DNA from: Candidatus Methanoperedens sp. BLZ2
Lineage (GTDB): Archaea; Halobacteriota; Methanosarcinia; Methanosarcinales; Methanoperedenaceae
Assembly (NCBI RefSeq): GCF_002487355.1
Contig: NZ_NTMG01000081.1
Span: forward strand, 1-64,000
Direction of reading: 5' to 3'
DNA: 64,000 nucleotides
Shown here: positions 1 through 64,000 of the stretch, one piece after another
Layout of the letters: every line of letters starts with the position of its first letter
Numbering within the stretch: position 1 is the first letter of the stretch
Position numbers and translations under genes: made by a program
The notes under the pieces: generated by a model
Seen by the model: the letters and a program-made list of their open reading frames with translations, nothing else
Told to the model about the DNA's origin: nothing
Database searches by the model: none

Positions 1-261
1 CACGTGCCGTTCTGAGAAGAGGGGGAGAGAGCAATCTTTCCTTCTTATTCGGCAGAGTTAATGTTTCTCTGTGTCCTCTGTGCGCTCTGTGGTTTCTTCG
101 TGGAAGAAGATTTAATAAGTTCCATAACCTGGAGATGTCAAGTCTTTATATAATCTCTAATGTTTGCGCTTTTTAAATATTTCAGATTTTGTAGCTGCGT
201 ATGGATATGAATAAAAGAGAATATATTTAATACTTCATCTACAATAATAGATATATTCAGA
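1..261. repeat. Non-coding left edge with a CTCTGTG-type dispersed repeat
   Basis: No convincing gene lies here. At about 67-100 the heptamer CTCTGTG occurs three times with roughly ten-base spacing and runs into GTGGTTTCTTC. The reverse complement of the same motif family is seen at 44903-44961. Short ORFs on the minus strand have no family features. An AT-rich stretch near 170-180 could be a TATA element for the gene at 262, but there is no clear ribosome binding site. Confidence 0.5.
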
Positions 262-816
262 ATGTCCAAAACCACGAGAACCGAAAAGAAACCCATCGAA
301 CAATACGACCACAAGGGAAAAGAACGTTGCAATAACCCGCCAGTCGGACTTGTAACTCCAGAAACAGACAGGGAAGGCGCAAAAAAGAACTACGCATACG
401 ACCCGCATCTTGACCCTGCGCTTGTATGGGCTGGTAAAGCCGAACATACATCCTTCGAAATCCCCACGGTCTCGCTCCACGTCCATGAACGCATCGACCC
501 CCGCACCATCATCGATGCTGTGCGAAAACGAAGCGGCATCGAGAGACAGAAATCCCTTTTTGAGCTCACAGAGGAAAATCCCCCCCTTCGTGCATTGTAT
601 GAGAAAATTCTGAAAGAGCGGTTTGGAACGCGGATGTCACGGATCGGGCGGATTTTTACAGATATTCTCAATCCGTGCGTATCCGTGTCATTTGCTCAAT
701 CCGTTTTCTATCCCAATAAAATCGTTAAACAAATATCTGCGTTCATCTGCGTTCATCTGCGGTTAATTTCCCTGACTGGTAGCTCAAAAATCATTAATGC
801 AGAGGCGATATCTTGA
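262..816 (+). pseudogene. Truncated N-terminus of a type III / adenine-specific DNA methyltransferase (Mod-like)
   Basis: The first ~115 residues look like the N-terminus of site-specific adenine DNA methyltransferases of the type III Mod kind: KKPIEQYDHKGKERCNNPPV, then a proline- and charge-rich stretch with GLVTPETD, DPHLDP and HERIDPRTI. Full-length relatives run to several hundred residues and carry the DPPY and FxG motifs, which are absent here. From about base 645 the reading frame only crosses short repeats (ATCCGTG and ATCTGCGTTC units), so residues after ~125 are not real protein. I read this as a remnant of a restriction-modification gene cut by repeat-associated rearrangement. No partner restriction gene is in view. 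Confidence 0.65.
671..764. repeat. Short-period repeat patch (ATCCGTG and ATCTGCGTTC units)
   Basis: ATCCGTG occurs at 671-677 and 681-687. From 735 to 764 the decamer ATCTGCGTTC occurs twice, followed by the variant ATCTGCGGTT. Such ten-base-period intergenic motifs are dispersed in many prokaryotic genomes. Here the patch replaces the body of the methyltransferase gene. Confidence 0.6.
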
Positions 817-1145
817 TAAGTCAGGAAGTTCTTAACGAAGCCGCACGCCGCCTCGTGGAAAAATTCCACCCGGAGAAGATAATACTTTTCGGCTCGCAGG
901 CGCGCGGGACAGCCGACAGCAGAAGCGACATTGACCTTTTAGTAATATCTCCCATAAAAGAAAAACGCAGAAAATTAATGATTGAAATGCTTCGGGTACT
1001 GACTGAATTAAAATATGCATTTGATATTATCATTCTCACAAGAGAAGAATATGAACGCGACCAAAAGATTCCCGGCACTATCGGACGATATGCATCAAGG
1101 GAAGGTAAAATAATTTATGAAAGTAATTCGCGACCCGATACATGA
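813..1145 (+). CDS. MNT-type minimal nucleotidyltransferase domain protein
   Basis: This 110-residue protein has the DNA polymerase beta-like minimal nucleotidyltransferase signature: GSQARGTADSRSDIDLL, with Gly27-Ser28 and the two metal-binding acidic residues Asp39 and Asp41. Proteins of this size often act as MntA antitoxins that AMPylate a HEPN toxin, but no HEPN gene is adjacent, so a toxin-antitoxin role is not supported. The start is TTG, chosen because GAGGCGAT lies just upstream at 802-809. The end overlaps the next gene (HD domain) by 29 bases, which suggests co-transcription. Confidence 0.8.
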   Translation: MISQEVLNEAARRLVEKFHPEKIILFGSQARGTADSRSDIDLLVISPIKEKRRKLMIEMLRVLTELKYAFDIIILTREEYERDQKIPGTIGRYASREGKIIYESNSRPDT

Positions 1146-2301
1146 TTATATCGAACTCGACGACCTTGCGCTTTCTTTGATCGAAACTCCGCAGATACAG
1201 AGACTTCGCAGGATCAGGCAGCTGGGCTTCTCCAATCTTGTTTACCCCGGTGCAAACCATACGCGTTTTGAGCATTCACTCGGCGTTTATCACCTTGCAA
1301 AACAACTTATAAAACAGGTGGATGAGCAGCAGCGTAATGAACTCCTGGCAGCAGCGCTGCTCCATGACATCGGCCATGGGCCTTTTTCCCATGCTACTGA
1401 AGAAGTGATCTCGCGCTATACAAGAAAAAGCCATGAAGATATAGAAGAATTATTGCGAAAAGGAGAAATTTCCGATATACTCAAAGGTTATTCCCTATCC
1501 CCTTCAGCAATTGCCCGGCATATCAGGGGAGAAACAAATCCCGGACAGATAATACACAGCGAAATTGATGTGGACAGGATGGATTATCTTGTGCGGGACG
1601 CCCATTATACTGGCGTGGCTTTTGGGCTTATTGACCATGTAAGATTGATCCATGAAATGAAATTCAATGAAAATAAACTGGTTCTTAATATCGCAGGATT
1701 GCAGGCAGCAGAATCCCTGCTTGTATCAAGATTCCTGATGCATCCTACCGTATATTTCCATCATGTCAGCAGGATTGCGGAATCCATGTGCCATCATGCG
1801 GCGCAATATATGATAGAGAATGGACTTGACCCGAAATTATTGAGTAGAATGGATGATTGCACCTTCATGATGGAAATGAAAAGAGCAGGAGGTTACGCAT
1901 CCGAGATAGTAAACAGGCTGGATGAAAGGCGGCTTTTTAAGCGGGCGCTATATACTGATTTTCATTCTGTGAACATTGATGTCACAAATATCCGAAAAAA
2001 CACAAAGAGAATCGAAAATGAAATAGCGCAAAGTGCAGGCATTGATCCTGGATATGTGCTTGTGGATATTCCTGAGAAACCCGTTATCGCTGAAATGAAA
2101 GCCCAGGTTATCATTAACGGTAAAATGATTGGCATTGATAAAGCCTCAAATCTTGTGGCATCGCTTGGGAAAGCGCAGCTTGACAACTGGCGTCTCGGTG
2201 TTTTCACACCTGCGCAATACCGGGAAAAAGTTGGAAATATTGCAAGAGAATTCTTTGAAGTCAAAAAAGAGCTCAAACAGTTCAAACTGACCGGGATTTA
2301 A
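1117..2301 (+). CDS. HD-domain phosphohydrolase (COG1078 type)
   Basis: A 394-residue soluble protein of the COG1078 HD superfamily, related to dNTP triphosphohydrolases. The N-terminal MKVIRDPIHDYIEL and the RRIRQLGF segment are typical of the family. The metal site is visible as His53 (TRFEHSLG), His83-Asp84 (LLHDIGHGPFSH) and the later DVDRMDYL aspartates. The likely activity is phosphate-ester or (d)NTP hydrolysis; the substrate cannot be told from sequence. The gene begins inside the MNT gene and its 3' end overlaps the convergent cofE gene by 20 bases. Confidence 0.85.
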   Translation: MKVIRDPIHDYIELDDLALSLIETPQIQRLRRIRQLGFSNLVYPGANHTRFEHSLGVYHLAKQLIKQVDEQQRNELLAAALLHDIGHGPFSHATEEVISRYTRKSHEDIEELLRKGEISDILKGYSLSPSAIARHIRGETNPGQIIHSEIDVDRMDYLVRDAHYTGVAFGLIDHVRLIHEMKFNENKLVLNIAGLQAAESLLVSRFLMHPTVYFHHVSRIAESMCHHAAQYMIENGLDPKLLSRMDDCTFMMEMKRAGGYASEIVNRLDERRLFKRALYTDFHSVNIDVTNIRKNTKRIENEIAQSAGIDPGYVLVDIPEKPVIAEMKAQVIINGKMIGIDKASNLVASLGKAQLDNWRLGVFTPAQYREKVGNIAREFFEVKKELKQFKLTGI

Positions 2302-3043
2302 GGATCGCCTTACGTATTACATCTTCGTTTTCAGGCCTGTATAGTTCTTTTATCCCGTCAGATTCACTATAAAGGTCAAGACCCCTGATAACAACTATCG
2401 GTAAACCGCCATTACCTTCACCCATCAATATATTAGTGAAACCTGCTATTTCATCCACAATGCCTTCATTCTTTACTTCAAGGACCCTGCCGAACAGGTC
2501 TTTTGTACCGCGCCAGTCCCGTGTCGGTTTAATCCCGGCGCATCCAATGGCTGCACCTGTCTGTCCTATACGGAAAGCCCTGCCGTTGGTATCAGTGATG
2601 ATCACACTGATATTCTTGCCAGTGTAATTAAATAATGATTTTTTCAGGTCAGATGCGCTCTTATCAGGGTCCTCTGGCAGCAAAAGTATATTATCGCTAC
2701 CTTCTACATTTGAATGGTCAATTCCTGCATTGACGCATATACTGCCATTCTTCATACGAGCAAGAAGAAAAGGGGACTCAAGCAATATTTCAACGCTTTC
2801 ATCAAGCACAGCCTGGACAAACTGCGGCTCGGTTTTATTATTCAGAGCTATAAGCTTTGCCCTTTCTGTTGGGTTCACGTTTTTCAGGGAAATTACTCTT
2901 CCTTCGGATTTGGAAACAACAGTAGAAGAAATGGCAATGATATCGTGTTCACTGAGCTGGGCTCTCTGTATCAGAATACGGGCTATATCATCGCCTTTCT
3001 TGATGAGTGGAATATTTTCTACCGCAAATACTGCTGCATTCAA
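2282..3043 (-). CDS. cofE: Coenzyme F420-0:L-glutamate ligase (CofE)
   Basis: A 253-residue homologue of the GTP-dependent enzyme that adds gamma-linked glutamates to F420-0, making the F420-2 used as hydride carrier in methanogens. Family features: N-terminal VENIPLIKKGDD, the SKSEGRVISL loop, and IITDTNGRAFRIGQTGAAIG with the metal/GTP-binding residues. Length matches characterised CofE. The start is TTG at 3043 with GAGG a few bases upstream; no in-frame ATG is nearby. It is transcribed away from gmd, with a 145-base divergent intergenic region. Confidence 0.93.
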   Translation of the reverse strand: MNAAVFAVENIPLIKKGDDIARILIQRAQLSEHDIIAISSTVVSKSEGRVISLKNVNPTERAKLIALNNKTEPQFVQAVLDESVEILLESPFLLARMKNGSICVNAGIDHSNVEGSDNILLLPEDPDKSASDLKKSLFNYTGKNISVIITDTNGRAFRIGQTGAAIGCAGIKPTRDWRGTKDLFGRVLEVKNEGIVDEIAGFTNILMGEGNGGLPIVVIRGLDLYSESDGIKELYRPENEDVIRKAILKSRSV

Positions 3044-3188
3044 TAAGATTCCTCGCCCCTGTAAAAGCGGGTGGAATAATAATTGTTTCTAATGTCATGG
3101 ATTAACATCAACAAAAAATCAGCGAAATATTTTTAATAAATAAAGTATATTAGTTTTTAAATCGAAGCAGCTTTTTAAGGGACCGAAC
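3044..3188. promoter_or_regulatory. Divergent intergenic region between cofE and gmd
   Basis: 145 AT-rich bases separate two divergent genes and so should hold both promoters. Towards gmd, AT tracts near 3128-3165 (for example TTTTTAATAAATA) resemble archaeal TATA boxes. A SD-like AAGGGA precedes the gmd ATG. Exact boxes cannot be fixed by eye. Confidence 0.35.
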
Positions 3189-4217
3189 ATGAATAAAACA
3201 GCTTTAATAACTGGCATTACAGGACAGGATGGTGCATATCTTGCAGAATTCCTGCTGAACAAGGGGTATATTGTTCACGGAATAAAAAGAAGATCATCAT
3301 CTTTTAATACAGAGCGGATAGACCATTTATACAAAGATCCACATGAGAGAAATGTGAATTTCTTCATGCATTACGGGGATTTGACTGATTCAACAAACCT
3401 GATCAGAATTGTTCAGGAAACCCGGCCTGATGAGATATATAATCTTGCAGCACAGAGCCATGTGCAGGTCTCATTTGAAACTCCTGAATACACTGCAAAT
3501 TCGGATGCAGTCGGAACATTGAGGCTTCTTGAAGCTATAAGGATACTTGGATTGGAAAAGAAAACAAAATTCTACCAGGCTTCAACAAGCGAACTTTATG
3601 GAAAAGTCCAGGAAATCCCGCAAAAAGAGACAACACCATTCTATCCAAGAAGCCCTTATGCTGCTGCCAAGTTATATGCATACTGGATCACCAAAAACTA
3701 CAGGGAAGCGTATGGCATGTTCGCATGCAATGGAATCCTTTTCAACCATGAATCCCCGATCCGCGGCGAGACATTCGTTACCAGGAAGATCACGATGGCG
3801 GTAGCCAGAATAAAAAAAGGAGTACAGAAAAAATTATATCTTGGAAATCTGGATGCAAAAAGAGATTGGGGATTTGCCAGGGATTATGTGGAAGCCATGT
3901 GGCTCATGCTCCAGCAGGATGAGCCTGATGATTTTGTTATCGCAACGGGAAAGACGCATTCTGTGAGGGAATTCAGTGAACTTGCATTCAGGGAGGTTGG
4001 TATTAAGCTTGAATGGAAAGGAATTGGTGTGGATGAGGTTGGTGTGAATTCGGCGACCGGAGATATTTTAATAGAGATAGATCGGCGCTATTTCAGGCCG
4101 ACTGAGGTGGATATATTGATGGGGGATCCTTCAAAAGCCAGGGAAAAGCTTGGGTGGGAGGCTAAAGTTGGGTTTGAGGAACTGGTCAGGATGATGGTGG
4201 CCGGAGATATGAAATAA
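3189..4217 (+). CDS. gmd: GDP-mannose 4,6-dehydratase
   Basis: A 342-residue extended short-chain dehydrogenase that converts GDP-mannose to GDP-4-keto-6-deoxymannose. Evidence: N-terminal [23 protein letters not shown]-binding motif, [19 protein letters not shown], the active-site region with [12 protein letters not shown] (YxxxK), and [14 protein letters not shown]. These are diagnostic of Gmd. The partner GDP-fucose synthase lies about 35 kb away at 38863, so the product is probably GDP-L-fucose. It opens the glycan locus. Confidence 0.95.
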
Positions 4218-4673
4218 CTGCCAATATCTAACCGAAAAACGTTTCTGTCTCGTATCCTGGGAACTGGGGAAATACAGCGACAGGGTAATCTCTCGTTTGT
4301 CTTGCAGAATGTTTTTACTTTTCTGTTGGTTTTTAATGCAATACTGGCAAGGCGAGTACTTTGAAATCAATGTGATAATAATAATCAGGACTGATAGAAA
4401 AATATATATTGAATTAAAGGACATTATGGAGCTAGCGAATTTGTCATGGCCGAATTAGTAATGGCTAGATTGAAAAAAATTAGAAAATACCTCTTGTAAT
4501 AGAGGGTTGAAATGAAATGGGTTGAAATGAAATTGGATAGAGAAACATCGCTGAGGCTTTAAGATGAATTTATGATTTACATAAAATTAAGTATATATCA
4601 TTGGTTCCCTCCATCCTCCCAGTGACCATCCATATATTATTACTACAATAATCTGGATGTGAGGTAAATAGCA
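4218..4673. other. 456-base intergenic stretch with a 15-base tandem repeat
   Basis: No supportable gene. GGGTTGAAATGAAAT is repeated perfectly in tandem at 4504-4518 and 4519-4533. The rest is AT-rich without tRNA or other RNA features that I can recognise. Confidence 0.5.
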
Positions 4674-5030
4674 GTGACTACGAAGAAAAAATTATCGGAC
4701 CATATCAGAGAGCATGGAACAAGGATGTGCATTGAATGCAGATCTCATGAAATTGATACTTTTCATAGGATATATATAACGGGAGAATTATTCTCATTTC
4801 CCTACTGCAGGCAATGTGGTTTGGTGCAGTGGCGAATCGTACCAGGCTATCATTTGACTCTCGAAAAGCTGTATGAATTGTACTTAAAGCTTGCCGATAA
4901 ATTTGGTTTACCAAAAGAAAAAACATTGTCAGGTCTTGAATATATCAAAAAAAGGAAAGGAGAGGAGGGTTATTCTAATGATTTAGAGATTCTGGAAGAA
5001 ATCATCGGAAAATCGTATGTTGGACAATAA
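4674..5030 (+). CDS. Small protein with two CxxC pairs, unknown function
   Basis: A 118-residue protein beginning at GTG, with GTGAGG about ten bases upstream as a possible SD. It has CIEC near residue 17 and CRQC near residue 43, a probable zinc ribbon, followed by a helical charged C-terminus. I do not recognise the family. It sits between gmd and the flippase gene at the edge of the glycan locus and could be regulatory, but nothing in the sequence shows it. Confidence 0.55.
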   Translation: MTTKKKLSDHIREHGTRMCIECRSHEIDTFHRIYITGELFSFPYCRQCGLVQWRIVPGYHLTLEKLYELYLKLADKFGLPKEKTLSGLEYIKKRKGEEGYSNDLEILEEIIGKSYVGQ

Positions 5031-5126
5031 TCTTCTGAACAAGCTGACAAAATTGGATATATTTATGGTAAAAGCGGAATTGGGAATGCTGCAATCTTTT
5101 ATACACACAACGATATCACACGAATT

Positions 5127-6605
5127 ATGTTCAAATTAAATACCTTCTTCTCGCGCATTATGAGCATAGGTGCAGTCCAGCGGCAGAGTATAGTGTCGCT
5201 TATCTGGCAGATTGCACTTACATTCATTGGTTTTTTAAGTACAATGTACTTCGCTCACGCTGTAGGTGCAGGTGTTCTGGGTGGATACTTCCTGTTTCTT
5301 GCATATCTTAGCATCATTTATCTGGTTACTGACGGTGGATTTGGCGGAGCTGCGATCAAACGTATCAGCGAGGGAGAAGAGCAGGATGCGTATTTCAGTG
5401 CGTTTGTTGTACTTCGCTCTGTTTTTATGACAGTGATTTTAGTTGTGCTAATTGCATTTCGCAGTTATTTTTTTGATCTTAACAATACTGGAATATTTAT
5501 CTGGCTTTTAATAGCGCTGATCGTATCACAATTTGCAGGGGCTGTTTCAGGCGGTATACAAGGCCGCGGAAAAATAGGGATCAGTGCAACTGCTGGTTTC
5601 ATAGAAAATATTTCACGCATTATTGTTCAGGTCATCGCAATTTTCCTGGGTTTTGGTGTTGCAGGCCTTATTGGTGGATTTATTGTGGGTATGTTAGCTG
5701 GACTCATAGTGCAGCTGCGTTTTTTTGACTTGCATTTTGTCCGTTTTAAGTTAAGGCACTTTAAAAGCCTTTCAAAATTTTCATTGTGGATATTTTTAAT
5801 CTCAGGTGGAATGACCGTGTTTTCAACATCAGATACGGTTATGATAGGTTACTATCTTAATAATGCGGAGGTAGGTGTGTACAGGATAGTGCTGCAGTTC
5901 ACATCACTGGCAGCATTTACAACTATAGCACTTCGTTCAACACTATATCCCAGGGTTAGCAGGTGGGGAAAAACTGGTGAAACCGGATTAATAGAAGAAT
6001 CGCTCTCGCGTGCATTTACGTACTCACTTGCTCTGGCAATACCAATGTTTGCAGGTGGGGTTTTACTGGGTGATAAACTCCTGTATTATTTTTATGGAGC
6101 GGAATTTGAGCGTGGTTACATGACAATGGTGGTATTATTTCTTGTGCAAATCGTAAATATTTTTCAATATTTTTTCACAACATATCTGACCGCACTGGAC
6201 CATCTGAAAGATCTGTTCAAGATCACTGTAGTGGCAGTTGCTGCGAACATTGCATTGAACGCAGCATTAATTCCTTTAATTGGTATTTCCGGGGCTGCGA
6301 TTGCTACACTTGTTACTATGATATTTAATGCAATTCTGGCAATGTGGGTATTGTCAAAGATGCTAACGGTCAGAGCGGAGTCCGGGAGTTTGATGAATAT
6401 TTTAAAGGCATCTGTCGGGATGTCGCTGTCTGTGGGGGTGTATCGAATATTGGTGCCGATATCGAATGTGTGGCTCGTACTGGTTCCGGTTGTGCTGGGT
6501 GCTATAGTGTATGGGGTTTTGGTGTTGAAGTTTGATAGGAAGATTTATGAAGAGTTGAAGGAAATAATGACGCAGATGAATGTGGCATGGCCTAAATGGA
6601 TATGA
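5127..6605 (+). CDS. Wzx/RfbX-type polysaccharide flippase
   Basis: A 492-residue integral membrane protein with about 12-14 hydrophobic segments spread over its whole length. The N-terminal IWQIALTFIGFLSTMYFAHAVG region and the later FTTYLTALDHLKDLFKITVVA region are typical of the MOP exporter superfamily (O-antigen translocase RfbX/Wzx). Its role would be moving lipid-linked oligosaccharide across the membrane to the side where AglB works. It is the only flippase in the window. Confidence 0.88.
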   Translation: MFKLNTFFSRIMSIGAVQRQSIVSLIWQIALTFIGFLSTMYFAHAVGAGVLGGYFLFLAYLSIIYLVTDGGFGGAAIKRISEGEEQDAYFSAFVVLRSVFMTVILVVLIAFRSYFFDLNNTGIFIWLLIALIVSQFAGAVSGGIQGRGKIGISATAGFIENISRIIVQVIAIFLGFGVAGLIGGFIVGMLAGLIVQLRFFDLHFVRFKLRHFKSLSKFSLWIFLISGGMTVFSTSDTVMIGYYLNNAEVGVYRIVLQFTSLAAFTTIALRSTLYPRVSRWGKTGETGLIEESLSRAFTYSLALAIPMFAGGVLLGDKLLYYFYGAEFERGYMTMVVLFLVQIVNIFQYFFTTYLTALDHLKDLFKITVVAVAANIALNAALIPLIGISGAAIATLVTMIFNAILAMWVLSKMLTVRAESGSLMNILKASVGMSLSVGVYRILVPISNVWLVLVPVVLGAIVYGVLVLKFDRKIYEELKEIMTQMNVAWPKWI

Positions 6606-6633
6606 TTAAAAACCAGAATATAGGTGATAAAAT

Positions 6634-7278
6634 ATGAAGATTTTTATAGATACTGCAAATATTGAAGAAATAAACACGGCTAATGAATGGGGAGTTGTTG
6701 ATGGCGTAACTACCAATCCGACACTGGTTGCAAAGGAGGGAAAGGATTTGAGGGCGCTAATAAATGAGATTCTTGGTATAGTTGATGGCCCCATCAGCGT
6801 TGAAGTAATAAGTACTGATTCAGAAGGAATGATTAAAGAAGCGCTTGAGATGTCTAACTGGTCGGAAAATATCGTGGTTAAAATACCAATGATCCCGGAG
6901 GGATTAAAGGCTGTTAAGATATTGAATGAGAATGATGTTAAGACCAATGTAACGCTGGTTTTTTCAGTAAATCAGGCACTCCTGGCTGCCAAAGCGGGAG
7001 CTACTTATGTTAGCCCTTTTATAGGAAGACTGGACGATATCGGACATGATGGTATGCAAATAATACATGATCTGATGCAGATATATAATTTATATGATTT
7101 TAAAACTGAGATTATCGTAGCGAGCATCAGACATCCTTTACACGTCATAGAATCAGCTAAAGCCGGTGCACATGTGGCTACTATTCCATTTGGAGTCATT
7201 GAAAAGATGTTCAAGCATCCATTAACCGATATTGGATTGGAAAAGTTTTTAAAGGATTGGGAAAAGTCGAAAAAATGA
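6634..7278 (+). CDS. tal: Transaldolase (TalC/FSA family)
   Basis: A 214-residue TIM-barrel aldolase of the small transaldolase / fructose-6-phosphate aldolase family. N-terminal [13 protein letters not shown] and [11 protein letters not shown] are diagnostic; the Schiff-base lysine is Lys83 in ENIVVKIPM. At the position where fructose-6-phosphate aldolases carry tyrosine (E. coli FSA Tyr131), this protein has Phe129 in YVSPFIGRL, as true transaldolases do (TalB Phe178). I therefore call transaldolase. It overlaps gmhB by an ATGA junction, so its product, sedoheptulose 7-phosphate, is probably meant for the heptose pathway encoded next door. Confidence 0.88.
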
Positions 7279-7835
7279 AGAAAGCAGTATTTCTTGATAG
7301 AGATGGCGTGCTAACACAAGAACCACCATATTATGCACATAAAGTAGATGAACTTGAATTTATTCCGCGATCTCCGGATGCCATAAGGATATTAAATAAA
7401 AACAATTACGCAGTTATTATTGTTTCGAATCAGTCGGGCATTGCCCGTGGATATTACCCGGAAGAAGATACAGCTATATTTAATAAGGCAATGGAAAAAA
7501 AACTGGCTGAAACTGGATCTCATATAGACACAATTTATTATTGCCCTCACCATCCGGAAGCAAAAATAGAAAGATACCGGGTAAATTGCGATTGCAGGAA
7601 ACCCAGGCCAGGAATGTTGAAAAGAGCGGAAAAAGAATTGAATATAGATTTGAAACAATCTTTTATGGTTGGGGATAGGATGAGTGACATAGAAGCGGGG
7701 AAAAGAGCGGAATGTAAAACTATATTGGTGAGAACCGGATACAATTCAGGGCAATCAAAAGAGAATGAAATTATTTGTGATTATGTTGCAAATGATTTAT
7801 ATAATGCTGTTGAGTATATTTTATCCCTACCGTAG
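7275..7835 (+). CDS. gmhB: D-glycero-D-manno-heptose 1,7-bisphosphate 7-phosphatase (GmhB-like)
   Basis: A 186-residue HAD phosphatase (start ATG at 7275, overlapping the tal stop; a TTG at 7257 is possible but less likely). The nucleophile motif is FLDRDGVL, followed by [10 protein letters not shown]. The GmhB-type zinc loop is visible as CPHHPEAK then [10 protein letters not shown], and [11 protein letters not shown] is the last HAD motif. It would remove the 7-phosphate of heptose 1,7-bisphosphate before nucleotide activation. Histidinol-phosphatase domains look similar, but the neighbours support heptose. Confidence 0.88.
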
Positions 7836-7843
7836 TTAGATTT

Positions 7844-8803
7844 ATGGCAAGACCTCCTTCGTTTAATAGAGCAAATATAAAGATAAAATCTTTATCTGAT
7901 AGGCAGCATGATTTACAAATTTCAACGATAAGTGAATTGGATCCCACTAAAAATGATATAGATGAAAAATTTGAAAAGATTGCAGGGCGCATAGTTAGTG
8001 CCAAACACAACCGATCCTCTGCAATCTTAATGATGGGGGGACATGTTATTCGGGCAGGTGTTCAAAAATATCTGATCGACCTGATGGAAAAAGGCTTTAT
8101 ATCATGTCTGGCTATGAATGGTGCCGGGATGATCCATGATTATGAATTTGCACTTATCGGTGCAACGACTGAAAGCGTAGCCAGATATATACAGGACGGA
8201 CAATTCGGGTTGTGGAAAGAAACAGGACAAATTAATGATTATATAAATGAAGGCTATAAAAAAGGTATTGGAATGGGGGAAGCCGTTGGAAGAGCCATAT
8301 TTGAAGGGGATTTTCCATATAAGGACATCAGCTTGCTGGCTGCAGGTTACAGGTTAGGAATACCCGTTACGGTACATGTAGGGATAGGTTATGATATCAT
8401 CCATGAACACCCGAATTGCGATGGAGCAGCTACTGGAGCAACTTCATATCGTGATTTTTTATATTTCGCAAAAATTGTAGAAAATTTAGAAGGTGGAGTA
8501 GTTATGAATTTTGGCAGTGCTGTTATGTCTCCTGAGGTTTTTTTAAAAGCCCTGAGTATGGCAAGAAATGTTGCAATACAGCATGGAAGATCTATTAAGC
8601 AGTTCACGACGCTGGTCTGTGATCTTCATGATCTTCCTGAAAGATTCGATAAGGAACCCGGCAAAGATAATCCTTCTTACTATTTCAGGCCATGGAAAAC
8701 CTTGCTTGTCAGGACAGTAGCAGATGGTGGAGAGAGTTTATATATAAAAGGTAAACATGAAGTTACTATTCCAGCACTCTGGAGGGCAATAAACAAAATA
8801 TGA
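7844..8803 (+). CDS. Deoxyhypusine-synthase-like protein of heptose loci
   Basis: A 319-residue protein that I match weakly to the deoxyhypusine synthase fold: SSAILMMGGHVIRAGVQKYL followed by an AMNGAGMIHDYEFALIG segment resembles the NAD-binding region of that family, and a conserved ADGGESLYIKG lies near the C-terminus. Related genes annotated as deoxyhypusine synthase occur in heptose clusters of some bacteria (from memory, Geobacter). The gene ends in an ATGA overlap with the next nucleotidyltransferase, so a role in sugar metabolism is likelier than translation-factor modification. The reaction is unknown. Confidence 0.5.
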   Translation: MARPPSFNRANIKIKSLSDRQHDLQISTISELDPTKNDIDEKFEKIAGRIVSAKHNRSSAILMMGGHVIRAGVQKYLIDLMEKGFISCLAMNGAGMIHDYEFALIGATTESVARYIQDGQFGLWKETGQINDYINEGYKKGIGMGEAVGRAIFEGDFPYKDISLLAAGYRLGIPVTVHVGIGYDIIHEHPNCDGAATGATSYRDFLYFAKIVENLEGGVVMNFGSAVMSPEVFLKALSMARNVAIQHGRSIKQFTTLVCDLHDLPERFDKEPGKDNPSYYFRPWKTLLVRTVADGGESLYIKGKHEVTIPALWRAINKI

Positions 8804-9273
8804 AGATACTTGATATGGAGGACCTGGCTAAAAAAATCCGGACTTTAAAATCCAGTGGGAGAAAAATAGTTCATTGTCATGGATGTTTTGACCTCATGCA
8901 TATAGGTCATATTAAATATTTTCAGGCATCTAAGAAAATGGGTGATATTCTTGTAGTTACCCTCACTCCTGATATCTATGTTGATAAAGGGCCTGGCAGA
9001 CCAGTCTTTAACCAGGATCTTAGAGCAGAATCGATAGCTGCATTGGAATGTGTAGATTATGTTGCCATCAATAAATGGCCGACCGCGGAAGAAACATTGA
9101 GACTTTTGGGACCTGATATTTACGTTAAAGGACAGGAATTTGAAAAACTGGAAGATAAAACTGGAAAAATTCAAAAGGAATATGAAGTAATAAAAGAAAT
9201 TGGTGCAACAATAAGATTCACCCAGGAGATAGTTTTCTCATCAACGAAACTAATAAACGATTACTTAAAATAA
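8800..9273 (+). CDS. D-glycero-D-manno-heptose 1-phosphate nucleotidyltransferase (HldC / HldE C-domain type)
   Basis: A 157-residue cytidylyltransferase-like enzyme. The nucleotide-binding motif HIGH is intact at residues 34-37 (FDLMHIGHIKYF), and GRPVFNQDLRAESIAAL and PDIYVKGQEFE are typical of the HldE adenylyltransferase domain. It would transfer a nucleotide to heptose 1-phosphate, giving ADP-heptose if it follows the E. coli enzyme, although the nucleotide cannot be read from sequence. It starts inside the preceding gene's stop codon. Confidence 0.82.
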   Translation: MKILDMEDLAKKIRTLKSSGRKIVHCHGCFDLMHIGHIKYFQASKKMGDILVVTLTPDIYVDKGPGRPVFNQDLRAESIAALECVDYVAINKWPTAEETLRLLGPDIYVKGQEFEKLEDKTGKIQKEYEVIKEIGATIRFTQEIVFSSTKLINDYLK

Positions 9274-9335
9274 TCTTTGAGTTCTAAAAATGAAAACATT
9301 CAAATTAAATCACCATAAATATAAGTTGTAATTAA

Positions 9336-10862
9336 ATGACCAAACATAATAAGGTATTATTCTTAAACGAACTCATCTCGAAAGTGGAGAGCCTGAAGAA
9401 AGAGGGGAAAACCGTTGTCCAGAGCCATGGCATTTTTGACCTCATTCATCCTGGTATCATTAAACATCTTAATGAAGCAAAAGAGCAGGGAGATATTCTC
9501 ATAGTCACGGTTATCAAAGATAAGGATGTTAGGCGAGGGGCAGGGAGACCGATTTTCCCTGAAAATTTCCGGTTAGAAACTGTTGCTTCTTTAGAGCAGG
9601 TAGATTATGTCTGTCTTGTAGATGATGAAATGCCATTTGATTGTATAAGACATATCAAACCAGATATTTTTGCAAAAGGTCGTGCGTACAAAGAACTTGG
9701 TACCAAAATTTATGATTCAATATTTAAGGAACAAAAAGATTTTTATTTTGAAAAAAGCAAAATTTATGAAACAAGAGGTTTTTCTTTTAGTTCATCGCAA
9801 ATAATTAATGATTTTTTAGATATATATCCGGATGAAACAAAGGGATATTTGAAAGATTTCTCCAGCAAATATAGTTTTAATGAGATTGTTGAAAAACTAA
9901 ATCAGCTAAAAAAATTAAAAGTTCTCATTATTGGCGAAGGGATTATTGATGAATATCACTATTGCGAATCTATGGGAAGGTCTGCAAAATCACCCCTTAT
10001 CGTAAATAGATATATTAATCATGAAGTTTTTGCAGGAGGAGCATTTATAATAGCAAATAATCTTGCCGGGTTATGTGATAATGTCCAGTTGGTGACTTTG
10101 TTGGGGGAGGGGAATTCAAGAGAAGAGTTCATTATTAACAATCTTAAACCAAACATTACTACAAAATTCTTTTATAGGACTGATGCTCCCACCATCTGTA
10201 AAAAAAGATACATCAACCAGTATCTAAACCAGAAATTATTTGAAATTAATTATCTTGATAATAATTATATTGACGATGATTGTGAATCTAATGTTATTAA
10301 TTATCTAAGAACGAACTTATCTGGATATGATCTTGTGTTGGTTTCTGATTTTGGACATGGTTTCATTACGAATAAAATAATTGAGGTCATTGGCTCACTT
10401 TCAAAAATGCTTGCGGTTAATACACAAACAAATTCAGCTAATGTAGGTTATAATATGATAACAAAATACCGGGACCCAAATTTTGTGTGTCTCGATGAAC
10501 CTGAAGCAAGGCTTGCGACTCAGGATAGATTTGGCACCATAGATGATATTGCTATAAAATTATTAAGAACATTAAATGCTGATTGCCTTATCATAACGCT
10601 GGGTAAAAAGGGATCAATAGGTATTAATAGAGATGGTATAATAAAAAGAACGCCGATATTTTCAACCAGGGTCATAGATACAGTGGGGGCAGGAGATGCC
10701 TTTTTTGCCTTTGCTGCACCATGTTTTGCAAAGGGGTTGCCTTTAGATTTTATTTCCTTTATAGGAAATACTGTGGGGGCATTAAAAGTTCAGATAACAG
10801 GTAATAAAAAAGCTGTTGAAAAATATGAGTTATTAGAATTTATTAATACCATGATGAAGTGA
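9336..10862 (+). CDS. Fused nucleotidyltransferase-like (N) and PfkB sugar kinase (C) protein, HldE domains in reverse order
   Basis: A 508-residue protein. Residues ~1-165 are a second HldE-type nucleotidyltransferase domain, but the HxGH motif reads His38-Pro-Gly-Ile41, so the second catalytic histidine is missing. Residues ~190-508 are a PfkB/ribokinase-family kinase with GEGIIDEY, a VFAGGAFIIANNLAGL substrate region and the catalytic DTVGAGDAF (Asp454). E. coli HldE has kinase first and transferase second; here the order is reversed. The kinase probably phosphorylates heptose 7-phosphate at C1. The N-domain may be structural, or use a changed mechanism, while the intact HIGH enzyme upstream does the transfer. 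Confidence 0.8.
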   Translation: MTKHNKVLFLNELISKVESLKKEGKTVVQSHGIFDLIHPGIIKHLNEAKEQGDILIVTVIKDKDVRRGAGRPIFPENFRLETVASLEQVDYVCLVDDEMPFDCIRHIKPDIFAKGRAYKELGTKIYDSIFKEQKDFYFEKSKIYETRGFSFSSSQIINDFLDIYPDETKGYLKDFSSKYSFNEIVEKLNQLKKLKVLIIGEGIIDEYHYCESMGRSAKSPLIVNRYINHEVFAGGAFIIANNLAGLCDNVQLVTLLGEGNSREEFIINNLKPNITTKFFYRTDAPTICKKRYINQYLNQKLFEINYLDNNYIDDDCESNVINYLRTNLSGYDLVLVSDFGHGFITNKIIEVIGSLSKMLAVNTQTNSANVGYNMITKYRDPNFVCLDEPEARLATQDRFGTIDDIAIKLLRTLNADCLIITLGKKGSIGINRDGIIKRTPIFSTRVIDTVGAGDAFFAFAAPCFAKGLPLDFISFIGNTVGALKVQITGNKKAVEKYELLEFINTMMK

Positions 10863-10879
10863 GAATTAAAGAGAGAAAT

Positions 10880-11455
10880 ATGATACGATTGAATTTGAAA
10901 GATTACATAAACGAACTTAAAGAGATATTGCTGAACATTCAAATCACTGATTATATTAATACTAATATTGAATTAAATAGCAGTATTGAAACAGCTGTCA
11001 GAACCATAACCGAACAGTCAAAACAAGGCAATAAGGTCATAATAATCGGGAACGGCGGCAGTGCATCAATTGCAAATCATCTTGCTATCGATCTGTGGAA
11101 GAATGCGGGAATAAGGGCAACCACTTACAGTGATTCAGCGTTGCTTACATGTATTTCTAATGATTTTGGTTATGAACATGTTTTCGAAAAGCCAATAGAA
11201 ATGTTCGCAGATAAAGGAGATGTTCTTATTGCTATAAGCAGCTCTGGAATGTCGAAAAATATCATAAACGGCTTAATCACAGCTAAAAATAAAGGATGTA
11301 TGACCATTACGATGTCAGGATTTAAAGAAAATAATTCTCTGCGGTCAGAAGGTATGATTAACTTTTATGTCCCATCCGATTCTTATGGATATGTTGAATT
11401 AGCTCATTCAATACTTTGCCACTGTATTGCAGACATAATAACTGCTGAGAAGTAA
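10880..11455 (+). CDS. gmhA: Phosphoheptose isomerase-like SIS-domain protein (GmhA type)
   Basis: A 191-residue SIS-domain protein; ATG at 10880 is preferred over the GTG at 10859 because AGAG lies just upstream. IIGNGGSASIANHLAIDL, ISNDFGYEHVF and ISSSGMSKNIINGL match GmhA, which isomerises sedoheptulose 7-phosphate to heptose 7-phosphate. In order of the pathway it works directly after transaldolase/transketolase. It lies right behind the kinase fusion, in the same probable operon. Confidence 0.85.
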   Translation: MIRLNLKDYINELKEILLNIQITDYINTNIELNSSIETAVRTITEQSKQGNKVIIIGNGGSASIANHLAIDLWKNAGIRATTYSDSALLTCISNDFGYEHVFEKPIEMFADKGDVLIAISSSGMSKNIINGLITAKNKGCMTITMSGFKENNSLRSEGMINFYVPSDSYGYVELAHSILCHCIADIITAEK

Positions 11456-11456
11456 T

Positions 11457-12524
11457 ATGGATAAATATAACATTGACAGTCATAAACTGGTATATCACGT
11501 TAATAGGGTAAATGATTGGCTGGAAGGGGAGAACATCTATCCGATCTATGCTGAGATATCCCCCACAGGCGCATGTAATCACAGGTGTGTTTTTTGTGGT
11601 CTGGATTTCATGGAATACAAACCAAGGTTCCTGGATAAGGAAATTCTTGAAGAGCGGCTTTTTGAGATGGGATCTCTTGGATTAAAGAGTATTATGTATG
11701 CAGGAGAGGGGGAGCCATTGCTGCATAAGGAAATCGGTGATATAATACTTTGTACTAAAAAGGCAGGTATTGATGTAGCTGTCACAACAAATGGGGTACT
11801 TTTGAATAAGAAACTTGTTGATAAAACTCTTGGCAGCATTGAATGGATAAAGATAAGTATCAATGCAGGAACAAAAGAAACATATTCAAAAATACATGGA
11901 ACAAATCCCAATGATTTTGACCGTGTTGTTGATAATCTGCGTTATGCAGTCGGGGTAAGAGCTGAAAATGGCCATAAAACCGCAATCGGAATGCAACTTT
12001 TACTTTTGCCGGATAACTGGCAGGAGGTAGAATTATTGGCAGAAAAGGCTAAAGATATTGGGCTTGATTATCTGGTAGTAAAACCATATTCACAGCATCT
12101 TTTAGGTAAGAGCACAGCATATAAGAATGTAAAATACAGCGATTATTCACATCTGGCCTGCGCACTTGAAAAATTCAATGATAAAAAATTTAATGTAATA
12201 TTCCGCATGGACACAATGAATAAATGGGATGAAGGAAAACACGAATATGAACAATGTCTTGCGCTTCCATTCTGGTCTTATATTGACGCAGGAGGAAATG
12301 TGTGGGGTTGTAGTTGTTTCCTTGGTAACGAAAATTTTTATTATGGAAATATAAATGATAATACTTTTGAGGCTATATGGACTGGTGAAAAAAGGAAAAC
12401 ATCGTTACAATGGGTAAATTCAGAACTTGATACTTCCCAATGCAGGGTGAACTGCAGAATGGACAAGATAAACAAATATTTATGGGAATTAAAGCATCCT
12501 GTAGAGCATGTGAATTTTATTTAG
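11457..12524 (+). CDS. Radical SAM protein with C-terminal cysteine cluster
   Basis: A 355-residue radical SAM enzyme. The [4Fe-4S] motif CxxxCxxC is Cys40, Cys44, Cys47 (ACNHRCVFC); GEGEPLLHK follows as the SAM-binding strand. The C-terminal third has more cysteines (around CLALPFW, WGCSC and QCRVNCRM), like SPASM/twitch domains that hold auxiliary clusters. Substrate unknown. Its place between heptose, transketolase and methyltransferase genes suggests sugar modification such as dehydration or epimerisation, but this is inference. Confidence 0.8.
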   Translation: MDKYNIDSHKLVYHVNRVNDWLEGENIYPIYAEISPTGACNHRCVFCGLDFMEYKPRFLDKEILEERLFEMGSLGLKSIMYAGEGEPLLHKEIGDIILCTKKAGIDVAVTTNGVLLNKKLVDKTLGSIEWIKISINAGTKETYSKIHGTNPNDFDRVVDNLRYAVGVRAENGHKTAIGMQLLLLPDNWQEVELLAEKAKDIGLDYLVVKPYSQHLLGKSTAYKNVKYSDYSHLACALEKFNDKKFNVIFRMDTMNKWDEGKHEYEQCLALPFWSYIDAGGNVWGCSCFLGNENFYYGNINDNTFEAIWTGEKRKTSLQWVNSELDTSQCRVNCRMDKINKYLWELKHPVEHVNFI

Positions 12525-12575
12525 AAATTATAATATGTAGAAATATGATAAATAAAGAATAAAAAGAAGGTTTGT

Positions 12576-13646
12576 ATGGATTTATTATATACTAAGATGA
12601 AAATATTCCACTTTCCAGAAAAAATCGAAAGCCTACCTAAAAACACGGAAAATATAATGGCCCCGATTCATATAAGGATTAAGCCTACTAATGTTTGCAA
12701 TCATAATTGTCGGTATTGTGCATATAGGACAGATAACTTGCAACTGGGTGCAGATATGGTAAAAAAAGATTACATCCCCAAACAAAAAATGATGGAGATA
12801 ATTGATGATATAGAGGAGATGGGGGTAAAGGCAATTACTTTTAGCGGAGGCGGCGATCCATTCCGGTATCCTTATTTATTAGAAACTGTGAAGAAGCTGT
12901 CCAGGACTCCTATTAAGTTTGCTGCTTTAACAAATGGATCAGGATTAACAGGAGAAATAGCTGAAATTTTCGCTCATCACGGAACCTGGGTACGAATTTC
13001 CATGGATGGTTGGGATGATGAAAGTTATTCTAAATATAGAGGTGTACAACACGGTGAATTCACAAAAGTTCTTAAAAATATCGAAAATTTCAAGCAAATA
13101 AAGGGTAAGTGTCTTCTCGGTGTTGTTGTCATCATTGATAAAATGAATTATTCACACATCTACGATATTATCAAGAAACTAAAAGATATTGGAGTGGATA
13201 GCGTTAAAATCGCTCCCTGCGTCGTAAGTAATAGTGCAAAAGAAAATAATAAGTATCATGAAGCCATATTTGCTGTTGTCAAGGAGCAGATCAATAAAGC
13301 TTCAAGTGAACTTAAAGACGACAATTTTGAGATTTTCGATTCATATCATGAACAATTAGAAACATTTGAGAAGAAACATACATGGTGCCCATATCTTCAG
13401 ATCCTTCATGTCATCGGGGCAGATCAAAATGTTTATTCCTGTCAGGATAAAGCTTATAATTTCGAATCCGGGTTGATTGGATCTATAAAAGACATAAGAT
13501 ATAAAGATTTTTGGTTTGCTAATAAAGATAAGTTTTTCAAAATTAATCCTTCCATACATTGCCTTCATCACTGTGTTGCAAATGAAAAAAATAAAATTGT
13601 GCTGGAATATCTGGAAGCAGATAAAGAACATATAGGATTTGTATGA
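12576..13646 (+). CDS. Radical SAM protein with SPASM-like C-terminus
   Basis: A 356-residue radical SAM enzyme, related in architecture to the preceding one. The cluster motif is Cys41, Cys45, Cys48 (VCNHNCRYC), with FSGGGDPFRYP as the SAM-binding glycine motif. C-terminal cysteines in TWCPYLQ, YSCQDKAY and HCLHHC look like a SPASM-type auxiliary cluster region. The two consecutive genes may act on the same sugar. Function not recognised. Confidence 0.8.
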   Translation: MDLLYTKMKIFHFPEKIESLPKNTENIMAPIHIRIKPTNVCNHNCRYCAYRTDNLQLGADMVKKDYIPKQKMMEIIDDIEEMGVKAITFSGGGDPFRYPYLLETVKKLSRTPIKFAALTNGSGLTGEIAEIFAHHGTWVRISMDGWDDESYSKYRGVQHGEFTKVLKNIENFKQIKGKCLLGVVVIIDKMNYSHIYDIIKKLKDIGVDSVKIAPCVVSNSAKENNKYHEAIFAVVKEQINKASSELKDDNFEIFDSYHEQLETFEKKHTWCPYLQILHVIGADQNVYSCQDKAYNFESGLIGSIKDIRYKDFWFANKDKFFKINPSIHCLHHCVANEKNKIVLEYLEADKEHIGFV

Positions 13647-13675
13647 TATATTTCTGATTTAGAAGAGGAAAATAT

Positions 13676-14512
13676 ATGGAATTAGAAGAAATTGCGAAAA
13701 ATATCAGGAAAAAAATATTCCTTATGAGTTATCGTGCTGGTAGCGGTCATATCGCTCCGTCCTTTTCATGTGTAGAAATACTGGTTGCGTTATATTTTAA
13801 AATATTAAATATTGATAAAAATAATCTTAATGATGAGAACAGAGATAGATTTATTTTAAGCAAAGGTCATGCAAGTTCAGCATTATATTCAATATTGGCT
13901 AAAAAGGATATTATTGAAGAAAAATTATTAGACACCTTCTGTCAAAAAGATGGTATTTTGGGAGCTCATCCTGAAGCCCACTCAATTCCAGGTATTGAGG
14001 TTTCAACAGGTTCGTTGGGGCACGGTCTGTCATTTGGCTCAGGTATCGCACTTGCCGGAAAAATAGATAATAAAAATTATAAAGTATTTGTGCTGCTTAG
14101 TGATGGTGAATGCCAGGAGGGAAGTGTTTGGGAAGCTGCAGCATTTGCCTCGCATCATAAATTGGATAATCTTGTTGCAGTAGTTGATTATAACATGCTT
14201 CAATCACTTGGCAAAACCAATGAAATTCTTTCATTAGAACCGTTCAATGATAGATGGAAAGCATTTGGTTGGGGCGTAAAGGAGGTCGATGGGCATAATA
14301 TTTCTAAGATCATTGAAAATCTGGCATCCCTTCCTTATACAAATAATAAACCAAGTGTTCTTATAGCACATACGGTTAAAGGTAAAGGTATTTCCTTTAT
14401 GGAAAACGTTCCACTATGGCATTACCGCATTCCAAATAACAGAGAAGAAATTGAAATTGCCTTAAAAGAATTGGGCTTAGATAGAAAGGAATTTGAGGAG
14501 GCATTAAAATGA
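13676..14512 (+). CDS. Transketolase, N-terminal (TPP pyrophosphate-binding) subunit
   Basis: A 278-residue protein equal to the first half of transketolase. The TPP motif is visible as LSDGECQEGSVWEAAAFA, ending in VVDYN about 25 residues later. RFILSKGHASSALY and STGSLGHGLSFGSGIAL are classical transketolase N-domain signatures. Split transketolases are common in archaea. It overlaps the C-subunit gene by four bases (ATGA), consistent with an obligate heterodimer. Confidence 0.93.
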   Translation: MELEEIAKNIRKKIFLMSYRAGSGHIAPSFSCVEILVALYFKILNIDKNNLNDENRDRFILSKGHASSALYSILAKKDIIEEKLLDTFCQKDGILGAHPEAHSIPGIEVSTGSLGHGLSFGSGIALAGKIDNKNYKVFVLLSDGECQEGSVWEAAAFASHHKLDNLVAVVDYNMLQSLGKTNEILSLEPFNDRWKAFGWGVKEVDGHNISKIIENLASLPYTNNKPSVLIAHTVKGKGISFMENVPLWHYRIPNNREEIEIALKELGLDRKEFEEALK

Positions 14513-15450
14513 GAAATGCTTATATATCTGCTTTATACGATATCGCAAAAAGGAATAAACAGGTTATGTCGTTAAATGCAGACATAGGCGCAATTGTCTT
14601 TGATAAATTTAAGTCCGATTTCCCGGACCGATTTGTAAATGTTGGTGTTGCCGAACAAAATATGATCGGTATTGCTGCTGGTCTGGCATCCTGTGGAAAA
14701 ATTCCATTTACCTATACAATAACCCCCTTTATCACTGCAAGAACCTACGAACAAATAAGAGTAGATGTATGTTTACAAAATAGCAATGTTAAGATCGTGG
14801 GAGTTGGAGCAGGGCTTGTTTATAGTACTCTGGGTCCCACACATCATGCTATTGAAGATATCGCAATAATGAAAACACTTCCAAATATGAAAATAGTTTC
14901 ACCTGCTGATCCAATAGAATCTAAAATGGCAACATACGCGATAGCAGAAATAAAAGGACCGGTATATTTCCGAATAGGTACCGCAGGTGAGCCAAAAATA
15001 TATGATGAGAATTATGAATTTACTTTTGGAAAGGGTGTGGAACTTAAACATGGGGATGATGTTACTTTAATTGCCACCGGTTCTATAGTTTATGACACTT
15101 TGATGGCAGCTAAAGAATTAGAACTAAAAGGTATATCAACCAGAGTAATTAATATTCACACTATTAAGCCACTGGATAAAGATATTATACTCAAGGCAGC
15201 CAGAGAAACTGGCGCAATAATTACAATAGAAGAACATAATCTGGAAGGAGGTGTCGGAAGCAGTATAGCATCTGTTATCCTTGAGGAAAGCGAATCCCAA
15301 ATCAAATTTAAACGGATAGGTTTAAATGACATTTTCTGTTCATATTATGGTACGCACCAGGAATTGAAAACTCATTCTGGTATAGCAAAAGAGGATATCA
15401 TCAGAGAAGTAATAAATTTAATTAAATTGAAAGACAAACAGGTAAAGTAA
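14509..15450 (+). CDS. Transketolase, C-terminal (pyrimidine-binding) subunit
   Basis: A 313-residue protein with the transketolase pyrimidine-binding domain (VNVGVAEQNMIGIAAGLA, with the catalytic glutamate) and the C-terminal domain (IEEHNLEGGVGSSIA). Together with the N-subunit it moves two-carbon units between sugar phosphates, which would supply erythrose 4-phosphate to the transaldolase encoded at 6634. A dedicated role in branching a sugar is an alternative, given the nearby C-methyltransferases. Confidence 0.92.
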   Translation: MRNAYISALYDIAKRNKQVMSLNADIGAIVFDKFKSDFPDRFVNVGVAEQNMIGIAAGLASCGKIPFTYTITPFITARTYEQIRVDVCLQNSNVKIVGVGAGLVYSTLGPTHHAIEDIAIMKTLPNMKIVSPADPIESKMATYAIAEIKGPVYFRIGTAGEPKIYDENYEFTFGKGVELKHGDDVTLIATGSIVYDTLMAAKELELKGISTRVINIHTIKPLDKDIILKAARETGAIITIEEHNLEGGVGSSIASVILEESESQIKFKRIGLNDIFCSYYGTHQELKTHSGIAKEDIIREVINLIKLKDKQVK

Positions 15451-15451
15451 T

Positions 15452-16117
15452 ATGGGTAAATTGTTAAATATTTTCACACCACTGCATAAGATGACCAGGC
15501 GTAATTATCTTGAGAGGATGATTGATGATAAAGTCCATTGCATGATGAAAGCAAAAGAATATGAGTTTGATTATTGGGATGGAGACCGGCGCTATGGATA
15601 TGGCGGTTATAAGTACATTGACGACAGGTGGAAGAAAGTTGCGCAGCAGTTAATTGAAATTTATGATCTCAAGGCAGATGCAAAGATATTGGATGTGGGA
15701 TGTGGAAAAGCTTTTTTGTTGTATGAATTAAAACAACTCCTGTTTGATGCAACAATAGTTGGATTCGATATATCCAGGCATGGTCTGGCCGATGCGAAAG
15801 AGGAGATTCGGGGAGATTTATTTCGCTATCGTGCCCAGGATCGCTATCCATGGGGTGATGGCTATTTTGATTTAGTTCTCTCTCTTGGGTGTTTACACAA
15901 TCTGCGAATTTTCGAACTTGAAACAGCTATAAAGGAAATCGAACGGGTAGGTAAGAATAAATACATCATGGTAGAGAGTTATCGGAATGAACAGGAGCTA
16001 TTCAATTTTCAATGCTGGGCATTGACATGTGAATCATTTTTCGATACTGCCGAATGGATATGGATTTATAAACATTTTGGATACACTGGCGATTATGAAT
16101 TTATCTATTTTGAATGA
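15452..16117 (+). CDS. Class I SAM-dependent methyltransferase
   Basis: A 221-residue protein with the SAM-binding motif I ILDVGCGKAFLLYEL near residue 75 and motif II-like ATIVGFDIS. DLVLSLGCLHNL is the post-II acidic/hydrophobic strand. It begins one base after the transketolase stop and overlaps the next gene region, so it is probably part of the same transcript. Substrate unknown; likely a sugar or lipid-linked glycan. Confidence 0.78.
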   Translation: MGKLLNIFTPLHKMTRRNYLERMIDDKVHCMMKAKEYEFDYWDGDRRYGYGGYKYIDDRWKKVAQQLIEIYDLKADAKILDVGCGKAFLLYELKQLLFDATIVGFDISRHGLADAKEEIRGDLFRYRAQDRYPWGDGYFDLVLSLGCLHNLRIFELETAIKEIERVGKNKYIMVESYRNEQELFNFQCWALTCESFFDTAEWIWIYKHFGYTGDYEFIYFE

Positions 16118-16134
16118 TCAAAAAGGAGATAATC

Positions 16135-17355
16135 ATGAACTCCTGTAATTTATGCGAAGGCAAACAACTATATAAGCTAATAGATTTTGGCGCGCACCCT
16201 ATAGCCCATGATTATTTAAAGACGCCATCCAATGATGAATATGTTCACCCGGTGACTCTTTATTTCTGTGAAACATGCGGGCATATTCAGCTAATAAATC
16301 CAATTCCCCCTGATTTACTGTATGAAAATTATGTTTGCCTCAGTTCCTGGAAACATCAACCTCATATTCCCCGCCTTGCCCGGATAATCGAGGAGTTAAA
16401 TGATATAAAAAAAACATCCACCATACTGGAAGTTGGCAGTAATGACGGTCGTTTTCTGCAAGTTCTTAAAGAACATGGTTATAAAAAAATTATTGGGATG
16501 GAACCAGCACATGATGCTCAGATAGCTGCCGGTCAGAAAGGTGTAATAACCATTCCATCTTATTTTAATAAAAAAACGGCTGAAGGATTTGTAGAAAATT
16601 ATGGCCATTGTGATTTATTTATATCCAGACAAATGCTTGAACATATTAATGATTTGAAAGATTTTCATGATGCAATGGATGTTGTCCTTTCTCCTGGTGG
16701 TTTTGTGGTTTTTGAAGTGCCGAACTTTAACTGCAGTCTTGATACACTTGATTATACCCTCTGGGAAGAGCATGTCAATTATTTTACGTTAGAAACACTT
16801 ACCCGGTTTTTAGCATATTCTGGAATTAAGATTATTCATAGTGAAAAAATACTTTTTAGCGGAGAGGCATTAATTGTTATTGGAAAAAAAGTAGACATCC
16901 CTTTAGAGCCACCAAAAGATTATATGGAGGCGCTGCGAGCAAAAGCAATTAATTATAGTAAATCATGGCCAAAATTTCGCAATGCATTTATTAAATATTT
17001 GGACGATCATAAAACTGCTGGCGGGAAAGTGGCTGTTTATGGTGCTGGCGCCCGGGTAAATTCTCTAATTAACTTTGTTGGCCTTGGACCGTATATAGAA
17101 TTCATCGTGGATGACCAACAAGAAAAACAGGGTTTATTTGTGCCAGGTTCGAATTTACCGATATTATCAGGAGATGCATTAGAGAAATATTCAATAGATT
17201 TATGTCTATTGGCAGTAAATACAGAATCAGAAGAAAAAGCAATTTCAAAACATCCGGAATTCATAAAAAAAGGTGGCAAATTTATTTCTGTTCTCCCCCC
17301 AAGCGAATTACTCCCTCATTTTTGGAAACGTTTAATAGAAGAATCTAAGATATAG
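16135..17355 (+). CDS. Sugar C-methyltransferase (NovU/TylC3/CloU type)
   Basis: About 406 residues from ATG 16135, chosen over the ATG at 16114 because AAGGAG lies just upstream of 16135. Three parts: an N-terminal zinc-binding domain (CNLCEG ... CETCGH), a central SAM domain (LEVGSNDGRFLQVL) and a C-terminal Rossmann-like domain (KVAVYGAGARVNSL, FIVDDQ). This is the layout of NDP-hexose C-methyltransferases that make C-methyl branched deoxysugars. WEEHVNYFTLETL is strongly conserved in the family. A second family member follows at 17946. Confidence 0.87.
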   Translation: MNSCNLCEGKQLYKLIDFGAHPIAHDYLKTPSNDEYVHPVTLYFCETCGHIQLINPIPPDLLYENYVCLSSWKHQPHIPRLARIIEELNDIKKTSTILEVGSNDGRFLQVLKEHGYKKIIGMEPAHDAQIAAGQKGVITIPSYFNKKTAEGFVENYGHCDLFISRQMLEHINDLKDFHDAMDVVLSPGGFVVFEVPNFNCSLDTLDYTLWEEHVNYFTLETLTRFLAYSGIKIIHSEKILFSGEALIVIGKKVDIPLEPPKDYMEALRAKAINYSKSWPKFRNAFIKYLDDHKTAGGKVAVYGAGARVNSLINFVGLGPYIEFIVDDQQEKQGLFVPGSNLPILSGDALEKYSIDLCLLAVNTESEEKAISKHPEFIKKGGKFISVLPPSELLPHFWKRLIEESKI

Positions 17356-17364
17356 GATTTCAAC

Positions 17365-17910
17365 ATGCGGTTCGATAAGCTAAACGAAGAAGTCTTTTTA
17401 GCGATTGATTCTATTGTGAAGATTGAACGCAGTGAAATTGAAAACTTAAAGAACAGGTCTAAAAGTAATAAAAGGAAACGCATTAGATTTTGTGCTCATA
17501 AGAGTATTGAAAATAATCTTCATGAGATGTTTATTGTACATACCAATGATACATACGTCAGGCCGCATAAGCATTTGAATAAAGATGAATCCCTGCATAT
17601 TATCGAAGGATTGGTTGATATAATTATATTTAAAGATGATGGAGATATCATAAATGTTATCCAGATGGGGGATTATTTATCCGGAAAGAAGTTCTATCTA
17701 CGAATGTCTGATTCATATTATCATTCAATGATAATTCGGTCAGAATTTCTGGTATTTCATGAAGTAACAACTGGACCATTCAGGAAATCTGACACAGTCT
17801 TCCCTGCATGGTCACCTGATGAAGAAGACTACAATGCAACAAGAAAATTCAGGACTAAACTCGCAGATTCTGCTATCAGCTTTATATCAAAAGACAAAGA
17901 AGGAGATTAA
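17365..17910 (+). CDS. WbuC-like cupin-fold protein
   Basis: A 181-residue protein with the WbuC-type cupin: RIRFCAHKSIENNLHEMFIV, then RPHKHLNKDESLHIIEGLVD with candidate metal ligands (His, His, Glu), and FHEVTTGPF near the end. WbuC family proteins occur in O-antigen loci with no established reaction. It lies between two C-methyltransferase genes and may act on their product. Confidence 0.75.
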   Translation: MRFDKLNEEVFLAIDSIVKIERSEIENLKNRSKSNKRKRIRFCAHKSIENNLHEMFIVHTNDTYVRPHKHLNKDESLHIIEGLVDIIIFKDDGDIINVIQMGDYLSGKKFYLRMSDSYYHSMIIRSEFLVFHEVTTGPFRKSDTVFPAWSPDEEDYNATRKFRTKLADSAISFISKDKEGD

Positions 17911-17945
17911 TAAATAACTGTTTTGAAAATTCAGAGGTACTAATA

Positions 17946-19187
17946 ATGAATAAATCTGTATACAAACGTGAAACATGTAGACTTTGCGGAGGGAATAATT
18001 TAAAAATGGTTCTGCCTCTTACTCCAACCGCACTGTGCGACGCATATGTGTCCAGGGATCGAGCTGGCATAATCCAGGAAACATATCCACTTGAACTTTT
18101 TATGTGTCTTGATTGTGGCTATGTTTATTTACCTTATGTGGTTGATCCTGAAACCATTTATCGAGATTATTTATATGTAACTACGAGTTCTATGGGATTA
18201 TCGGATCACTTCAAAGAATCCGCAGAGGAACTATTATACCGGATAAAACCAGCGAAGAATTCGTTAGTCGTCGACATTGGCAGTAATGATGGAACATTGT
18301 TAAATTTTTTTAAACTGAAGGGTATGCGCGTATTGGGAATTGAACCATCGAAAGATATTGCCAAAAAAGCTACATTATCCGGAATTGAGACACTTCCAGA
18401 GTTCTTTACAACTAAATTGGCCGATAAAATCGGAAATGAATATGGTCATGCTACGATAATTACAGTCAATAATCTATTTGCTAATATTGATGATCTGGAT
18501 GAATTTACGGAAGGAATCCACAAACTTCTTGCACCGGACGGAGTTTTAGTTATTGAATCTTCTTATCTGGGTGATATTATCAAAAACATGATTTTCGACT
18601 TTATTTATCATGAACATCTGTCTTATTTTTCTGTAAAGCCCCTGATAACATTTTTCCGTCGTTTTAATATGGAATTGTTCGATATTGAACGAATACCAAC
18701 TAAAGGAGGCTCTCTACGTTATTATATTCAACTAAGCGGAGGGTCAAGGCCGATTTCATCGTCTGTAGCTTATATGGAAGAATATGAAGATCAAAATGAT
18801 CTTTATTCCATGAAAACTTATGACGCTTTTTCCAAAAAAATAGACGAATTAAAGAATCAACTGGTTTCTAAGTTGCTTGAATTTAAAGCAGATGGAAAAT
18901 CTATTGTGGGTTATGGTGGCTCAGCAACATCTACGACGTTATTATATCATTTCGGTCTAAGTGAGATGATCGATTATATTGTTGATGATAATCCGGCAAA
19001 ACAAAACACATTTAGCCCGGGTTATCACATTCCAGTATTACCATCTGATGTTATATATGAAAAAAAACCTGATTATGTGCTAATTCTGGCCTGGAGATAT
19101 GCCGGGCCAATCATGAAACAGCATCAGGCATATCTTGAGCAAGGTGGTCATTTTGTTATACCATTGCCGATAATGAAGGTTATTTAG
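17946..19187 (+). CDS. Second sugar C-methyltransferase (NovU/TylC3 type)
   Basis: A 413-residue protein with the same three-part layout as the gene at 16135: zinc domain (CRLCGG ... CLDCGY), SAM domain (VVDIGSNDGTLLNFF) and C-terminal domain (SIVGYGGSATSTTLL, YIVDDN). YHEHLSYFSVKPL matches the family's conserved histidine/tyrosine active-site stretch. The two are diverged in sequence, so they probably methylate different carbons or sugars rather than being a recent duplication. Confidence 0.86.
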   Translation: MNKSVYKRETCRLCGGNNLKMVLPLTPTALCDAYVSRDRAGIIQETYPLELFMCLDCGYVYLPYVVDPETIYRDYLYVTTSSMGLSDHFKESAEELLYRIKPAKNSLVVDIGSNDGTLLNFFKLKGMRVLGIEPSKDIAKKATLSGIETLPEFFTTKLADKIGNEYGHATIITVNNLFANIDDLDEFTEGIHKLLAPDGVLVIESSYLGDIIKNMIFDFIYHEHLSYFSVKPLITFFRRFNMELFDIERIPTKGGSLRYYIQLSGGSRPISSSVAYMEEYEDQNDLYSMKTYDAFSKKIDELKNQLVSKLLEFKADGKSIVGYGGSATSTTLLYHFGLSEMIDYIVDDNPAKQNTFSPGYHIPVLPSDVIYEKKPDYVLILAWRYAGPIMKQHQAYLEQGGHFVIPLPIMKVI

Positions 19188-19207
19188 TTAAACTAATAGG
19201 AGCTTGA

Positions 19208-19273
19208 ATGGGAAAGAAAAAGATGCTAAGACCCGACCGTTCTATCATATACTCAAGGAGTGATATTAATGTA
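19208..19273 (+). CDS. Possible tiny ORF (21 residues)
   Basis: An ATG preceded by AGGAG at good distance opens a 21-residue frame (MGKKKMLRPDRSIIYSRSDI...) that ends just past the start of the next gene, whose own SD lies inside it. It could be a translated leader coupling the next gene, the stub of a decayed gene, or chance. No homologue known to me. Confidence 0.2.
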
Positions 19274-20432
19274 TGAAAGTTCTTATAGTAAAAACGATTA
19301 TCTTGAACACTATACTAAGCATAATATTTCACCTGTGAGACAAAATATTTTTGATATAAAAAGTCATATTCTCAGGAGGGCTTCTTTATATAGAACATTG
19401 GGACTGTTGCCATCAAGCTTTACTGGCAAAAAGGTCTTAGAGGTTGGCCCCGGTAGTGGATTTAACTCTTTTGTGAATGTTCAATGGAATCCTTCAAAGT
19501 ATGTGCTTGTGGAACCAAATCCAACCGGGGTATTGCACATTAAAAGTCTATTTAATGAACAGTATAATTCTAAAATTGAAATTGTAAATAAAAGGATTGA
19601 AGATTTCTTTCCAGATGAACAATTTGACATAGTTCTTTGTGAAGGAATGATTCCTGGACTGAAAAATAAAGAACAGATACTTACAAAATTAGATAGTCTA
19701 TTAAAAGATGAGGGGGTACTTGTCATAACATGTGCGGATGAAATCTCAATGTTTTTTGAAATTATCAGAATTTTTTTTGCACATAAATTGACAAAAGATT
19801 TAAATGGTTTTGATGAAAAAATTCAAGTGGCAATTAATGCTTTCGGCAGTCATCTTGATACACTTTCAGGATTTAACAGGCTCAAAGAAGATTGGTGTGC
19901 GGACAGTTTATTTGGATTTGCACACTTTAATTACGATTTTTCTTTAAAAAAATGCGCAATGTTTTTAGGTGACAAATATTTTATATACCATACCTCACCA
20001 AACATTTTTACAGATTATAGGTGGTATAAGGAACTGCCGCTTACTCCAAAAGAGTTTAATCAACATTTAATAGATCAATTTGATATGAGGAAGCACAATT
20101 TAATTCATTATCAAGTGATAACTCCTGACCGGGAAAAAGAAAGAAATGAAGAACTATTGAACTTATGCAAACAAGCAATGTTAGAGGTATATAATTCAGT
20201 AAAATATGATGATTCTGATGCGGAAAAAAAACTAATTGATATAATAGGAATGATGCAAAAGAATTTAGTTGACACTGATCTGAAAATTATTAACGCTTTA
20301 AAGGAAATTCAAGAAATTATTGAGAACAAGGATTATACTGTCAAAGCAATAAATTCGAAATATATGTGTTTAATTTCCGCTTTTGGTAGAGGGCAACAGT
20401 ACATAAGCTTATGTAAATCCAAAAACATATAA
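19269..20432 (+). CDS. Class I SAM-dependent methyltransferase with long C-terminal extension
   Basis: About 387 residues from ATG 19269, selected because AAGGAG sits eight bases upstream; a GTG at 19260 is part of that SD. SAM motif VLEVGPGSGFNSFV near residue 60 and DIVLCEGMIPGL downstream. Residues after ~180 are mostly helical and charged and not a family I recognise. It lies among sugar-modifying genes, so glycan methylation is the likeliest role. Confidence 0.7.
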   Translation: MYESSYSKNDYLEHYTKHNISPVRQNIFDIKSHILRRASLYRTLGLLPSSFTGKKVLEVGPGSGFNSFVNVQWNPSKYVLVEPNPTGVLHIKSLFNEQYNSKIEIVNKRIEDFFPDEQFDIVLCEGMIPGLKNKEQILTKLDSLLKDEGVLVITCADEISMFFEIIRIFFAHKLTKDLNGFDEKIQVAINAFGSHLDTLSGFNRLKEDWCADSLFGFAHFNYDFSLKKCAMFLGDKYFIYHTSPNIFTDYRWYKELPLTPKEFNQHLIDQFDMRKHNLIHYQVITPDREKERNEELLNLCKQAMLEVYNSVKYDDSDAEKKLIDIIGMMQKNLVDTDLKIINALKEIQEIIENKDYTVKAINSKYMCLISAFGRGQQYISLCKSKNI

Positions 20433-20483
20433 TTTAAAAAAATTCAGTGAATTAAACTATAATTCATTATTTTGAAGGATATA

Positions 20484-21230
20484 ATGAAAAAAAAACACAG
20501 TCTAATTGTTGGCGGGACCAGAGGGATAGGGCGTGCATTAGTGCGTATTCTCGCTGAAGAAGGGCATATTGTATCTGTTATTGGCTCAAAGCCACCCGAA
20601 GATGCGGATATTTCTATTCCGAATACTAACTATTGGACGGTAGATTTACTGGATAGAAAAGCACTTCTATCGGTATTGGCAGAAATCATTGGACAAAATG
20701 GGAACCTCGGTCATCTGGTTTGTCTTCAAAGGTACAGGGGTGAAGGTGATGACTGGGTAGGGGATATTGAGACAACGCTGACATCTACTAAAATACTCAT
20801 CGAGCAATTAGCCACTGAATTCGACGGGGCAAGTGATAATTCAATTGTTCTCGCCAATTCAACTGCTGTTAATTTTGTAGTTGAAAATCAACCGTTAAGC
20901 TATCATGTAGCGAAATCCGGTATTGACCAGATGATTCGTTATTATGCGGTAAATCTGGGTCCAAAAGGGATCAGAGTCAATGGTATTTCACCCGGGACGA
21001 TCATTAAAGAAAGATCAAGAGATTATTATCTTAAGAATGAAAAAGTATACGATTTTTACAAGAAAATTATACCACTCAACCGGATGGGAACTGCAGAAGA
21101 GATTGCTCAGGTCATAGAATTTCTTTGTAGTCCAAAATCGTCCTTTATAACTGGTCAGACTATTGTTGTAGATGGTGGTTTAACTTTGCAATGGCAAGAA
21201 TCATTAGCTCAAAAAATCTATGAAAAATAA
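20484..21230 (+). CDS. Short-chain dehydrogenase/reductase
   Basis: A 248-residue classical SDR (ATG 20484 with GAAGGA upstream; the TTG at 20472 is disfavoured). Cofactor motif [11 protein letters not shown], catalytic YHVAK, and the C-terminal GQTIVVDGG are all present. It would reduce or oxidise a keto or hydroxyl group, probably on a nucleotide-activated sugar in this locus. Exact substrate unknown. Confidence 0.85.
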
Positions 21231-21249
21231 AAAAATATGAGGTATAGTT

Positions 21250-22920
21250 ATGAATTTTTTATTTGTCGCTCCTAAATATGTCAATCGTGGACAAAAATAT
21301 GAGTTTTATTTTGGCCTGGCGTATGTTTCTTCGTATATGAAACATAAAGGTTACAATGTATTTTGTCTAAATCCAAATCATTATGACATTCCGCTTGAAC
21401 AACAATTATCTGAATACATTAATAAAAATCAGATTGATGTTATTTGTACTGGTGGAATGTCTATACATTTCAATCAAATCAATAAAGTATTGGATGCTGC
21501 TAAAAAGATAAAACCAGAAATTATCACTGTAGCAGGCGGAGCAATTATTACTTCAGATCCAGGGCTGGCCCTGGAAAATATGCAAATTGATTTTGGAATC
21601 ATTGGTGAAGGTGAAGAAACAATGGCGGATCTTGCCGATGCTTTATGTAATGGAAGAGATGTTAATAATGTGAGGGGAATAACATATTTTGATTCAAAAA
21701 ATGATTTAATCCTTACAGAAAAAAGGGACCCCATCTCTGATTTAGATAAACTTCCCATTCTTGATTACGAAGGGTTTGAATATGATTATTTTGTGAGCTT
21801 GTTTAGTCCTGCTGATCTTTACCACTTTACAATTCTAGATGAAGTAAGGCCAGCTTATTTATCGACATCAAGATCATGTCCGTTCAGCTGCACTTTTTGC
21901 TATCATCCTTTAGGTAATAAATACAGGCAAAGAACGCTTGATAATGTTTTTAAAGAAATTGATTATTTAGTGGAAATGTATAATGTCAATTTGTTGATTA
22001 TCCTTGATGACTTATTTTCCGTAGACAAAATAAGAATGTATGAGTTTGCAGAACGAATCAAAAAGTATAATATTAATTGGTCTCCGCAATTGAGAGTCGC
22101 AGATGTAGACGATAAAGTGCTTAAAACCCTTAAAGATTCAGGTGTGTTTGCTATCAGTTATGGTATTGAAAGTGTTAGCGATAAAATTTTAAAAAGTATG
22201 CGGAAGAGAACTACTAAAGTTCAAATCGAAAATGCTCTTAAGCTGACACGCGATGCTAAGATTGCTATTATTGGAAATATAATAATTGGTGACCCCGAAG
22301 AAACGGAAGAAACTGCTAAAGAATCAATAGATTGGTGGAAAAGCCATCCTGAATATGGAATAAACTTAAGTATGATCTATACGATACCGGATTCTCCAAT
22401 TTATAGATATGCCATAGCTAATGGTTTGATCGCAGATAAATTAGAACATATGAGAAATAATTTTCCAATTGTAAACTTAACTAAAATAAGCAATAAAAAA
22501 TTTGAAGAAATTCAAGGTTTTGTATATACTGGCCAGAGGGAAGATAAATATCTCACAGTTGGAAAAGTAACAAATTCGAAAATTGAATCTAAAAATCCTG
22601 ATAAAGGAAATGTTTTTAAAATTGAGATTAAATGCCCGATATGTCATAATATTTCTGAATATAAAAATATGCACCAAACATCATTCAATATTTATTTTCT
22701 TGTTATTTGCAGGAATTGTTTCACGCGTTTACGAGTGAATACAAGGGAATGTTATCCTGAAAATTATACACTTTATAATAAAATTATGGTAGGTACAATA
22801 AAAATGGGATATAATTGTGTAAGAAAATATACTGTTATCAGATATATCTATAATTTAGTGTCACCACTTCTCAGGTCACAAAAGAAATTATATGAGTTTA
22901 TTGCATCAGCCATGGATTAA
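21250..22920 (+). CDS. B12-binding-type radical SAM protein with C-terminal zinc ribbon
   Basis: A 556-residue protein. Residues ~1-150 form a cobalamin-binding-like Rossmann domain (LFVAPKYVNRG, AGGAIITSDPG, IIGEGEETM). The radical SAM cluster is Cys210, Cys214, Cys217 (CPFSCTFC), followed by an Elp3-like core. Near residue 460 CPICHN and later CRNC form a probable zinc ribbon, and the end is basic and hydrophobic. Class B radical SAM enzymes methylate unreactive carbons or rearrange substrates. The target here could be a sugar or a lipid; that is inference. Confidence 0.82.
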   Translation: MNFLFVAPKYVNRGQKYEFYFGLAYVSSYMKHKGYNVFCLNPNHYDIPLEQQLSEYINKNQIDVICTGGMSIHFNQINKVLDAAKKIKPEIITVAGGAIITSDPGLALENMQIDFGIIGEGEETMADLADALCNGRDVNNVRGITYFDSKNDLILTEKRDPISDLDKLPILDYEGFEYDYFVSLFSPADLYHFTILDEVRPAYLSTSRSCPFSCTFCYHPLGNKYRQRTLDNVFKEIDYLVEMYNVNLLIILDDLFSVDKIRMYEFAERIKKYNINWSPQLRVADVDDKVLKTLKDSGVFAISYGIESVSDKILKSMRKRTTKVQIENALKLTRDAKIAIIGNIIIGDPEETEETAKESIDWWKSHPEYGINLSMIYTIPDSPIYRYAIANGLIADKLEHMRNNFPIVNLTKISNKKFEEIQGFVYTGQREDKYLTVGKVTNSKIESKNPDKGNVFKIEIKCPICHNISEYKNMHQTSFNIYFLVICRNCFTRLRVNTRECYPENYTLYNKIMVGTIKMGYNCVRKYTVIRYIYNLVSPLLRSQKKLYEFIASAMD

Positions 22921-22977
22921 TCCCACCAATCATCCCTGAATCGATATCCGTTATTAAAATTGTAGTTAGATAATATT

Positions 22978-24264
22978 ATGAATTATGAAATCGAGTTTAT
23001 TAAGGATGTCCTGAGGGGAAAAGTGACGTGTGGAGACTTTATTGTTAGAGTAGGAAGGTATGCAAAAAATATATCAGGACATTTCCCTATGTTTGTTGCC
23101 ACACATGTTCTTGGTCCGTTTTTCTGGAGAAGAGGTATCGTTTTCTTGACATGGTACTATAGTAGTACTAACAAGATAGGTGAAATGGCACATCAGTTTG
23201 ACCTCTATGTGAAAATGGAGATGCTTGGTTGGGGGCCATCAGCTAAAGGTATCATTATAGCAAGGAACGGTATTTCGAACCCATGCCTCTTAAAGTATTG
23301 GAAGCGTTATATCCGTGTGATCGATCATCCCTTATTCACCCGCTATCTTTTCCTGTTAGCAGCATTTGTTCAGTACAATACAGCAATCATAAAAATGCCT
23401 GACGGGGAAATAGTTCATAAAAACCGCGCTATTGTGGAAGTACAAAAACAATGGGAAAAAGAACGCCGTCAACCACTTTTGGTCTTATCAAGTTCACATC
23501 ATGAGCGGGGATGGGATTGTTTAGAACATCTTGGTGTTCCGCGGGGGGCGTGGTTTGTTTGCCTTCATGTCAGGGAAGATGGTTTTTTGAAGGGCAAGGA
23601 CGTTGCCACAGCTAATGCTTATCGTGATGCGGATATCAATACATATTTACTGGCGGTCAAAACGATAGTAGAATCCGGAGGGTGGGTCATTCGAATGGGT
23701 GATCCGACAATGAAACCGCTTCCTTCTATGAGGCATGTGATTGACTATACCCGCAGTGAAGCCCGAAGCGATTGGATGGATATATTCTGCTGCGCAGAGT
23801 GCCGTTTTTTCCTGGGATCAACATCAGGTTTATTCCTTGTTTCTTTTGATTTCGGGGTACCCTGTGCACTGGCAAACTATACACCATTGGGAGAGTTCCC
23901 CTGGTCTGAAAAAGATATATTCATACCAAAACTTTACTGGTCTTCAATCGAGGGGCATTATTTGACATTCAAAGAAGCACTTGCACCACAGCTTAAATAT
24001 TGTTATGATGGCAGACTTTTTGACTCATCAAATATAAAAGTAATCGATAATACACAGGAAGAAATCAATGATCTGGTATTGGAAATGCTTGGCCGTTTGA
24101 AAGGAAATCTTGATTATACGGAAGAAGATAATTGTCAACAAAAGAAATATAGCAGATTGTTATCCAGTACAAAATACGGGATGAACTGCAGAATAGGGAA
24201 AGAATTCTTGCGCAAGTATACATGGCTTTTGCCAGACTTTAACAATAAGGAAAATGGGATGTAA
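22978..24264 (+). CDS. Glycosyltransferase-like protein, TIGR04372 type
   Basis: A 428-residue protein resembling the TIGR04372 group of putative glycosyltransferases found in surface-glycan loci. Seen: the WFVCLHVREDGF strand, WVIRMGDPTMKPL, and the donor-binding-like FFLGSTSGLFLVSFDFGVP segment, which is the usual GT-B-like end of this group. It probably adds one sugar of the repeat. Specificity cannot be inferred. Confidence 0.7.
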   Translation: MNYEIEFIKDVLRGKVTCGDFIVRVGRYAKNISGHFPMFVATHVLGPFFWRRGIVFLTWYYSSTNKIGEMAHQFDLYVKMEMLGWGPSAKGIIIARNGISNPCLLKYWKRYIRVIDHPLFTRYLFLLAAFVQYNTAIIKMPDGEIVHKNRAIVEVQKQWEKERRQPLLVLSSSHHERGWDCLEHLGVPRGAWFVCLHVREDGFLKGKDVATANAYRDADINTYLLAVKTIVESGGWVIRMGDPTMKPLPSMRHVIDYTRSEARSDWMDIFCCAECRFFLGSTSGLFLVSFDFGVPCALANYTPLGEFPWSEKDIFIPKLYWSSIEGHYLTFKEALAPQLKYCYDGRLFDSSNIKVIDNTQEEINDLVLEMLGRLKGNLDYTEEDNCQQKKYSRLLSSTKYGMNCRIGKEFLRKYTWLLPDFNNKENGM

Positions 24265-24267
24265 AAT

Positions 24268-25590
24268 ATGACTGAAAGAAAAAATTCAGGTGTCGAATTG
24301 TGGGAAAGAGCCAAAAAAATCATTCCGGGAGGAAACCAGCTTCTTTCAAAGAGAGCTGAAATGTTTCTGCCTGATAAATGGCCAGCTTACTATTCGAAGG
24401 TAAAAGGTTCAAATGTTTGGGACCTTGATGGAAATAGATATCTGGACATGTCAATCTCCGGAGTTGGCGCCTGTACATTAGGTCATTCGGATCCCGATGT
24501 TGATGCAGCCGTCATCACAGCAATCAAGGCTGGCAATATGTCCACACTCAACGTACCTGAAGAAGTGGAATTGGCGGAATTGTTCTGTAAAATTCATCCA
24601 TGGGCCAAGATGGTACGGTATGCCAGGACTGGCGGTGAGGCGATGGCGATGGCAGTTAGAATCAGTAGAGCTGCTACTGGAAAAGAAAAAATCCTGTTCT
24701 GTGGATATCATGGCTGGCATGACTGGTATTTATCTGCAAATTTAGCCAAATCCACTGCCCTTGATGGACAATTGTTGCCCGGACTGGAACCTGCAGGTGT
24801 ACCAAGAGGATTAAGGGAAACTACAATTCCTTTTTATTATAATGATTTAAATAGTTTTACATCCCTGGTTGATCAATATGATGGTCAAATCGCCGGTGTT
24901 GTGATGGAACCAGTTAGAAACCACTGGCCGAATAAGGAATTTCTGGATGGGATTCGACAAATAACAATAGAAAAAGAGATTCCGCTTATTTTTGACGAAG
25001 TGACCTCTTGTTTAAGAATGACACATGGAGGAATTCATTCAAAGCTCGGTGTTGAGCCGGATGTGGCTGTTTTTGCCAAGGCTCTGGGAAATGGTTATCC
25101 AATGGCAGCGATTATAGGGAAATCCGAAATCATGAGTGCCACGCAAAAAACCTTTATTAGCAGTACTTATTGGACAGATAAGATAGGTCCTGTTGCAGCA
25201 ATTGCAACATTGAGGAAACATAAAGAACGCGATGTAAGTTCTCATTTAATATACATTGGAAATTTAGTACAGGATGGCTGGAAAAAATTGGGAATAGAGC
25301 ATGATCTGGATATCAGCGTTTCGGGAATACCTCCCTTAGGTCACTGGGAGATAGAATCAAAAGAAAATCAATTATTACATACTATTATTGTTGAAAAGAT
25401 GCTCAATAAGGGATTTTTGACCTCAAAAGCCTTCTATGCAACCTATACTCATACAAAAGAGAATGTGGATGATTATTTGGAGGCACTTGATGATACTCTT
25501 AATGATCTAGGTCCATACATAAAAAAAGGAACGCTCAAAAGTCTTCCTCATGGACCTATTGCACACACAGGATTTCGAAGATTAACTTAA
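24268..25590 (+). CDS. Class III PLP-dependent aminotransferase (glutamate-1-semialdehyde aminomutase-like)
   Basis: A 440-residue fold-type I PLP enzyme. SKVKGSNVWDLDGNRYLDM is the N-terminal signature, ARTGGEAMAMAVRISRA binds the cofactor phosphate, IFDEV holds the PLP aspartate and FAKALGNGYPMAAIIG contains the Schiff-base lysine. It resembles HemL but stands in a glycan locus next to a CMP-sugar synthetase. Amination of a keto-sugar, or a PtmF/legionaminate-linked step, is more likely than haem biosynthesis. Confidence 0.8.
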   Translation: MTERKNSGVELWERAKKIIPGGNQLLSKRAEMFLPDKWPAYYSKVKGSNVWDLDGNRYLDMSISGVGACTLGHSDPDVDAAVITAIKAGNMSTLNVPEEVELAELFCKIHPWAKMVRYARTGGEAMAMAVRISRAATGKEKILFCGYHGWHDWYLSANLAKSTALDGQLLPGLEPAGVPRGLRETTIPFYYNDLNSFTSLVDQYDGQIAGVVMEPVRNHWPNKEFLDGIRQITIEKEIPLIFDEVTSCLRMTHGGIHSKLGVEPDVAVFAKALGNGYPMAAIIGKSEIMSATQKTFISSTYWTDKIGPVAAIATLRKHKERDVSSHLIYIGNLVQDGWKKLGIEHDLDISVSGIPPLGHWEIESKENQLLHTIIVEKMLNKGFLTSKAFYATYTHTKENVDDYLEALDDTLNDLGPYIKKGTLKSLPHGPIAHTGFRRLT

Positions 25591-25603
25591 AATCAGGAAA
25601 ATT

Positions 25604-26323
25604 ATGATAAATAATAAAAAAATCATTGCAATTATTCCAGCGAGGGGGGGATCGAAAGGACTTCCAGGAAAGAATATTAGATCGCTTGCTGGAAAACCTT
25701 TGATCGCATGGACGATTGACAAGGCAAAAAAAAGTAAGTACATCGACAAAGTAATTGTAAGTACCGAAGACAATGAAATAGCGGAAATATCGAGAAAATA
25801 CGGAGCTGAAGTACCAGTATTAAGACCAGAGGAGCTGGCAAAAGACGATTCCCCGACAATCGATGCAATAATGCATATAATAAATTGGTTTGAGAGCAAA
25901 GAAGAATATTTTGATATAATTATATTATTGGAACCTACCTCACCGCTCAGGAAAGAAAATGATATAGATAATGCAGTTGAACTTTTTATTGAAAATATTG
26001 ATCATGCAGGGTCATTGGTGAGTGTTGGAGAAGTTCATATGGAAAACCCACATATTACCAAAAAAATAGAGAACGGTTATGTAAAACCACTTATCGAGAT
26101 TGGCAAGAACCTCTATCAAAGACAACAGCTGCCAAAAGTATATTTTCCGTATGGAGTAATTTATCTTGCACTAACTATTGCACTGAAAAAAAATAAGACA
26201 TTCTACCTAGAAAGGACAATTCCGTATTTTATAGAAAGATGGCAGAATTATGAAATTGATGATATATATGATTTTATATGTATTGAAGCAATCTTAAAAT
26301 ATAAACCAGAAAGTGAGGCTTAA
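25604..26323 (+). CDS. CMP-nonulosonate synthetase (acylneuraminate cytidylyltransferase, NeuA/LegF type)
   Basis: A 239-residue nucleotidyltransferase with the CTP-binding IIPARGGSKGLPGKNIRSLAGKP split as usual for NeuA-like enzymes, STEDNEIAEISRKYGA and LLEPTSPLRKENDID. It activates a nine-carbon acid (legionaminic, pseudaminic or sialic type) to the CMP form, the last step of the pathway encoded between here and 33608. It opens the nonulosonate block. Confidence 0.9.
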   Translation: MINNKKIIAIIPARGGSKGLPGKNIRSLAGKPLIAWTIDKAKKSKYIDKVIVSTEDNEIAEISRKYGAEVPVLRPEELAKDDSPTIDAIMHIINWFESKEEYFDIIILLEPTSPLRKENDIDNAVELFIENIDHAGSLVSVGEVHMENPHITKKIENGYVKPLIEIGKNLYQRQQLPKVYFPYGVIYLALTIALKKNKTFYLERTIPYFIERWQNYEIDDIYDFICIEAILKYKPESEA

Positions 26324-26324
26324 A

Positions 26325-27023
26325 ATGACTAAGAATTCTTATTGGAATTATCATATAAGGCAATATAACGAACAATATAGGAGTACTGTTTCATTAATTG
26401 ATTTCTTAAAGAAACAAATCCCCAAGGGAAATTTTTCCGCTTTGGATATAGGATGCGGGGGAGGGGCTGATATTCATTGGCTAAAAAAATCGTTTCAAGA
26501 GGGTAAATTTATGGGGATTGATATTGATAATGAGGCAATAAATCTGGCGAGAGAAATGAATAAAGATATTAGATTTGAGGAATTGAATTTCTTGGATATC
26601 GAGAAATCTTTTTCTCCTGAGTCTTTCGATTATGTTTTTGCCGTTCAATTTATATCTTTTGTTGATTTTGATTTTCCTATTTTTCTCGAAAAAGCTTTCT
26701 ATTTAGCAAAGAAAGGGATTTTCATATCCGCCTTATTTTCTGAAGGGTGGATAGAACAACATACAATAGCTAATGATCTTGAAGAAAATTGGAAAGGACT
26801 TTATAAAATATATTCTCTTGAAAGGTTCAAAAAAACTGCAAAGAAAATGGCAAATAAAAATATTGAAATAGAATACGAGAGATTTAAAATAGATATATCA
26901 TTGCCTAAACCAAGTAAACCAAAATTTGGAACATATACTATAAACACTGAGACTGATGAAAAATTACAGGTAAGTGGTTATATGTTGATGCCATGGTATA
27001 ATTTATTCATAAAGTTTAAATGA
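26325..27023 (+). CDS. Class I SAM-dependent methyltransferase
   Basis: A 232-residue protein; ATG 26325 overlaps nothing and follows the neuA-like stop by one base, while GTG 26313 lies inside that gene. SAM motif ALDIGCGGGADIHWL and motif II FMGIDIDNEAI are clear. Being inside the nonulosonate block, it may O- or N-methylate that acid; this is inference. Confidence 0.78.
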   Translation: MTKNSYWNYHIRQYNEQYRSTVSLIDFLKKQIPKGNFSALDIGCGGGADIHWLKKSFQEGKFMGIDIDNEAINLAREMNKDIRFEELNFLDIEKSFSPESFDYVFAVQFISFVDFDFPIFLEKAFYLAKKGIFISALFSEGWIEQHTIANDLEENWKGLYKIYSLERFKKTAKKMANKNIEIEYERFKIDISLPKPSKPKFGTYTINTETDEKLQVSGYMLMPWYNLFIKFK

Positions 27024-27032
27024 GGACATAAA

Positions 27033-28010
27033 ATGAAATTTTTAATTATTGGTTTAGGGTCGATGGGCAAAAGAAGGATAAGATGTTTGAAAAATTTAGG
27101 CTTTGAAGATATTATTGGTTTTGATTTAAAAGAAAGTAGAAGAAAAGAAGCTGAAGATAAATATGCAATTAATACAATAGAAGATATAAAGCGTCTGAAT
27201 TTCAGTGAAATTAATGCACTCATTATATCCACGCCCCCCGATAAACATAATGAATATATACGTCTGGCAATAGAAAAAAAGAAACCCGCTTTCGTGGAAG
27301 CGAGTGTTGTATTAGAAGGACTGGAGGAATCAAATAAATTGGCAAAAAAAGAGAAAATCTTCATTGCCCCTTCCTGCACTATGGAATTTCATCCGGCCAT
27401 AAAAGATATTAGAAAAATCGTAAAAAGTGGAGATTTTGGGAAAGTAACAAACTTTAGCTATCATTCCGGACAATATCTTCCTGATTGGCATCCATGGGAG
27501 AATGTAAAAGATTATTATGTATCTAAAAAAGAGACCGGTGGCGGTAGGGAGATAGTTCCGTTTGAATTGACATGGATAGTTGATATTGTCGGATTTCCAA
27601 AAAAAATTATTGGATTCCATGGGAAAACCATGGATATTGGGGCAGAAATCGATGATAGCTATGCGATCTCACTGGATTTTGGGAATTCTTATGGGAATAT
27701 GACAATTGATGTCGTGTCAAGATATGCTACAAGAAGTTTGATCTTAAATATGGAACAGGGACAGATTGTATGGAGATGGGATGAAAATACTGTCAAACTG
27801 TATGATGCGATAAATCAGAGATGGATTTATTATAATTATCCAGTTGGACCGGCTATTGAAGGATATAACAGAAACATAAGTGACAATATGTATATTGATG
27901 AGATTAACTCATTTATCGACAACCTTAATGGAAAAGGTAAATTTCCTAATTCATTGGACGAAGATATTAAAATATTAAAATTATTGAATGACGTTGAAAG
28001 CAAGTTCTGA
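27033..28010 (+). CDS. Gfo/Idh/MocA-family oxidoreductase
   Basis: A 325-residue NAD(P)-dependent oxidoreductase: FLIIGLGSMGKRRIRCL is the Rossmann motif and STPPDKHNEYIRLAIEKKKPAFVEAS carries the family's E-K-P-like stretch. The C-terminal alpha/beta domain follows. Relatives occur beside ptmA/ptmB-like genes in Campylobacter flagellar legionaminate loci, where they help make an amino-sugar precursor. Exact reaction here unknown. Confidence 0.82.
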   Translation: MKFLIIGLGSMGKRRIRCLKNLGFEDIIGFDLKESRRKEAEDKYAINTIEDIKRLNFSEINALIISTPPDKHNEYIRLAIEKKKPAFVEASVVLEGLEESNKLAKKEKIFIAPSCTMEFHPAIKDIRKIVKSGDFGKVTNFSYHSGQYLPDWHPWENVKDYYVSKKETGGGREIVPFELTWIVDIVGFPKKIIGFHGKTMDIGAEIDDSYAISLDFGNSYGNMTIDVVSRYATRSLILNMEQGQIVWRWDENTVKLYDAINQRWIYYNYPVGPAIEGYNRNISDNMYIDEINSFIDNLNGKGKFPNSLDEDIKILKLLNDVESKF

Positions 28011-28100
28011 AATATAAGAGATATTGTGAATATTGGTGCTGGAGCAATTGTTTTGAAAGATGTTCCTGAAAATGGTAGTGTGGCTGGAGTATGGAAATAA
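28011..28100 (+). pseudogene. C-terminal remnant of a hexapeptide-repeat acyltransferase
   Basis: Directly behind the Gfo/Idh stop, the same strand encodes IGAGAIVLKDVPENGSVAGV and then a stop (frame from about 28020; stop 28098-28100). This is the standard C-terminal end of NeuD/PglD-like left-handed beta-helix acyltransferases. Nothing upstream in frame supports a whole gene, so it is a leftover of a deleted gene. The start of the next gene (28091) lies in it. Confidence 0.6.
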
Positions 28101-28885
28101 ATAATATGTATAATTTAAAAAATAAATCAATAATAATTACAGGCGGTGCAGGTCTATTAGGAGGTGCATTTTCAAGAGCATGCGCAGAATCTGATGCAAA
28201 TGTAATAATTGTTGATATCGATGAAAAAAAAGGAAACGGCATTACAGAGAGCCTTAAAAAAGAAACAAATAACAGTAACATTATTTTCCAGAAGTGCGAT
28301 ATTACTAATATCAGTGATATTCAAATTTTGATTGATAGAGCATTGGATAAATTCAGCAAAATAGATTGTTTGGTGAATAATGCATATCCGCGAAATAAAA
28401 ACTATGGAAAGAAATTCGAGGATATTGATTATAAAGATTTTTGTGAAAATGTAGATATGCATCTGGGCGGTTATTTTTTAATGACACAGCAGGTAGCAAA
28501 AGTAATGATGAGACAAAACCATGGGAACATCATAAACATGGCTTCAATATACGGATTTACTGCACCCAGATTTGAAATTTATGAAGGCACGGAAATGACA
28601 GTTCCGGCAGAATATGCAGCGATCAAAGGAGCCATTATAAATTTAACCAAGTATCTGGCATCGTATTTAGGAAAATGTAATATCAGAGTGAATGCAATAT
28701 CCCCTGGCGGAGTCTATGATAAACAGCCCGATACTTTTGTCAAAGCTTACTCTAAAAAAGTAGTTCTGGGAGATAGAATGGCAAATGCGGATGATTTAAT
28801 TAATGTTTTAATATTTTTGTTATCTGATGCTTCGAAGTATATAACCGGTCAAAACCATATAGTAGATGGGGGTTGGAGTTTATAG
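28091..28885 (+). CDS. Short-chain dehydrogenase, PtmA-like
   Basis: A 264-residue SDR: IIITGGAGLLGGAFSRACA cofactor motif, CLVNNAYPRNKNYG, the catalytic YAAIKGA, and ITGQNHIVDGGWSL at the end. The NNAYPRN and HLGGYFL segments recall PtmA of Campylobacter, which acts in legionaminic acid biosynthesis. Its neighbours are all nonulosonate genes, supporting that role. Confidence 0.8.
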   Translation: MEINNMYNLKNKSIIITGGAGLLGGAFSRACAESDANVIIVDIDEKKGNGITESLKKETNNSNIIFQKCDITNISDIQILIDRALDKFSKIDCLVNNAYPRNKNYGKKFEDIDYKDFCENVDMHLGGYFLMTQQVAKVMMRQNHGNIINMASIYGFTAPRFEIYEGTEMTVPAEYAAIKGAIINLTKYLASYLGKCNIRVNAISPGGVYDKQPDTFVKAYSKKVVLGDRMANADDLINVLIFLLSDASKYITGQNHIVDGGWSL

Positions 28886-29898
28886 TATATAAGAAGATAT
28901 TTATCATCGCTGAAGCCGGTGTAAATCATAATGGCAGCCCCGGGTTAGCAAAGCGACTGATAGAAGCAGCCGCTGATGCCGGGGCAGATGCGGTAAAATT
29001 CCAGACTTTTGTGGCTGGAGAAGTGGTTAGCATCAATGCACCTAAAGCAGAATATCAGAAACAGGCTACTGATGCGTCTGAGTCCCAGTATGAAATGATT
29101 AAAAAACTGGAATTATCCCGGGAAGCCCACAAAGAATTGATGGAATATGCAAAAAATAAGAACATCATGTTCTTATCCACGCCCTTCGATGAAAGAAGTG
29201 TAGATTTGCTGGTAGAGCTTGGAGTTCCTCTGATAAAAATAGGCTCCGGGGAAATTACCAACCACCCATTTTTAAGATATGTTGCAAAAAAAGATCTGCC
29301 GATCATACTTTCAACAGGAATGTCAACTCTTGAAGAAGTAAGGGAGGCAGTTTCGGTAATAAAAAAAACCGGATGTAACGATCTGACACTGCTTCACTGC
29401 ACATCAAACTATCCCGCACATTTCGAAGATTGTAACCTGCGAGCAATGAAAACGATGGCTGATGCCTTTAAAATACCTGTCGGATATTCTGATCACACAC
29501 CCGGTAGAGTTGTACCCATTGCTGCCGCCGCCCTGGGCGCATGTGTGATCGAAAAGCATTTCACGCTGGATAAGAACCTTCCTGGCCCGGATCATCAGGC
29601 TTCTCTTGACCCGCATGAGTTAAAAGATATGGTTTATGATATCAGGATGGTTGAAAAAGCGCTTGGTTCATCCGTAAAAGCTCCGGTTGAATTAGAACTC
29701 GAAGTACGGGATGTTGTCAGGAGAAGTATTGTAGCTAAGGTTGAAATTCCCCGGGGCACCCTTATAACTGAAGATTTAATAACATTTAAAAGGCCCGGGA
29801 TCGGGATTGCGCCGAAGCACACAGATCATATTATTAAAAAAATGGCTAACCAAAATATACATAAAGACGATATAATTAAATATGAGTATCTGGAATAA
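28873..29898 (+). CDS. Nonulosonate synthase (NeuB/LegI type)
   Basis: A 341-residue TIM-barrel enzyme plus C-terminal SAF (antifreeze-like) domain that condenses a six-carbon amino sugar with phosphoenolpyruvate. FIIAEAGVNHNGS, ADAVKFQTF, IGSGEITNHPFLRY, LHCTSNYPA and EKHFTLDK are all diagnostic; the SAF domain starts near VRRSIVAKVEIPRG. No ATG fits; the TTG at 28873 overlaps the upstream gene by 13 bases behind a G-rich stretch and gives the normal N-terminus. Confidence 0.92.
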   Translation: MEFIVYKKIFIIAEAGVNHNGSPGLAKRLIEAAADAGADAVKFQTFVAGEVVSINAPKAEYQKQATDASESQYEMIKKLELSREAHKELMEYAKNKNIMFLSTPFDERSVDLLVELGVPLIKIGSGEITNHPFLRYVAKKDLPIILSTGMSTLEEVREAVSVIKKTGCNDLTLLHCTSNYPAHFEDCNLRAMKTMADAFKIPVGYSDHTPGRVVPIAAAALGACVIEKHFTLDKNLPGPDHQASLDPHELKDMVYDIRMVEKALGSSVKAPVELELEVRDVVRRSIVAKVEIPRGTLITEDLITFKRPGIGIAPKHTDHIIKKMANQNIHKDDIIKYEYLE

Positions 29899-29900
29899 AT

Positions 29901-30296
29901 ATGACATTGAGATTCGATAATTGGGAATATCCTTTAATTGAAGAAAATAAATTAACAAGGTATCATTGGCTGGTCCAGCATAAAGACAATTTAAAGCTGG
30001 GTTATAAGACCGATATAGGCGCTTTTACTTATATCAATGCTAAAAACGGAGTAACGATTGAAGATTATGTACAGATAGGTTCGCATTGTTCTTTATATAC
30101 TATTTCAACTATAGATAACAAAGAAGGGATGATAATATTAAAAAAAAATTGTAAAATAGGGAGCCACAGCACAATAATGCCCAATGTTACTGTAGGATAT
30201 AATTCAATAATCGGAGCGCATAGCTTTGTTAATAAAGATATTCCGGATAACACAATAGCATTTGGAACACCAGTCAGGATAATCAAAAATATATAA
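29901..30296 (+). CDS. Short hexapeptide-repeat sugar acyltransferase (possible LegH role)
   Basis: A 131-residue left-handed beta-helix protein with repeating I-G-x-x-x-x units (LGYKTDIGAF, VTIEDYVQIGSHCSL, CKIGSHSTIMPNVTVGYNSII) and the closing FVNKDIPDNTIAFGTPVRII. It overlaps the neuC-like start by one base. In legionaminate pathways an acetyltransferase (LegH/PglD) N-acetylates the 4-amino group; this one is shorter than PglD but is the only intact candidate in the block. Confidence 0.75.
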   Translation: MTLRFDNWEYPLIEENKLTRYHWLVQHKDNLKLGYKTDIGAFTYINAKNGVTIEDYVQIGSHCSLYTISTIDNKEGMIILKKNCKIGSHSTIMPNVTVGYNSIIGAHSFVNKDIPDNTIAFGTPVRIIKNI

Positions 30297-31450
30297 TGAA
30301 AAGAAAAATAGTTGTAATTACTGGTACTCGTGCTGAATATGGTCTGCTGCATCCTGTAATGAAAGCGATTGAAAACAACCCAAAATTAGAGCTTTCAGTT
30401 ATTGCAACAGGCATGCATCTTTCCCGGGAGCATGGTTATACTATTAATGAGATTAACAAAGATGGATTTAAAATAGATGCCTCTATAGATATGCTTCTGG
30501 GTAACGATACAGGAGCAGCAATGGCAAAATCGCTTGGCATAGGTATAGTAGGGATAACTCAGGCATTAGAACAAATCAAACCTGATATTGTTCTGATTCT
30601 CGGCGACCGTGGAGAGCCATTTGCAGGTGCAATTGCAGCAACTCATATGAATATTCCAGTCGCGCATATCCATGGCGGAGAATCAACAACTGGAGGATGC
30701 ATAGATGAAAGTATCCGCCACTCCATCACAAAATTCGCTCACATTCATTTCCCGGCAACAAAAGAAAGTGGAGATAGGATCAAAAAATTAGGCGAAGAAA
30801 TGTGGCGAATTCACATCGTTGGTGCTCCCGGGCTTGATACAATTCTAAACGCTGAATTAATACCGGGGGAGCAATTAATAAAAAATTTTTCGCTCACAGG
30901 AGACAACCCCTTCCTCCTTGTAATACAGCATCCTGTTACAACACAGCCGGAAAATGCTGCTGACGAAATGCGAATTACTTTAAATGCCCTTATGGAATTA
31001 AAGATACAAACCATATTGATATATCCAAATTCGGATGCAGGCGGGCGTTCGATGATTGAAGTTATTAAAGAATTCGAACATTTATCTTTCCTGCATACAT
31101 TTAAAAGTTTACCTCACATAGAATATCTCAGTTTAATGAAGATTGCCAGTGTGCTGGTTGGAAATTCCAGCAGCGGGATAATCGAAGCGGCGTCATTCCA
31201 TTTACCTGTGGTAAATATCGGGATACGACAGGATGGACGGCAGTGCGGGTGCAATGTACTTAATGTGGCTCATGACAAATCAAAGATAATTGAAGCGATA
31301 CATACGGCGTTACATGATAAAACATTTAAGCAGAAAGTTAAGCAGTGTACTAACCCTTATGGCGATGGAAAAGCTGCTTTACGAATTGCAGAAGTTCTGG
31401 CTGAACTCGAAATAAATAAAGCTTTATTACAGAAAAAGATTACTTATTGA
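30296..31450 (+). CDS. Hydrolysing UDP-sugar 2-epimerase (NeuC/LegG type)
   Basis: A 384-residue GT-B-fold epimerase/hydrolase: VVITGTRAEYGLLHPVMKAI, VLGDRGEPFAGAIAA, HIHGGESTTGGCIDE, and VGNSSSGIIEAASFHLP. These match the UDP-GlcNAc 2-epimerases that release UDP to give a free 2-epimeric sugar. In a locus with 4,6-dehydratase and aminotransferase, the expected product is 2,4-diacetamido-2,4,6-trideoxymannose for legionaminate. Confidence 0.92.
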   Translation: MKRKIVVITGTRAEYGLLHPVMKAIENNPKLELSVIATGMHLSREHGYTINEINKDGFKIDASIDMLLGNDTGAAMAKSLGIGIVGITQALEQIKPDIVLILGDRGEPFAGAIAATHMNIPVAHIHGGESTTGGCIDESIRHSITKFAHIHFPATKESGDRIKKLGEEMWRIHIVGAPGLDTILNAELIPGEQLIKNFSLTGDNPFLLVIQHPVTTQPENAADEMRITLNALMELKIQTILIYPNSDAGGRSMIEVIKEFEHLSFLHTFKSLPHIEYLSLMKIASVLVGNSSSGIIEAASFHLPVVNIGIRQDGRQCGCNVLNVAHDKSKIIEAIHTALHDKTFKQKVKQCTNPYGDGKAALRIAEVLAELEINKALLQKKITY

Positions 31451-31455
31451 ATTAT

Positions 31456-32586
31456 ATGGAACACAAAACCGAAATGATACCACTTTCGCGGCCCGATATC
31501 GGAGAAGAAGAAATACGATTGGTAAATGAAGTCCTGAGAACAGACTGGCTTAGCATGGGCCCTAAAGTCGGTGAATTCGAAAAAAACTTTGCTGATTATA
31601 TCGGTACAGAGTATGCGATCGCAGTTAATAGCGGGACAAGCGGATTGCATCTTTGCATGAAGTCAATCGGGATTAATAAAGGCGATGAAGTTATAACCGC
31701 ACCTTTTAGCTTCATAGCTTCAAGCAACAGTATCATATTTGAAAATGGAAAACCCGTTTTTGTGGACATAGATCCGCATACACTTAATATTGATGCGGAA
31801 AAAATCGAGGAAGCAATAACCAGAAATACCCGGGCGATCTTGCCGGTTCATGTATTTGGCCAGCCATGTAAAATGGATGCTATAATGGACATAGCAGAAG
31901 ATAATAATTTATCGGTGATAGAAGATGCGTGCGAAGCTGTGGGCGCCGAATACAATGGTCGCAAAGCAGGAACATTCGGGGATGCCTCAGTATTTGCATT
32001 TTACCCAAACAAGCAGATGACAACAGGAGAAGGGGGAATGATTGTAACAGATAATAAAGATATAGCGCAGTCCTGCATAAGTATGAGGAACCAGGGGCGA
32101 TCAGAGAAAGGTGAATGGTTAGATCACATCAGGATCGGGTATAATTATCGTCTGGATGAGATGAGCTGCGCACTCGGAATCGGGCAGCTTAAAAGGATTA
32201 ATGAATTACTTGAAAAAAGATCCAGAGTTGCCGATGAATATTCTAAACAACTCAGTGGAATTGAAGGTGTTAAGACACAATATCTGGATCCAGGAGTTAA
32301 AATGAGCTGGTTTGTATATGTTGTTCAAGTTGGAGAATATATAGATAGAAATAAAGTCATGGTATATTTAAAAGAGCACGGTGTAAGCTGCCGTCCATAT
32401 TTTACACCGATACATCTCCAGCCATTCTATAAGGAAATGTTCGGATATGATGAAGGCGATTTCCCGATATGTGAAAAAGTATGTAATTCGACGATCGCGC
32501 TACCTTTTTATGGAAATATGGATAAAGGAACAACCAGAAAGGTATGTAATACTCTCATAGATTCGCTAAAATTTTGTGAAAAATGA
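31456..32586 (+). CDS. DegT/DnrJ-family sugar 4-aminotransferase (LegC/PglE type)
   Basis: A 376-residue PLP enzyme from ATG 31456 (a TTG at 31447 overlaps the upstream stop and is the alternative). IPLSRPDIGEEEIRLV, AVNSGTSGLHLCM, VIEDACEAVGAEYNG and FAFYPNKQMTTGEGGMIV (Schiff-base lysine) define the DegT/StrS family. It would aminate UDP-4-keto-6-deoxy-GlcNAc made by the next gene's product, whose gene overlaps by four bases. Confidence 0.9.
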   Translation: MEHKTEMIPLSRPDIGEEEIRLVNEVLRTDWLSMGPKVGEFEKNFADYIGTEYAIAVNSGTSGLHLCMKSIGINKGDEVITAPFSFIASSNSIIFENGKPVFVDIDPHTLNIDAEKIEEAITRNTRAILPVHVFGQPCKMDAIMDIAEDNNLSVIEDACEAVGAEYNGRKAGTFGDASVFAFYPNKQMTTGEGGMIVTDNKDIAQSCISMRNQGRSEKGEWLDHIRIGYNYRLDEMSCALGIGQLKRINELLEKRSRVADEYSKQLSGIEGVKTQYLDPGVKMSWFVYVVQVGEYIDRNKVMVYLKEHGVSCRPYFTPIHLQPFYKEMFGYDEGDFPICEKVCNSTIALPFYGNMDKGTTRKVCNTLIDSLKFCEK

Positions 32587-33608
32587 AACGTGCTATTATG
32601 GAACATATATTCAAAAATAAAAATATTATAGTAACAGGCGGAACCGGATCTATAGGCAGCGAAATAGTCCGCAGTCTTCTTACATATGAGCCCAAAGTGG
32701 TGCGAATATTAAGCAGGGACGAAACGAAGCAGTTTGAACTCGAACAAGAACTTGGAAATCTTGATAATATCAGATTCCTGATCGGAGATATAAGGGATAA
32801 GGAAAGACTGAAAAGAGCATTCGAAGGTATCGATATTGTCTTCCATGCTGCAGCAATGAAACATGTACCTGCATGTGAATATAATCCATTTGAGGCTGTG
32901 AAGACGAATGTTGTCGGAACGCAAAACGTGATTGATGCAGCTCTTGATAATAAAGTTGAAAAAGTAATCGCCATCAGTACCGACAAAGCTGCAAGCCCCA
33001 TGAATACTATGGGAGCAACAAAACTTCTTGCTGAAAAGCTAATGATAGATGCCAATTTTTACAAAGGGAACAGAAAAACAATATTTTCATGTGTTAGATT
33101 CGGCAACGTAATGTGCTCTCGTGGTTCTGTGATACCGTTGTTTAAAAAACAAATCAAACATGGAGGCCAATTGACAATAACAGACCCGGACATGACGAGG
33201 TTCATGATGACCATTCCCCAGGCAGTTGACCTTGTATTCAAAGCGACAAAGATGGCGCAGGGTGGGGAGATATTTATTTTCAAGATGCCTGTTGTAAAAC
33301 TCGGTGATCTGGCAAAATGTATGATTGAATACTTTGCGCCTGAGTATGGCCGCAAACCAGAATCGATTGAGATCAGTATCATTGGCACTCGCAACGGGGA
33401 AAAGATGTACGAGCATTTGATGACCGAAGAAGAGGCACGATATGCTTATGAAACAAAAGATATGTATATAGTATTATCCCAATCCGCTTTTCCCGGTTCT
33501 TTTTTATATGGGGGCACAAAGGCCCAGCAGAAAAGATATGCGTCTGATGATGCGAAGGTGCTGGGTATAGATGAGATTAAAAATCTGCTGTGGAACCTTC
33601 CAGGTTAA
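32583..33608 (+). CDS. UDP-GlcNAc 4,6-dehydratase with SMK-type active site (LegB/PglF-like)
   Basis: A 341-residue extended SDR: IIVTGGTGSIGSEIV, FHAAAMKHVPACEYNPFEA, and the active-site stretch Asp134-Lys135 (TDKAASP) with Met143 and Lys147 (MNTMGATK). FlaA1/PseB, the C5-inverting enzymes, have tyrosine at the Met143 position; methionine is found in WbpM/CapD/PglF-type enzymes. That favours the legionaminate/bacillosamine branch over pseudaminate. It lacks the membrane domain of WbpM/PglF. ATGA overlap with the aminotransferase gene. Confidence 0.88.
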   Translation: MKRAIMEHIFKNKNIIVTGGTGSIGSEIVRSLLTYEPKVVRILSRDETKQFELEQELGNLDNIRFLIGDIRDKERLKRAFEGIDIVFHAAAMKHVPACEYNPFEAVKTNVVGTQNVIDAALDNKVEKVIAISTDKAASPMNTMGATKLLAEKLMIDANFYKGNRKTIFSCVRFGNVMCSRGSVIPLFKKQIKHGGQLTITDPDMTRFMMTIPQAVDLVFKATKMAQGGEIFIFKMPVVKLGDLAKCMIEYFAPEYGRKPESIEISIIGTRNGEKMYEHLMTEEEARYAYETKDMYIVLSQSAFPGSFLYGGTKAQQKRYASDDAKVLGIDEIKNLLWNLPG

Positions 33609-33614
33609 TATCCT

Positions 33615-35051
33615 ATGAAAGTCTTAATCTATATGCCATTTGCAGCCTGGATCCCCCATCTTGGGACCGATCTGGAAATTGCAGCCAGACATATCGACAA
33701 AGGAGATGAAGTGCATATCATCCAATGTTCAGGTGATCTACCATCATGCGAAACAAATCCATCTCACACTAAATTACGCTGTGTTGCATGCAAATATATG
33801 CGTGACAAAGGATTATCTCTGATCAATCTGCCTGATTATAACCGACATGAACTCGTTTTACATGATTTTTCCCAATATTTTGATATACCGGATTTTTCTT
33901 CTATCGAAGAGTTGAAATCTTTTAAAATTAACAATGTCGATATTGGAATGGCTGTTGCATCCACATTAATAAGTATGACCCGTGAGTATAATCCCAAAGT
34001 AAGCAATTTTAGTAAATATATTCACGACAACATATTAATGTCAAAATCAATTTATGATTGTATGATGTACAACCTTCAACAGATCAAACCGGATGTCTTT
34101 TATATATTTAATGGGAGATTCTCAGCAATAAGACCTGCTCTGAGAGCTGCTCAGCATCTTGGTATAAAAACTTTTGTCCATGAACGTGCTGGCCGGATAC
34201 AAAAATATACACTTTCTGAAGATACCTACCCGCATGATATTGAATATCAAAAAAGCAGAATTGAACCTTTTTGGAATGATAGCCCGCATGATACTGAAAA
34301 AGAAGAAATAGCCAGGCAGTGGTTTAAAGAACGAAGAGGCGGGAAAGACCAGGGATGGTATTCATTTACAAAATCCCAGAAGAAGGGAAAATTACCAGAT
34401 GGTTTTGACGATTCAAAGAGAAATATTGCAATTTTCAATTCATCCGAAGATGAATTTGAAGCAATTGATGGTTGGCAAAATCCAATATACAAGAATCAGA
34501 TCGATGCGATTAATGCTATCATAAACGCAGATACTGATAAAAATATAATGTTCTATATAAGAATCCATCCAAACCTTAAAGGAGTGGACAATACCCAGAC
34601 TAGAGAACTATCCAGGTTAAAAAGCACAAATTTAGTCATCATTACTACAGATTCAGAGATTGATTCATATGAATTGATGGATGCCTGTGAGAAAGTGATC
34701 ACTTTTGGGTCAACAATGGGTATTGAGAGTGTTTTTTGGGGGAAACCATCTATCCTTGTAGGTAGATCATTATATGAAGATCTGGGAGGATGTTACATTC
34801 CAAAAGATCATAAAGAATTAATTGAATTTATAAATGCTTATTTAAATCCCCTTCCAGATCCTGGCGCTTTAAAATATGGATACTACCAGTCACATGCAGG
34901 AATACCATATATATATTATAATCAGGAGACTCTTTTTAAGGGAAAATTCAAGGGTATTGATTTGAAATATTCTATAGATGTTAAAATAAAAATTATTATG
35001 AACCTTATCCGTGAAACTTTTAATGATTATTTTAATCATAAAAAACCTTAA
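33615..35051 (+). CDS. Capsule-synthesis-like glycosyltransferase (possible nonulosonate transferase)
   Basis: A 478-residue soluble GT-B-like protein. FIYMPFAAW-like N-terminus (VLIYMPFAAWIP), KTFVHERAGRIQKY in the middle and VITFGSTMGIESVFWGKPSI near residue 375 resemble Kps/Kdo-type capsule transferases. Since those transfer CMP-activated acids and this gene directly follows the nonulosonate genes, it is the best candidate to transfer the CMP-nonulosonate. Family match is by segment only. Confidence 0.6.
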   Translation: MKVLIYMPFAAWIPHLGTDLEIAARHIDKGDEVHIIQCSGDLPSCETNPSHTKLRCVACKYMRDKGLSLINLPDYNRHELVLHDFSQYFDIPDFSSIEELKSFKINNVDIGMAVASTLISMTREYNPKVSNFSKYIHDNILMSKSIYDCMMYNLQQIKPDVFYIFNGRFSAIRPALRAAQHLGIKTFVHERAGRIQKYTLSEDTYPHDIEYQKSRIEPFWNDSPHDTEKEEIARQWFKERRGGKDQGWYSFTKSQKKGKLPDGFDDSKRNIAIFNSSEDEFEAIDGWQNPIYKNQIDAINAIINADTDKNIMFYIRIHPNLKGVDNTQTRELSRLKSTNLVIITTDSEIDSYELMDACEKVITFGSTMGIESVFWGKPSILVGRSLYEDLGGCYIPKDHKELIEFINAYLNPLPDPGALKYGYYQSHAGIPYIYYNQETLFKGKFKGIDLKYSIDVKIKIIMNLIRETFNDYFNHKKP

Positions 35052-35079
35052 ATTGTTTTTAAACTATGGTAAATATAAA

Positions 35080-36009
35080 ATGTATGATTTCCAATTAAAA
35101 ACACCGGTAGCTTTCTTAATATTCAACCGCCCTGACACCACCAGAAGAGTTTTTGCAGAAATAGCCAAAGCAAGGCCCCCAAAACTTCTGGTCGTTGCGG
35201 ATGGTCCGCGCGCAGATCATCCCGATGATGTGGAAAAATGCGCTGCTGTTCGTGCTATCATCGATGGCATAGATTGGGACTGCAAGGTTTTGACCAATTA
35301 CTCGGATATAAATTTGGGCTGCAAACGCCGGGTGTCGAGCGGTCTGGACTGGGTGTTCGATACAGTTGAAGAAGCAATTATTCTTGAAGATGACTGCCTG
35401 CCGCATCCGGCATTCTTTCGGTTTTGTGAGGAAATGCTCAACAAATACCGTGATGATAAACGGATTGCCATGATCAGCGGGGATAATTTCCAATTTGGTC
35501 GAAAAAGGACTGAATATAGTTATTACTTCTCTCGTTATCCTCATATATGGGGCTGGGCATCATGGCGAAGGGCCTGGGAGAATTATGATGTGGATATGAA
35601 ACTGTGGCCAGAGATTCGCGATGGAGGATGGTTGCAGGACCTGCTTGGGGCTAAAATAAGCGTTTGGTACTGGAAAAACAGATTTGAAAATGTGTATAAA
35701 GGGAAGATAGATACCTGGGATTACCAGTGGACTTTTTCATGCTGGATACAAAGTGCACTGACGATTCTACCAGCTGTTAATCTGGTGTCTAATATAGGAT
35801 TTTCTACAGGTGCGGTTCATACAATAGGAATAAGCGAGTTAGCAGAGATGAAAACCGGACATATGGTTTTTCCCATATCACATCCTCCTTATATTTTGCG
35901 TGATTCAGTGGCAGATTCAATAACCGACAGGACTATTTTTTCAGGCCGTCCATTACTGCAAAAAGGAATAAATAAAATCAAACATACCCTCAGAGGAGTC
36001 TTTAAATGA
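35080..36009 (+). CDS. Glycosyltransferase, GT2-like (HlpA-like family)
   Basis: About 309 residues from ATG 35080, downstream of the previous stop; the frame is open back to a GTG at 35011 inside the upstream gene, which is unlikely. VAFLIFNRPDTTRRVF, LVVADGPRAD, NLGCKRRVSSGLDWVF and EDDCLPHPAFFRF (acidic donor/metal motif) match a GT-A family in surface-glycan loci. PHIWGWASWRRAWENYD is also characteristic. Sugar specificity unknown. Confidence 0.78.
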   Translation: MYDFQLKTPVAFLIFNRPDTTRRVFAEIAKARPPKLLVVADGPRADHPDDVEKCAAVRAIIDGIDWDCKVLTNYSDINLGCKRRVSSGLDWVFDTVEEAIILEDDCLPHPAFFRFCEEMLNKYRDDKRIAMISGDNFQFGRKRTEYSYYFSRYPHIWGWASWRRAWENYDVDMKLWPEIRDGGWLQDLLGAKISVWYWKNRFENVYKGKIDTWDYQWTFSCWIQSALTILPAVNLVSNIGFSTGAVHTIGISELAEMKTGHMVFPISHPPYILRDSVADSITDRTIFSGRPLLQKGINKIKHTLRGVFK

Positions 36010-36071
36010 GAGCCTTTACTATCAGTTTTGTTGGGCTTGCTATTGATATTACAGACCCAAGGAAATGAAAT

Positions 36072-36797
36072 ATGTTAGCCGGAATAGAAAATTATATCAA
36101 AAAACAAGCTTTTTTCCCTACGATACCTGGTATTTTTCTAAATCCTTTTTATATATCACGAATAAATTTGTTACAGAATATAAAAAAAAACATTCACTTT
36201 TTTGATGGTGGTTATTTATTGGATGTAGGTTGCGGAAGGAAACCATACGAATCATTGTTCAATGTAACTTCGTATATTGGTTTAGACATTGCAGGCGGTG
36301 GGCACGATGATGATGCAAAATCTGCGGATGTATACTATGACGGAAAAGTTTTTCCGTTTATCGATTCTTTTTTTGATTATGTCATCTCAAATCAGGTATT
36401 AGAGCACGTTCTCGACCAGGAACAATTAATGAAAGAGATATACCGTGTTCTAAAACCAGATGGTTTACTTCTTATAACTGCTCCTTTTGTGTGGGATGAA
36501 CATGAAGCACCATATGACTACTGGCGTTATACTTCATTTGGTTTGAATTATTTTTTTTCAAAAAAGGGTTTTGGGATAATTGAACAATATAAAAGTGGTA
36601 ACTATATAGAGACTTTAGTACAAATGTTTTCTTCGTATATATATACAATATTTTTGACAAAGAATCGATATCTCAATGTTTTGATTTCAATATTTCTATG
36701 TTCTCCGATTTTAATATTTGGACTAATATTGTCCAAAGTCCTGCCAAAAAATAAAAATTTATATCTGGACAATGTTATTTTAGCGAGAAAAAGATAA
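36072..36797 (+). CDS. Class I SAM-dependent methyltransferase with hydrophobic C-terminus
   Basis: A 241-residue protein: LLDVGCGRKPYESLF SAM motif near residue 50, YVISNQVLEHV and EIYRVLKPDGLLLITAPF. The last ~50 residues contain a long hydrophobic segment (NVLISIFLCSPILIFGLIL), suggesting membrane association and so a lipid-linked substrate. It overlaps the next gene by one base. Confidence 0.8.
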   Translation: MLAGIENYIKKQAFFPTIPGIFLNPFYISRINLLQNIKKNIHFFDGGYLLDVGCGRKPYESLFNVTSYIGLDIAGGGHDDDAKSADVYYDGKVFPFIDSFFDYVISNQVLEHVLDQEQLMKEIYRVLKPDGLLLITAPFVWDEHEAPYDYWRYTSFGLNYFFSKKGFGIIEQYKSGNYIETLVQMFSSYIYTIFLTKNRYLNVLISIFLCSPILIFGLILSKVLPKNKNLYLDNVILARKR

Positions 36798-37615
36798 TGA
36801 AATTCAATAAAAAAGGTTTATCCGGAAAAGACCTGGAAGTAATTGATTCAATGCTTTCACAATCTCCCCACTCTCCCCCACAACTGGAAGACATGTGGCA
36901 ATTAATGGATAATGTCTGGGATGAGACTGGATGCAATAATGAAGATCCTGATTGGGATAAAGTCAGCGAGTTTTATGCCCACCCTGTATGGCTGCTTAAT
37001 GGCATGTTCATAGAACAGCATGAACTTTCCATGCAGCATCGCAATGCAATATCGGATTGGATCGCTGAAAGGAACTTCAGCAATGTTTTGGATTATGGTG
37101 GCGGGTTCGGAACCCTTGCACGCCTGATCGCTGGAAAGAATTCAAAGATTTCAGTTGATATCTTTGAACCATATCCAGGTGAATACGCCGTATTAAGGGC
37201 AATAGATTATTCCAATATTCACTTTATAAAAAGCATTGACCAAAAATATGATTGCCTTGTGAGTACTGATGTTCTTGAACATGTCCCGGACCCGTTAAAA
37301 TTATTTTCTGAAATGATTGGATATGTAAGAACTGGCGGATACCTGATCATAGCGAATAATTTCTCTCCTGTGATCAAATGTCATTTACCTTCCACATTTC
37401 ACCTCAGATACACATTTAGAATATTCACTCATATCATGGGACTTCGCAGGATAGGGCCATGTATTGGCAGCCACGCAACGATCTATCAAAAGAAGAAAGA
37501 TATTACCGTAGATTGGCAAAAAATTAATAGATATGAACGAATTTCACGGATGATATTCCCGATTTTGAATATACCATATATAATTTATATAAGATTTAAG
37601 AATAGTAAGATATGA
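36797..37615 (+). CDS. Class I SAM-dependent methyltransferase
   Basis: A 272-residue protein with VLDYGGGFGTLARLI as SAM motif near residue 100 and DCLVSTDVLEHVPDP downstream, the typical Methyltransf_11/23 order. The N-terminal 90 residues are acidic and not recognised. Overlaps its neighbours on both sides by one and four bases, so it is translationally coupled. Confidence 0.8.
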   Translation: MKFNKKGLSGKDLEVIDSMLSQSPHSPPQLEDMWQLMDNVWDETGCNNEDPDWDKVSEFYAHPVWLLNGMFIEQHELSMQHRNAISDWIAERNFSNVLDYGGGFGTLARLIAGKNSKISVDIFEPYPGEYAVLRAIDYSNIHFIKSIDQKYDCLVSTDVLEHVPDPLKLFSEMIGYVRTGGYLIIANNFSPVIKCHLPSTFHLRYTFRIFTHIMGLRRIGPCIGSHATIYQKKKDITVDWQKINRYERISRMIFPILNIPYIIYIRFKNSKI

Positions 37616-38838
37616 AAACCCTGCTAATCAACACATCAGATGCCCGTGGCGGAGCTGCAAGGGCATCTTATAGATTACACAAGGGGTTGCAGCAGGCAGG
37701 AATCAATTCTACAATGCTGGTACAGGATAAGCGCAGTACCGATATTTCTGTGATCGGGCCAAAACTAATAGGATTAAAAGGAATAGGTGTTAACTATATT
37801 TTTCGCTATGTAATCGATCAGTTGCCTTTACTGTTATATCCAAAATATCAAAAAACCGTATGGAGTCCTCAGTGGCTTCCAAATAAAATCCATAAGAAAA
37901 TTAATCGATTAAATCCGGACATTGTACATTTTCACTGGATATGTGACGGTTTTGTTCCTATTGAGGAAGTTTCTAAAATAAAGCAGCCCCTTATCTGGAC
38001 TCTTCATGACATGTGGCCATTTACAGGAGGATGTCATTATAATGGCAAATGTGACAGGTACATGCACGAGTGCGGTAAATGCCCACAACTTGGTTCAGAT
38101 AAAGAAAATGATTTAAGTCGCCGGGTATGGGGCCGAAAAAAGAAATTTTGGGCGAATCTGGATTTTACTGTTGTCACACCCAGTCGCTGGCTGGCAAACT
38201 GCGCACGTTCAAGTTCCCTGTTTGGAGATAAGAAAATCGAAGTGATCCCAAACGGACTTGATCTTCAAAAATTCAAACCAATTGATAAATCAAAAGCTAA
38301 AGAAGATTTAAATTTGCCAGTTGATAAAAATCTGATCCTATTTGGGGCGATGAATTCTATAAAGGATAAAAGAAAAGGATTCCAATATTTAAAATCTGCA
38401 ATAAATGTACTTTCTGAAGATTTAGATTTTGAAGCTATAGTATTTGGAAATTCGGGCAAAGATAAATTGAATATTCCTGTCAACTATATGGGAAATTTTC
38501 CAGATAATATGTTGACAAAATTATATTCGGCAGCTGATGTCTTTGTAGCGCCCTCTTTGCAGGATAATTTGCCAAATACTATCATGGAATCTTTAGCATG
38601 TGGTACTCCATCAGTTGCATTTGATATCGGTGGGATGTCAGATATGATCGTACATAAAGAAAATGGATATCTGGCCAAACCATTTAATGCAGACGATCTT
38701 GCAAGAGGTATTGAATGGATTGTTAAGCATGACCAGAGAAAAAAAGTATTATGTGAAAATTCGCGAAAATATGTAGAAAAGAATTTTGAACTAAAGTATA
38801 TTGCCAAAAGGTATATTGATTTATACTCCCAAATGTAA
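37612..38838 (+). CDS. GT4-family glycosyltransferase
   Basis: A 408-residue GT-B retaining glycosyltransferase. DARGGAARASYRLHKGL is the N-terminal glycine-rich loop, WTLHDMWPFTGGCHY is typical of WcaC-like members, and VFVAPSLQDNLPNTIMESLA carries the E-x7-E donor motif. Probably works on the cytoplasmic side on the growing lipid-linked glycan. Sugar unknown. Confidence 0.88.
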   Translation: MKTLLINTSDARGGAARASYRLHKGLQQAGINSTMLVQDKRSTDISVIGPKLIGLKGIGVNYIFRYVIDQLPLLLYPKYQKTVWSPQWLPNKIHKKINRLNPDIVHFHWICDGFVPIEEVSKIKQPLIWTLHDMWPFTGGCHYNGKCDRYMHECGKCPQLGSDKENDLSRRVWGRKKKFWANLDFTVVTPSRWLANCARSSSLFGDKKIEVIPNGLDLQKFKPIDKSKAKEDLNLPVDKNLILFGAMNSIKDKRKGFQYLKSAINVLSEDLDFEAIVFGNSGKDKLNIPVNYMGNFPDNMLTKLYSAADVFVAPSLQDNLPNTIMESLACGTPSVAFDIGGMSDMIVHKENGYLAKPFNADDLARGIEWIVKHDQRKKVLCENSRKYVEKNFELKYIAKRYIDLYSQM

Positions 38839-38862
38839 AATTTGAATTTTAGAGGATATTTG

Positions 38863-39804
38863 ATGAATAGAAGTGATAAAATCTACATCGCCGGCCATCG
38901 CGGCATGGCAGGCTCGGCCATAAAAAGAAACCTGGAATCAAAAGGCTACCATAACTTCATAATCCGCAACCACAGCGAACTCGACCTCACCAATCAGCAG
39001 GCTGTCAACAACTTCTTTGAAGCAGAAAGACCGGAATACGTCTTCCTGGCAGCAGCAAAGGTCGGCGGAATCCTTGCAAACAGTACGTATCCTGCAGAGT
39101 TCATCTATGAAAACATCATGATAGAAGCAAATGTGATCCATGCAGCATATACCAATGGCGTGAAAAAACTGTTATTCCTTGGCTCATCATGCATCTATCC
39201 CGGACTCGCGCCGCAGCCACTGAAAGAGGACTATCTGCTCAAAGGCGAACTTGAGGTCACAAACGAGGCATATGCTGTGGCAAAAATCGCAGGAATACGA
39301 ATGTGCAAGCATTACAACCAGCAGTATGGAATGAACTTCATTTCGGTCATGCCAACCAACCTCTATGGACCCAATGACAACTACGACCTTACAACATCTC
39401 ATGTCATGGCAGCACTGATCCGCAAATTCCATGAGGCAAAGATAAATAGTGCGCCGCGTATCATTGTATGGGGCACAGGGGCGCCCAGGCGGGAGTTCCT
39501 GCATGTGGATGACATGGCTGATGCATGTGTATACTTGATGGAGAACTATGATGCCCCGGATATCGGGGAGTTTGTCAACATCGGAGTCGGAAAGGATTTG
39601 ACAATCCGTGAGCTTGCTGAACTGATAGGGGATATCGCGGGATATAAGGGAGAGATCGTGTATGATATCACAAAGCCTGATGGGACTCCGCAAAAGCTGC
39701 TGGATGTTAGCAGGTTGTGCAGGCTTGGATGGAAAGCAAGGATATCTCTAAGGGATGGAATTGAGCAAACATATGAGTGGTATGTAAGTAAAAGTAATAG
39801 GTGA
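38863..39804 (+). CDS. fcl: GDP-L-fucose synthase
   Basis: A 313-residue bifunctional epimerase/reductase. Start ATG 38863 with AGAGGA upstream; a TTG at 38842 is disfavoured. [15 protein letters not shown] is the diagnostic N-terminus, [37 protein letters not shown] (catalytic YxxxK) and [14 protein letters not shown] follow. It completes GDP-fucose synthesis begun by Gmd at 3189. Confidence 0.95.
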
Positions 39805-39813
39805 TTAAATAAA

Positions 39814-40689
39814 ATGACCTCAAACCCCCTGGTCTCTGTTATTGTAGCTGTATATAACGGCGCCAAAACCTTACAACGCTGTATCGATAGTGTATCAGAT
39901 CAGACTTATCTCAATAAAGAGCTTATTATCATTGATGGAGGTTCTACGGATGGTACGATAGAAATCCTGAGATCCAACCAGGATAAGATCACTTACTGGC
40001 AATCAGGGCCTGATAACGGTATCTATGATGCATGGAATAAGGCACTTGGTCATGCCGGGGGAGATTGGATATGTTTCCTGGGGTCCGATGACTATCTCTG
40101 GAAAAGTAATGTATTTGAAGAGATAATGCCGCATCTGGCCAGGGCGGAATCGCAAGGTATGCGGATGGCGTATGGGCAGGTTGCAAGAGTAACAGAAAAT
40201 AATGAGATAAGTTGTGTTGATGGTAATTCGTGGGAATATACACGCAGGGGCATTGTTATAGATGGAATATGCACTTTTGCGCACCAGGGGATGTTTCATC
40301 ATCGAAGCCTCTTTGAACTCTACGGAAAGTTTGATGAATCGTTTCGAATTGCAGGAGATTATGAACTGCTAATCAGGATCTTTAAGGATGGAGGGGATGC
40401 TTATTTTATAAACGGGCTGATTGTTGCAGGGATGCAAATTGGAGGAATTACTGCTAACACCATAAAGTTAATTAAGGAAACAGCCAGAGCACGCCAAAAA
40501 AACCAATTGAGGGTAATCACAATACCATGGCTCATATCTTACGCCTGGGCTATTTGCTTTCCATTTTTAAGTTTTTTGATCGGAGGGAAGTATGTCAGGT
40601 ATTTGGTTAACTCCGGAAAATATTCGGTTGCGTATCTTTCTTACCAGAGGAAAGCTATTCTGGAACGTAAGAATAAGAATGATCAATGA
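39814..40689 (+). CDS. GT2-family glycosyltransferase
   Basis: A 291-residue GT-A glycosyltransferase: SVIVAVYNGAKTLQRCI, IIDGGSTDGT, SGPDNGIYDAWNKAL, and FLGSDDYLW with the DxD-like motif. A hydrophobic stretch near the C-terminus (WLISYAWAICFPFLSFLI) may anchor it to the membrane. The last bases are part of a 30-base tandem duplication that runs past the stop codon. Confidence 0.88.
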   Translation: MTSNPLVSVIVAVYNGAKTLQRCIDSVSDQTYLNKELIIIDGGSTDGTIEILRSNQDKITYWQSGPDNGIYDAWNKALGHAGGDWICFLGSDDYLWKSNVFEEIMPHLARAESQGMRMAYGQVARVTENNEISCVDGNSWEYTRRGIVIDGICTFAHQGMFHHRSLFELYGKFDESFRIAGDYELLIRIFKDGGDAYFINGLIVAGMQIGGITANTIKLIKETARARQKNQLRVITIPWLISYAWAICFPFLSFLIGGKYVRYLVNSGKYSVAYLSYQRKAILERKNKNDQ

Positions 40690-40722
40690 ACCACACGTAA
40701 GAATAAGAATAATAAATGAACC
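40665..40722 (+). repeat. Tandem duplication of a 28-base unit, period 30
   Basis: ACGTAAGAATAAGAAT followed by GATCAATGAACC (40665-40692) recurs as ACGTAAGAATAAGAAT plus AATAAATGAACC (40695-40722), with two differences. The first copy holds the end and stop codon of the glycosyltransferase gene. It lies just outside the left end of the TnpB element. Confidence 0.75.
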
Positions 40723-40792
40723 TGAATCCATGACAAAAATGTAATAAGAAAAAAGATAAATATACTTTGCGCGGGGTCAAGGGATAGAGATC

Positions 40793-40815
40793 GCCCAATG
40801 CCTTTAGGCTTGGGC
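40793..40815 (+). repeat. Left-end hairpin of the tnpB element
   Basis: Stem GCCCAA/TTGGGC with a nested GCC-TTTA-GGC hairpin, 83 bases upstream of the tnpB start. Subterminal palindromes of this type are recognised by TnpA in IS200/IS605 elements. Confidence 0.6.
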
Positions 40816-40897
40816 TGAAACGTACCCCTTGGAATAGATTACTTTCACCCCACTCTATCATAAGCGATATATAATCTAAAAATAATGTCGATACAGC

Positions 40898-42079
40898 ATG
40901 AAAAAGACATATCAATTCAGAATATACCCTAACAAGAATCATGAGGTTATTTTGAATAGAACGCTTGGAACTTGCAGGTATCTCTATAATAATGCTCTCG
41001 CAGAACGAAAGAAGCAAGCAGAGCTTAATCGGCTTAGAAAATCATTTGATGTATTCCCGTGGGGAAAACCTGAATGGATCAACAAATACGATCAAATGCT
41101 TGATTTAACAGCTACAAAAACAGAATATCAAAAAGAAGTATATGGTCAAGTATATGGTCAAGTGCTTCAAGATGTTTTAAAAAGAGTGGATCGCAGTTTC
41201 AAGAATTTCTTTAATGGGTTCGGATATCCCCGGTTTCAAGGAAGAAATAGATACAATAGTTTCACGTATCCCCAATCAGGTTTTTCAATCAAAGACGGAA
41301 AGCTTAACCTTTCAAAAATTGGAAATATCAAGATCATCCTGCATAGACCGATTGAAGGCATAATCAAGACCTGTACCATCAAAAAGGATATTGATCAATG
41401 GTATGTTTCCTTTTCATGTGAAATCGAAGAGCCTATCCCGGTTGAAGTCAAAACCAAAACAGGAATAGACGTTGGATTAATCGACCTGATAACCCTGAGT
41501 AACGGGGAACAGATCAAACCTCCAAAGTTCCTGCGGGAATCAGAGGATAAGCTGGAACAGGAACAGAAGCGGTTAAGCCGGAAAAGGAAAGGGTCGGGGA
41601 AAAGGAATAAGCAGCGGGTGATAGTATCAAAAGTACATCGAAAGATCAGGAATCAAAGAAAAGATTTTGCTCATAAGACCAGCAAGGTTCTTGTGGATTC
41701 CTATGACCGTATCGTGTTTGAAGATTTGCAGATAAAAAACATGGTGCAAAACCATCGTCTTGCTAAATCCATCTCCGATGCTGGCTGGTATCAATTAATG
41801 CAATTCACAAAATCCAAGGCAGAATGTGCCGGGAAAATAGTTGAATTCGTTAATCCCGCAGGAACATCCCAGACCTGTATTTGCGGTTTCCGTGTCCCAA
41901 AAGACCTTTCAGTGAGGGTACATCGGTGTCCTTCCTGTGGTCTTGTCATGGGAAGAGATCAGGTATCTGCGATATTAATCGAGAATAGCCCAATCAGTAC
42001 GGTAGGAACTACCGGAATTAACGCCCGTCAAGGATATCTCAGCGGAGTATCAATGCAGCGGGACGCTCCGCGGCTTTAG
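40898..42079 (+). CDS. tnpB: TnpB RNA-guided nuclease (IS605 OrfB family)
   Basis: A 393-residue protein: MKKTYQFRIYPNKNHE and CRYLYNNALAERKK are the N-terminal signature. The RuvC residues are Asp191 (TGIDVGLIDL), Glu275 (VFEDLQIKNM) and Asp354 (MGRDQVSAIL), all present, so cleavage is possible. The zinc finger is off consensus: the first pair reads TCICGF (CxC, one residue short), the second CPSC is normal. The motif around Asp354 lacks the usual asparagine. Full-length; it sits between a glycosyltransferase and aglB on the same strand. Confidence 0.92.
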   Translation: MKKTYQFRIYPNKNHEVILNRTLGTCRYLYNNALAERKKQAELNRLRKSFDVFPWGKPEWINKYDQMLDLTATKTEYQKEVYGQVYGQVLQDVLKRVDRSFKNFFNGFGYPRFQGRNRYNSFTYPQSGFSIKDGKLNLSKIGNIKIILHRPIEGIIKTCTIKKDIDQWYVSFSCEIEEPIPVEVKTKTGIDVGLIDLITLSNGEQIKPPKFLRESEDKLEQEQKRLSRKRKGSGKRNKQRVIVSKVHRKIRNQRKDFAHKTSKVLVDSYDRIVFEDLQIKNMVQNHRLAKSISDAGWYQLMQFTKSKAECAGKIVEFVNPAGTSQTCICGFRVPKDLSVRVHRCPSCGLVMGRDQVSAILIENSPISTVGTTGINARQGYLSGVSMQRDAPRL

Positions 42080-42094
42080 CCCGGAGCAGTTCAC
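42065..42094 (+). ncRNA. Right-end hairpin, predicted 3' scaffold of the TnpB guide RNA
   Basis: The hairpin (stem 42065-42070 with 42082-42087) has the tnpB stop codon in its loop. In IS605-type elements the omega/re RNA covers the end of tnpB and the right end, and the flanking bases serve as guide. By that rule the guide begins near 42095 and covers the start of the aglB promoter region. The RNA boundaries are inferred. Confidence 0.5.
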
Positions 42095-42107
42095 AATAAT
42101 CCGTAAG

Positions 42108-42149
42108 CTTTATAGTCTCCGAATTCCACTTATAAAACTGTTCCGAGGT
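42108..42149 (+). promoter_or_regulatory. Probable aglB promoter and ribosome binding site
   Basis: GCTTTATAG at about 42107-42115 is a TATA-like box; a second candidate, CTTATAAAA, lies at 42129-42137. GAGG at 42144-42147 (in CCGAGGTGTACA) is the SD for the TTG start at 42155. The first box gives a sensible short leader that includes the SD. Confidence 0.45.
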
Positions 42150-42154
42150 GTACA

Positions 42155-44749
42155 TTGGCTAAAGCAAAATCTAAAAAACAATATAAGGAAAAACAGGGCG
42201 ATAATCTAAATAGTACAAAAGAAACGATGACGTCTTTGAAAGTCACATACCTTTCGTACATACTTCTCATTGCAATATTCCTGTTTTCATTTTATATACG
42301 CGGCATAATCCCCATGAAAACCGCCTTCCAGCAGGGACTCGTGGGTTTTGCGATGGATGATTCTGTTTTCCACATGAGACTGGTCGAAAACACGATTAAT
42401 TTTTTTCCTCACAGGATATTTTATGATGCATTCACGATCTATCCATATGGGAGCACCATTCACTGGGGTCCATTATTTGACCAGATGATCGCATTTTTTG
42501 CAATAATTGCCGGTTTGTTCTTAAACGGCGGATTGCCAGCACAGTCCACGATAGATACTGTTGGTGTCTTTTTCCCTGCAGTACTGGGTGCTCTCATGGT
42601 ATTTCCGGTATACTTCATCGGGAAGGAATTATTGAATAACAAAGCAGGGCTTATCGGAGCTTTTCTAATAGCCATTCTCCCGGGCCAATTCTTTTCAAGG
42701 TCAATCCTTGGTTTTACGGATAATCATATAGCTGAAGTCTTTTATACGACCCTGATGATGATGTTTTTTATTATGGCTATAAAAAAGGCGGAGAACATCA
42801 CTTTTGATCACTGGCTTAAGAGAGATTGGGCTACCTTAAAGGTCCCTATAACGTACACTCTTCTGGCCGGAATTTCATTTGGAGCATATCTATTAACATG
42901 GACCACAGGCGTGTTTTTCGCAGTAGTATTTGGCATTTTTATAGTCGTTCAATATGTTATTGATCACTATAGAGGAAAATCTACGGAATACCTCGGTATT
43001 GTGGGAATAATAGCTTATTTTGTGGCTCTAATAATGACAGTACCATACGTTGATTTAAGTAACGAATTTAGTTCAAGCAGGTATTCTGCATTGCATATTA
43101 TAGTTACCGGAGGGGGCATAGTTGTTTTTGCTCTTTTGAGTCTTGTTTCCAGGGAAATGAATAAACGGGAATATAAAGGATATCATTATCTATTATTTGT
43201 TTTAGTTGCAATTTTTGTTGGAATAATACTCCTGAAAATTATAAGTCCCGCTCTGTATAACGCTACAATAGGTCAATGGAATTTTCTTTTTGAAGGACTA
43301 AAAGATGGCGGTTTAACTATAGGAGAAGCTTCCCCAACATCCTATGAGGCTGCGCTGGGGTATTTCGGGTATAATTATGTTCTGTCATATATTTCAATTA
43401 TTCTTCTTTGTTATTATGTCCTCAAGAAATCCAATGCAGAATACACATTGCTTGTTGTCTGGAGTATTTTCGTCCTGGGCATAATGCTTGCCCAGAACAG
43501 GTTTGGATATTACTATGCTGTAAACGTAGCAATACTTTCAGGTATACTTGGTTCTAGATTCCTGGACTTTGCTGACTGGAAAAGTTTTAATTCCAATGAT
43601 ATTATCGAATGTGTGAAAAAGATAAGGGTGCAGCACATTATTTCTTTTATCCTCGTGATCGCTGTTATCGGATTCTTGCCGTCTAATGCATCTCCTTATA
43701 AAATAACTATGCAGGAGGCGCCGGGGGGCGCTGTTGGATCGGGATTTTATGAATGGAATGAGGCATTGACGTGGATGAGAAATAATACTCCGGTGCCTGA
43801 TTTACCATATTATTCAATTTATCAAAAACCAGCGCCGGGCCAACCATATAATTATTCCAGGAATGATTACGGGGTCATGAGCTGGTGGGATTATGGTCAT
43901 ATCATCACATACTGGGGACACCGGATCCCGAATGCAAATCCCTTCCAGGCAGGCATTGGCGGAAGCCTAACACATGACCCTGGTGCATCAACATTCCTGA
44001 CCGCACAAACAGAAGAAGAAGCAAATGCTGTCCTTGATAAATTAGGTATTAACGGAAAACCTGGAGCAAGATATGTTGTAAGCAATGCATATATGGCATA
44101 TTCGATCCAACCGATATTCGGTATATGGAATAAAAGTGATGTTTATGGAAGTTTTTATGCTCTCAATACCAGAGGAGGACGATTGCTTGTTCCAGGCCAA
44201 AAATTCTATGATACAATGGAAAGCCGACTGCATATTTTTGATGCCAACGGTATGAAATATTATAGATTGGTTCATGAATCTCAACCCAATCCTAATACAC
44301 AGGGAGGATATTATGAAGTGGGAGTATATAATCAGGGTAATCAAATTACACCGGTCTGTGATTCACAACAAATATGCGTAGGTAAATACTGGTACAACTT
44401 TGCTTATAAATCAGATATACCAATTGAATATACAGGATATGCAAAGATATTCGAATATGTAAAAGGGGCAAGGATCACTGGAAATGCTCCTCCTGGTACT
44501 AACGTCACGCTGAACAATACAATAAAAACGAATATCGGAAGAACGATCCAATACAAACAGGTGGCAGCTTCAAATGGAACTTATGTATTCATCGTTCCTT
44601 ATTCAACGCTTGGCCCGATCCCGGGTGAGACACGGTTCGACACAGGGCCTGTGGGTCCTTATTCCTTGACAGCAGGTAATGTCTCAGAGCAGATTGATGT
44701 TGCTGAAAAGGATGTACTTGAGGGAGGGACTATAACAGTTGACCTCTGA
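42155..44749 (+). CDS. aglB: Archaeal oligosaccharyltransferase AglB (STT3 family)
   Basis: An 864-residue membrane protein. Thirteen or so hydrophobic segments fill residues ~25-510; the external domain follows. The catalytic acidic motifs are visible (FAMDDSVFHMRL near residue 65 and GFTDNHIAEVF near 190), and the WWDYG sequon-binding motif is at residues 577-581. It transfers lipid-linked glycan to asparagines of secreted proteins. Start TTG with GAGG just upstream. Its place at the end of the glycan locus links that locus to protein N-glycosylation. Confidence 0.95.
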   Translation: MAKAKSKKQYKEKQGDNLNSTKETMTSLKVTYLSYILLIAIFLFSFYIRGIIPMKTAFQQGLVGFAMDDSVFHMRLVENTINFFPHRIFYDAFTIYPYGSTIHWGPLFDQMIAFFAIIAGLFLNGGLPAQSTIDTVGVFFPAVLGALMVFPVYFIGKELLNNKAGLIGAFLIAILPGQFFSRSILGFTDNHIAEVFYTTLMMMFFIMAIKKAENITFDHWLKRDWATLKVPITYTLLAGISFGAYLLTWTTGVFFAVVFGIFIVVQYVIDHYRGKSTEYLGIVGIIAYFVALIMTVPYVDLSNEFSSSRYSALHIIVTGGGIVVFALLSLVSREMNKREYKGYHYLLFVLVAIFVGIILLKIISPALYNATIGQWNFLFEGLKDGGLTIGEASPTSYEAALGYFGYNYVLSYISIILLCYYVLKKSNAEYTLLVVWSIFVLGIMLAQNRFGYYYAVNVAILSGILGSRFLDFADWKSFNSNDIIECVKKIRVQHIISFILVIAVIGFLPSNASPYKITMQEAPGGAVGSGFYEWNEALTWMRNNTPVPDLPYYSIYQKPAPGQPYNYSRNDYGVMSWWDYGHIITYWGHRIPNANPFQAGIGGSLTHDPGASTFLTAQTEEEANAVLDKLGINGKPGARYVVSNAYMAYSIQPIFGIWNKSDVYGSFYALNTRGGRLLVPGQKFYDTMESRLHIFDANGMKYYRLVHESQPNPNTQGGYYEVGVYNQGNQITPVCDSQQICVGKYWYNFAYKSDIPIEYTGYAKIFEYVKGARITGNAPPGTNVTLNNTIKTNIGRTIQYKQVAASNGTYVFIVPYSTLGPIPGETRFDTGPVGPYSLTAGNVSEQIDVAEKDVLEGGTITVDL

Positions 44750-45062
44750 GTATTGAAATCTGAATATTGAAGTAGTGGGAACACGCACGGATACAAAAAA
44801 ATAAATCCGTGCAGATGTGTTCTTGAATTTTTTAGGGGCACATGGGATTAAATACTTGATTTCGCCATTTATGACTTTTTATTATCCCCTTATATGAATA
44901 ATGAAGAAACCACAGAGCCCACAGAGAGTACAACTCTGTGATCTCTGCGTCCTCTGTGGTTGATTATCCTTACCGAATTTATTTTCAATCAGGTTTCCTC
45001 AAAATAAAATTGAAAAAATGAGGGTTATTAAAACCCTCCAACTAAAAATAGTTATTTAATAC
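44750..45062. repeat. Gene-free 313 bases with a CACAGAG inverted repeat
   Basis: AACCACAGAG (44908-44917) is the exact reverse complement of CTCTGTGGTT (44952-44961), and extra CACAGAG and CTCTGTG heptamers lie between, so a long imperfect hairpin can form. The GAAGAAACCACAGAG part matches the reverse complement of the repeat at 67-100. No gene seen. It separates convergent aglB and the zinc-ribbon gene and may act as terminator. Confidence 0.6.
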
Positions 45063-45251
45063 TTAATATCTTGCTGGCTTGTGTTTCTGGTAGCATTCCC
45101 TGCAATATACCGGTCTGTCGCCCGATGGCACAAAGGGTACTTCAGTTTCCTGCTTGCAGTCTGCACATGTTGCTTTATGCATTTCTCTTGGTCCGCTGGG
45201 TCTGAAGCCTCTGCCTCCTCCGCGTGAACCGCCTCTTCTATCATATTCCAT
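45063..45251 (-). CDS. CxxC-x17-CxxC zinc-ribbon protein
   Basis: A 62-residue protein with a glycine/arginine-rich N-terminus (DRRGGSRGGGRGFRPSG) and a zinc ribbon in which CADC and CREC are separated by exactly 17 residues (ETEVPFVPSGDRPVY region). This small domain is common in Methanosarcina relatives; its function is not established. The RG-rich head suggests nucleic-acid binding. Confidence 0.82.
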   Translation of the reverse strand: MEYDRRGGSRGGGRGFRPSGPREMHKATCADCKQETEVPFVPSGDRPVYCRECYQKHKPARY

Positions 45252-45452
45252 TTATTTCTTTCCTTTATATTTTAAACCAATTAACCTAAAAAAAACAGCC
45301 TTAGATAATTCATTTTATCTAATAGTTGCCATATATAAGCCAACCGATTAATACTGATTTGGTTATTCATGAATATATATCTTTGCATCATAAAATTGTT
45401 ATAATTAGATATAGTAAACTATTTATTCCAAATTCATTATGATAATTATAAT

Positions 45453-47120
45453 ATGAAGAATATGAAGAAATTTGTTGTTCTATTAATAATTCTGTGGTTT
45501 GCCAGCTCTTTCCCGGCAGCAGCTTTCATAACAGATGAAATTGAGTGGGCACCTGCGGTAGAAGGTACGCTTTACAAAGGAAATAATCTCACCAATGGAC
45601 CATACATGGTAAAAGCAGTACAATTTCCATCTCCTGTTAGAGGATTTAAGAACTTTAAAGGAGAAATAATACCGGAAACTTCGGTTGATCCGATGGTATA
45701 TCTTGAGGTCTATAAGGATGGTACTTTCCTTAAAGAAGCTCTCTTGACCATGCAAAGCGGGCCAGAATTAGACCCTGATTATGAATTCAGGATTTCAGCA
45801 GTGGAGTTTCTCCCTGGAAATTCAAGGGAATGGGTAATGGAATATTATAAGCCGTGGGCAAAAGTTGCGGTCTCATTAAGAGGAAAGCCTGAACTTAATG
45901 TAACTGTTACAACAGAAAAAGCATCATATACTTCAAGCAGTGATCAGGTCATAACAGCTAAGGTCACTATAAAAAATAATGGTGATGCTATTGCTAAGAA
46001 TGTGGATGTTTTTCTTAATCCAGATGAACTGGTTCTCAGGGGAGGCGGTACGGGGCAGCTCCACCAATCATATCTTGAATTGAAAAAAGATGAAAGTAAA
46101 AGTTTTGAAGTCGTATTCCTGGTTCCTGATGTAGTGGATCAGACAAACTATAGTTTGAGTGCAGATACAAAGAGTATCGATGTTAAAAATCTTGAATATA
46201 AATCGAGCGGATCGGTTTCTATTACAGTCTCTCCCAAACAGAATTATTATTCAGTAAGCAAAGCCTTCAGCAAGAGCCGCATATATCTCAGTGACATGCT
46301 AATGGTCAGATTAAATGTTGCAAATAATGGCGCGATGGATATGACAGATATTATCTTAACGGATAGCATAAACCCAAATTTTGAATTAAAATCCGACACA
46401 TCATTGACCTGGAACATACCTGTAATTAAACCGGGAGAGTGGAAGGACATAGGGTATTCTATCAAACCCCTGGAAACAAGCATCAATGGATTTACATTTC
46501 CGGTAGTTAATGCCCAATTCAAAGTCAATAATAAACAATACAATATTTCTTCGAATGCATCTATCGTTATTGTAAATGGGCCAAAAATAATAATTAACAA
46601 AACTATAGATAAACAATTTATAAACATCAGTGACGATGTAACAGTGACAGTGAGCATCCAGAATATAGGAAATATTGCAACGCGTATGGAAGTCAAAGAT
46701 TTTCTTCCAGAGAATGTAAGCCTTGTCAGCGGTTCAACTTCTCTTGATTCGACATTTCTGGAGTTAAATACTACAATGGGATTTAGCTATATAATCAGAG
46801 TTAATACCAGAGAAAATATTGAATTACCTGCGGCTATAGCTAATTACACTGGCATAGAATACAGAGGAATGACACGCTCTTCTGTAGAATCCGGACGTCC
46901 TGTCATCACAGTGATTGATCCGACAATGAATAGATCGATAAATCCAGCCATTCCAACTCTAACTCCAAATGTTCAGATGAAATCAGGAGAAACTAACCCA
47001 CTACAGGCAACCTCATCACCAATAGCCTCAGAGCCAACTCCCACTCCCATCACTCCGGGGTTCGATATCATGTTTGGGATCGTTGTATTGACATTCGCTG
47101 CGGTTTTCAGGCGCAGATGA
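45453..47120 (+). CDS. Secreted COG1361-type S-layer-like protein with PGF-CTERM-like tail
   Basis: A 555-residue exported protein. Residues 1-25 are a signal peptide (FVVLLIILWFASSFPAAA). The middle holds repeated beta-sandwich CARDB/DUF11-like domains and several N-x-S/T sequons (possible AglB targets). The end is a threonine/proline linker, then PGF, a hydrophobic stretch and RRR (TPGFDIMFG ... FRRR), the pattern processed by archaeosortase and lipid-anchored. Paralogue of the gene at 47802. Confidence 0.82.
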   Translation: MKNMKKFVVLLIILWFASSFPAAAFITDEIEWAPAVEGTLYKGNNLTNGPYMVKAVQFPSPVRGFKNFKGEIIPETSVDPMVYLEVYKDGTFLKEALLTMQSGPELDPDYEFRISAVEFLPGNSREWVMEYYKPWAKVAVSLRGKPELNVTVTTEKASYTSSSDQVITAKVTIKNNGDAIAKNVDVFLNPDELVLRGGGTGQLHQSYLELKKDESKSFEVVFLVPDVVDQTNYSLSADTKSIDVKNLEYKSSGSVSITVSPKQNYYSVSKAFSKSRIYLSDMLMVRLNVANNGAMDMTDIILTDSINPNFELKSDTSLTWNIPVIKPGEWKDIGYSIKPLETSINGFTFPVVNAQFKVNNKQYNISSNASIVIVNGPKIIINKTIDKQFINISDDVTVTVSIQNIGNIATRMEVKDFLPENVSLVSGSTSLDSTFLELNTTMGFSYIIRVNTRENIELPAAIANYTGIEYRGMTRSSVESGRPVITVIDPTMNRSINPAIPTLTPNVQMKSGETNPLQATSSPIASEPTPTPITPGFDIMFGIVVLTFAAVFRRR

Positions 47121-47208
47121 TCAAGGCGTAGATTCACTCTTACAGGGAGCGCAAATCTCCTGGAACCAGCAAGCATTTTTATATGACTTTGGTGAATGCA
47201 GTTGCTAC

Positions 47209-47781
47209 ATGAAAGAGATAATTTTTGTAGGACGGTCTAATGTTGGTAAATCCACTCTGATCAGGGCGCTTACCGGAAAGAAAGTCCCGGTAGGGAAACT
47301 TCCAGGCGTAACAAGAAAGCCTCTCCATTTACCTTACCAGAATATTCAAATTACCGATATGCCTGGTTTCGGATATATGAGCAAAGTAAACAGGAAAGGC
47401 CAGGAAGCGATAAAGGATAATATTGTTCATTATATTGAAAATAATGCATCAAATATACTGCTTGCAGTTATGGTCGTTAATACTACATCATTTGTAGAAA
47501 TTGTGGACAGGTGGACCCTGAGAAATGAAATACCTGTGGAAGTTGAGCTTTTCGAGTTCTTCAATGAACTGGATATAGACGTGATAATAGCTGCTAACAA
47601 AATGGATAAAGTGAAAGACCGGGATTTAGCGCTTGACGGGGTAGCACAACGGCTGGGCATGTCGCCTCCCTGGAGACAATGGCTGGATAAGATCGTCCCT
47701 GTAAGCGCAAAAAAAGGAAATCTTGGAGAATTAAAACAACTGATACAAAAGAAAATAGAAGGAATATCTAATTCCGTTTAG
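47209..47781 (+). CDS. engB: EngB-type GTP-binding protein
   Basis: A 190-residue TRAFAC GTPase of the EngB/YihA group. G1 is GRSNVGKS at residues 8-15, G3 is DMPGFGY and G4 is NKMD (AANKMDKV). KLPGVTRKPLHL matches the switch region. Members are thought to assist ribosome assembly. It lies between two S-layer-like paralogues of opposite orientation and converges with the second, 20 bases apart. Confidence 0.9.
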   Translation: MKEIIFVGRSNVGKSTLIRALTGKKVPVGKLPGVTRKPLHLPYQNIQITDMPGFGYMSKVNRKGQEAIKDNIVHYIENNASNILLAVMVVNTTSFVEIVDRWTLRNEIPVEVELFEFFNELDIDVIIAANKMDKVKDRDLALDGVAQRLGMSPPWRQWLDKIVPVSAKKGNLGELKQLIQKKIEGISNSV

Positions 47782-47801
47782 GACAATGGTGTCAAAGTCT
47801 A

Positions 47802-49529
47802 TCAGGGACTATTTCCCACAAGGGCGCAAACATCAGTTGTCATATTAATTCGTGAAACAACATCGCTATTGCTATCGTTATTGTTATCGCACCCCATAAG
47901 GAGGTTCAAAACAGAATTCGCGTCATCAAATGTTGATGTGGGTGTGGGTTCTACAATAACGGGTTGTTCAGACTCTTGTCCGGGATTAACTGCATATCCA
48001 GCCTGCTGGTCAATGGGCTCTTCCGTAGAATTAAATGGTATTTCGAAAGCTGGATCAGGCGTGGGCTCCTGAGTTGGCTCAGGGGTTGGCGGCGGCCTGA
48101 TGCTTAGAAGGAGTTTTTCGCTCATCGTAGTTAATTTTGAACCCTGGGAGCCTAATTCAAAATACTCTGCTTTAGCTGAGGGCAATTGAAGAGGTTCTGC
48201 GGAATTTGAACTGAGAGTATAAATTAAACTTAATTCCTTTCCTGCTTCAAGATACTCTTCAAGGGTTGTAGTACCGCTTATGAGCGTAGCATCCGGCGGT
48301 AAATCGTCTTTGATGGTGACCATAGTAGGGGTGGTTCCGCTATTTTTAGCGATGACTCTAACGGTTACTTCATCACCACCAGGATTGATTTCTGTTTTAT
48401 CTGCCTGTTTAATCAGTTCAATCCTTGGCCCATATATTACAGTCTGTGGTCTATTTGACTGGATCATGTAGTATTCATTCTTCATATCAAATTCTGCGGT
48501 AGTGGAAGGGAATTTAACATCTCCTGCTACCGTTGGTTTCAAAAGATAACGGAAATACCATTCCTTATTTGGACCGACATTGACAACCCAGCGGAGTGTA
48601 TTATTGCTCAATTGCTTGAATCCATTTGGAACAGTATCCACGATGCTGACGTTTTTAAGTTCATAATCAGCATTGTTCTTAAAAGAAATCGATACCATGA
48701 TCAAGTCTTTTAAATAAGCCTTCGCGTTCGTATTCTTAGTAAGGGAAGGGGCTTGCTGGAGTGGCGGTGCGATCAGGATCGTTTTTAGTTGTGTAGCTTT
48801 ATAAGGAACATCCTTGACATCAACGCCTCTGGAGTTGACAAATATATTAAATTTTTTTAGTTCCATAATAGCCGGTGTTGAAAAAGTAACGGCCTCACTG
48901 ATCTCCTCTCCTTTCATGAGCGTCTCATAATAATATTTTAAATGCCCTCTCAATACAGGAAGTTCTGTACCTAAGTCCAGATCAATATTATTTATAGCGG
49001 CTGTTCCGGTGTTTCTCAATACGATCACTGCATTGATCTCAGCATTCGGGCCAGACACATACTCATCATCAGTTTCTATTGATAATTCTAATTGTGGTTT
49101 TCCTCTCTTGCTTAATTGCAATTTAGTCCATGGATTGTAACTTTCATATAACCAATCTTTGGATGAACCTGAAGGAAGCTGTACGACTTCAACCTTAAAT
49201 TCGCTATCAGCAGAGATAAACGAGTCGCCTTGTGCAAGAAACGTTTTATTTATAAAACTACCATTTTTGGAAATATTCAATTCCACAAAAGGTTCGACTG
49301 GTTCAATTGGTATATTTTTATACTTTTCTGATTCTACAGGAGCGCTAAAAGCCGTAACCTTTACAGAATAGTCCCCAAACGAAATTACTTCATTCCGTTT
49401 CAAGGTTCCGGATGTTCCGTTTTCCCATTCGAGCCCATCGTAGGCGGCCGCAACACTGACAAAATATAATAATACAGCAAATATTATTATCCAGTTTATT
49501 GGCCGTGAAATTTTCCTTCCTTCTGTCAT
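47802..49529 (-). CDS. Secreted COG1361-type S-layer-like protein
   Basis: A 575-residue exported protein with an N-terminal hydrophobic segment (WIIIFAVLLYFVSVAAAYD) and the same domain order as the gene at 45453: an N-terminal domain with YNPWTKLQLSKRGKPQLEL, then DUF11-like repeats (IVDTVPNGFKQL, IKDDLPPDATLISG). The tail is a proline/threonine linker but no PGF or transmembrane anchor is seen; it ends in a polar NNNDSNSD stretch. Anchoring may therefore differ from the paralogue. Confidence 0.8.
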   Translation of the reverse strand: MTEGRKISRPINWIIIFAVLLYFVSVAAAYDGLEWENGTSGTLKRNEVISFGDYSVKVTAFSAPVESEKYKNIPIEPVEPFVELNISKNGSFINKTFLAQGDSFISADSEFKVEVVQLPSGSSKDWLYESYNPWTKLQLSKRGKPQLELSIETDDEYVSGPNAEINAVIVLRNTGTAAINNIDLDLGTELPVLRGHLKYYYETLMKGEEISEAVTFSTPAIMELKKFNIFVNSRGVDVKDVPYKATQLKTILIAPPLQQAPSLTKNTNAKAYLKDLIMVSISFKNNADYELKNVSIVDTVPNGFKQLSNNTLRWVVNVGPNKEWYFRYLLKPTVAGDVKFPSTTAEFDMKNEYYMIQSNRPQTVIYGPRIELIKQADKTEINPGGDEVTVRVIAKNSGTTPTMVTIKDDLPPDATLISGTTTLEEYLEAGKELSLIYTLSSNSAEPLQLPSAKAEYFELGSQGSKLTTMSEKLLLSIRPPPTPEPTQEPTPDPAFEIPFNSTEEPIDQQAGYAVNPGQESEQPVIVEPTPTSTFDDANSVLNLLMGCDNNNDSNSDVVSRINMTTDVCALVGNSP

Positions 49530-49652
49530 ATTATTAGTAAAATTATTTACAATAATTCTACAACCTCAGAGATAATAAATCTTACATAGTACTTAAAGGC
49601 TATGTTCGTGAAAATGCGAACATACAAATAATTAGTATTATAATTATGTTTT

Positions 49653-51161
49653 TTACAAACTTGCCTCTTTAAATCTCTTTACAACGAAATCCTTCTCCAG
49701 GGATGCAAGGAAATGCCCTGCCCGGGGCCCGGACTTCAAACCAAGAAGTGCCAGATATACAGTCTCAAAAACCTGTTTTCCGTCAAGACCTGTTTCCCCG
49801 GCAATCTTATATAAGTTATCATGAATCTCCTGGCCTGACATCCCATGCTCCAGTTCGTCGGCAAGAATTGCAAGCGCAAGTTTCTGTTCTTTTGTGAAAC
49901 TTTTTACCTGAGGTGGAATGTTCTCCTGGACTTTGAACTTAACAAACAGGGGAGCATATTTGGCAAGCCAGTTCCTTGCATTATTTGCTCTTTGCCTGAT
50001 CGCTTCTACATCAGATGTATCGTAATCTGTTCGTTTCAGAACATTAAGAAGATAATCAAAACCCCTGTCATCAGCGATCTGCACTGCGGTAACCATGTGC
50101 CTGAAAGGAATTTTTGAAGGTTTTGTCCCTTCTGTCCTTGAAAGCTGGTATGCCCTTTTATCGCCTTCTACCTGGTCATACTCGTCAATAAGATTAAGGA
50201 ATGAAAGACCCGGGTCAAATTCAATGTGTTTTTCGGGTTTCTGCCTGATAATAAGATAACGAAGGACTTCAGGCGGCACTATTTCAAGCATATCATTAAT
50301 GGATATCGCAAGACCCGTAGATGAATGCATTGCGCCTTTGCCTTTTAGCATTATCCACTCATATACTATCGGATAGGGAGGTTCGTAATTGTATATTTCG
50401 CGGGCGATACGTTTTCCTGTGTCGTAAGAACCCCCGGCTGTGGCATGATCTTTGCCAAAAGGTTCAACCGTTGTACCAAATAGCGGCCATCGCGCAGGCC
50501 AGTCAACACGCCAGTTGAGTTTACCTGTGCCTTTCATCGAAACCGTTCCTGCCGAGCCGCATTTGCACACATAATCAATAGTTTCTTTCTCTGCATCAAA
50601 ACCTGTGACTTTCGTGGTGCTTAGCCGCCCGCATTCTTTGCATATCGTATTATATGGGCTCCAGTCAGGTTCAAGCTCGCGGCCTGCAACTTCTGACAAT
50701 ATTCGCGCGATTGCATCCCTGCTGGTAAGTGCTTTCTTAATGGATTCAATGTATTTTCCCTCTTTATAAAGCGCATCAGCCCTGTAAACTTCCGGTTTTA
50801 TGCCAAGAGTATGAAGCGCCTCAATAAAGGGGAGGAGGAAATGCTCTGCATAGCTCTTGTGGCCCCCGCATGGACACGGGATTTCAGAAAGCGGTTTTCC
50901 CACATGAGCTTCGTAATCCTTTGAAAGGAATGGATATACTTTACGAAGTGGATCAAAAGTGTCAGCGATATAGATCAGGTGTACATCTGCGCCCTTATCC
51001 AGAAGCGCTTTGTAAACAGCATCCGCAGTTACGACTTCTCTCATGTTCCCTATATGAATGGGGCCTGAAGGAGTAATTCCTGAGGCCACAGTATGCTTTT
51101 TTCCACGCGAAAGCAGATTTTGCGCTATAACATCTGCCCAGTGTATTGTCTCTTCTGTCAT
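49653..51161 (-). CDS. lysS: Lysyl-tRNA synthetase, class I
   Basis: A 502-residue class I enzyme, the form found in many archaea instead of the class II LysRS. The HIGH motif reads HIGN ([15 protein letters not shown]), and the KMSKS-equivalent is KGAMHSSTG. Zinc-type cysteines CPCGGH, CKEC and CKCG are present. Charges tRNA-Lys. The gene is divergent from coaD. Confidence 0.95.
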
Positions 51162-51229
51162 ATTCCCCTAAAATCGCACAAGAGATATTAAAAGATACTC
51201 TTATCATTTGATTTTACAATTCTGAGTAT

Positions 51230-51691
51230 ATGTCACGCGTAGCTGTTGGAGGAACTTTTGACCCTTTGCATGACGGACACAGGTCACTCTTGATGAAAGC
51301 TGTTGAATTGGGTAGGGATGGTGAACTACTTATAGGGTTAACATCAGATGAAATGGCGAAAAACAAGATCCATGAAGTCGATGATTACCGGTCGCGCTAT
51401 AATGAAGTGTTGAATTTTATCCATGACCAGGGCATTATCCCCAGGATTATAAAGCTTGATGACCCCTATGGCCCGACCATAATTGAGGATTTTGATTATC
51501 TTGTTGTATCTCCTGAAACACGTCCTATCGGGCTTAAGATAAACAGGATACGCAGTGAAAAAAATATGAAACCGTTAAAGATCGTCCTTGTTGATTATGT
51601 TCTTGCCGAAGATGGTTTACCGATATCCAGCACTCGTATCAGGAATGGGGAGATAGATACTCATGGGAAAGTATTAAGAACAAACTTGTAA
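51230..51691 (+). CDS. coaD: Phosphopantetheine adenylyltransferase, archaeal type
   Basis: A 153-residue nucleotidyltransferase of coenzyme A synthesis. VGGTFDPLHDGHRSLL contains the HxGH motif, YRSRYNEVLNF and LPISSTRIRNGEI (ISSTRIR motif) follow. Length and motifs match the archaeal COG1019 enzyme rather than bacterial CoaD. Divergent from lysS with 68 bases between. Confidence 0.93.
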   Translation: MSRVAVGGTFDPLHDGHRSLLMKAVELGRDGELLIGLTSDEMAKNKIHEVDDYRSRYNEVLNFIHDQGIIPRIIKLDDPYGPTIIEDFDYLVVSPETRPIGLKINRIRSEKNMKPLKIVLVDYVLAEDGLPISSTRIRNGEIDTHGKVLRTNL

Positions 51692-51748
51692 TAAGATCCG
51701 GATTATAATCGAAAGATTTAATTATATCACTCGACTATAGTAGAATAT

Positions 51749-53050
51749 ATGAATAAAGAGATTCTGGTTGAATGGAATCCTCACTGGGAGGAAACGGCTG
51801 GATCTAAGCTGATTGAACGCGAATTAGTAAGAGACATCGAACCATGGCTTGAAAGAAAGGAGATATTGGGATTTCTCGGTGTCCGAAGATCTGGAAAGAC
51901 GACTTTAATGAGTATCCTGATAAACCTATTAAGTTCAAATATTCCCCGGAAAAACATTCTTTTTATCAAATGCGATGATGACAGGATTCAAAAAGAAAAT
52001 TTGATCGATGATGCATTAAAAGGTTACATGGAACTGGTAAATCCGCAAGGCAAAATTTTTGTTTTTATTGATGAAGTCCAGGAGATAGATAACTGGGAAA
52101 ATACCCTGAAACGGATATATGATCTGGAAAAAGGGATCAAATTAATAATCTCAGGTTCAAACTTCTCGATGCAAAAGGATGATTTCAGTTTCAGGCTCGC
52201 AGGCAGGATCGCGTACTTTGAAGTTTATCCTTTGAGTTTCAAAGAATTTCTTAAAATAAAGATCAGAATAAGAGATAAGATCGAAGCTCTTTCTAAGAAA
52301 GATGAAATAAAACATTATTTATTTGAATATATGGAATTCGGAGGATTTCCCGAAGTTGTCCTTGAAAAGAATCCCACCATGAAAAAACAACTGCTTCAGT
52401 TTTACTTTGATACTATAATTTACAGGGATATAATAAAAAAACGAGACTTGAGAAGCGCAGCAAAGATGGAAAGAATGATCAATATATTTTTACAGAACAT
52501 TTCGAATCCCATGAATTTCAGCAAAGTCGGAAAGGATATTTTGCTTTCTGTGGATACTGTTGGTGAGTATGCGGCATATCTTGGGGATGCGTATCTTGTT
52601 TTTACTATGCCGATATTTAGCTTTTCTGTTAAAGCACAGGAAATAAATCCCAAGAAAATATACTGTATAGATAGCGGCATACGGAATATCAAAGGATTTA
52701 GATTTTCTCTGGATTACGGACGAATTGCTGAAAATATTGTATTCATAGAGCTAAAAAGAAGAACTTTTTCTGATCCTTTGTCCAGAATATTCTACTGGCA
52801 TGACAAAAAGCAAAAAGAAACGGATTTCCTTCTGATGGGCGAAAACAAAGTAAGCAATGCTATTCAGGTTTGCTGGGAAATTATTCAACCTGTAGTCAAA
52901 AAGCGGGAAGTTGAGGGTATGCTTTCGGTTTTGAATGAATTTAATCTTGAGTGCGGTCTTATAATAACCGAGGACTACGAAGGTGAAGAAATTATAGGGA
53001 CTAAGAAAATAAGTTATATGCCTTTATGGCTGTGGCTGTTGAGATTGTGA
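51749..53050 (+). CDS. AAA-family ATPase with DUF4143 (COG1373)
   Basis: A 433-residue protein with Walker A GVRRSGKTTLM near residue 45, Walker B IFVFIDEVQEI, and the YPLSFKEFLKI and GGFPEVVL segments typical of COG1373. The C-terminal DUF4143 domain contains FYWHDKKQKETDFLL, a nuclease-like D-x(n)-E-x-D pattern. Such ATPases are abundant in archaea, often in accessory DNA, with unclear function. No partner gene is seen. Confidence 0.85.
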   Translation: MNKEILVEWNPHWEETAGSKLIERELVRDIEPWLERKEILGFLGVRRSGKTTLMSILINLLSSNIPRKNILFIKCDDDRIQKENLIDDALKGYMELVNPQGKIFVFIDEVQEIDNWENTLKRIYDLEKGIKLIISGSNFSMQKDDFSFRLAGRIAYFEVYPLSFKEFLKIKIRIRDKIEALSKKDEIKHYLFEYMEFGGFPEVVLEKNPTMKKQLLQFYFDTIIYRDIIKKRDLRSAAKMERMINIFLQNISNPMNFSKVGKDILLSVDTVGEYAAYLGDAYLVFTMPIFSFSVKAQEINPKKIYCIDSGIRNIKGFRFSLDYGRIAENIVFIELKRRTFSDPLSRIFYWHDKKQKETDFLLMGENKVSNAIQVCWEIIQPVVKKREVEGMLSVLNEFNLECGLIITEDYEGEEIIGTKKISYMPLWLWLLRL

Positions 53051-53153
53051 TTTATTACGTGGTGACATGATCCAGATCAGAATATGATATCAAACCCATC
53101 TCAAAACAAAAGACTATAATATCTCTAAATAGAATTGAAGCGAGAATGTTAAT

Positions 53154-53167
53154 GAGGCGATAACATA
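53154..53167 (+). promoter_or_regulatory. Shine-Dalgarno sequence placing translation at an ATA codon
   Basis: GAGGCGAT at 53154-53161 is followed by AAC and then ATA at 53165. The same GAGGCGAT with the same seven-base spacer after GAGG precedes the TTG start at 813. No ATG, GTG or TTG exists in frame between the upstream stop (53153-53155) and base 53303. Confidence 0.6.
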
Positions 53168-54403
53168 AACATACGATTCCTTGGAGGAGCAAGAGAAGTT
53201 GGACGATCCGCCATCCTGTTAAATGAAGAGCTTCTTCTTGATTACGGGATTAAACCTACCGATCCGCCGTCATATCCTTCAAATGGTCTTCGTCCGAAAA
53301 CCATGATAATTTCCCATGGCCATCTTGACCACTGCGGACTTGCCCCGAATCTCATGGACCTTGGGCCTGAGGTATATTGCACATCCCTTACTGCAAAATT
53401 ATCCGGGCTGCTGGCAAGGGATACTCTTAAGATCGCGGGGAAAAAAGGTCATATTATCCCTTATTATCATGAAGAGATCCAGGAATTCGAACGAAAGGTC
53501 AGGCCAATAGGATACAAAAAAGAATTCAATACCAATGGGTATTCTGTGTGTTTTTACGATGCAGGCCACATTCCGGGTTCTTCCATGGTACATCTTGAAA
53601 AAGATAAACAGACCCTATTTTATACAGGGGATATGAACACGATCAGGACAGAACTTCAGAATGGCGCAGATACGGAGTTTCCGGATAGCGATATACTTCT
53701 TATTGAAAGTACATATTTCGGGAGGGATCATACTCCCAGGAAAATACTTGAGGAACGGTTCATCGCATCAATAAGGGAAACAATTGAAAGCGGGGGAAGA
53801 GCAATAATCCCGGCTTTTGGGATCGGAAGGACGCAGGAGATCATGCTGATGCTTAAAAAACACGGGCTTTATGCGTATGTTGACGGCATGGGAGTTGATG
53901 TCTTTAACCTGATCAAAAGGTCGCCTGAGAATGTACCTGATATAAAGAAACTTGAAAACGCATTCGTCAGCACAAATATCGTAAAACGGGAAGACAGGGA
54001 AGCTATAATAAATGAACCTTCCATAATCGTTACAAGCGCCGGAATGTTAAACGGTGGACCGGTTTTATATTATATCGATGAGATTTTCGATGATCCCAAA
54101 TCCAAGATCCATCTTACTGGTTACCAGGCAGAAGACACTAATGGAAGAAGGGCGCTTGAAAGCAGGTACATAGAAAATGGGAAACGCACTGTGAGGCTTA
54201 ATTGCAAGCTTGAGCTGTATGATTTTTCAGCACATTGCGGGGATGCGCAATTAAAAGATGTTGTAAAAAGCTTCTGCGACAGAGGTACGGAAACCGTTAT
54301 CGCAGTACATGGTGATAACACCGAAGGGTTCGCAAATTGGGTCAACGAAGAACTTGGGGTAAAATCGTTCGCTCCTGCCAATAAAGAAACAATATACATT
54401 TAA
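53165..54403 (+). CDS. Beta-CASP metallo-beta-lactamase ribonuclease (aCPSF2-like)
   Basis: A 412-residue RNA-processing nuclease of the archaeal COG1236 group. The conserved N-terminus INIRFLGGAREVGRSAILL is encoded upstream of the first ATG (53303), so the start must be the ATA at 53165, where relatives have ATG. Zinc motif SHGHLDHCG, then GHIPGSSMV, YTGDMNT and the C-terminal histidine motifs (FSAHCGD, VHGDNTEG) are all there. Without the 46 N-terminal residues the first strands of the fold would be lost. Gap to the upstream gene is 114 bases. Confidence 0.85.
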   Translation: MNIRFLGGAREVGRSAILLNEELLLDYGIKPTDPPSYPSNGLRPKTMIISHGHLDHCGLAPNLMDLGPEVYCTSLTAKLSGLLARDTLKIAGKKGHIIPYYHEEIQEFERKVRPIGYKKEFNTNGYSVCFYDAGHIPGSSMVHLEKDKQTLFYTGDMNTIRTELQNGADTEFPDSDILLIESTYFGRDHTPRKILEERFIASIRETIESGGRAIIPAFGIGRTQEIMLMLKKHGLYAYVDGMGVDVFNLIKRSPENVPDIKKLENAFVSTNIVKREDREAIINEPSIIVTSAGMLNGGPVLYYIDEIFDDPKSKIHLTGYQAEDTNGRRALESRYIENGKRTVRLNCKLELYDFSAHCGDAQLKDVVKSFCDRGTETVIAVHGDNTEGFANWVNEELGVKSFAPANKETIYI

Positions 54404-54497
54404 ATCAAAGAAAAGTTTAAATCAACTGAATTCAAAAGATAAGTTGTTAAACAATTAATTATATATACAAGCATTAATATATAATGATATATTCAAT

Positions 54498-56198
54498 ATG
54501 AAGGCAAAAGAAGTATTAAACTTATTGAGAATTACAATTTATAGTCCAATGAACATAAAAATTGTAATATGTTTCATAATAATAGGTTTTCTTCCTGCTG
54601 CATCTCTTGGCGCAACAGAAAAGGTCTGGAGCGCAAAATCTTCAGGTTTTATTAAGATCGATGAATCTATGGCTTTTGAAAATTATCTCGTGAAAGTTAC
54701 TGCTTTGAATAATACGAATTCAACAATAATTGTTTATAAAGACAGGGGACTGATAGAAACAAAAGAGTTTCAAGTAAATGAATTTAGGAAATATGATGAT
54801 GCAGGAATAACTCTTCTGGGGATAATCGGGGGTGAGTCATGGATCGCTTTTAGCCGTCTTGAAAACAAAGATATCTGGATACCTTCAGGAAGAACGATCT
54901 TAAAATGGGGAGATACATATTCATTTGAAGATTATTCCATAGAAATTGAGGCCATTGGTAAAGATTCAGTAAATCTTACTGTATCAAACTCAGACAAAAA
55001 AATTGTTAGTACAGACGTTTTTACAAAAAACGGTTCAAAAAATTATGATAACTTGAGAATAGTGGTCATGGACATAAATAGAACTGGTTTTATAGAGTTT
55101 GAATTTTTCAAATATAAGATCCCGACAATCAAAGTAAAGATAATTACTGATAAAGATGAATATTTTTCCGATGAAAATATTTCCGTATTAATAAACATCA
55201 CGACTGATGAAACTCTTAACATCGCAGGTTTGAGTCTTGATAGCAAAAATCCAATAACATTCAATCCAGATCTTTTTACTGGAGTTAATGTTAATGGCAC
55301 AAAATCCTTCAAATCCCAAATAAATAAACTGCCTCCCGATTCAACGCTCACCATTAATGCAAAAGTAGAAGGGCGCGATTATTTCAATAATGCCTACATA
55401 TCCACAGAAAGCAAGGAAGTATCTGTTGCTCCTTATGTCTCCATTATAAAACGCGTTCCTGAAGAAACTGATGATGAAAAAGTCCTGGTTGAATTATTTG
55501 TATATAATTCCGGATCAAACAGGACGTTCGTACACATACATGATAATGTAACCGAAGACACCTTAGAAAACCAGAGGGATTGGCATATCGAAGTGGGGCC
55601 AAAGAAATCAGCAAACGTATCATACTATATCGCTCCTGTAAAACCCGGGGTATATCAGCTTACCAGCGCCACAGTGCAATGGGACAAAAAGAAGAGCACA
55701 TCAAAGAATGTTAAGATGACCGTTCATATGCCTTATATAAACCTGGTCAAGAAGGCTTTGAACAATGAGGGCCTGACAGACGTGGAACTGGAAATTATCA
55801 ATAGTGGAGACAGGCCTGCAATTGTTACGGTGGATGATAAAATACCTGATGGTTTTCCTCTGGAGGTCGGCTCAGCAACGTGGTCAGGTTTTGTGGATGC
55901 AGGAAAGAGCGCGAATTTCAAGTATTCATTGAAAGGCAATGCTGTATCTCTTCCTGAAGCTTTTGCAACGTATCGCGATATCCGGGGGACTATAAGGCAG
56001 GTGCAATCAAACGCCATACAAAATAATGAAATCCCCGGATCAACAAAAGCCGGTAACGCAGATACAACACATATAAATGCAGGCCGGTATGAAATGATAG
56101 CATTTATGATATTGTCATTTCTTGTGATATCCGGAATAATCGGAAGTATTGCATTCACAGCTTATTTAATAACAAAAATTAAGACGAGGTCGAATTAA
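54498..56198 (+). CDS. Secreted/membrane-anchored COG1361-like repeat protein
   Basis: A 566-residue protein. ATG 54498 is as given; ATG 54549 gives a more standard signal peptide (VICFIIIGFLPAASLGA). The ectodomain has beta-sandwich repeats like the two S-layer-like proteins at 45-49 kb (VDDKIPDGFPLEVG resembles their DUF11 ends). It finishes with a transmembrane helix (MIAFMILSFLVISGIIGSI) and a basic tail. Many N-x-S/T sites are present. Overlaps the next gene by one base. Confidence 0.75.
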   Translation: MKAKEVLNLLRITIYSPMNIKIVICFIIIGFLPAASLGATEKVWSAKSSGFIKIDESMAFENYLVKVTALNNTNSTIIVYKDRGLIETKEFQVNEFRKYDDAGITLLGIIGGESWIAFSRLENKDIWIPSGRTILKWGDTYSFEDYSIEIEAIGKDSVNLTVSNSDKKIVSTDVFTKNGSKNYDNLRIVVMDINRTGFIEFEFFKYKIPTIKVKIITDKDEYFSDENISVLINITTDETLNIAGLSLDSKNPITFNPDLFTGVNVNGTKSFKSQINKLPPDSTLTINAKVEGRDYFNNAYISTESKEVSVAPYVSIIKRVPEETDDEKVLVELFVYNSGSNRTFVHIHDNVTEDTLENQRDWHIEVGPKKSANVSYYIAPVKPGVYQLTSATVQWDKKKSTSKNVKMTVHMPYINLVKKALNNEGLTDVELEIINSGDRPAIVTVDDKIPDGFPLEVGSATWSGFVDAGKSANFKYSLKGNAVSLPEAFATYRDIRGTIRQVQSNAIQNNEIPGSTKAGNADTTHINAGRYEMIAFMILSFLVISGIIGSIAFTAYLITKIKTRSN

Positions 56199-56620
56199 TG
56201 GATATCTTTTCAATATTGCTTTTTTTCATATATTCACTGCTGATTCTTGGAATTCTGGTATTTGTATCGCCTTTACTTTCTGCTTTTATTATGATACTTA
56301 TTCCCGTGGTTTTTGTTTTCATCCTTCCGGATGAGGCGGCGGGATTCGTTTCAATAATACAATTTTCATATTCAGGGATACAGGTATTTAATCTGCACAT
56401 CCTGCTCATTATATGGTCTGCTTTTATCGGGGTCATATCATATCATAAAGTCCTGACATGGTACCTTTTAAGAGAATCTGCACCTGTTGTTAAGGATGCT
56501 GCAACTGCTGCCGCACCTTCTGTTGCTGACCAGCCGAAAACATTGATTTTTAAAGTAAAGGATTTTTTACAAAAGCTATATAAAATACTTAAAGGGGAAA
56601 AAATAAAATTAAAATCATAA
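56198..56620 (+). CDS. Small membrane protein, unknown function
   Basis: A 140-residue protein with about three transmembrane segments in residues 1-90 and a lysine-rich cytoplasmic tail after an alanine/proline linker. Starts within the stop codon of the repeat protein (TAATG), so the two are probably co-translated and may form a complex. Family not recognised. Confidence 0.65.
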   Translation: MDIFSILLFFIYSLLILGILVFVSPLLSAFIMILIPVVFVFILPDEAAGFVSIIQFSYSGIQVFNLHILLIIWSAFIGVISYHKVLTWYLLRESAPVVKDAATAAAPSVADQPKTLIFKVKDFLQKLYKILKGEKIKLKS

Positions 56621-56701
56621 TCATGTTTTTCCGGAATTAAACCAGCAGGTTTAATAAACAATCCGTACATACCTATTCTAGGTGATGCTATAACAAATAA
56701 T

Positions 56702-57031
56702 ATGGAAGATGGTGTGAAAACAAGGTTATTAAAATTTCTTGTAAGGGATAAAGTAGGCATAAGGAAATCTCTTCTAAAACTGTTCTTGCAAACCAGGAAT
56801 TATACAACCTGTGAAGTTTATGATTATCTCAAAAAACAGGGATTTGAAGTTAATTACAGGGGTGTCTCTGCTATGGTCGGGCAAATGCATACAAGGCTTG
56901 GAATATTACGTATTTATTTGAAAAGGGAACATCGGTGCTATTCCCTCAAAGAAAGCCACAGGGACATTGTAAAAATGATTTTAACAACTCCAACCGGATT
57001 TCCCGGAAAATCACTACATTCTATCCCTTGA
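56702..57031 (+). CDS. DUF2551 winged-helix-like protein
   Basis: A 109-residue protein that matches the archaeal DUF2551 group: LLKFLVRDKVGIRKSLLKLF followed by YTTCEVYDYLKKQGFEVNY and a basic REHRCYSLKE. The pattern suggests a winged-helix DNA-binding fold. It ends 26 bases before the convergent radB stop. Target unknown. Confidence 0.72.
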   Translation: MEDGVKTRLLKFLVRDKVGIRKSLLKLFLQTRNYTTCEVYDYLKKQGFEVNYRGVSAMVGQMHTRLGILRIYLKREHRCYSLKESHRDIVKMILTTPTGFPGKSLHSIP

Positions 57032-57057
57032 TTTTTTAACTGGATTTCATCAGACTG

Positions 57058-57750
57058 CTATTTCACGCCTTTATCGGTCAGCATGAATTTACAAAAAGCT
57101 TCTTCGCTTTTTGACCTGTGTTTACGCAAAGTTGCTCTTCGTTTTGAAGGTCCGATCTTATCTAATAAAATAATCGTTTTTGAAAGATGTTCAAATGCAG
57201 TCCCCCCCACAGGGCATAGTTCTCCTGTTGTCACATCTTTATAGACCTGGTTTGTGATCACGACTGCTACGCCGTATTTTCTTGCGATTCCGTGAAGTAT
57301 TCCTATCTGGTTCACAAGTTCACGCCTTATTGCCACGTTCTCTTCACCCGTATCATCCTGCGTGAGCCCCAGCCTGTAAAAAAGGGCTGCAGAGTCAAGA
57401 ATTATCAAACCGATCTTCTCATTCATGAGCTTCTCTATGTCGGTAATTGCTGAATACTGCTGCTCAAAGCTCATGGGTTCGTATATGATTATCTCTCCAG
57501 CGATTTTTTTCGCATCCTCGCCAGCTATCTGTTTGAACCGCTCGGCTGAGAAGCCTTCGGTATCTATGAATATGACTTTTTTTCCGCTCCTGACGCATTC
57601 TACTGTTAGCTGTATGCAGATATTGGTCTTTCCTGTGCCTGAGCCCCCATAGATCTGTGTGACGATCCCGGTTTCAAAACCGCCGCCCAGCATTTCATCA
57701 AGGGGTGCGCATCCGCTTGGAATCGACTCAGGTTTTTTTATGCTCCTCAC
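57058..57750 (-). CDS. radB: DNA repair and recombination protein RadB
   Basis: A 230-residue RecA-family ATPase, shorter than RadA and lacking its N-terminal domain. Walker A is GGSGTGKT at residues 35-42; Walker B is LIILDSAALF; VVITNQVY is the L2-like stretch. RadB assists RadA in euryarchaea. The start is GTG, overlapping the stop of the upstream CooC-like gene (GTGA). Confidence 0.93.
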   Translation of the reverse strand: MRSIKKPESIPSGCAPLDEMLGGGFETGIVTQIYGGSGTGKTNICIQLTVECVRSGKKVIFIDTEGFSAERFKQIAGEDAKKIAGEIIIYEPMSFEQQYSAITDIEKLMNEKIGLIILDSAALFYRLGLTQDDTGEENVAIRRELVNQIGILHGIARKYGVAVVITNQVYKDVTTGELCPVGGTAFEHLSKTIILLDKIGPSKRRATLRKHRSKSEEAFCKFMLTDKGVK

Positions 57751-58511
57751 TCCATTTTATTAGATAATTTTTCAAAGATCGTTATTATCGAAGAAATTGC
57801 TGTGCCATTTCTTTCGATCGGCGAAATGTTATCAAGGTCAGCCCTGATAAGATCATTATCAAAGGGGATCGAACCAATAACAGGTAAATCAAAGACTTTT
57901 AATTTTTCTTCGATATCCAGCACTTCAACTTCATTACCCGCCTTATTTATGACAATGCCGAATTTGTCTATCCCGATCTGGCGCCCGAGTTCCGCAATCC
58001 TCCCTGCTGTTTCAATTGACCGTGTGCCGGGCTCCACGACAATTATCATATAGTCTATTCCTTTTGTAGTGCCGCGCCCCAGGTGCTCTACACCTGCTTC
58101 CATATCAAGTATCACGACGCTGTTCAATTTAAGGATTACATGGCGCATAAGGGCCTTAAGGAATGAGCTTGCAGGACACATGCATCCGCTGCCGCCTCTT
58201 TCAACTGTACCCATTACCAGCAATTTCACATTATCAGGCCCTGTTACCCCGAATTTATCGACAATATCATCCACTTTTGGGTTCAGCTTGAAAACTCCTG
58301 CAGGGCCGCCAGCTCTTTCATCGATCAATTCTTTATATTCTGTAAGGGGTCTTGGCGGATTTTTTATTCCAAGCGCGGAGGCAAGGTTCATGCTGGGATC
58401 TGCGTCTATTGCAAGAACATCGTATCCTTTTCTTGCAAAAAGCCGCGCCAGTGTGCCTGAAAGCGTGGTCTTTCCCACTCCACCTTTACCCGATATTGCT
58501 ATTTTGATCAT
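57747..58511 (-). CDS. CooC-like nickel/CO-dehydrogenase maturation ATPase (MinD family)
   Basis: A 254-residue P-loop ATPase with deviant Walker A GKGGVGKTT and the two close cysteines GSGCMCPASS that dimeric CooC uses to bind nickel. VVILDMEAGVEHLGRGT is the switch II region characteristic of CooC. It would load Ni into carbon monoxide dehydrogenase/acetyl-CoA synthase. No CODH genes are in the window; it is coupled to radB and the phosphoesterase by overlaps. Confidence 0.87.
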   Translation of the reverse strand: MIKIAISGKGGVGKTTLSGTLARLFARKGYDVLAIDADPSMNLASALGIKNPPRPLTEYKELIDERAGGPAGVFKLNPKVDDIVDKFGVTGPDNVKLLVMGTVERGGSGCMCPASSFLKALMRHVILKLNSVVILDMEAGVEHLGRGTTKGIDYMIIVVEPGTRSIETAGRIAELGRQIGIDKFGIVINKAGNEVEVLDIEEKLKVFDLPVIGSIPFDNDLIRADLDNISPIERNGTAISSIITIFEKLSNKME

Positions 58512-59155
58512 TATGCATCAATTAATTCTATATTTATCTTTATATTTATTTTCTCATCTATCGTAATTACAGCCCCCTGTCCCTTTGATGCCATGCCCGG
58601 ATTCACTACCTGGGTACTATTAACACGTACAATTCCCCTCGCTTCATGGATATGCCCGCAAACGATGAGGTCAAATCTTTTCAGATATCTTTCAAGCGCA
58701 GCACTTCCGACGTTTCCATGCGGTAATTTGTCTGTAGTATTTTTCGGGGGGGCATGGGATAATAAAATCAGTCTTCCTTTTGATCTGCTCAATAATGTTC
58801 CTACATATTCACCGATCTTTTTTTCCGATAATTCAAATGGTGTGTTAAAAGGAGTTGGGTTTGAGCCGCCAAGCCCGATAAATGTCAAATCTCCAATTGT
58901 ATGGGAAGAATTATGCAGATTAATGGTATTTTCATTCTCATCAAGAATCTTGAGCAATGAGGGGTTATCACAATTTCCAGGCACTGCAAGTACAGGAACC
59001 TTGAACATTCCCAGTACCTCAAGCGCCTTTTCATCAGGCCCGAAATCGGTTATATCGCCTGCTATCAGGACAGCATCAATATCGCCTGCCTTATCAAGAA
59101 TAGATCCTACATGTGAATAATCGCCGTGAAGGTCCGATAAAGCGAGCAGTTTCAT
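58511..59155 (-). CDS. Metallophosphoesterase (COG2129/MJ0936 type)
   Basis: A 214-residue calcineurin-like phosphoesterase. Metal motifs in order: SDLHGD, GDITDFG, GNCDN, SHAPP and GHIHEARG, all intact. Short archaeal members hydrolyse phosphodiesters in vitro; the biological substrate is unknown. First gene of the operon with the CooC-like gene and radB (one-base overlap). Confidence 0.88.
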   Translation of the reverse strand: MKLLALSDLHGDYSHVGSILDKAGDIDAVLIAGDITDFGPDEKALEVLGMFKVPVLAVPGNCDNPSLLKILDENENTINLHNSSHTIGDLTFIGLGGSNPTPFNTPFELSEKKIGEYVGTLLSRSKGRLILLSHAPPKNTTDKLPHGNVGSAALERYLKRFDLIVCGHIHEARGIVRVNSTQVVNPGMASKGQGAVITIDEKINIKINIELIDA

Positions 59156-59342
59156 ATCACGTCATATTTAGTTTAATGTTTATAATGGTAATGTCAGTAT
59201 GAGCTTTTCACCTATAATCGCTTCAATACTCAATGGATAATATTATATACTATTAAACATCTAATAATATTATCATAATCTTAGAAAATTACAAAATTTA
59301 AAAATCATAAAATTATTTGATAATAAAATGAGATGATTATAA

Positions 59343-59504
59343 ATGGCTTCAATATACGTCGGCGAAGATGATAAAAAATACTTGGAGAAACTAAGAAAGG
59401 AATCACCTGCAGAGAAGATACCTAATATGAAAGAAATTGTTCATTATTTGATAAATTTTACCAAAAAACACGAAAAAGAGTTTTTGTTAACCATGAAGGA
59501 GTAA
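59343..59504 (+). CDS. Small basic/acidic protein, 53 residues
   Basis: ATG at 59343 is preceded by GAGATGAT at good distance. The frame encodes MASIYVGEDDKKYLEKLRKE and ends at TAA 59502-59504. A short strand followed by two helices is suggested, as in ribbon-helix-helix proteins, but the match is only by shape. It could regulate the block that follows. Confidence 0.5.
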   Translation: MASIYVGEDDKKYLEKLRKESPAEKIPNMKEIVHYLINFTKKHEKEFLLTMKE

Positions 59505-59552
59505 TGAAAAGAATTATAAACTTAAATATCCTCAAGACGGCAAGGTGAGTTT

Positions 59553-59981
59553 ACGACCGAGAACGAATTGAAACAACTTAAAGAAGACTTTGTAAAAATT
59601 TCTGAGGATTTATTAAGTGACGATAGAAGTATTCGTTCAGAAAGCTTAATGGCTTTAAGGTCTAAAATTCTTAACTTAGAAGTTTTTGAAATAGCAACTA
59701 AATATAAAAGTGATAGTATGTTGCCAATTTTGTACTTATTGAAAAAATTAATAAATGATCTGTACATAAATCTGGGAACTGATTCCTCGTGTGATTTCCC
59801 AATAACAAATCTTGCAAATGAATATTGTGAGAACTTAGGAAATTTCATTAAGATATCATTTAAAGGTGATAAAGATTCATGCAGATATTTATTTGAAACA
59901 ATAAATCAATATTATATCAATTTATTATTAGTAGAGAATTCAGGTGAATTTTGTGGCTCCGCAATCAATGAAACAAATTAA
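59553..59981 (+). CDS. Helical protein of unknown function, start uncertain
   Basis: About 137-142 residues, almost entirely helical and charged (KISEDLLSDDRSIRSESLMA), with no family that I know. The first usual start is TTG 59568, but AAGGTGAG at 59542-59549 points to ACG at 59553, seven bases after GG, in the same frame. The 3' end overlaps the PRTase-like gene. It is AT-rich like the following genes. Confidence 0.5.
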   Translation, partial: TTENELKQLKEDFVKISEDLLSDDRSIRSESLMALRSKILNLEVFEIATKYKSDSMLPILYLLKKLINDLYINLGTDSSCDFPITNLANEYCENLGNFIKISFKGDKDSCRYLFETINQYYINLLLVENSGEFCGSAINETN

Positions 59982-60579
59982 TATCATAAATGAAAGATCA
60001 AATGAGTATTTTAAGAGTCCTGGTAGTGTTAAGCAATGCATCAAAGCAAAAAGAGAAGGTCGTACAAGTACACATTACATAGATTTTGATAATATAACAA
60101 TTGACCCTTATCAAACAGAAGATATAGTTTATTTATACAGTTATTATATTAATGAAATTGTTAAACAAAATTCTGTCGATTTTTTAGTTTTCATCGACAA
60201 AGCAGATGGAGGAACAGTAGGCGCGATTAAAATATCTGGTGCGATCTCTATGCAAACTAAAATACCTACTACCATTTTAAGAATGGGAAAAGAACGGCCC
60301 AGTGAAAAATTAAAGCTTCCTTATGAAAATAGCTATCGAAATGGTCTTAAATACATTTTAATTACCGATCATGTTTCAGGTGGACAAGAAGTTTTGAATG
60401 CAATCAAAGCAATTAAAGAAAATGGTGGAATAGTTACTGATGTGGTAACTTATACATCAGAAGATACTTTAAACGTGAAGAATATAGAAGATATTGGAGT
60501 TCATTTTCATACTATTAAGATGATTCCTTTAGATCTTAATAGAGTTGGAATTTCAATTTCAAAAGCTATCACTGCTTAA
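59953..60579 (+). CDS. Orotate-phosphoribosyltransferase-like protein
   Basis: About 208 residues from GTG 59953 (AGGTGA eight to twelve bases upstream). A type I PRTase fold is suggested by FLVFIDKADGGTVGAI and the PRPP-loop-like strand ILITDHVSGGQEVLNAIKAI, where the usual two acidic residues read Asp-His. A pyrF-like gene lies 700 bases downstream, supporting a pyrimidine-type substrate. It is diverged from ordinary PyrE, and the substrate may not be orotate. Confidence 0.65.
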   Translation: MAPQSMKQINIINERSNEYFKSPGSVKQCIKAKREGRTSTHYIDFDNITIDPYQTEDIVYLYSYYINEIVKQNSVDFLVFIDKADGGTVGAIKISGAISMQTKIPTTILRMGKERPSEKLKLPYENSYRNGLKYILITDHVSGGQEVLNAIKAIKENGGIVTDVVTYTSEDTLNVKNIEDIGVHFHTIKMIPLDLNRVGISISKAITA

Positions 60580-60600
60580 TTAAAAAGTGGAGAATACTTT

Positions 60601-61292
60601 TTGACTTATCAGATAATTACCAAATGGACAGTTAAAATTACCTCGGATAATAAAGGTGAACATACAATTGATATTAATTTCGTTAATCCCTTTGAGATTA
60701 ATCCAATAGCAGCTAATTATTTATATATAGATTTAAATAAAATTGATATAGATATAAAATCTGCAAAATTGTTTTTCCCAGAAGATTTAGGGTTGACCCT
60801 TGAAAATGGCAATGATTTTATGGAAAATAGCCATATAAAATTAGATTTTGTAAAATTTAAGAGTAAATACAAGTTTGACCTTCTTAGCAGGAACTCATTC
60901 GACTTAAAAATTCAATTTTTACAATACCCCATAATTAAAGAAAATCAGGGCATGAATGATATAAAAATCGATTTTATCACTCGTCTAAAATCAACAAAAT
61001 CACAATTAATATATTTTTTGCCTCAAAAAATAGTTTAATTAAATTATTTTATCAAAAAATTCGAAAAAATACGAGATATCCTTATGAGATAATTCCATAC
61101 GCTGATACGCCAACTATTGACATAAATGATAAAGGAAATGTGAAAATTATTTATTCTTATCAAGGTGAAATTAATGGCCCATTTGGATTTATGTTCAAAG
61201 AAATTAATCCAAATACAACGATTTATAGTTTTGTTTCGGGCATTGCGATTGGACTAATCGCTAATTACCTATATAATATAATATGGGGGAGA
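60601..61292 (+). pseudogene. Membrane-anchored beta-rich protein split by a frameshift at A6
   Basis: The first frame (TTG 60601 to stop 61038, 145 residues) encodes a beta-rich domain. At the A6 run 61025-61030 a -1 shift opens a second frame that continues without stop to TAA 61290-61292: it reads NSLIKLFYQKIRKNTRY, then PYADTPTIDINDKGNV, and closes with a transmembrane helix FVSGIAIGLIANYLYNII. The joint protein would be about 230 residues, cytosolic domain plus C-terminal anchor. Mutation, sequencing error and programmed slippage all fit. Family not recognised. Confidence 0.6.
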
Positions 61293-61305
61293 TAATATTA
61301 ATTTC

Positions 61306-62055
61306 TTGAAGTTAAGGCATGGTATTATCCCGGCATGTGATGTCACAACATTAAAAGATTTAGAAAAATTAATCAAAGAAACTTATGATGTTGATGGTAT
61401 TGTAGGATTTAAAATAGGTGCTCTTCTTGGTTTAAAATATGGTTTACATAATGTTGTAAAAGTTATTATTCGATATAGCGATCTTCCAATCATTTATGAT
61501 CACCAAAAATATGGAACTGATATACCTGAGATTTGTGGTTCTGGAGTTTTAGAGGTCTGTAAAGATGCTGGTATTAATTCAATTATCATTTTTCCACAGG
61601 CAGGACCTGAAACATTAAAGGTCACTATCGAAGGTTCAAAAGATTCGAATTTAAAAGAACCAATAAGAGGTTGCAATGGTTATGGACTGACACCAATTGT
61701 AGGTGGAGATATGACGCATAAGAGATATTTAGTTAGTGATGGTGGTTTTATATCAGATGATGCACCAGAAAAAATGTATAACGATGCTGCTAAATTGGGT
61801 GTTGAATATTTTGTAATTCCTGGGACAAAAATTGATAAAATGAAAAAATATTGTAATCAACTAAAAAAACTCGTTAAATCACCAAAATTCATGTTTCCTG
61901 GAATTGGAAAAGATTATCAAGGTGGTGATATTGTTAATGCTTTTGAAGCAGTAAATCCATTCAACGGTTATGCAATTGTTGGAAGGGAACTTTACAAGTC
62001 AGATAATATTAATAATACAGCTAAAAAATTGGGTGACATTGCTTTAAGTTTTTAA
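61306..62055 (+). CDS. Orotidine-5'-phosphate-decarboxylase-like protein (PyrF family)
   Basis: A 249-residue TIM-barrel protein: LRHGIIPACDVTTLKDLEKL and IIYDHQKYGTDIPEI, which holds the D-x-K-x4-D catalytic array of OMP decarboxylases. The C-terminal FMFPGIGKDYQGGDI is the phosphate-binding part. Start TTG 61306 gives the usual N-terminus; an in-frame ATT at 61297 lies seven bases after GGGGG and is an alternative. With the PRTase-like gene it would form a two-step UMP-like route. Confidence 0.75.
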   Translation: MKLRHGIIPACDVTTLKDLEKLIKETYDVDGIVGFKIGALLGLKYGLHNVVKVIIRYSDLPIIYDHQKYGTDIPEICGSGVLEVCKDAGINSIIIFPQAGPETLKVTIEGSKDSNLKEPIRGCNGYGLTPIVGGDMTHKRYLVSDGGFISDDAPEKMYNDAAKLGVEYFVIPGTKIDKMKKYCNQLKKLVKSPKFMFPGIGKDYQGGDIVNAFEAVNPFNGYAIVGRELYKSDNINNTAKKLGDIALSF

Positions 62056-62193
62056 CCTCAACTCTGCTATTTAGGGTATATTTTATCCAAATAAATTTTT
62101 TGAAACAAAATCAAAAATCGAATATTGTCCGCAGTTTATTTTTATATATGGTTTAATTTAAAATTGAATGAGGGTTTCATCAAAACCGCACTT

Positions 62194-62227
62194 CACCTAA
62201 AGTAGCTCAAAATCAGTACTTTAGGTG
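62194..62227. terminator. Perfect 11-base inverted repeat between convergent genes
   Basis: CACCTAAAGTA (62194-62204) and TACTTTAGGTG (62217-62227) pair exactly around a 12-base loop. It lies in the 212-base gap between the converging pyrF-like and YkgJ-type genes. A smaller GGTTT/AAACC palindrome is at about 62172-62186. A terminator or a protein-binding palindrome both fit. Confidence 0.5.
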
Positions 62228-62267
62228 CAAAGCTGTCATTATGTGATTTAAAAAAAGTTGAATCAGA

Positions 62268-62900
62268 CTATTCTGAATTAGCCTGATCCAGATCAGTCAC
62301 TAACCAGTGTTCGCCTTCGCTGTCATGCACACACACATTGCCGCTGCCGCCTGGAATGAATCCATTGAACCTTTCAAGAAGAGCGATCGACTCTGTTATT
62401 TCTTTAATATATCTTTGTTTAAGAAGAGCTGCCAGCATCAGGCTCTCTTCATCATTGATATTGCCTCCAAGCCCGATGCATTCTGAAATCTCAAGCTTCC
62501 CGTCAAGAAGAAAAAACGGATATGTCCTGCATATATGCGGCCTGCATTCGTATATTTCACACTGGTTATTTTTCAGGAAAATGCAATCTCCATTTTTCTT
62601 CATGACCCATTCAAAGGTATGGATATTGCCTTTCGTATCCCTGTCCCCTGAAGGTGTTGGTATTGCAAAATCATCACGGGAAAGTCCTGTTTTTTCACAA
62701 ATGCAATTTATTTCCGACGGAAAAATCATCACAGTATTATCGCCAAATTCAGCCCTGCAGCATTGGGCGCATTTCTTACACAGGAAACCTGCTGCTTTTA
62801 TCTGGCCAGCGATCTTTTTTTCATCTATTAACAGGGCTTTATCAAGCTTACCAAGCGCTTTTTTAAGATTTGAGATTTTTCTTTGTTTTTGTGATGCCAT
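62268..62900 (-). CDS. YkgJ-family cysteine-cluster protein
   Basis: About 210 residues from ATG at 62900 (TTG 62906 possible). CKKCAQCCRAEFGDN is the diagnostic first cluster; CIFLKNNQCEIYECRPHICR then supplies the remaining cysteines, and YPFFLLDGKLEISEC follows. Members are thought to bind zinc or an iron-sulfur cluster, with unclear role. It is 12 bases downstream of the marker-9 gene and probably shares its transcript. Confidence 0.85.
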   Translation of the reverse strand: MASQKQRKISNLKKALGKLDKALLIDEKKIAGQIKAAGFLCKKCAQCCRAEFGDNTVMIFPSEINCICEKTGLSRDDFAIPTPSGDRDTKGNIHTFEWVMKKNGDCIFLKNNQCEIYECRPHICRTYPFFLLDGKLEISECIGLGGNINDEESLMLAALLKQRYIKEITESIALLERFNGFIPGGSGNVCVHDSEGEHWLVTDLDQANSE

Positions 62901-62912
62901 CTTCAAGATTTA

Positions 62913-64000
62913 TTATTTTTTCACATGTTTCAATATATATTCCGACAATCTCTTCTTGATCCTCATATATTCCACATCTGACAGGCCGCTGGATTCAAGA
63001 GCAGAATCCCTTAAAAAACAGGGTTTTGTGATCTTGCAGCACCATGTCATGCTTCCAAAACAGGTTCCTTCACCATATTCAATAGGCGTTTTTCGTGCAA
63101 AATCAGTCTTGATCTTCATGAATTCTTCAGCGCTGATACCTGCCTGTCTAAGCGCACCGTGAAGTGCGCAGGGTTTTACGGGAAGGCAGCAAAAAGCAAG
63201 CGCTCTCAGGTCGCCGCCGCCGCAAATATGCTTGGGGGCGTTATACCATCCGGTCATGGATTGGAAAGATGTCACCTCAAAAACAAGCTGGTCGATGATC
63301 CTGGGATTTTTCCGGACCGCGCGGGCAACCGAGACCATGTCTGCGCCATGGGAAAACATTTCCCTGGCGCTTTCAAAATCAGTGATCGAATTATTGCCTA
63401 TTATGAATAGATTTGTTGAGTTCCTGACCCTTTTGATCACCCCGATATCCATACCCTGCGGATGCATGGCATCTATATGTATAATATCAGCCCCGGCCTT
63501 TTCGATAGCTTTTGCAAGTTCCACATCATTCACAACATTTGCCCTTGTTTTGACCGAGAGCACAACGCCTGTTTTTTTGATCTCTTTGATATATTCACAA
63601 AGGCGCGGTATATCTTTCAATAATGCCTCGCCTGCTCCCAGTTCAACCATTTCAGGCTGTCTGCAATGCGCATTTAATTCAAGAATGGCGCCATGTTCTT
63701 TTGCAAGAACAGCCGCTTCTAAAAACGGTTCAATGGATGCTGCGCGCACATTGACTGCGATCGTTGTGTATCCTTTTGCAGCAGCAAGTTCTGACTTGAG
63801 GAATTCCAGGGGTTTATCTGATATGAACTCGGTCCTGCCCCTCTCAACCTCTTTCCGGGCAGCTTCATTTGTTGGCTTATCGAGGTTATATCCGCCAAGA
63901 ATGATCAATCCTGCATTCGCAAAACCATTTGCGAATTTGCTATCGGTTATACCTGCCATTGAAGCAACTGCAATTGGATTTTTGGGTGATGCATAACCTA
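62913..64000 (-). CDS. Methanogenesis marker protein 9 (partial at right edge)
   Basis: The frame stays open to the window edge beyond the internal ATG at 63959 (ASPKNPIAVASMAGITDSKF), so the 5' end lies outside. The main part is a TIM barrel resembling tRNA-dihydrouridine synthases (IIHIDAMHPQGMDIGVI, GNNSITDFESAREM). The C-terminus is the cysteine-rich marker-9 domain: CGGGDLRALAFCCLPVKPC and GTCFGSMTWCCKITKPC. The domain is restricted to methanogens and related methane oxidisers, which places the organism. Confidence 0.88.
   Translation of the reverse strand, partial: GYASPKNPIAVASMAGITDSKFANGFANAGLIILGGYNLDKPTNEAARKEVERGRTEFISDKPLEFLKSELAAAKGYTTIAVNVRAASIEPFLEAAVLAKEHGAILELNAHCRQPEMVELGAGEALLKDIPRLCEYIKEIKKTGVVLSVKTRANVVNDVELAKAIEKAGADIIHIDAMHPQGMDIGVIKRVRNSTNLFIIGNNSITDFESAREMFSHGADMVSVARAVRKNPRIIDQLVFEVTSFQSMTGWYNAPKHICGGGDLRALAFCCLPVKPCALHGALRQAGISAEEFMKIKTDFARKTPIEYGEGTCFGSMTWCCKITKPCFLRDSALESSGLSDVEYMRIKKRLSEYILKHVKK

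Follow-up and report, generated by a model that had tools for sequence, protein, structure and literature searches.

The window that we analysed, a 64,000-nt stretch of Candidatus Methanoperedens sp. BLZ2 DNA taken at its full length, contains near its end a group of genes in which PyrE-like and PyrF-like enzymes are interleaved with proteins foreign to pyrimidine synthesis. This raises the question of whether the group supplies ordinary pyrimidine nucleotides or serves another purpose. The ORF list and its translations place all five genes on the + strand within 59343–62055: a 53-residue protein, a helical protein, a phosphoribosyltransferase (PRTase), a beta-rich protein with a transmembrane segment and an OMP decarboxylase (OMPDC)-like protein. 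The first-pass annotation had described a one-strand set in strongly AT-rich DNA, and both the ORFs and a ranking by GC content confirmed this description. The stretch that carries the genes has 28.7% GC, compared with 38.2% elsewhere in the window, and is the most AT-rich 3-kb stretch (rank 0 of 610 equal-size windows). Judged from sequence, it looks like a foreign, conserved and transferable accessory block of five genes, in which two pyrimidine-nucleotide enzymes are accompanied by a likely DNA-binding regulator and two proteins of no assigned family, one of them membrane-anchored; it may serve antiviral nucleotide chemistry.

The edges of the block are marked by breaks in the alignment to related genomes. 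In blastn comparisons with the window, the L069 alignment covers 57010–59208 and picks up again at 62267; the L070 alignment runs up to 59207 and picks up again at 62234. The left flank is a phosphoesterase gene on the − strand (58511–59155), which is conserved in 28 of the 31 genomes of the genus and in many of them adjoins the gene that forms the right flank here. The latter (62268–62906, − strand) encodes a CxxCxxCC protein, assigned from its Pfam score (PF03692, 35.5 bits) and from synteny. The closest relatives, G024 (96% protein identity), G005 and G004, have an empty site in which the CxxCxxCC gene directly follows the phosphoesterase gene, with only ∼20–110 bases between them. Since the flanks are adjacent in the closest relatives and the alignments break at the ends of the block, the block is an insertion. 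The inserted unit spans ∼3.03 kb at 59205–62236, with no strand assigned and boundaries placed to within about ±30 nt, and is absent from the nearest relatives.

Feature scans of the insert and its site revealed no tRNA, integrase or transposase, and promoter and terminator scans of the block did no better than shuffled sequence. The insertion ends on its right side in an imperfect inverted repeat (62178–62243) with an exact CACCTAAAGTA/TACTTTAGGTG stem, which may be a terminator or the end of a mobile element.

The same gap is filled differently in other relatives. In relative G019 the occupant (L074) is a fusion that joins an Mrr nuclease domain (Pfam Mrr_cat, 27 bits) to a nucleoside-deoxyribosyltransferase/TIR-like protein (PADLOC TIR effector, E 6.8e-5), and other occupants are membrane proteins (L073 and L085) and a small protein (L088). 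Because various single genes, including the TIR-like/Mrr fusion, sit in the same gap, the site is an insertion hotspot able to take defence-like cargo.

Outside this genome, the order helical protein, PRTase, beta-rich protein, OMPDC is found unchanged in two genomes of the Methanophagales (ANME-1), G146 (locus L049) and G253 (locus L048), and in no other among 393 genomes of the phylum. The cassette is thus present in 2 of 51 ANME-1 family genomes and 1 of 31 genus genomes. Alignment searches with the PRTase, beta-rich and helical proteins returned the same two genomes and the window, together with a few further weak hits, those examined lying outside such a cassette; the window's own beta gene was missed by the beta alignment because it is frameshifted (see below). 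Across 84,980 species, a pattern scan based on the aligned PRTases detected the two ANME-1 loci and no others, although its patterns are narrow and more distant cassettes could therefore escape detection. IMG/VR searches with the PRTase, helical and beta-rich proteins yielded no relatives, the cassette OMPDC matched no plasmid or phage sequence, and searches of the accessible literature uncovered no description of such a cassette. The sample accordingly comprises three known instances, two of them from MAGs.

The identical gene order in two distant archaea shows that the block is more than a chance grouping, and chance adjacency was rejected on this ground. Sporadic occurrence combined with conserved order in two distant orders argues for a transferred functional module. 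On the sequence evidence, the cassette is real, sporadic and transferred. The earlier proposal of a coherent cassette outside housekeeping metabolism therefore held: the order is kept in Methanophagales, the insertion is discrete and lies in a hotspot, and the genes of no assigned family are conserved beside the two enzymes.

The PRTase is OPRT (PyrE)-like and is encoded at 59968–60579 on the + strand, overlapping the end of the helical gene; the start may be at 59944 or 59968, giving 203–211 aa. Against TIGR00336 the window copy scored 28.7 bits and the ANME-1 copies 23.9 and 25.8 bits, all below the cut-off of 106.8. HHalign comparison with PyrE nevertheless gave a probability of 97.7 and an E-value of 2.3e-12 over 165 columns, which corresponds to full-length fold homology, and the best solved-structure matches are OPRTs. 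The window protein is 37–39% identical to the L048 and L049 copies. The PRPP loop had been read as having Asp-His in place of two acidic residues. The loop is indeed altered, but in a different way: the motif TDHVSGGQEVL aligns without gaps to the OPRT motif EDVVTSGSSVL, so that the first acid has become Thr, the second (Asp) is kept and the His falls one place further on. All three copies have T-D-H for E-D-V and so lack the two-acid (ED/DD) PRPP motif, and TDH[CV][ST][GT]G.EVL is invariant across them. A motif common to all three copies points to a specialised enzyme and not to a decaying one. The activity most consistent with these sequence features would be ribotidation of orotate, or of a close analogue, with PRPP.

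The OMPDC-like protein (61306–62055, + strand, 249 aa; PF00215 33.5 bits, cut-off 27) belongs to a DHQKYGTDIP subtype. It is 56–58% identical to homologues in Methanophagales, the only family among the 393 phylum genomes with such relatives. The catalytic D, K and D-K-D residues, the GxGxQGG phosphate loop and VGR are all retained. The phosphate site, G-x-G-x-QGG/VGR-x-IY, is present as FPGIGKDYQGGDI, which is two residues longer, and IVGRELY. The canonical D-x-K-x-x-D is missing; the protein reads D-H-Q-K-Y-G-T-D instead, with the residues kept and the spacing longer by two.

This spacing is a property of a whole PyrF clade. Its ANME-1 members adjoin pyrE (L021–L026, L035, L041 and L042), and a large phage contig from IMG/VR (L051, 252,876 bases) carries at 6597–8702 an operon of pyrE, a dihydroorotate dehydrogenase-like gene (pyrD) and a DHQK-type pyrF. 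Given the pyrE neighbours and the phage pyrE-pyrD-pyrF operon, the members of this clade are very likely real OMP decarboxylases, and the same context suggests that orotate-to-UMP-like chemistry is likely in the cassette. As enzymes linked to pyrE share the spacing, OMPDC function may be kept. The closest relatives outside the cassette (L015–L018, ANME-1 genus g63; 57–58%) lie between a gene for a complex-I-like subunit and a gene for a UbiD-type decarboxylase. The tree unites these with the cassette OMPDCs in a single clade (support 97/98), next to which lies the ANME-1 clade linked to pyrE. With DxKxxD, otherwise a fixed motif, lengthened by two residues, this group of PyrFs offers a natural test of how strictly the best-known proficient decarboxylase constrains its catalytic loop.

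The altered motifs could also reflect a module that makes a UMP analogue from an unusual carboxylated base, for use as an antimetabolite or in the modification of nucleic acids or cofactors. Such a role would fit a PRPP motif that is altered yet conserved in three copies, the changed spacing of the OMPDC loop and the UbiD-type decarboxylase that adjoins the closest non-cassette OMPDC group. We consider it unlikely: OMPDCs accompanied by pyrE and pyrD have this spacing too, so the spacing is no proof of a new substrate.

Related OMPDCs were also seen in other settings. A group of phage contigs (L052–L061) encodes an isolated OMP decarboxylase of the DHQK type next to a ∼275-aa protein that begins with MN(V/I)IGLG. 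Other ANME-1 genera have OMPDCs (L122, L123 and L124) with the sequence DAQKAGTDIP, in which the spacing is shifted in the same way. In L048 the cassette is directly followed (8721–9518) by another diverged member of the OMPdecase family (36.9 bits), and similar ∼270–290 aa proteins in other ANME-1 genomes have weak scores.

The 53-aa protein (59343–59504, + strand) was identified as an ORF and has no Pfam hit; by eye, its sequence is possibly that of a ribbon-helix-helix DNA-binding protein. At the same position L048 has a winged-helix protein (6011–6232; FaeA 27.7 bits, HTH_24 25.3 bits), and part of a winged-helix gene precedes the cassette in L049. The helical protein (59568–59981, + strand; 137 aa if a TTG start is assumed) belongs to an orphan family with homologues in L048 and L049. 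It is 31% identical to the L048 copy, with an invariant LYL.K.L..D...N..TD.S..FP. Its AlphaFold model is all-helical (pLDDT 83) and found no fold match in the PDB and viral libraries at E ≤ 0.001. Neither the helical nor the beta-rich protein has a Pfam hit.

The beta-rich protein with a C-terminal transmembrane segment (60601–61295, + strand) had been annotated as a membrane-anchored protein. The gene is present, but in the window it is split by a frameshift at ∼60955–61035: it is open in one frame at 60601–61038 and in a second from ∼60955 to 61295, the latter including the transmembrane segment. A profile of the intact homologues, which have 235 and 242 aa in L048 and L049, matches the C-terminal half in the second frame, and the two parts are therefore one gene with a frameshift. 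The protein has a single C-terminal hydrophobic segment, which is the hydropathy maximum (2.2–2.4 in the intact copies), and no obvious signal sequence; it would be anchored by its tail, with its main domain in the cytosol. The structure model, made from two sequences, was too poor for use (pLDDT 42) and gave no solved-structure hit.

The frameshift suggests that the window copy is under weak selection or that the assembly contains an error, and with its membrane-protein gene disrupted in this way, the cassette may be damaged in this genome. Taken with the single occurrence in the genus, this might indicate a decaying, non-functional remnant whose genes lie together by chance. We regard such a remnant as improbable, given that the other frames are open, with 31–58% protein identity to the ANME-1 copies, and that the gene order is conserved across two orders.

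Elsewhere in the genome there is an intact canonical pyrF (L001, 295 bits, cut-off 208), so the OMPDC of the block does not stand alone. The ancestral pyrE is a pseudogene (L012; G000:C5:107427–107680) and is intact and high-scoring in 27 other members of the genus. Its remnant has lost 199 bp, which breaks the frame, and a further 72 bp in frame, each deletion lying between short direct repeats. Contig C63 encodes a tandem two-domain OPRT of 432 aa (G000:C63:51666–52964; L011 and L110) whose second domain scores above the pyrE cut-off and which has a counterpart in no other genome of its genus. An ordinary pair elsewhere, as raised in the first-pass annotation, was therefore found for pyrF and not for pyrE, the place of which may be taken by the tandem protein. 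With the ancestral pyrE lost and the tandem protein present, OPRT activity could come from C63, the cassette or both, and a role for either in ordinary UMP synthesis is possible. For the most part, then, the block is not the sole source of these functions, as a second pyrF exists, and the orphan genes are conserved alongside. An ordinary housekeeping pyrEF was rejected as an identity for the block on the basis of the intact pyrF elsewhere, the orphan partners and the location in an island.

The main rival explanation retains a metabolic purpose: a backup or alternative operon for UMP synthesis or orotate salvage, in which an acquired pyrE-pyrF pair at the membrane, perhaps near a route of orotate uptake, replaces lost host functions. 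We hold this to be a real possibility, if short of an even chance. The deletions in the ancestral pyrE speak for it, since after this loss a second OPRT could have been selected for its role in metabolism. So do the genuine PyrF context of the OMPDC relatives, the common displacement of pyrE and pyrF in ANME-1 and the core OPRT carried by the Borg elements of Methanoperedens (PMC11208441). Against it stand the C63 domain above the pyrE cut-off and the intact canonical pyrF, the other pyrE and pyrF candidates held by both ANME-1 cassette hosts, the PRTase score far under the pyrE cut-off and the retention of the orphan beta-rich and helical genes.

Compared with housekeeping pyrE-pyrF, the cassette shares both enzyme folds, the key OMPDC residues, full-length OPRT alignment and closely spaced genes. 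It differs in a PRTase that scores far below PyrE cut-offs and whose PRPP motif lacks its first acidic residue, in an OMPDC that reads D-x-Q-K-x-x-x-D rather than D-x-K-x-x-D, in the interleaved orphan helical and tail-anchored genes and in being mobile and sporadic. The ANME-1 DHQK-type PyrFs beside pyrE form a sister clade with the same altered spacing; unlike the cassette enzymes, they have a housekeeping context without orphan genes and a different OPRT partner (TIGR00336 ∼70 bits).

In nucleotide-signal defence of the Pycsar/CBASS type, a mobile operon likewise encodes a nucleotide enzyme together with a small membrane protein. The cassette has PRTase/OMPDC chemistry in place of a cyclase, and no PADLOC match. 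In the Ter tellurium-resistance/phage-resistance network, PRTases and transmembrane components occur in conflict systems, a likeness to the cassette in that a PRTase and a membrane component share an accessory conflict operon (PMC7824862). Pfam searches did not find the TerB/C/D/F, TelA and HAD phosphatase families in the cassette, and the passage that describes these Ter components does not mention an OMPDC (PMC7824862).

We tentatively favour, at somewhat less than even confidence, a horizontally transferred accessory operon acting most likely in conflict with viruses or mobile elements rather than in bulk pyrimidine supply; it stands slightly ahead of the metabolic explanation. The purpose is drawn from context, namely the mobile unit, the TIR/Mrr hotspot, the TIR- and PIN-like neighbours and the Ter precedent. 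A TIR-effector-like gene is located ∼8 kb from the cassette of L049, which also has a transposase-like gene nearby, and the L048 cassette adjoins PIN-toxin-like genes. Counting against a conflict role, no PADLOC 2.0 model matches the proteins of the window or of the ANME-1 cassettes, and the instances number only three. In the proposed scheme, the operon is probably under the control of the small regulator, which is a winged-helix protein in ANME-1 and may be of the ribbon-helix-helix type here. The OPRT-like enzyme would use PRPP to ribotidate a carboxylated pyrimidine base (orotate or one of its close analogues), and its product would then be decarboxylated by the OMPDC-like enzyme, giving a two-step reaction of the PyrE-PyrF type. 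The tail-anchored beta protein would tether the activity to the membrane or respond to it there, the helical protein may be an adaptor or sensor, and a local nucleotide product or signal would act against viruses or mobile elements. The stronger proposal, of a previously undescribed archaeal nucleotide-based antiviral or conflict system whose product is sensed or executed by the tail-anchored effector with the helical adaptor, is less likely than not. The packaging of a PyrE/PyrF pair with orphan membrane and helical proteins on a transferable island would mean that enzymes of de novo pyrimidine synthesis have been recruited into a mobile accessory system.

A second conserved operon was observed in ANME-1, with the order pyrF, pyrE and orphan genes (L112, L115, L116, L119 and L120, in G253, G248, G307, G356 and G258, respectively). 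One orphan gene encodes a ∼420–560 aa protein with no Pfam hit and, by eye, HD-hydrolase-like motifs; the other, which is convergent in L119, encodes a ∼330–425 aa PRTase-like protein with the motif FDDAIDDGEN. This operon is another pairing of pyrE and pyrF with orphan nucleotide-type proteins.
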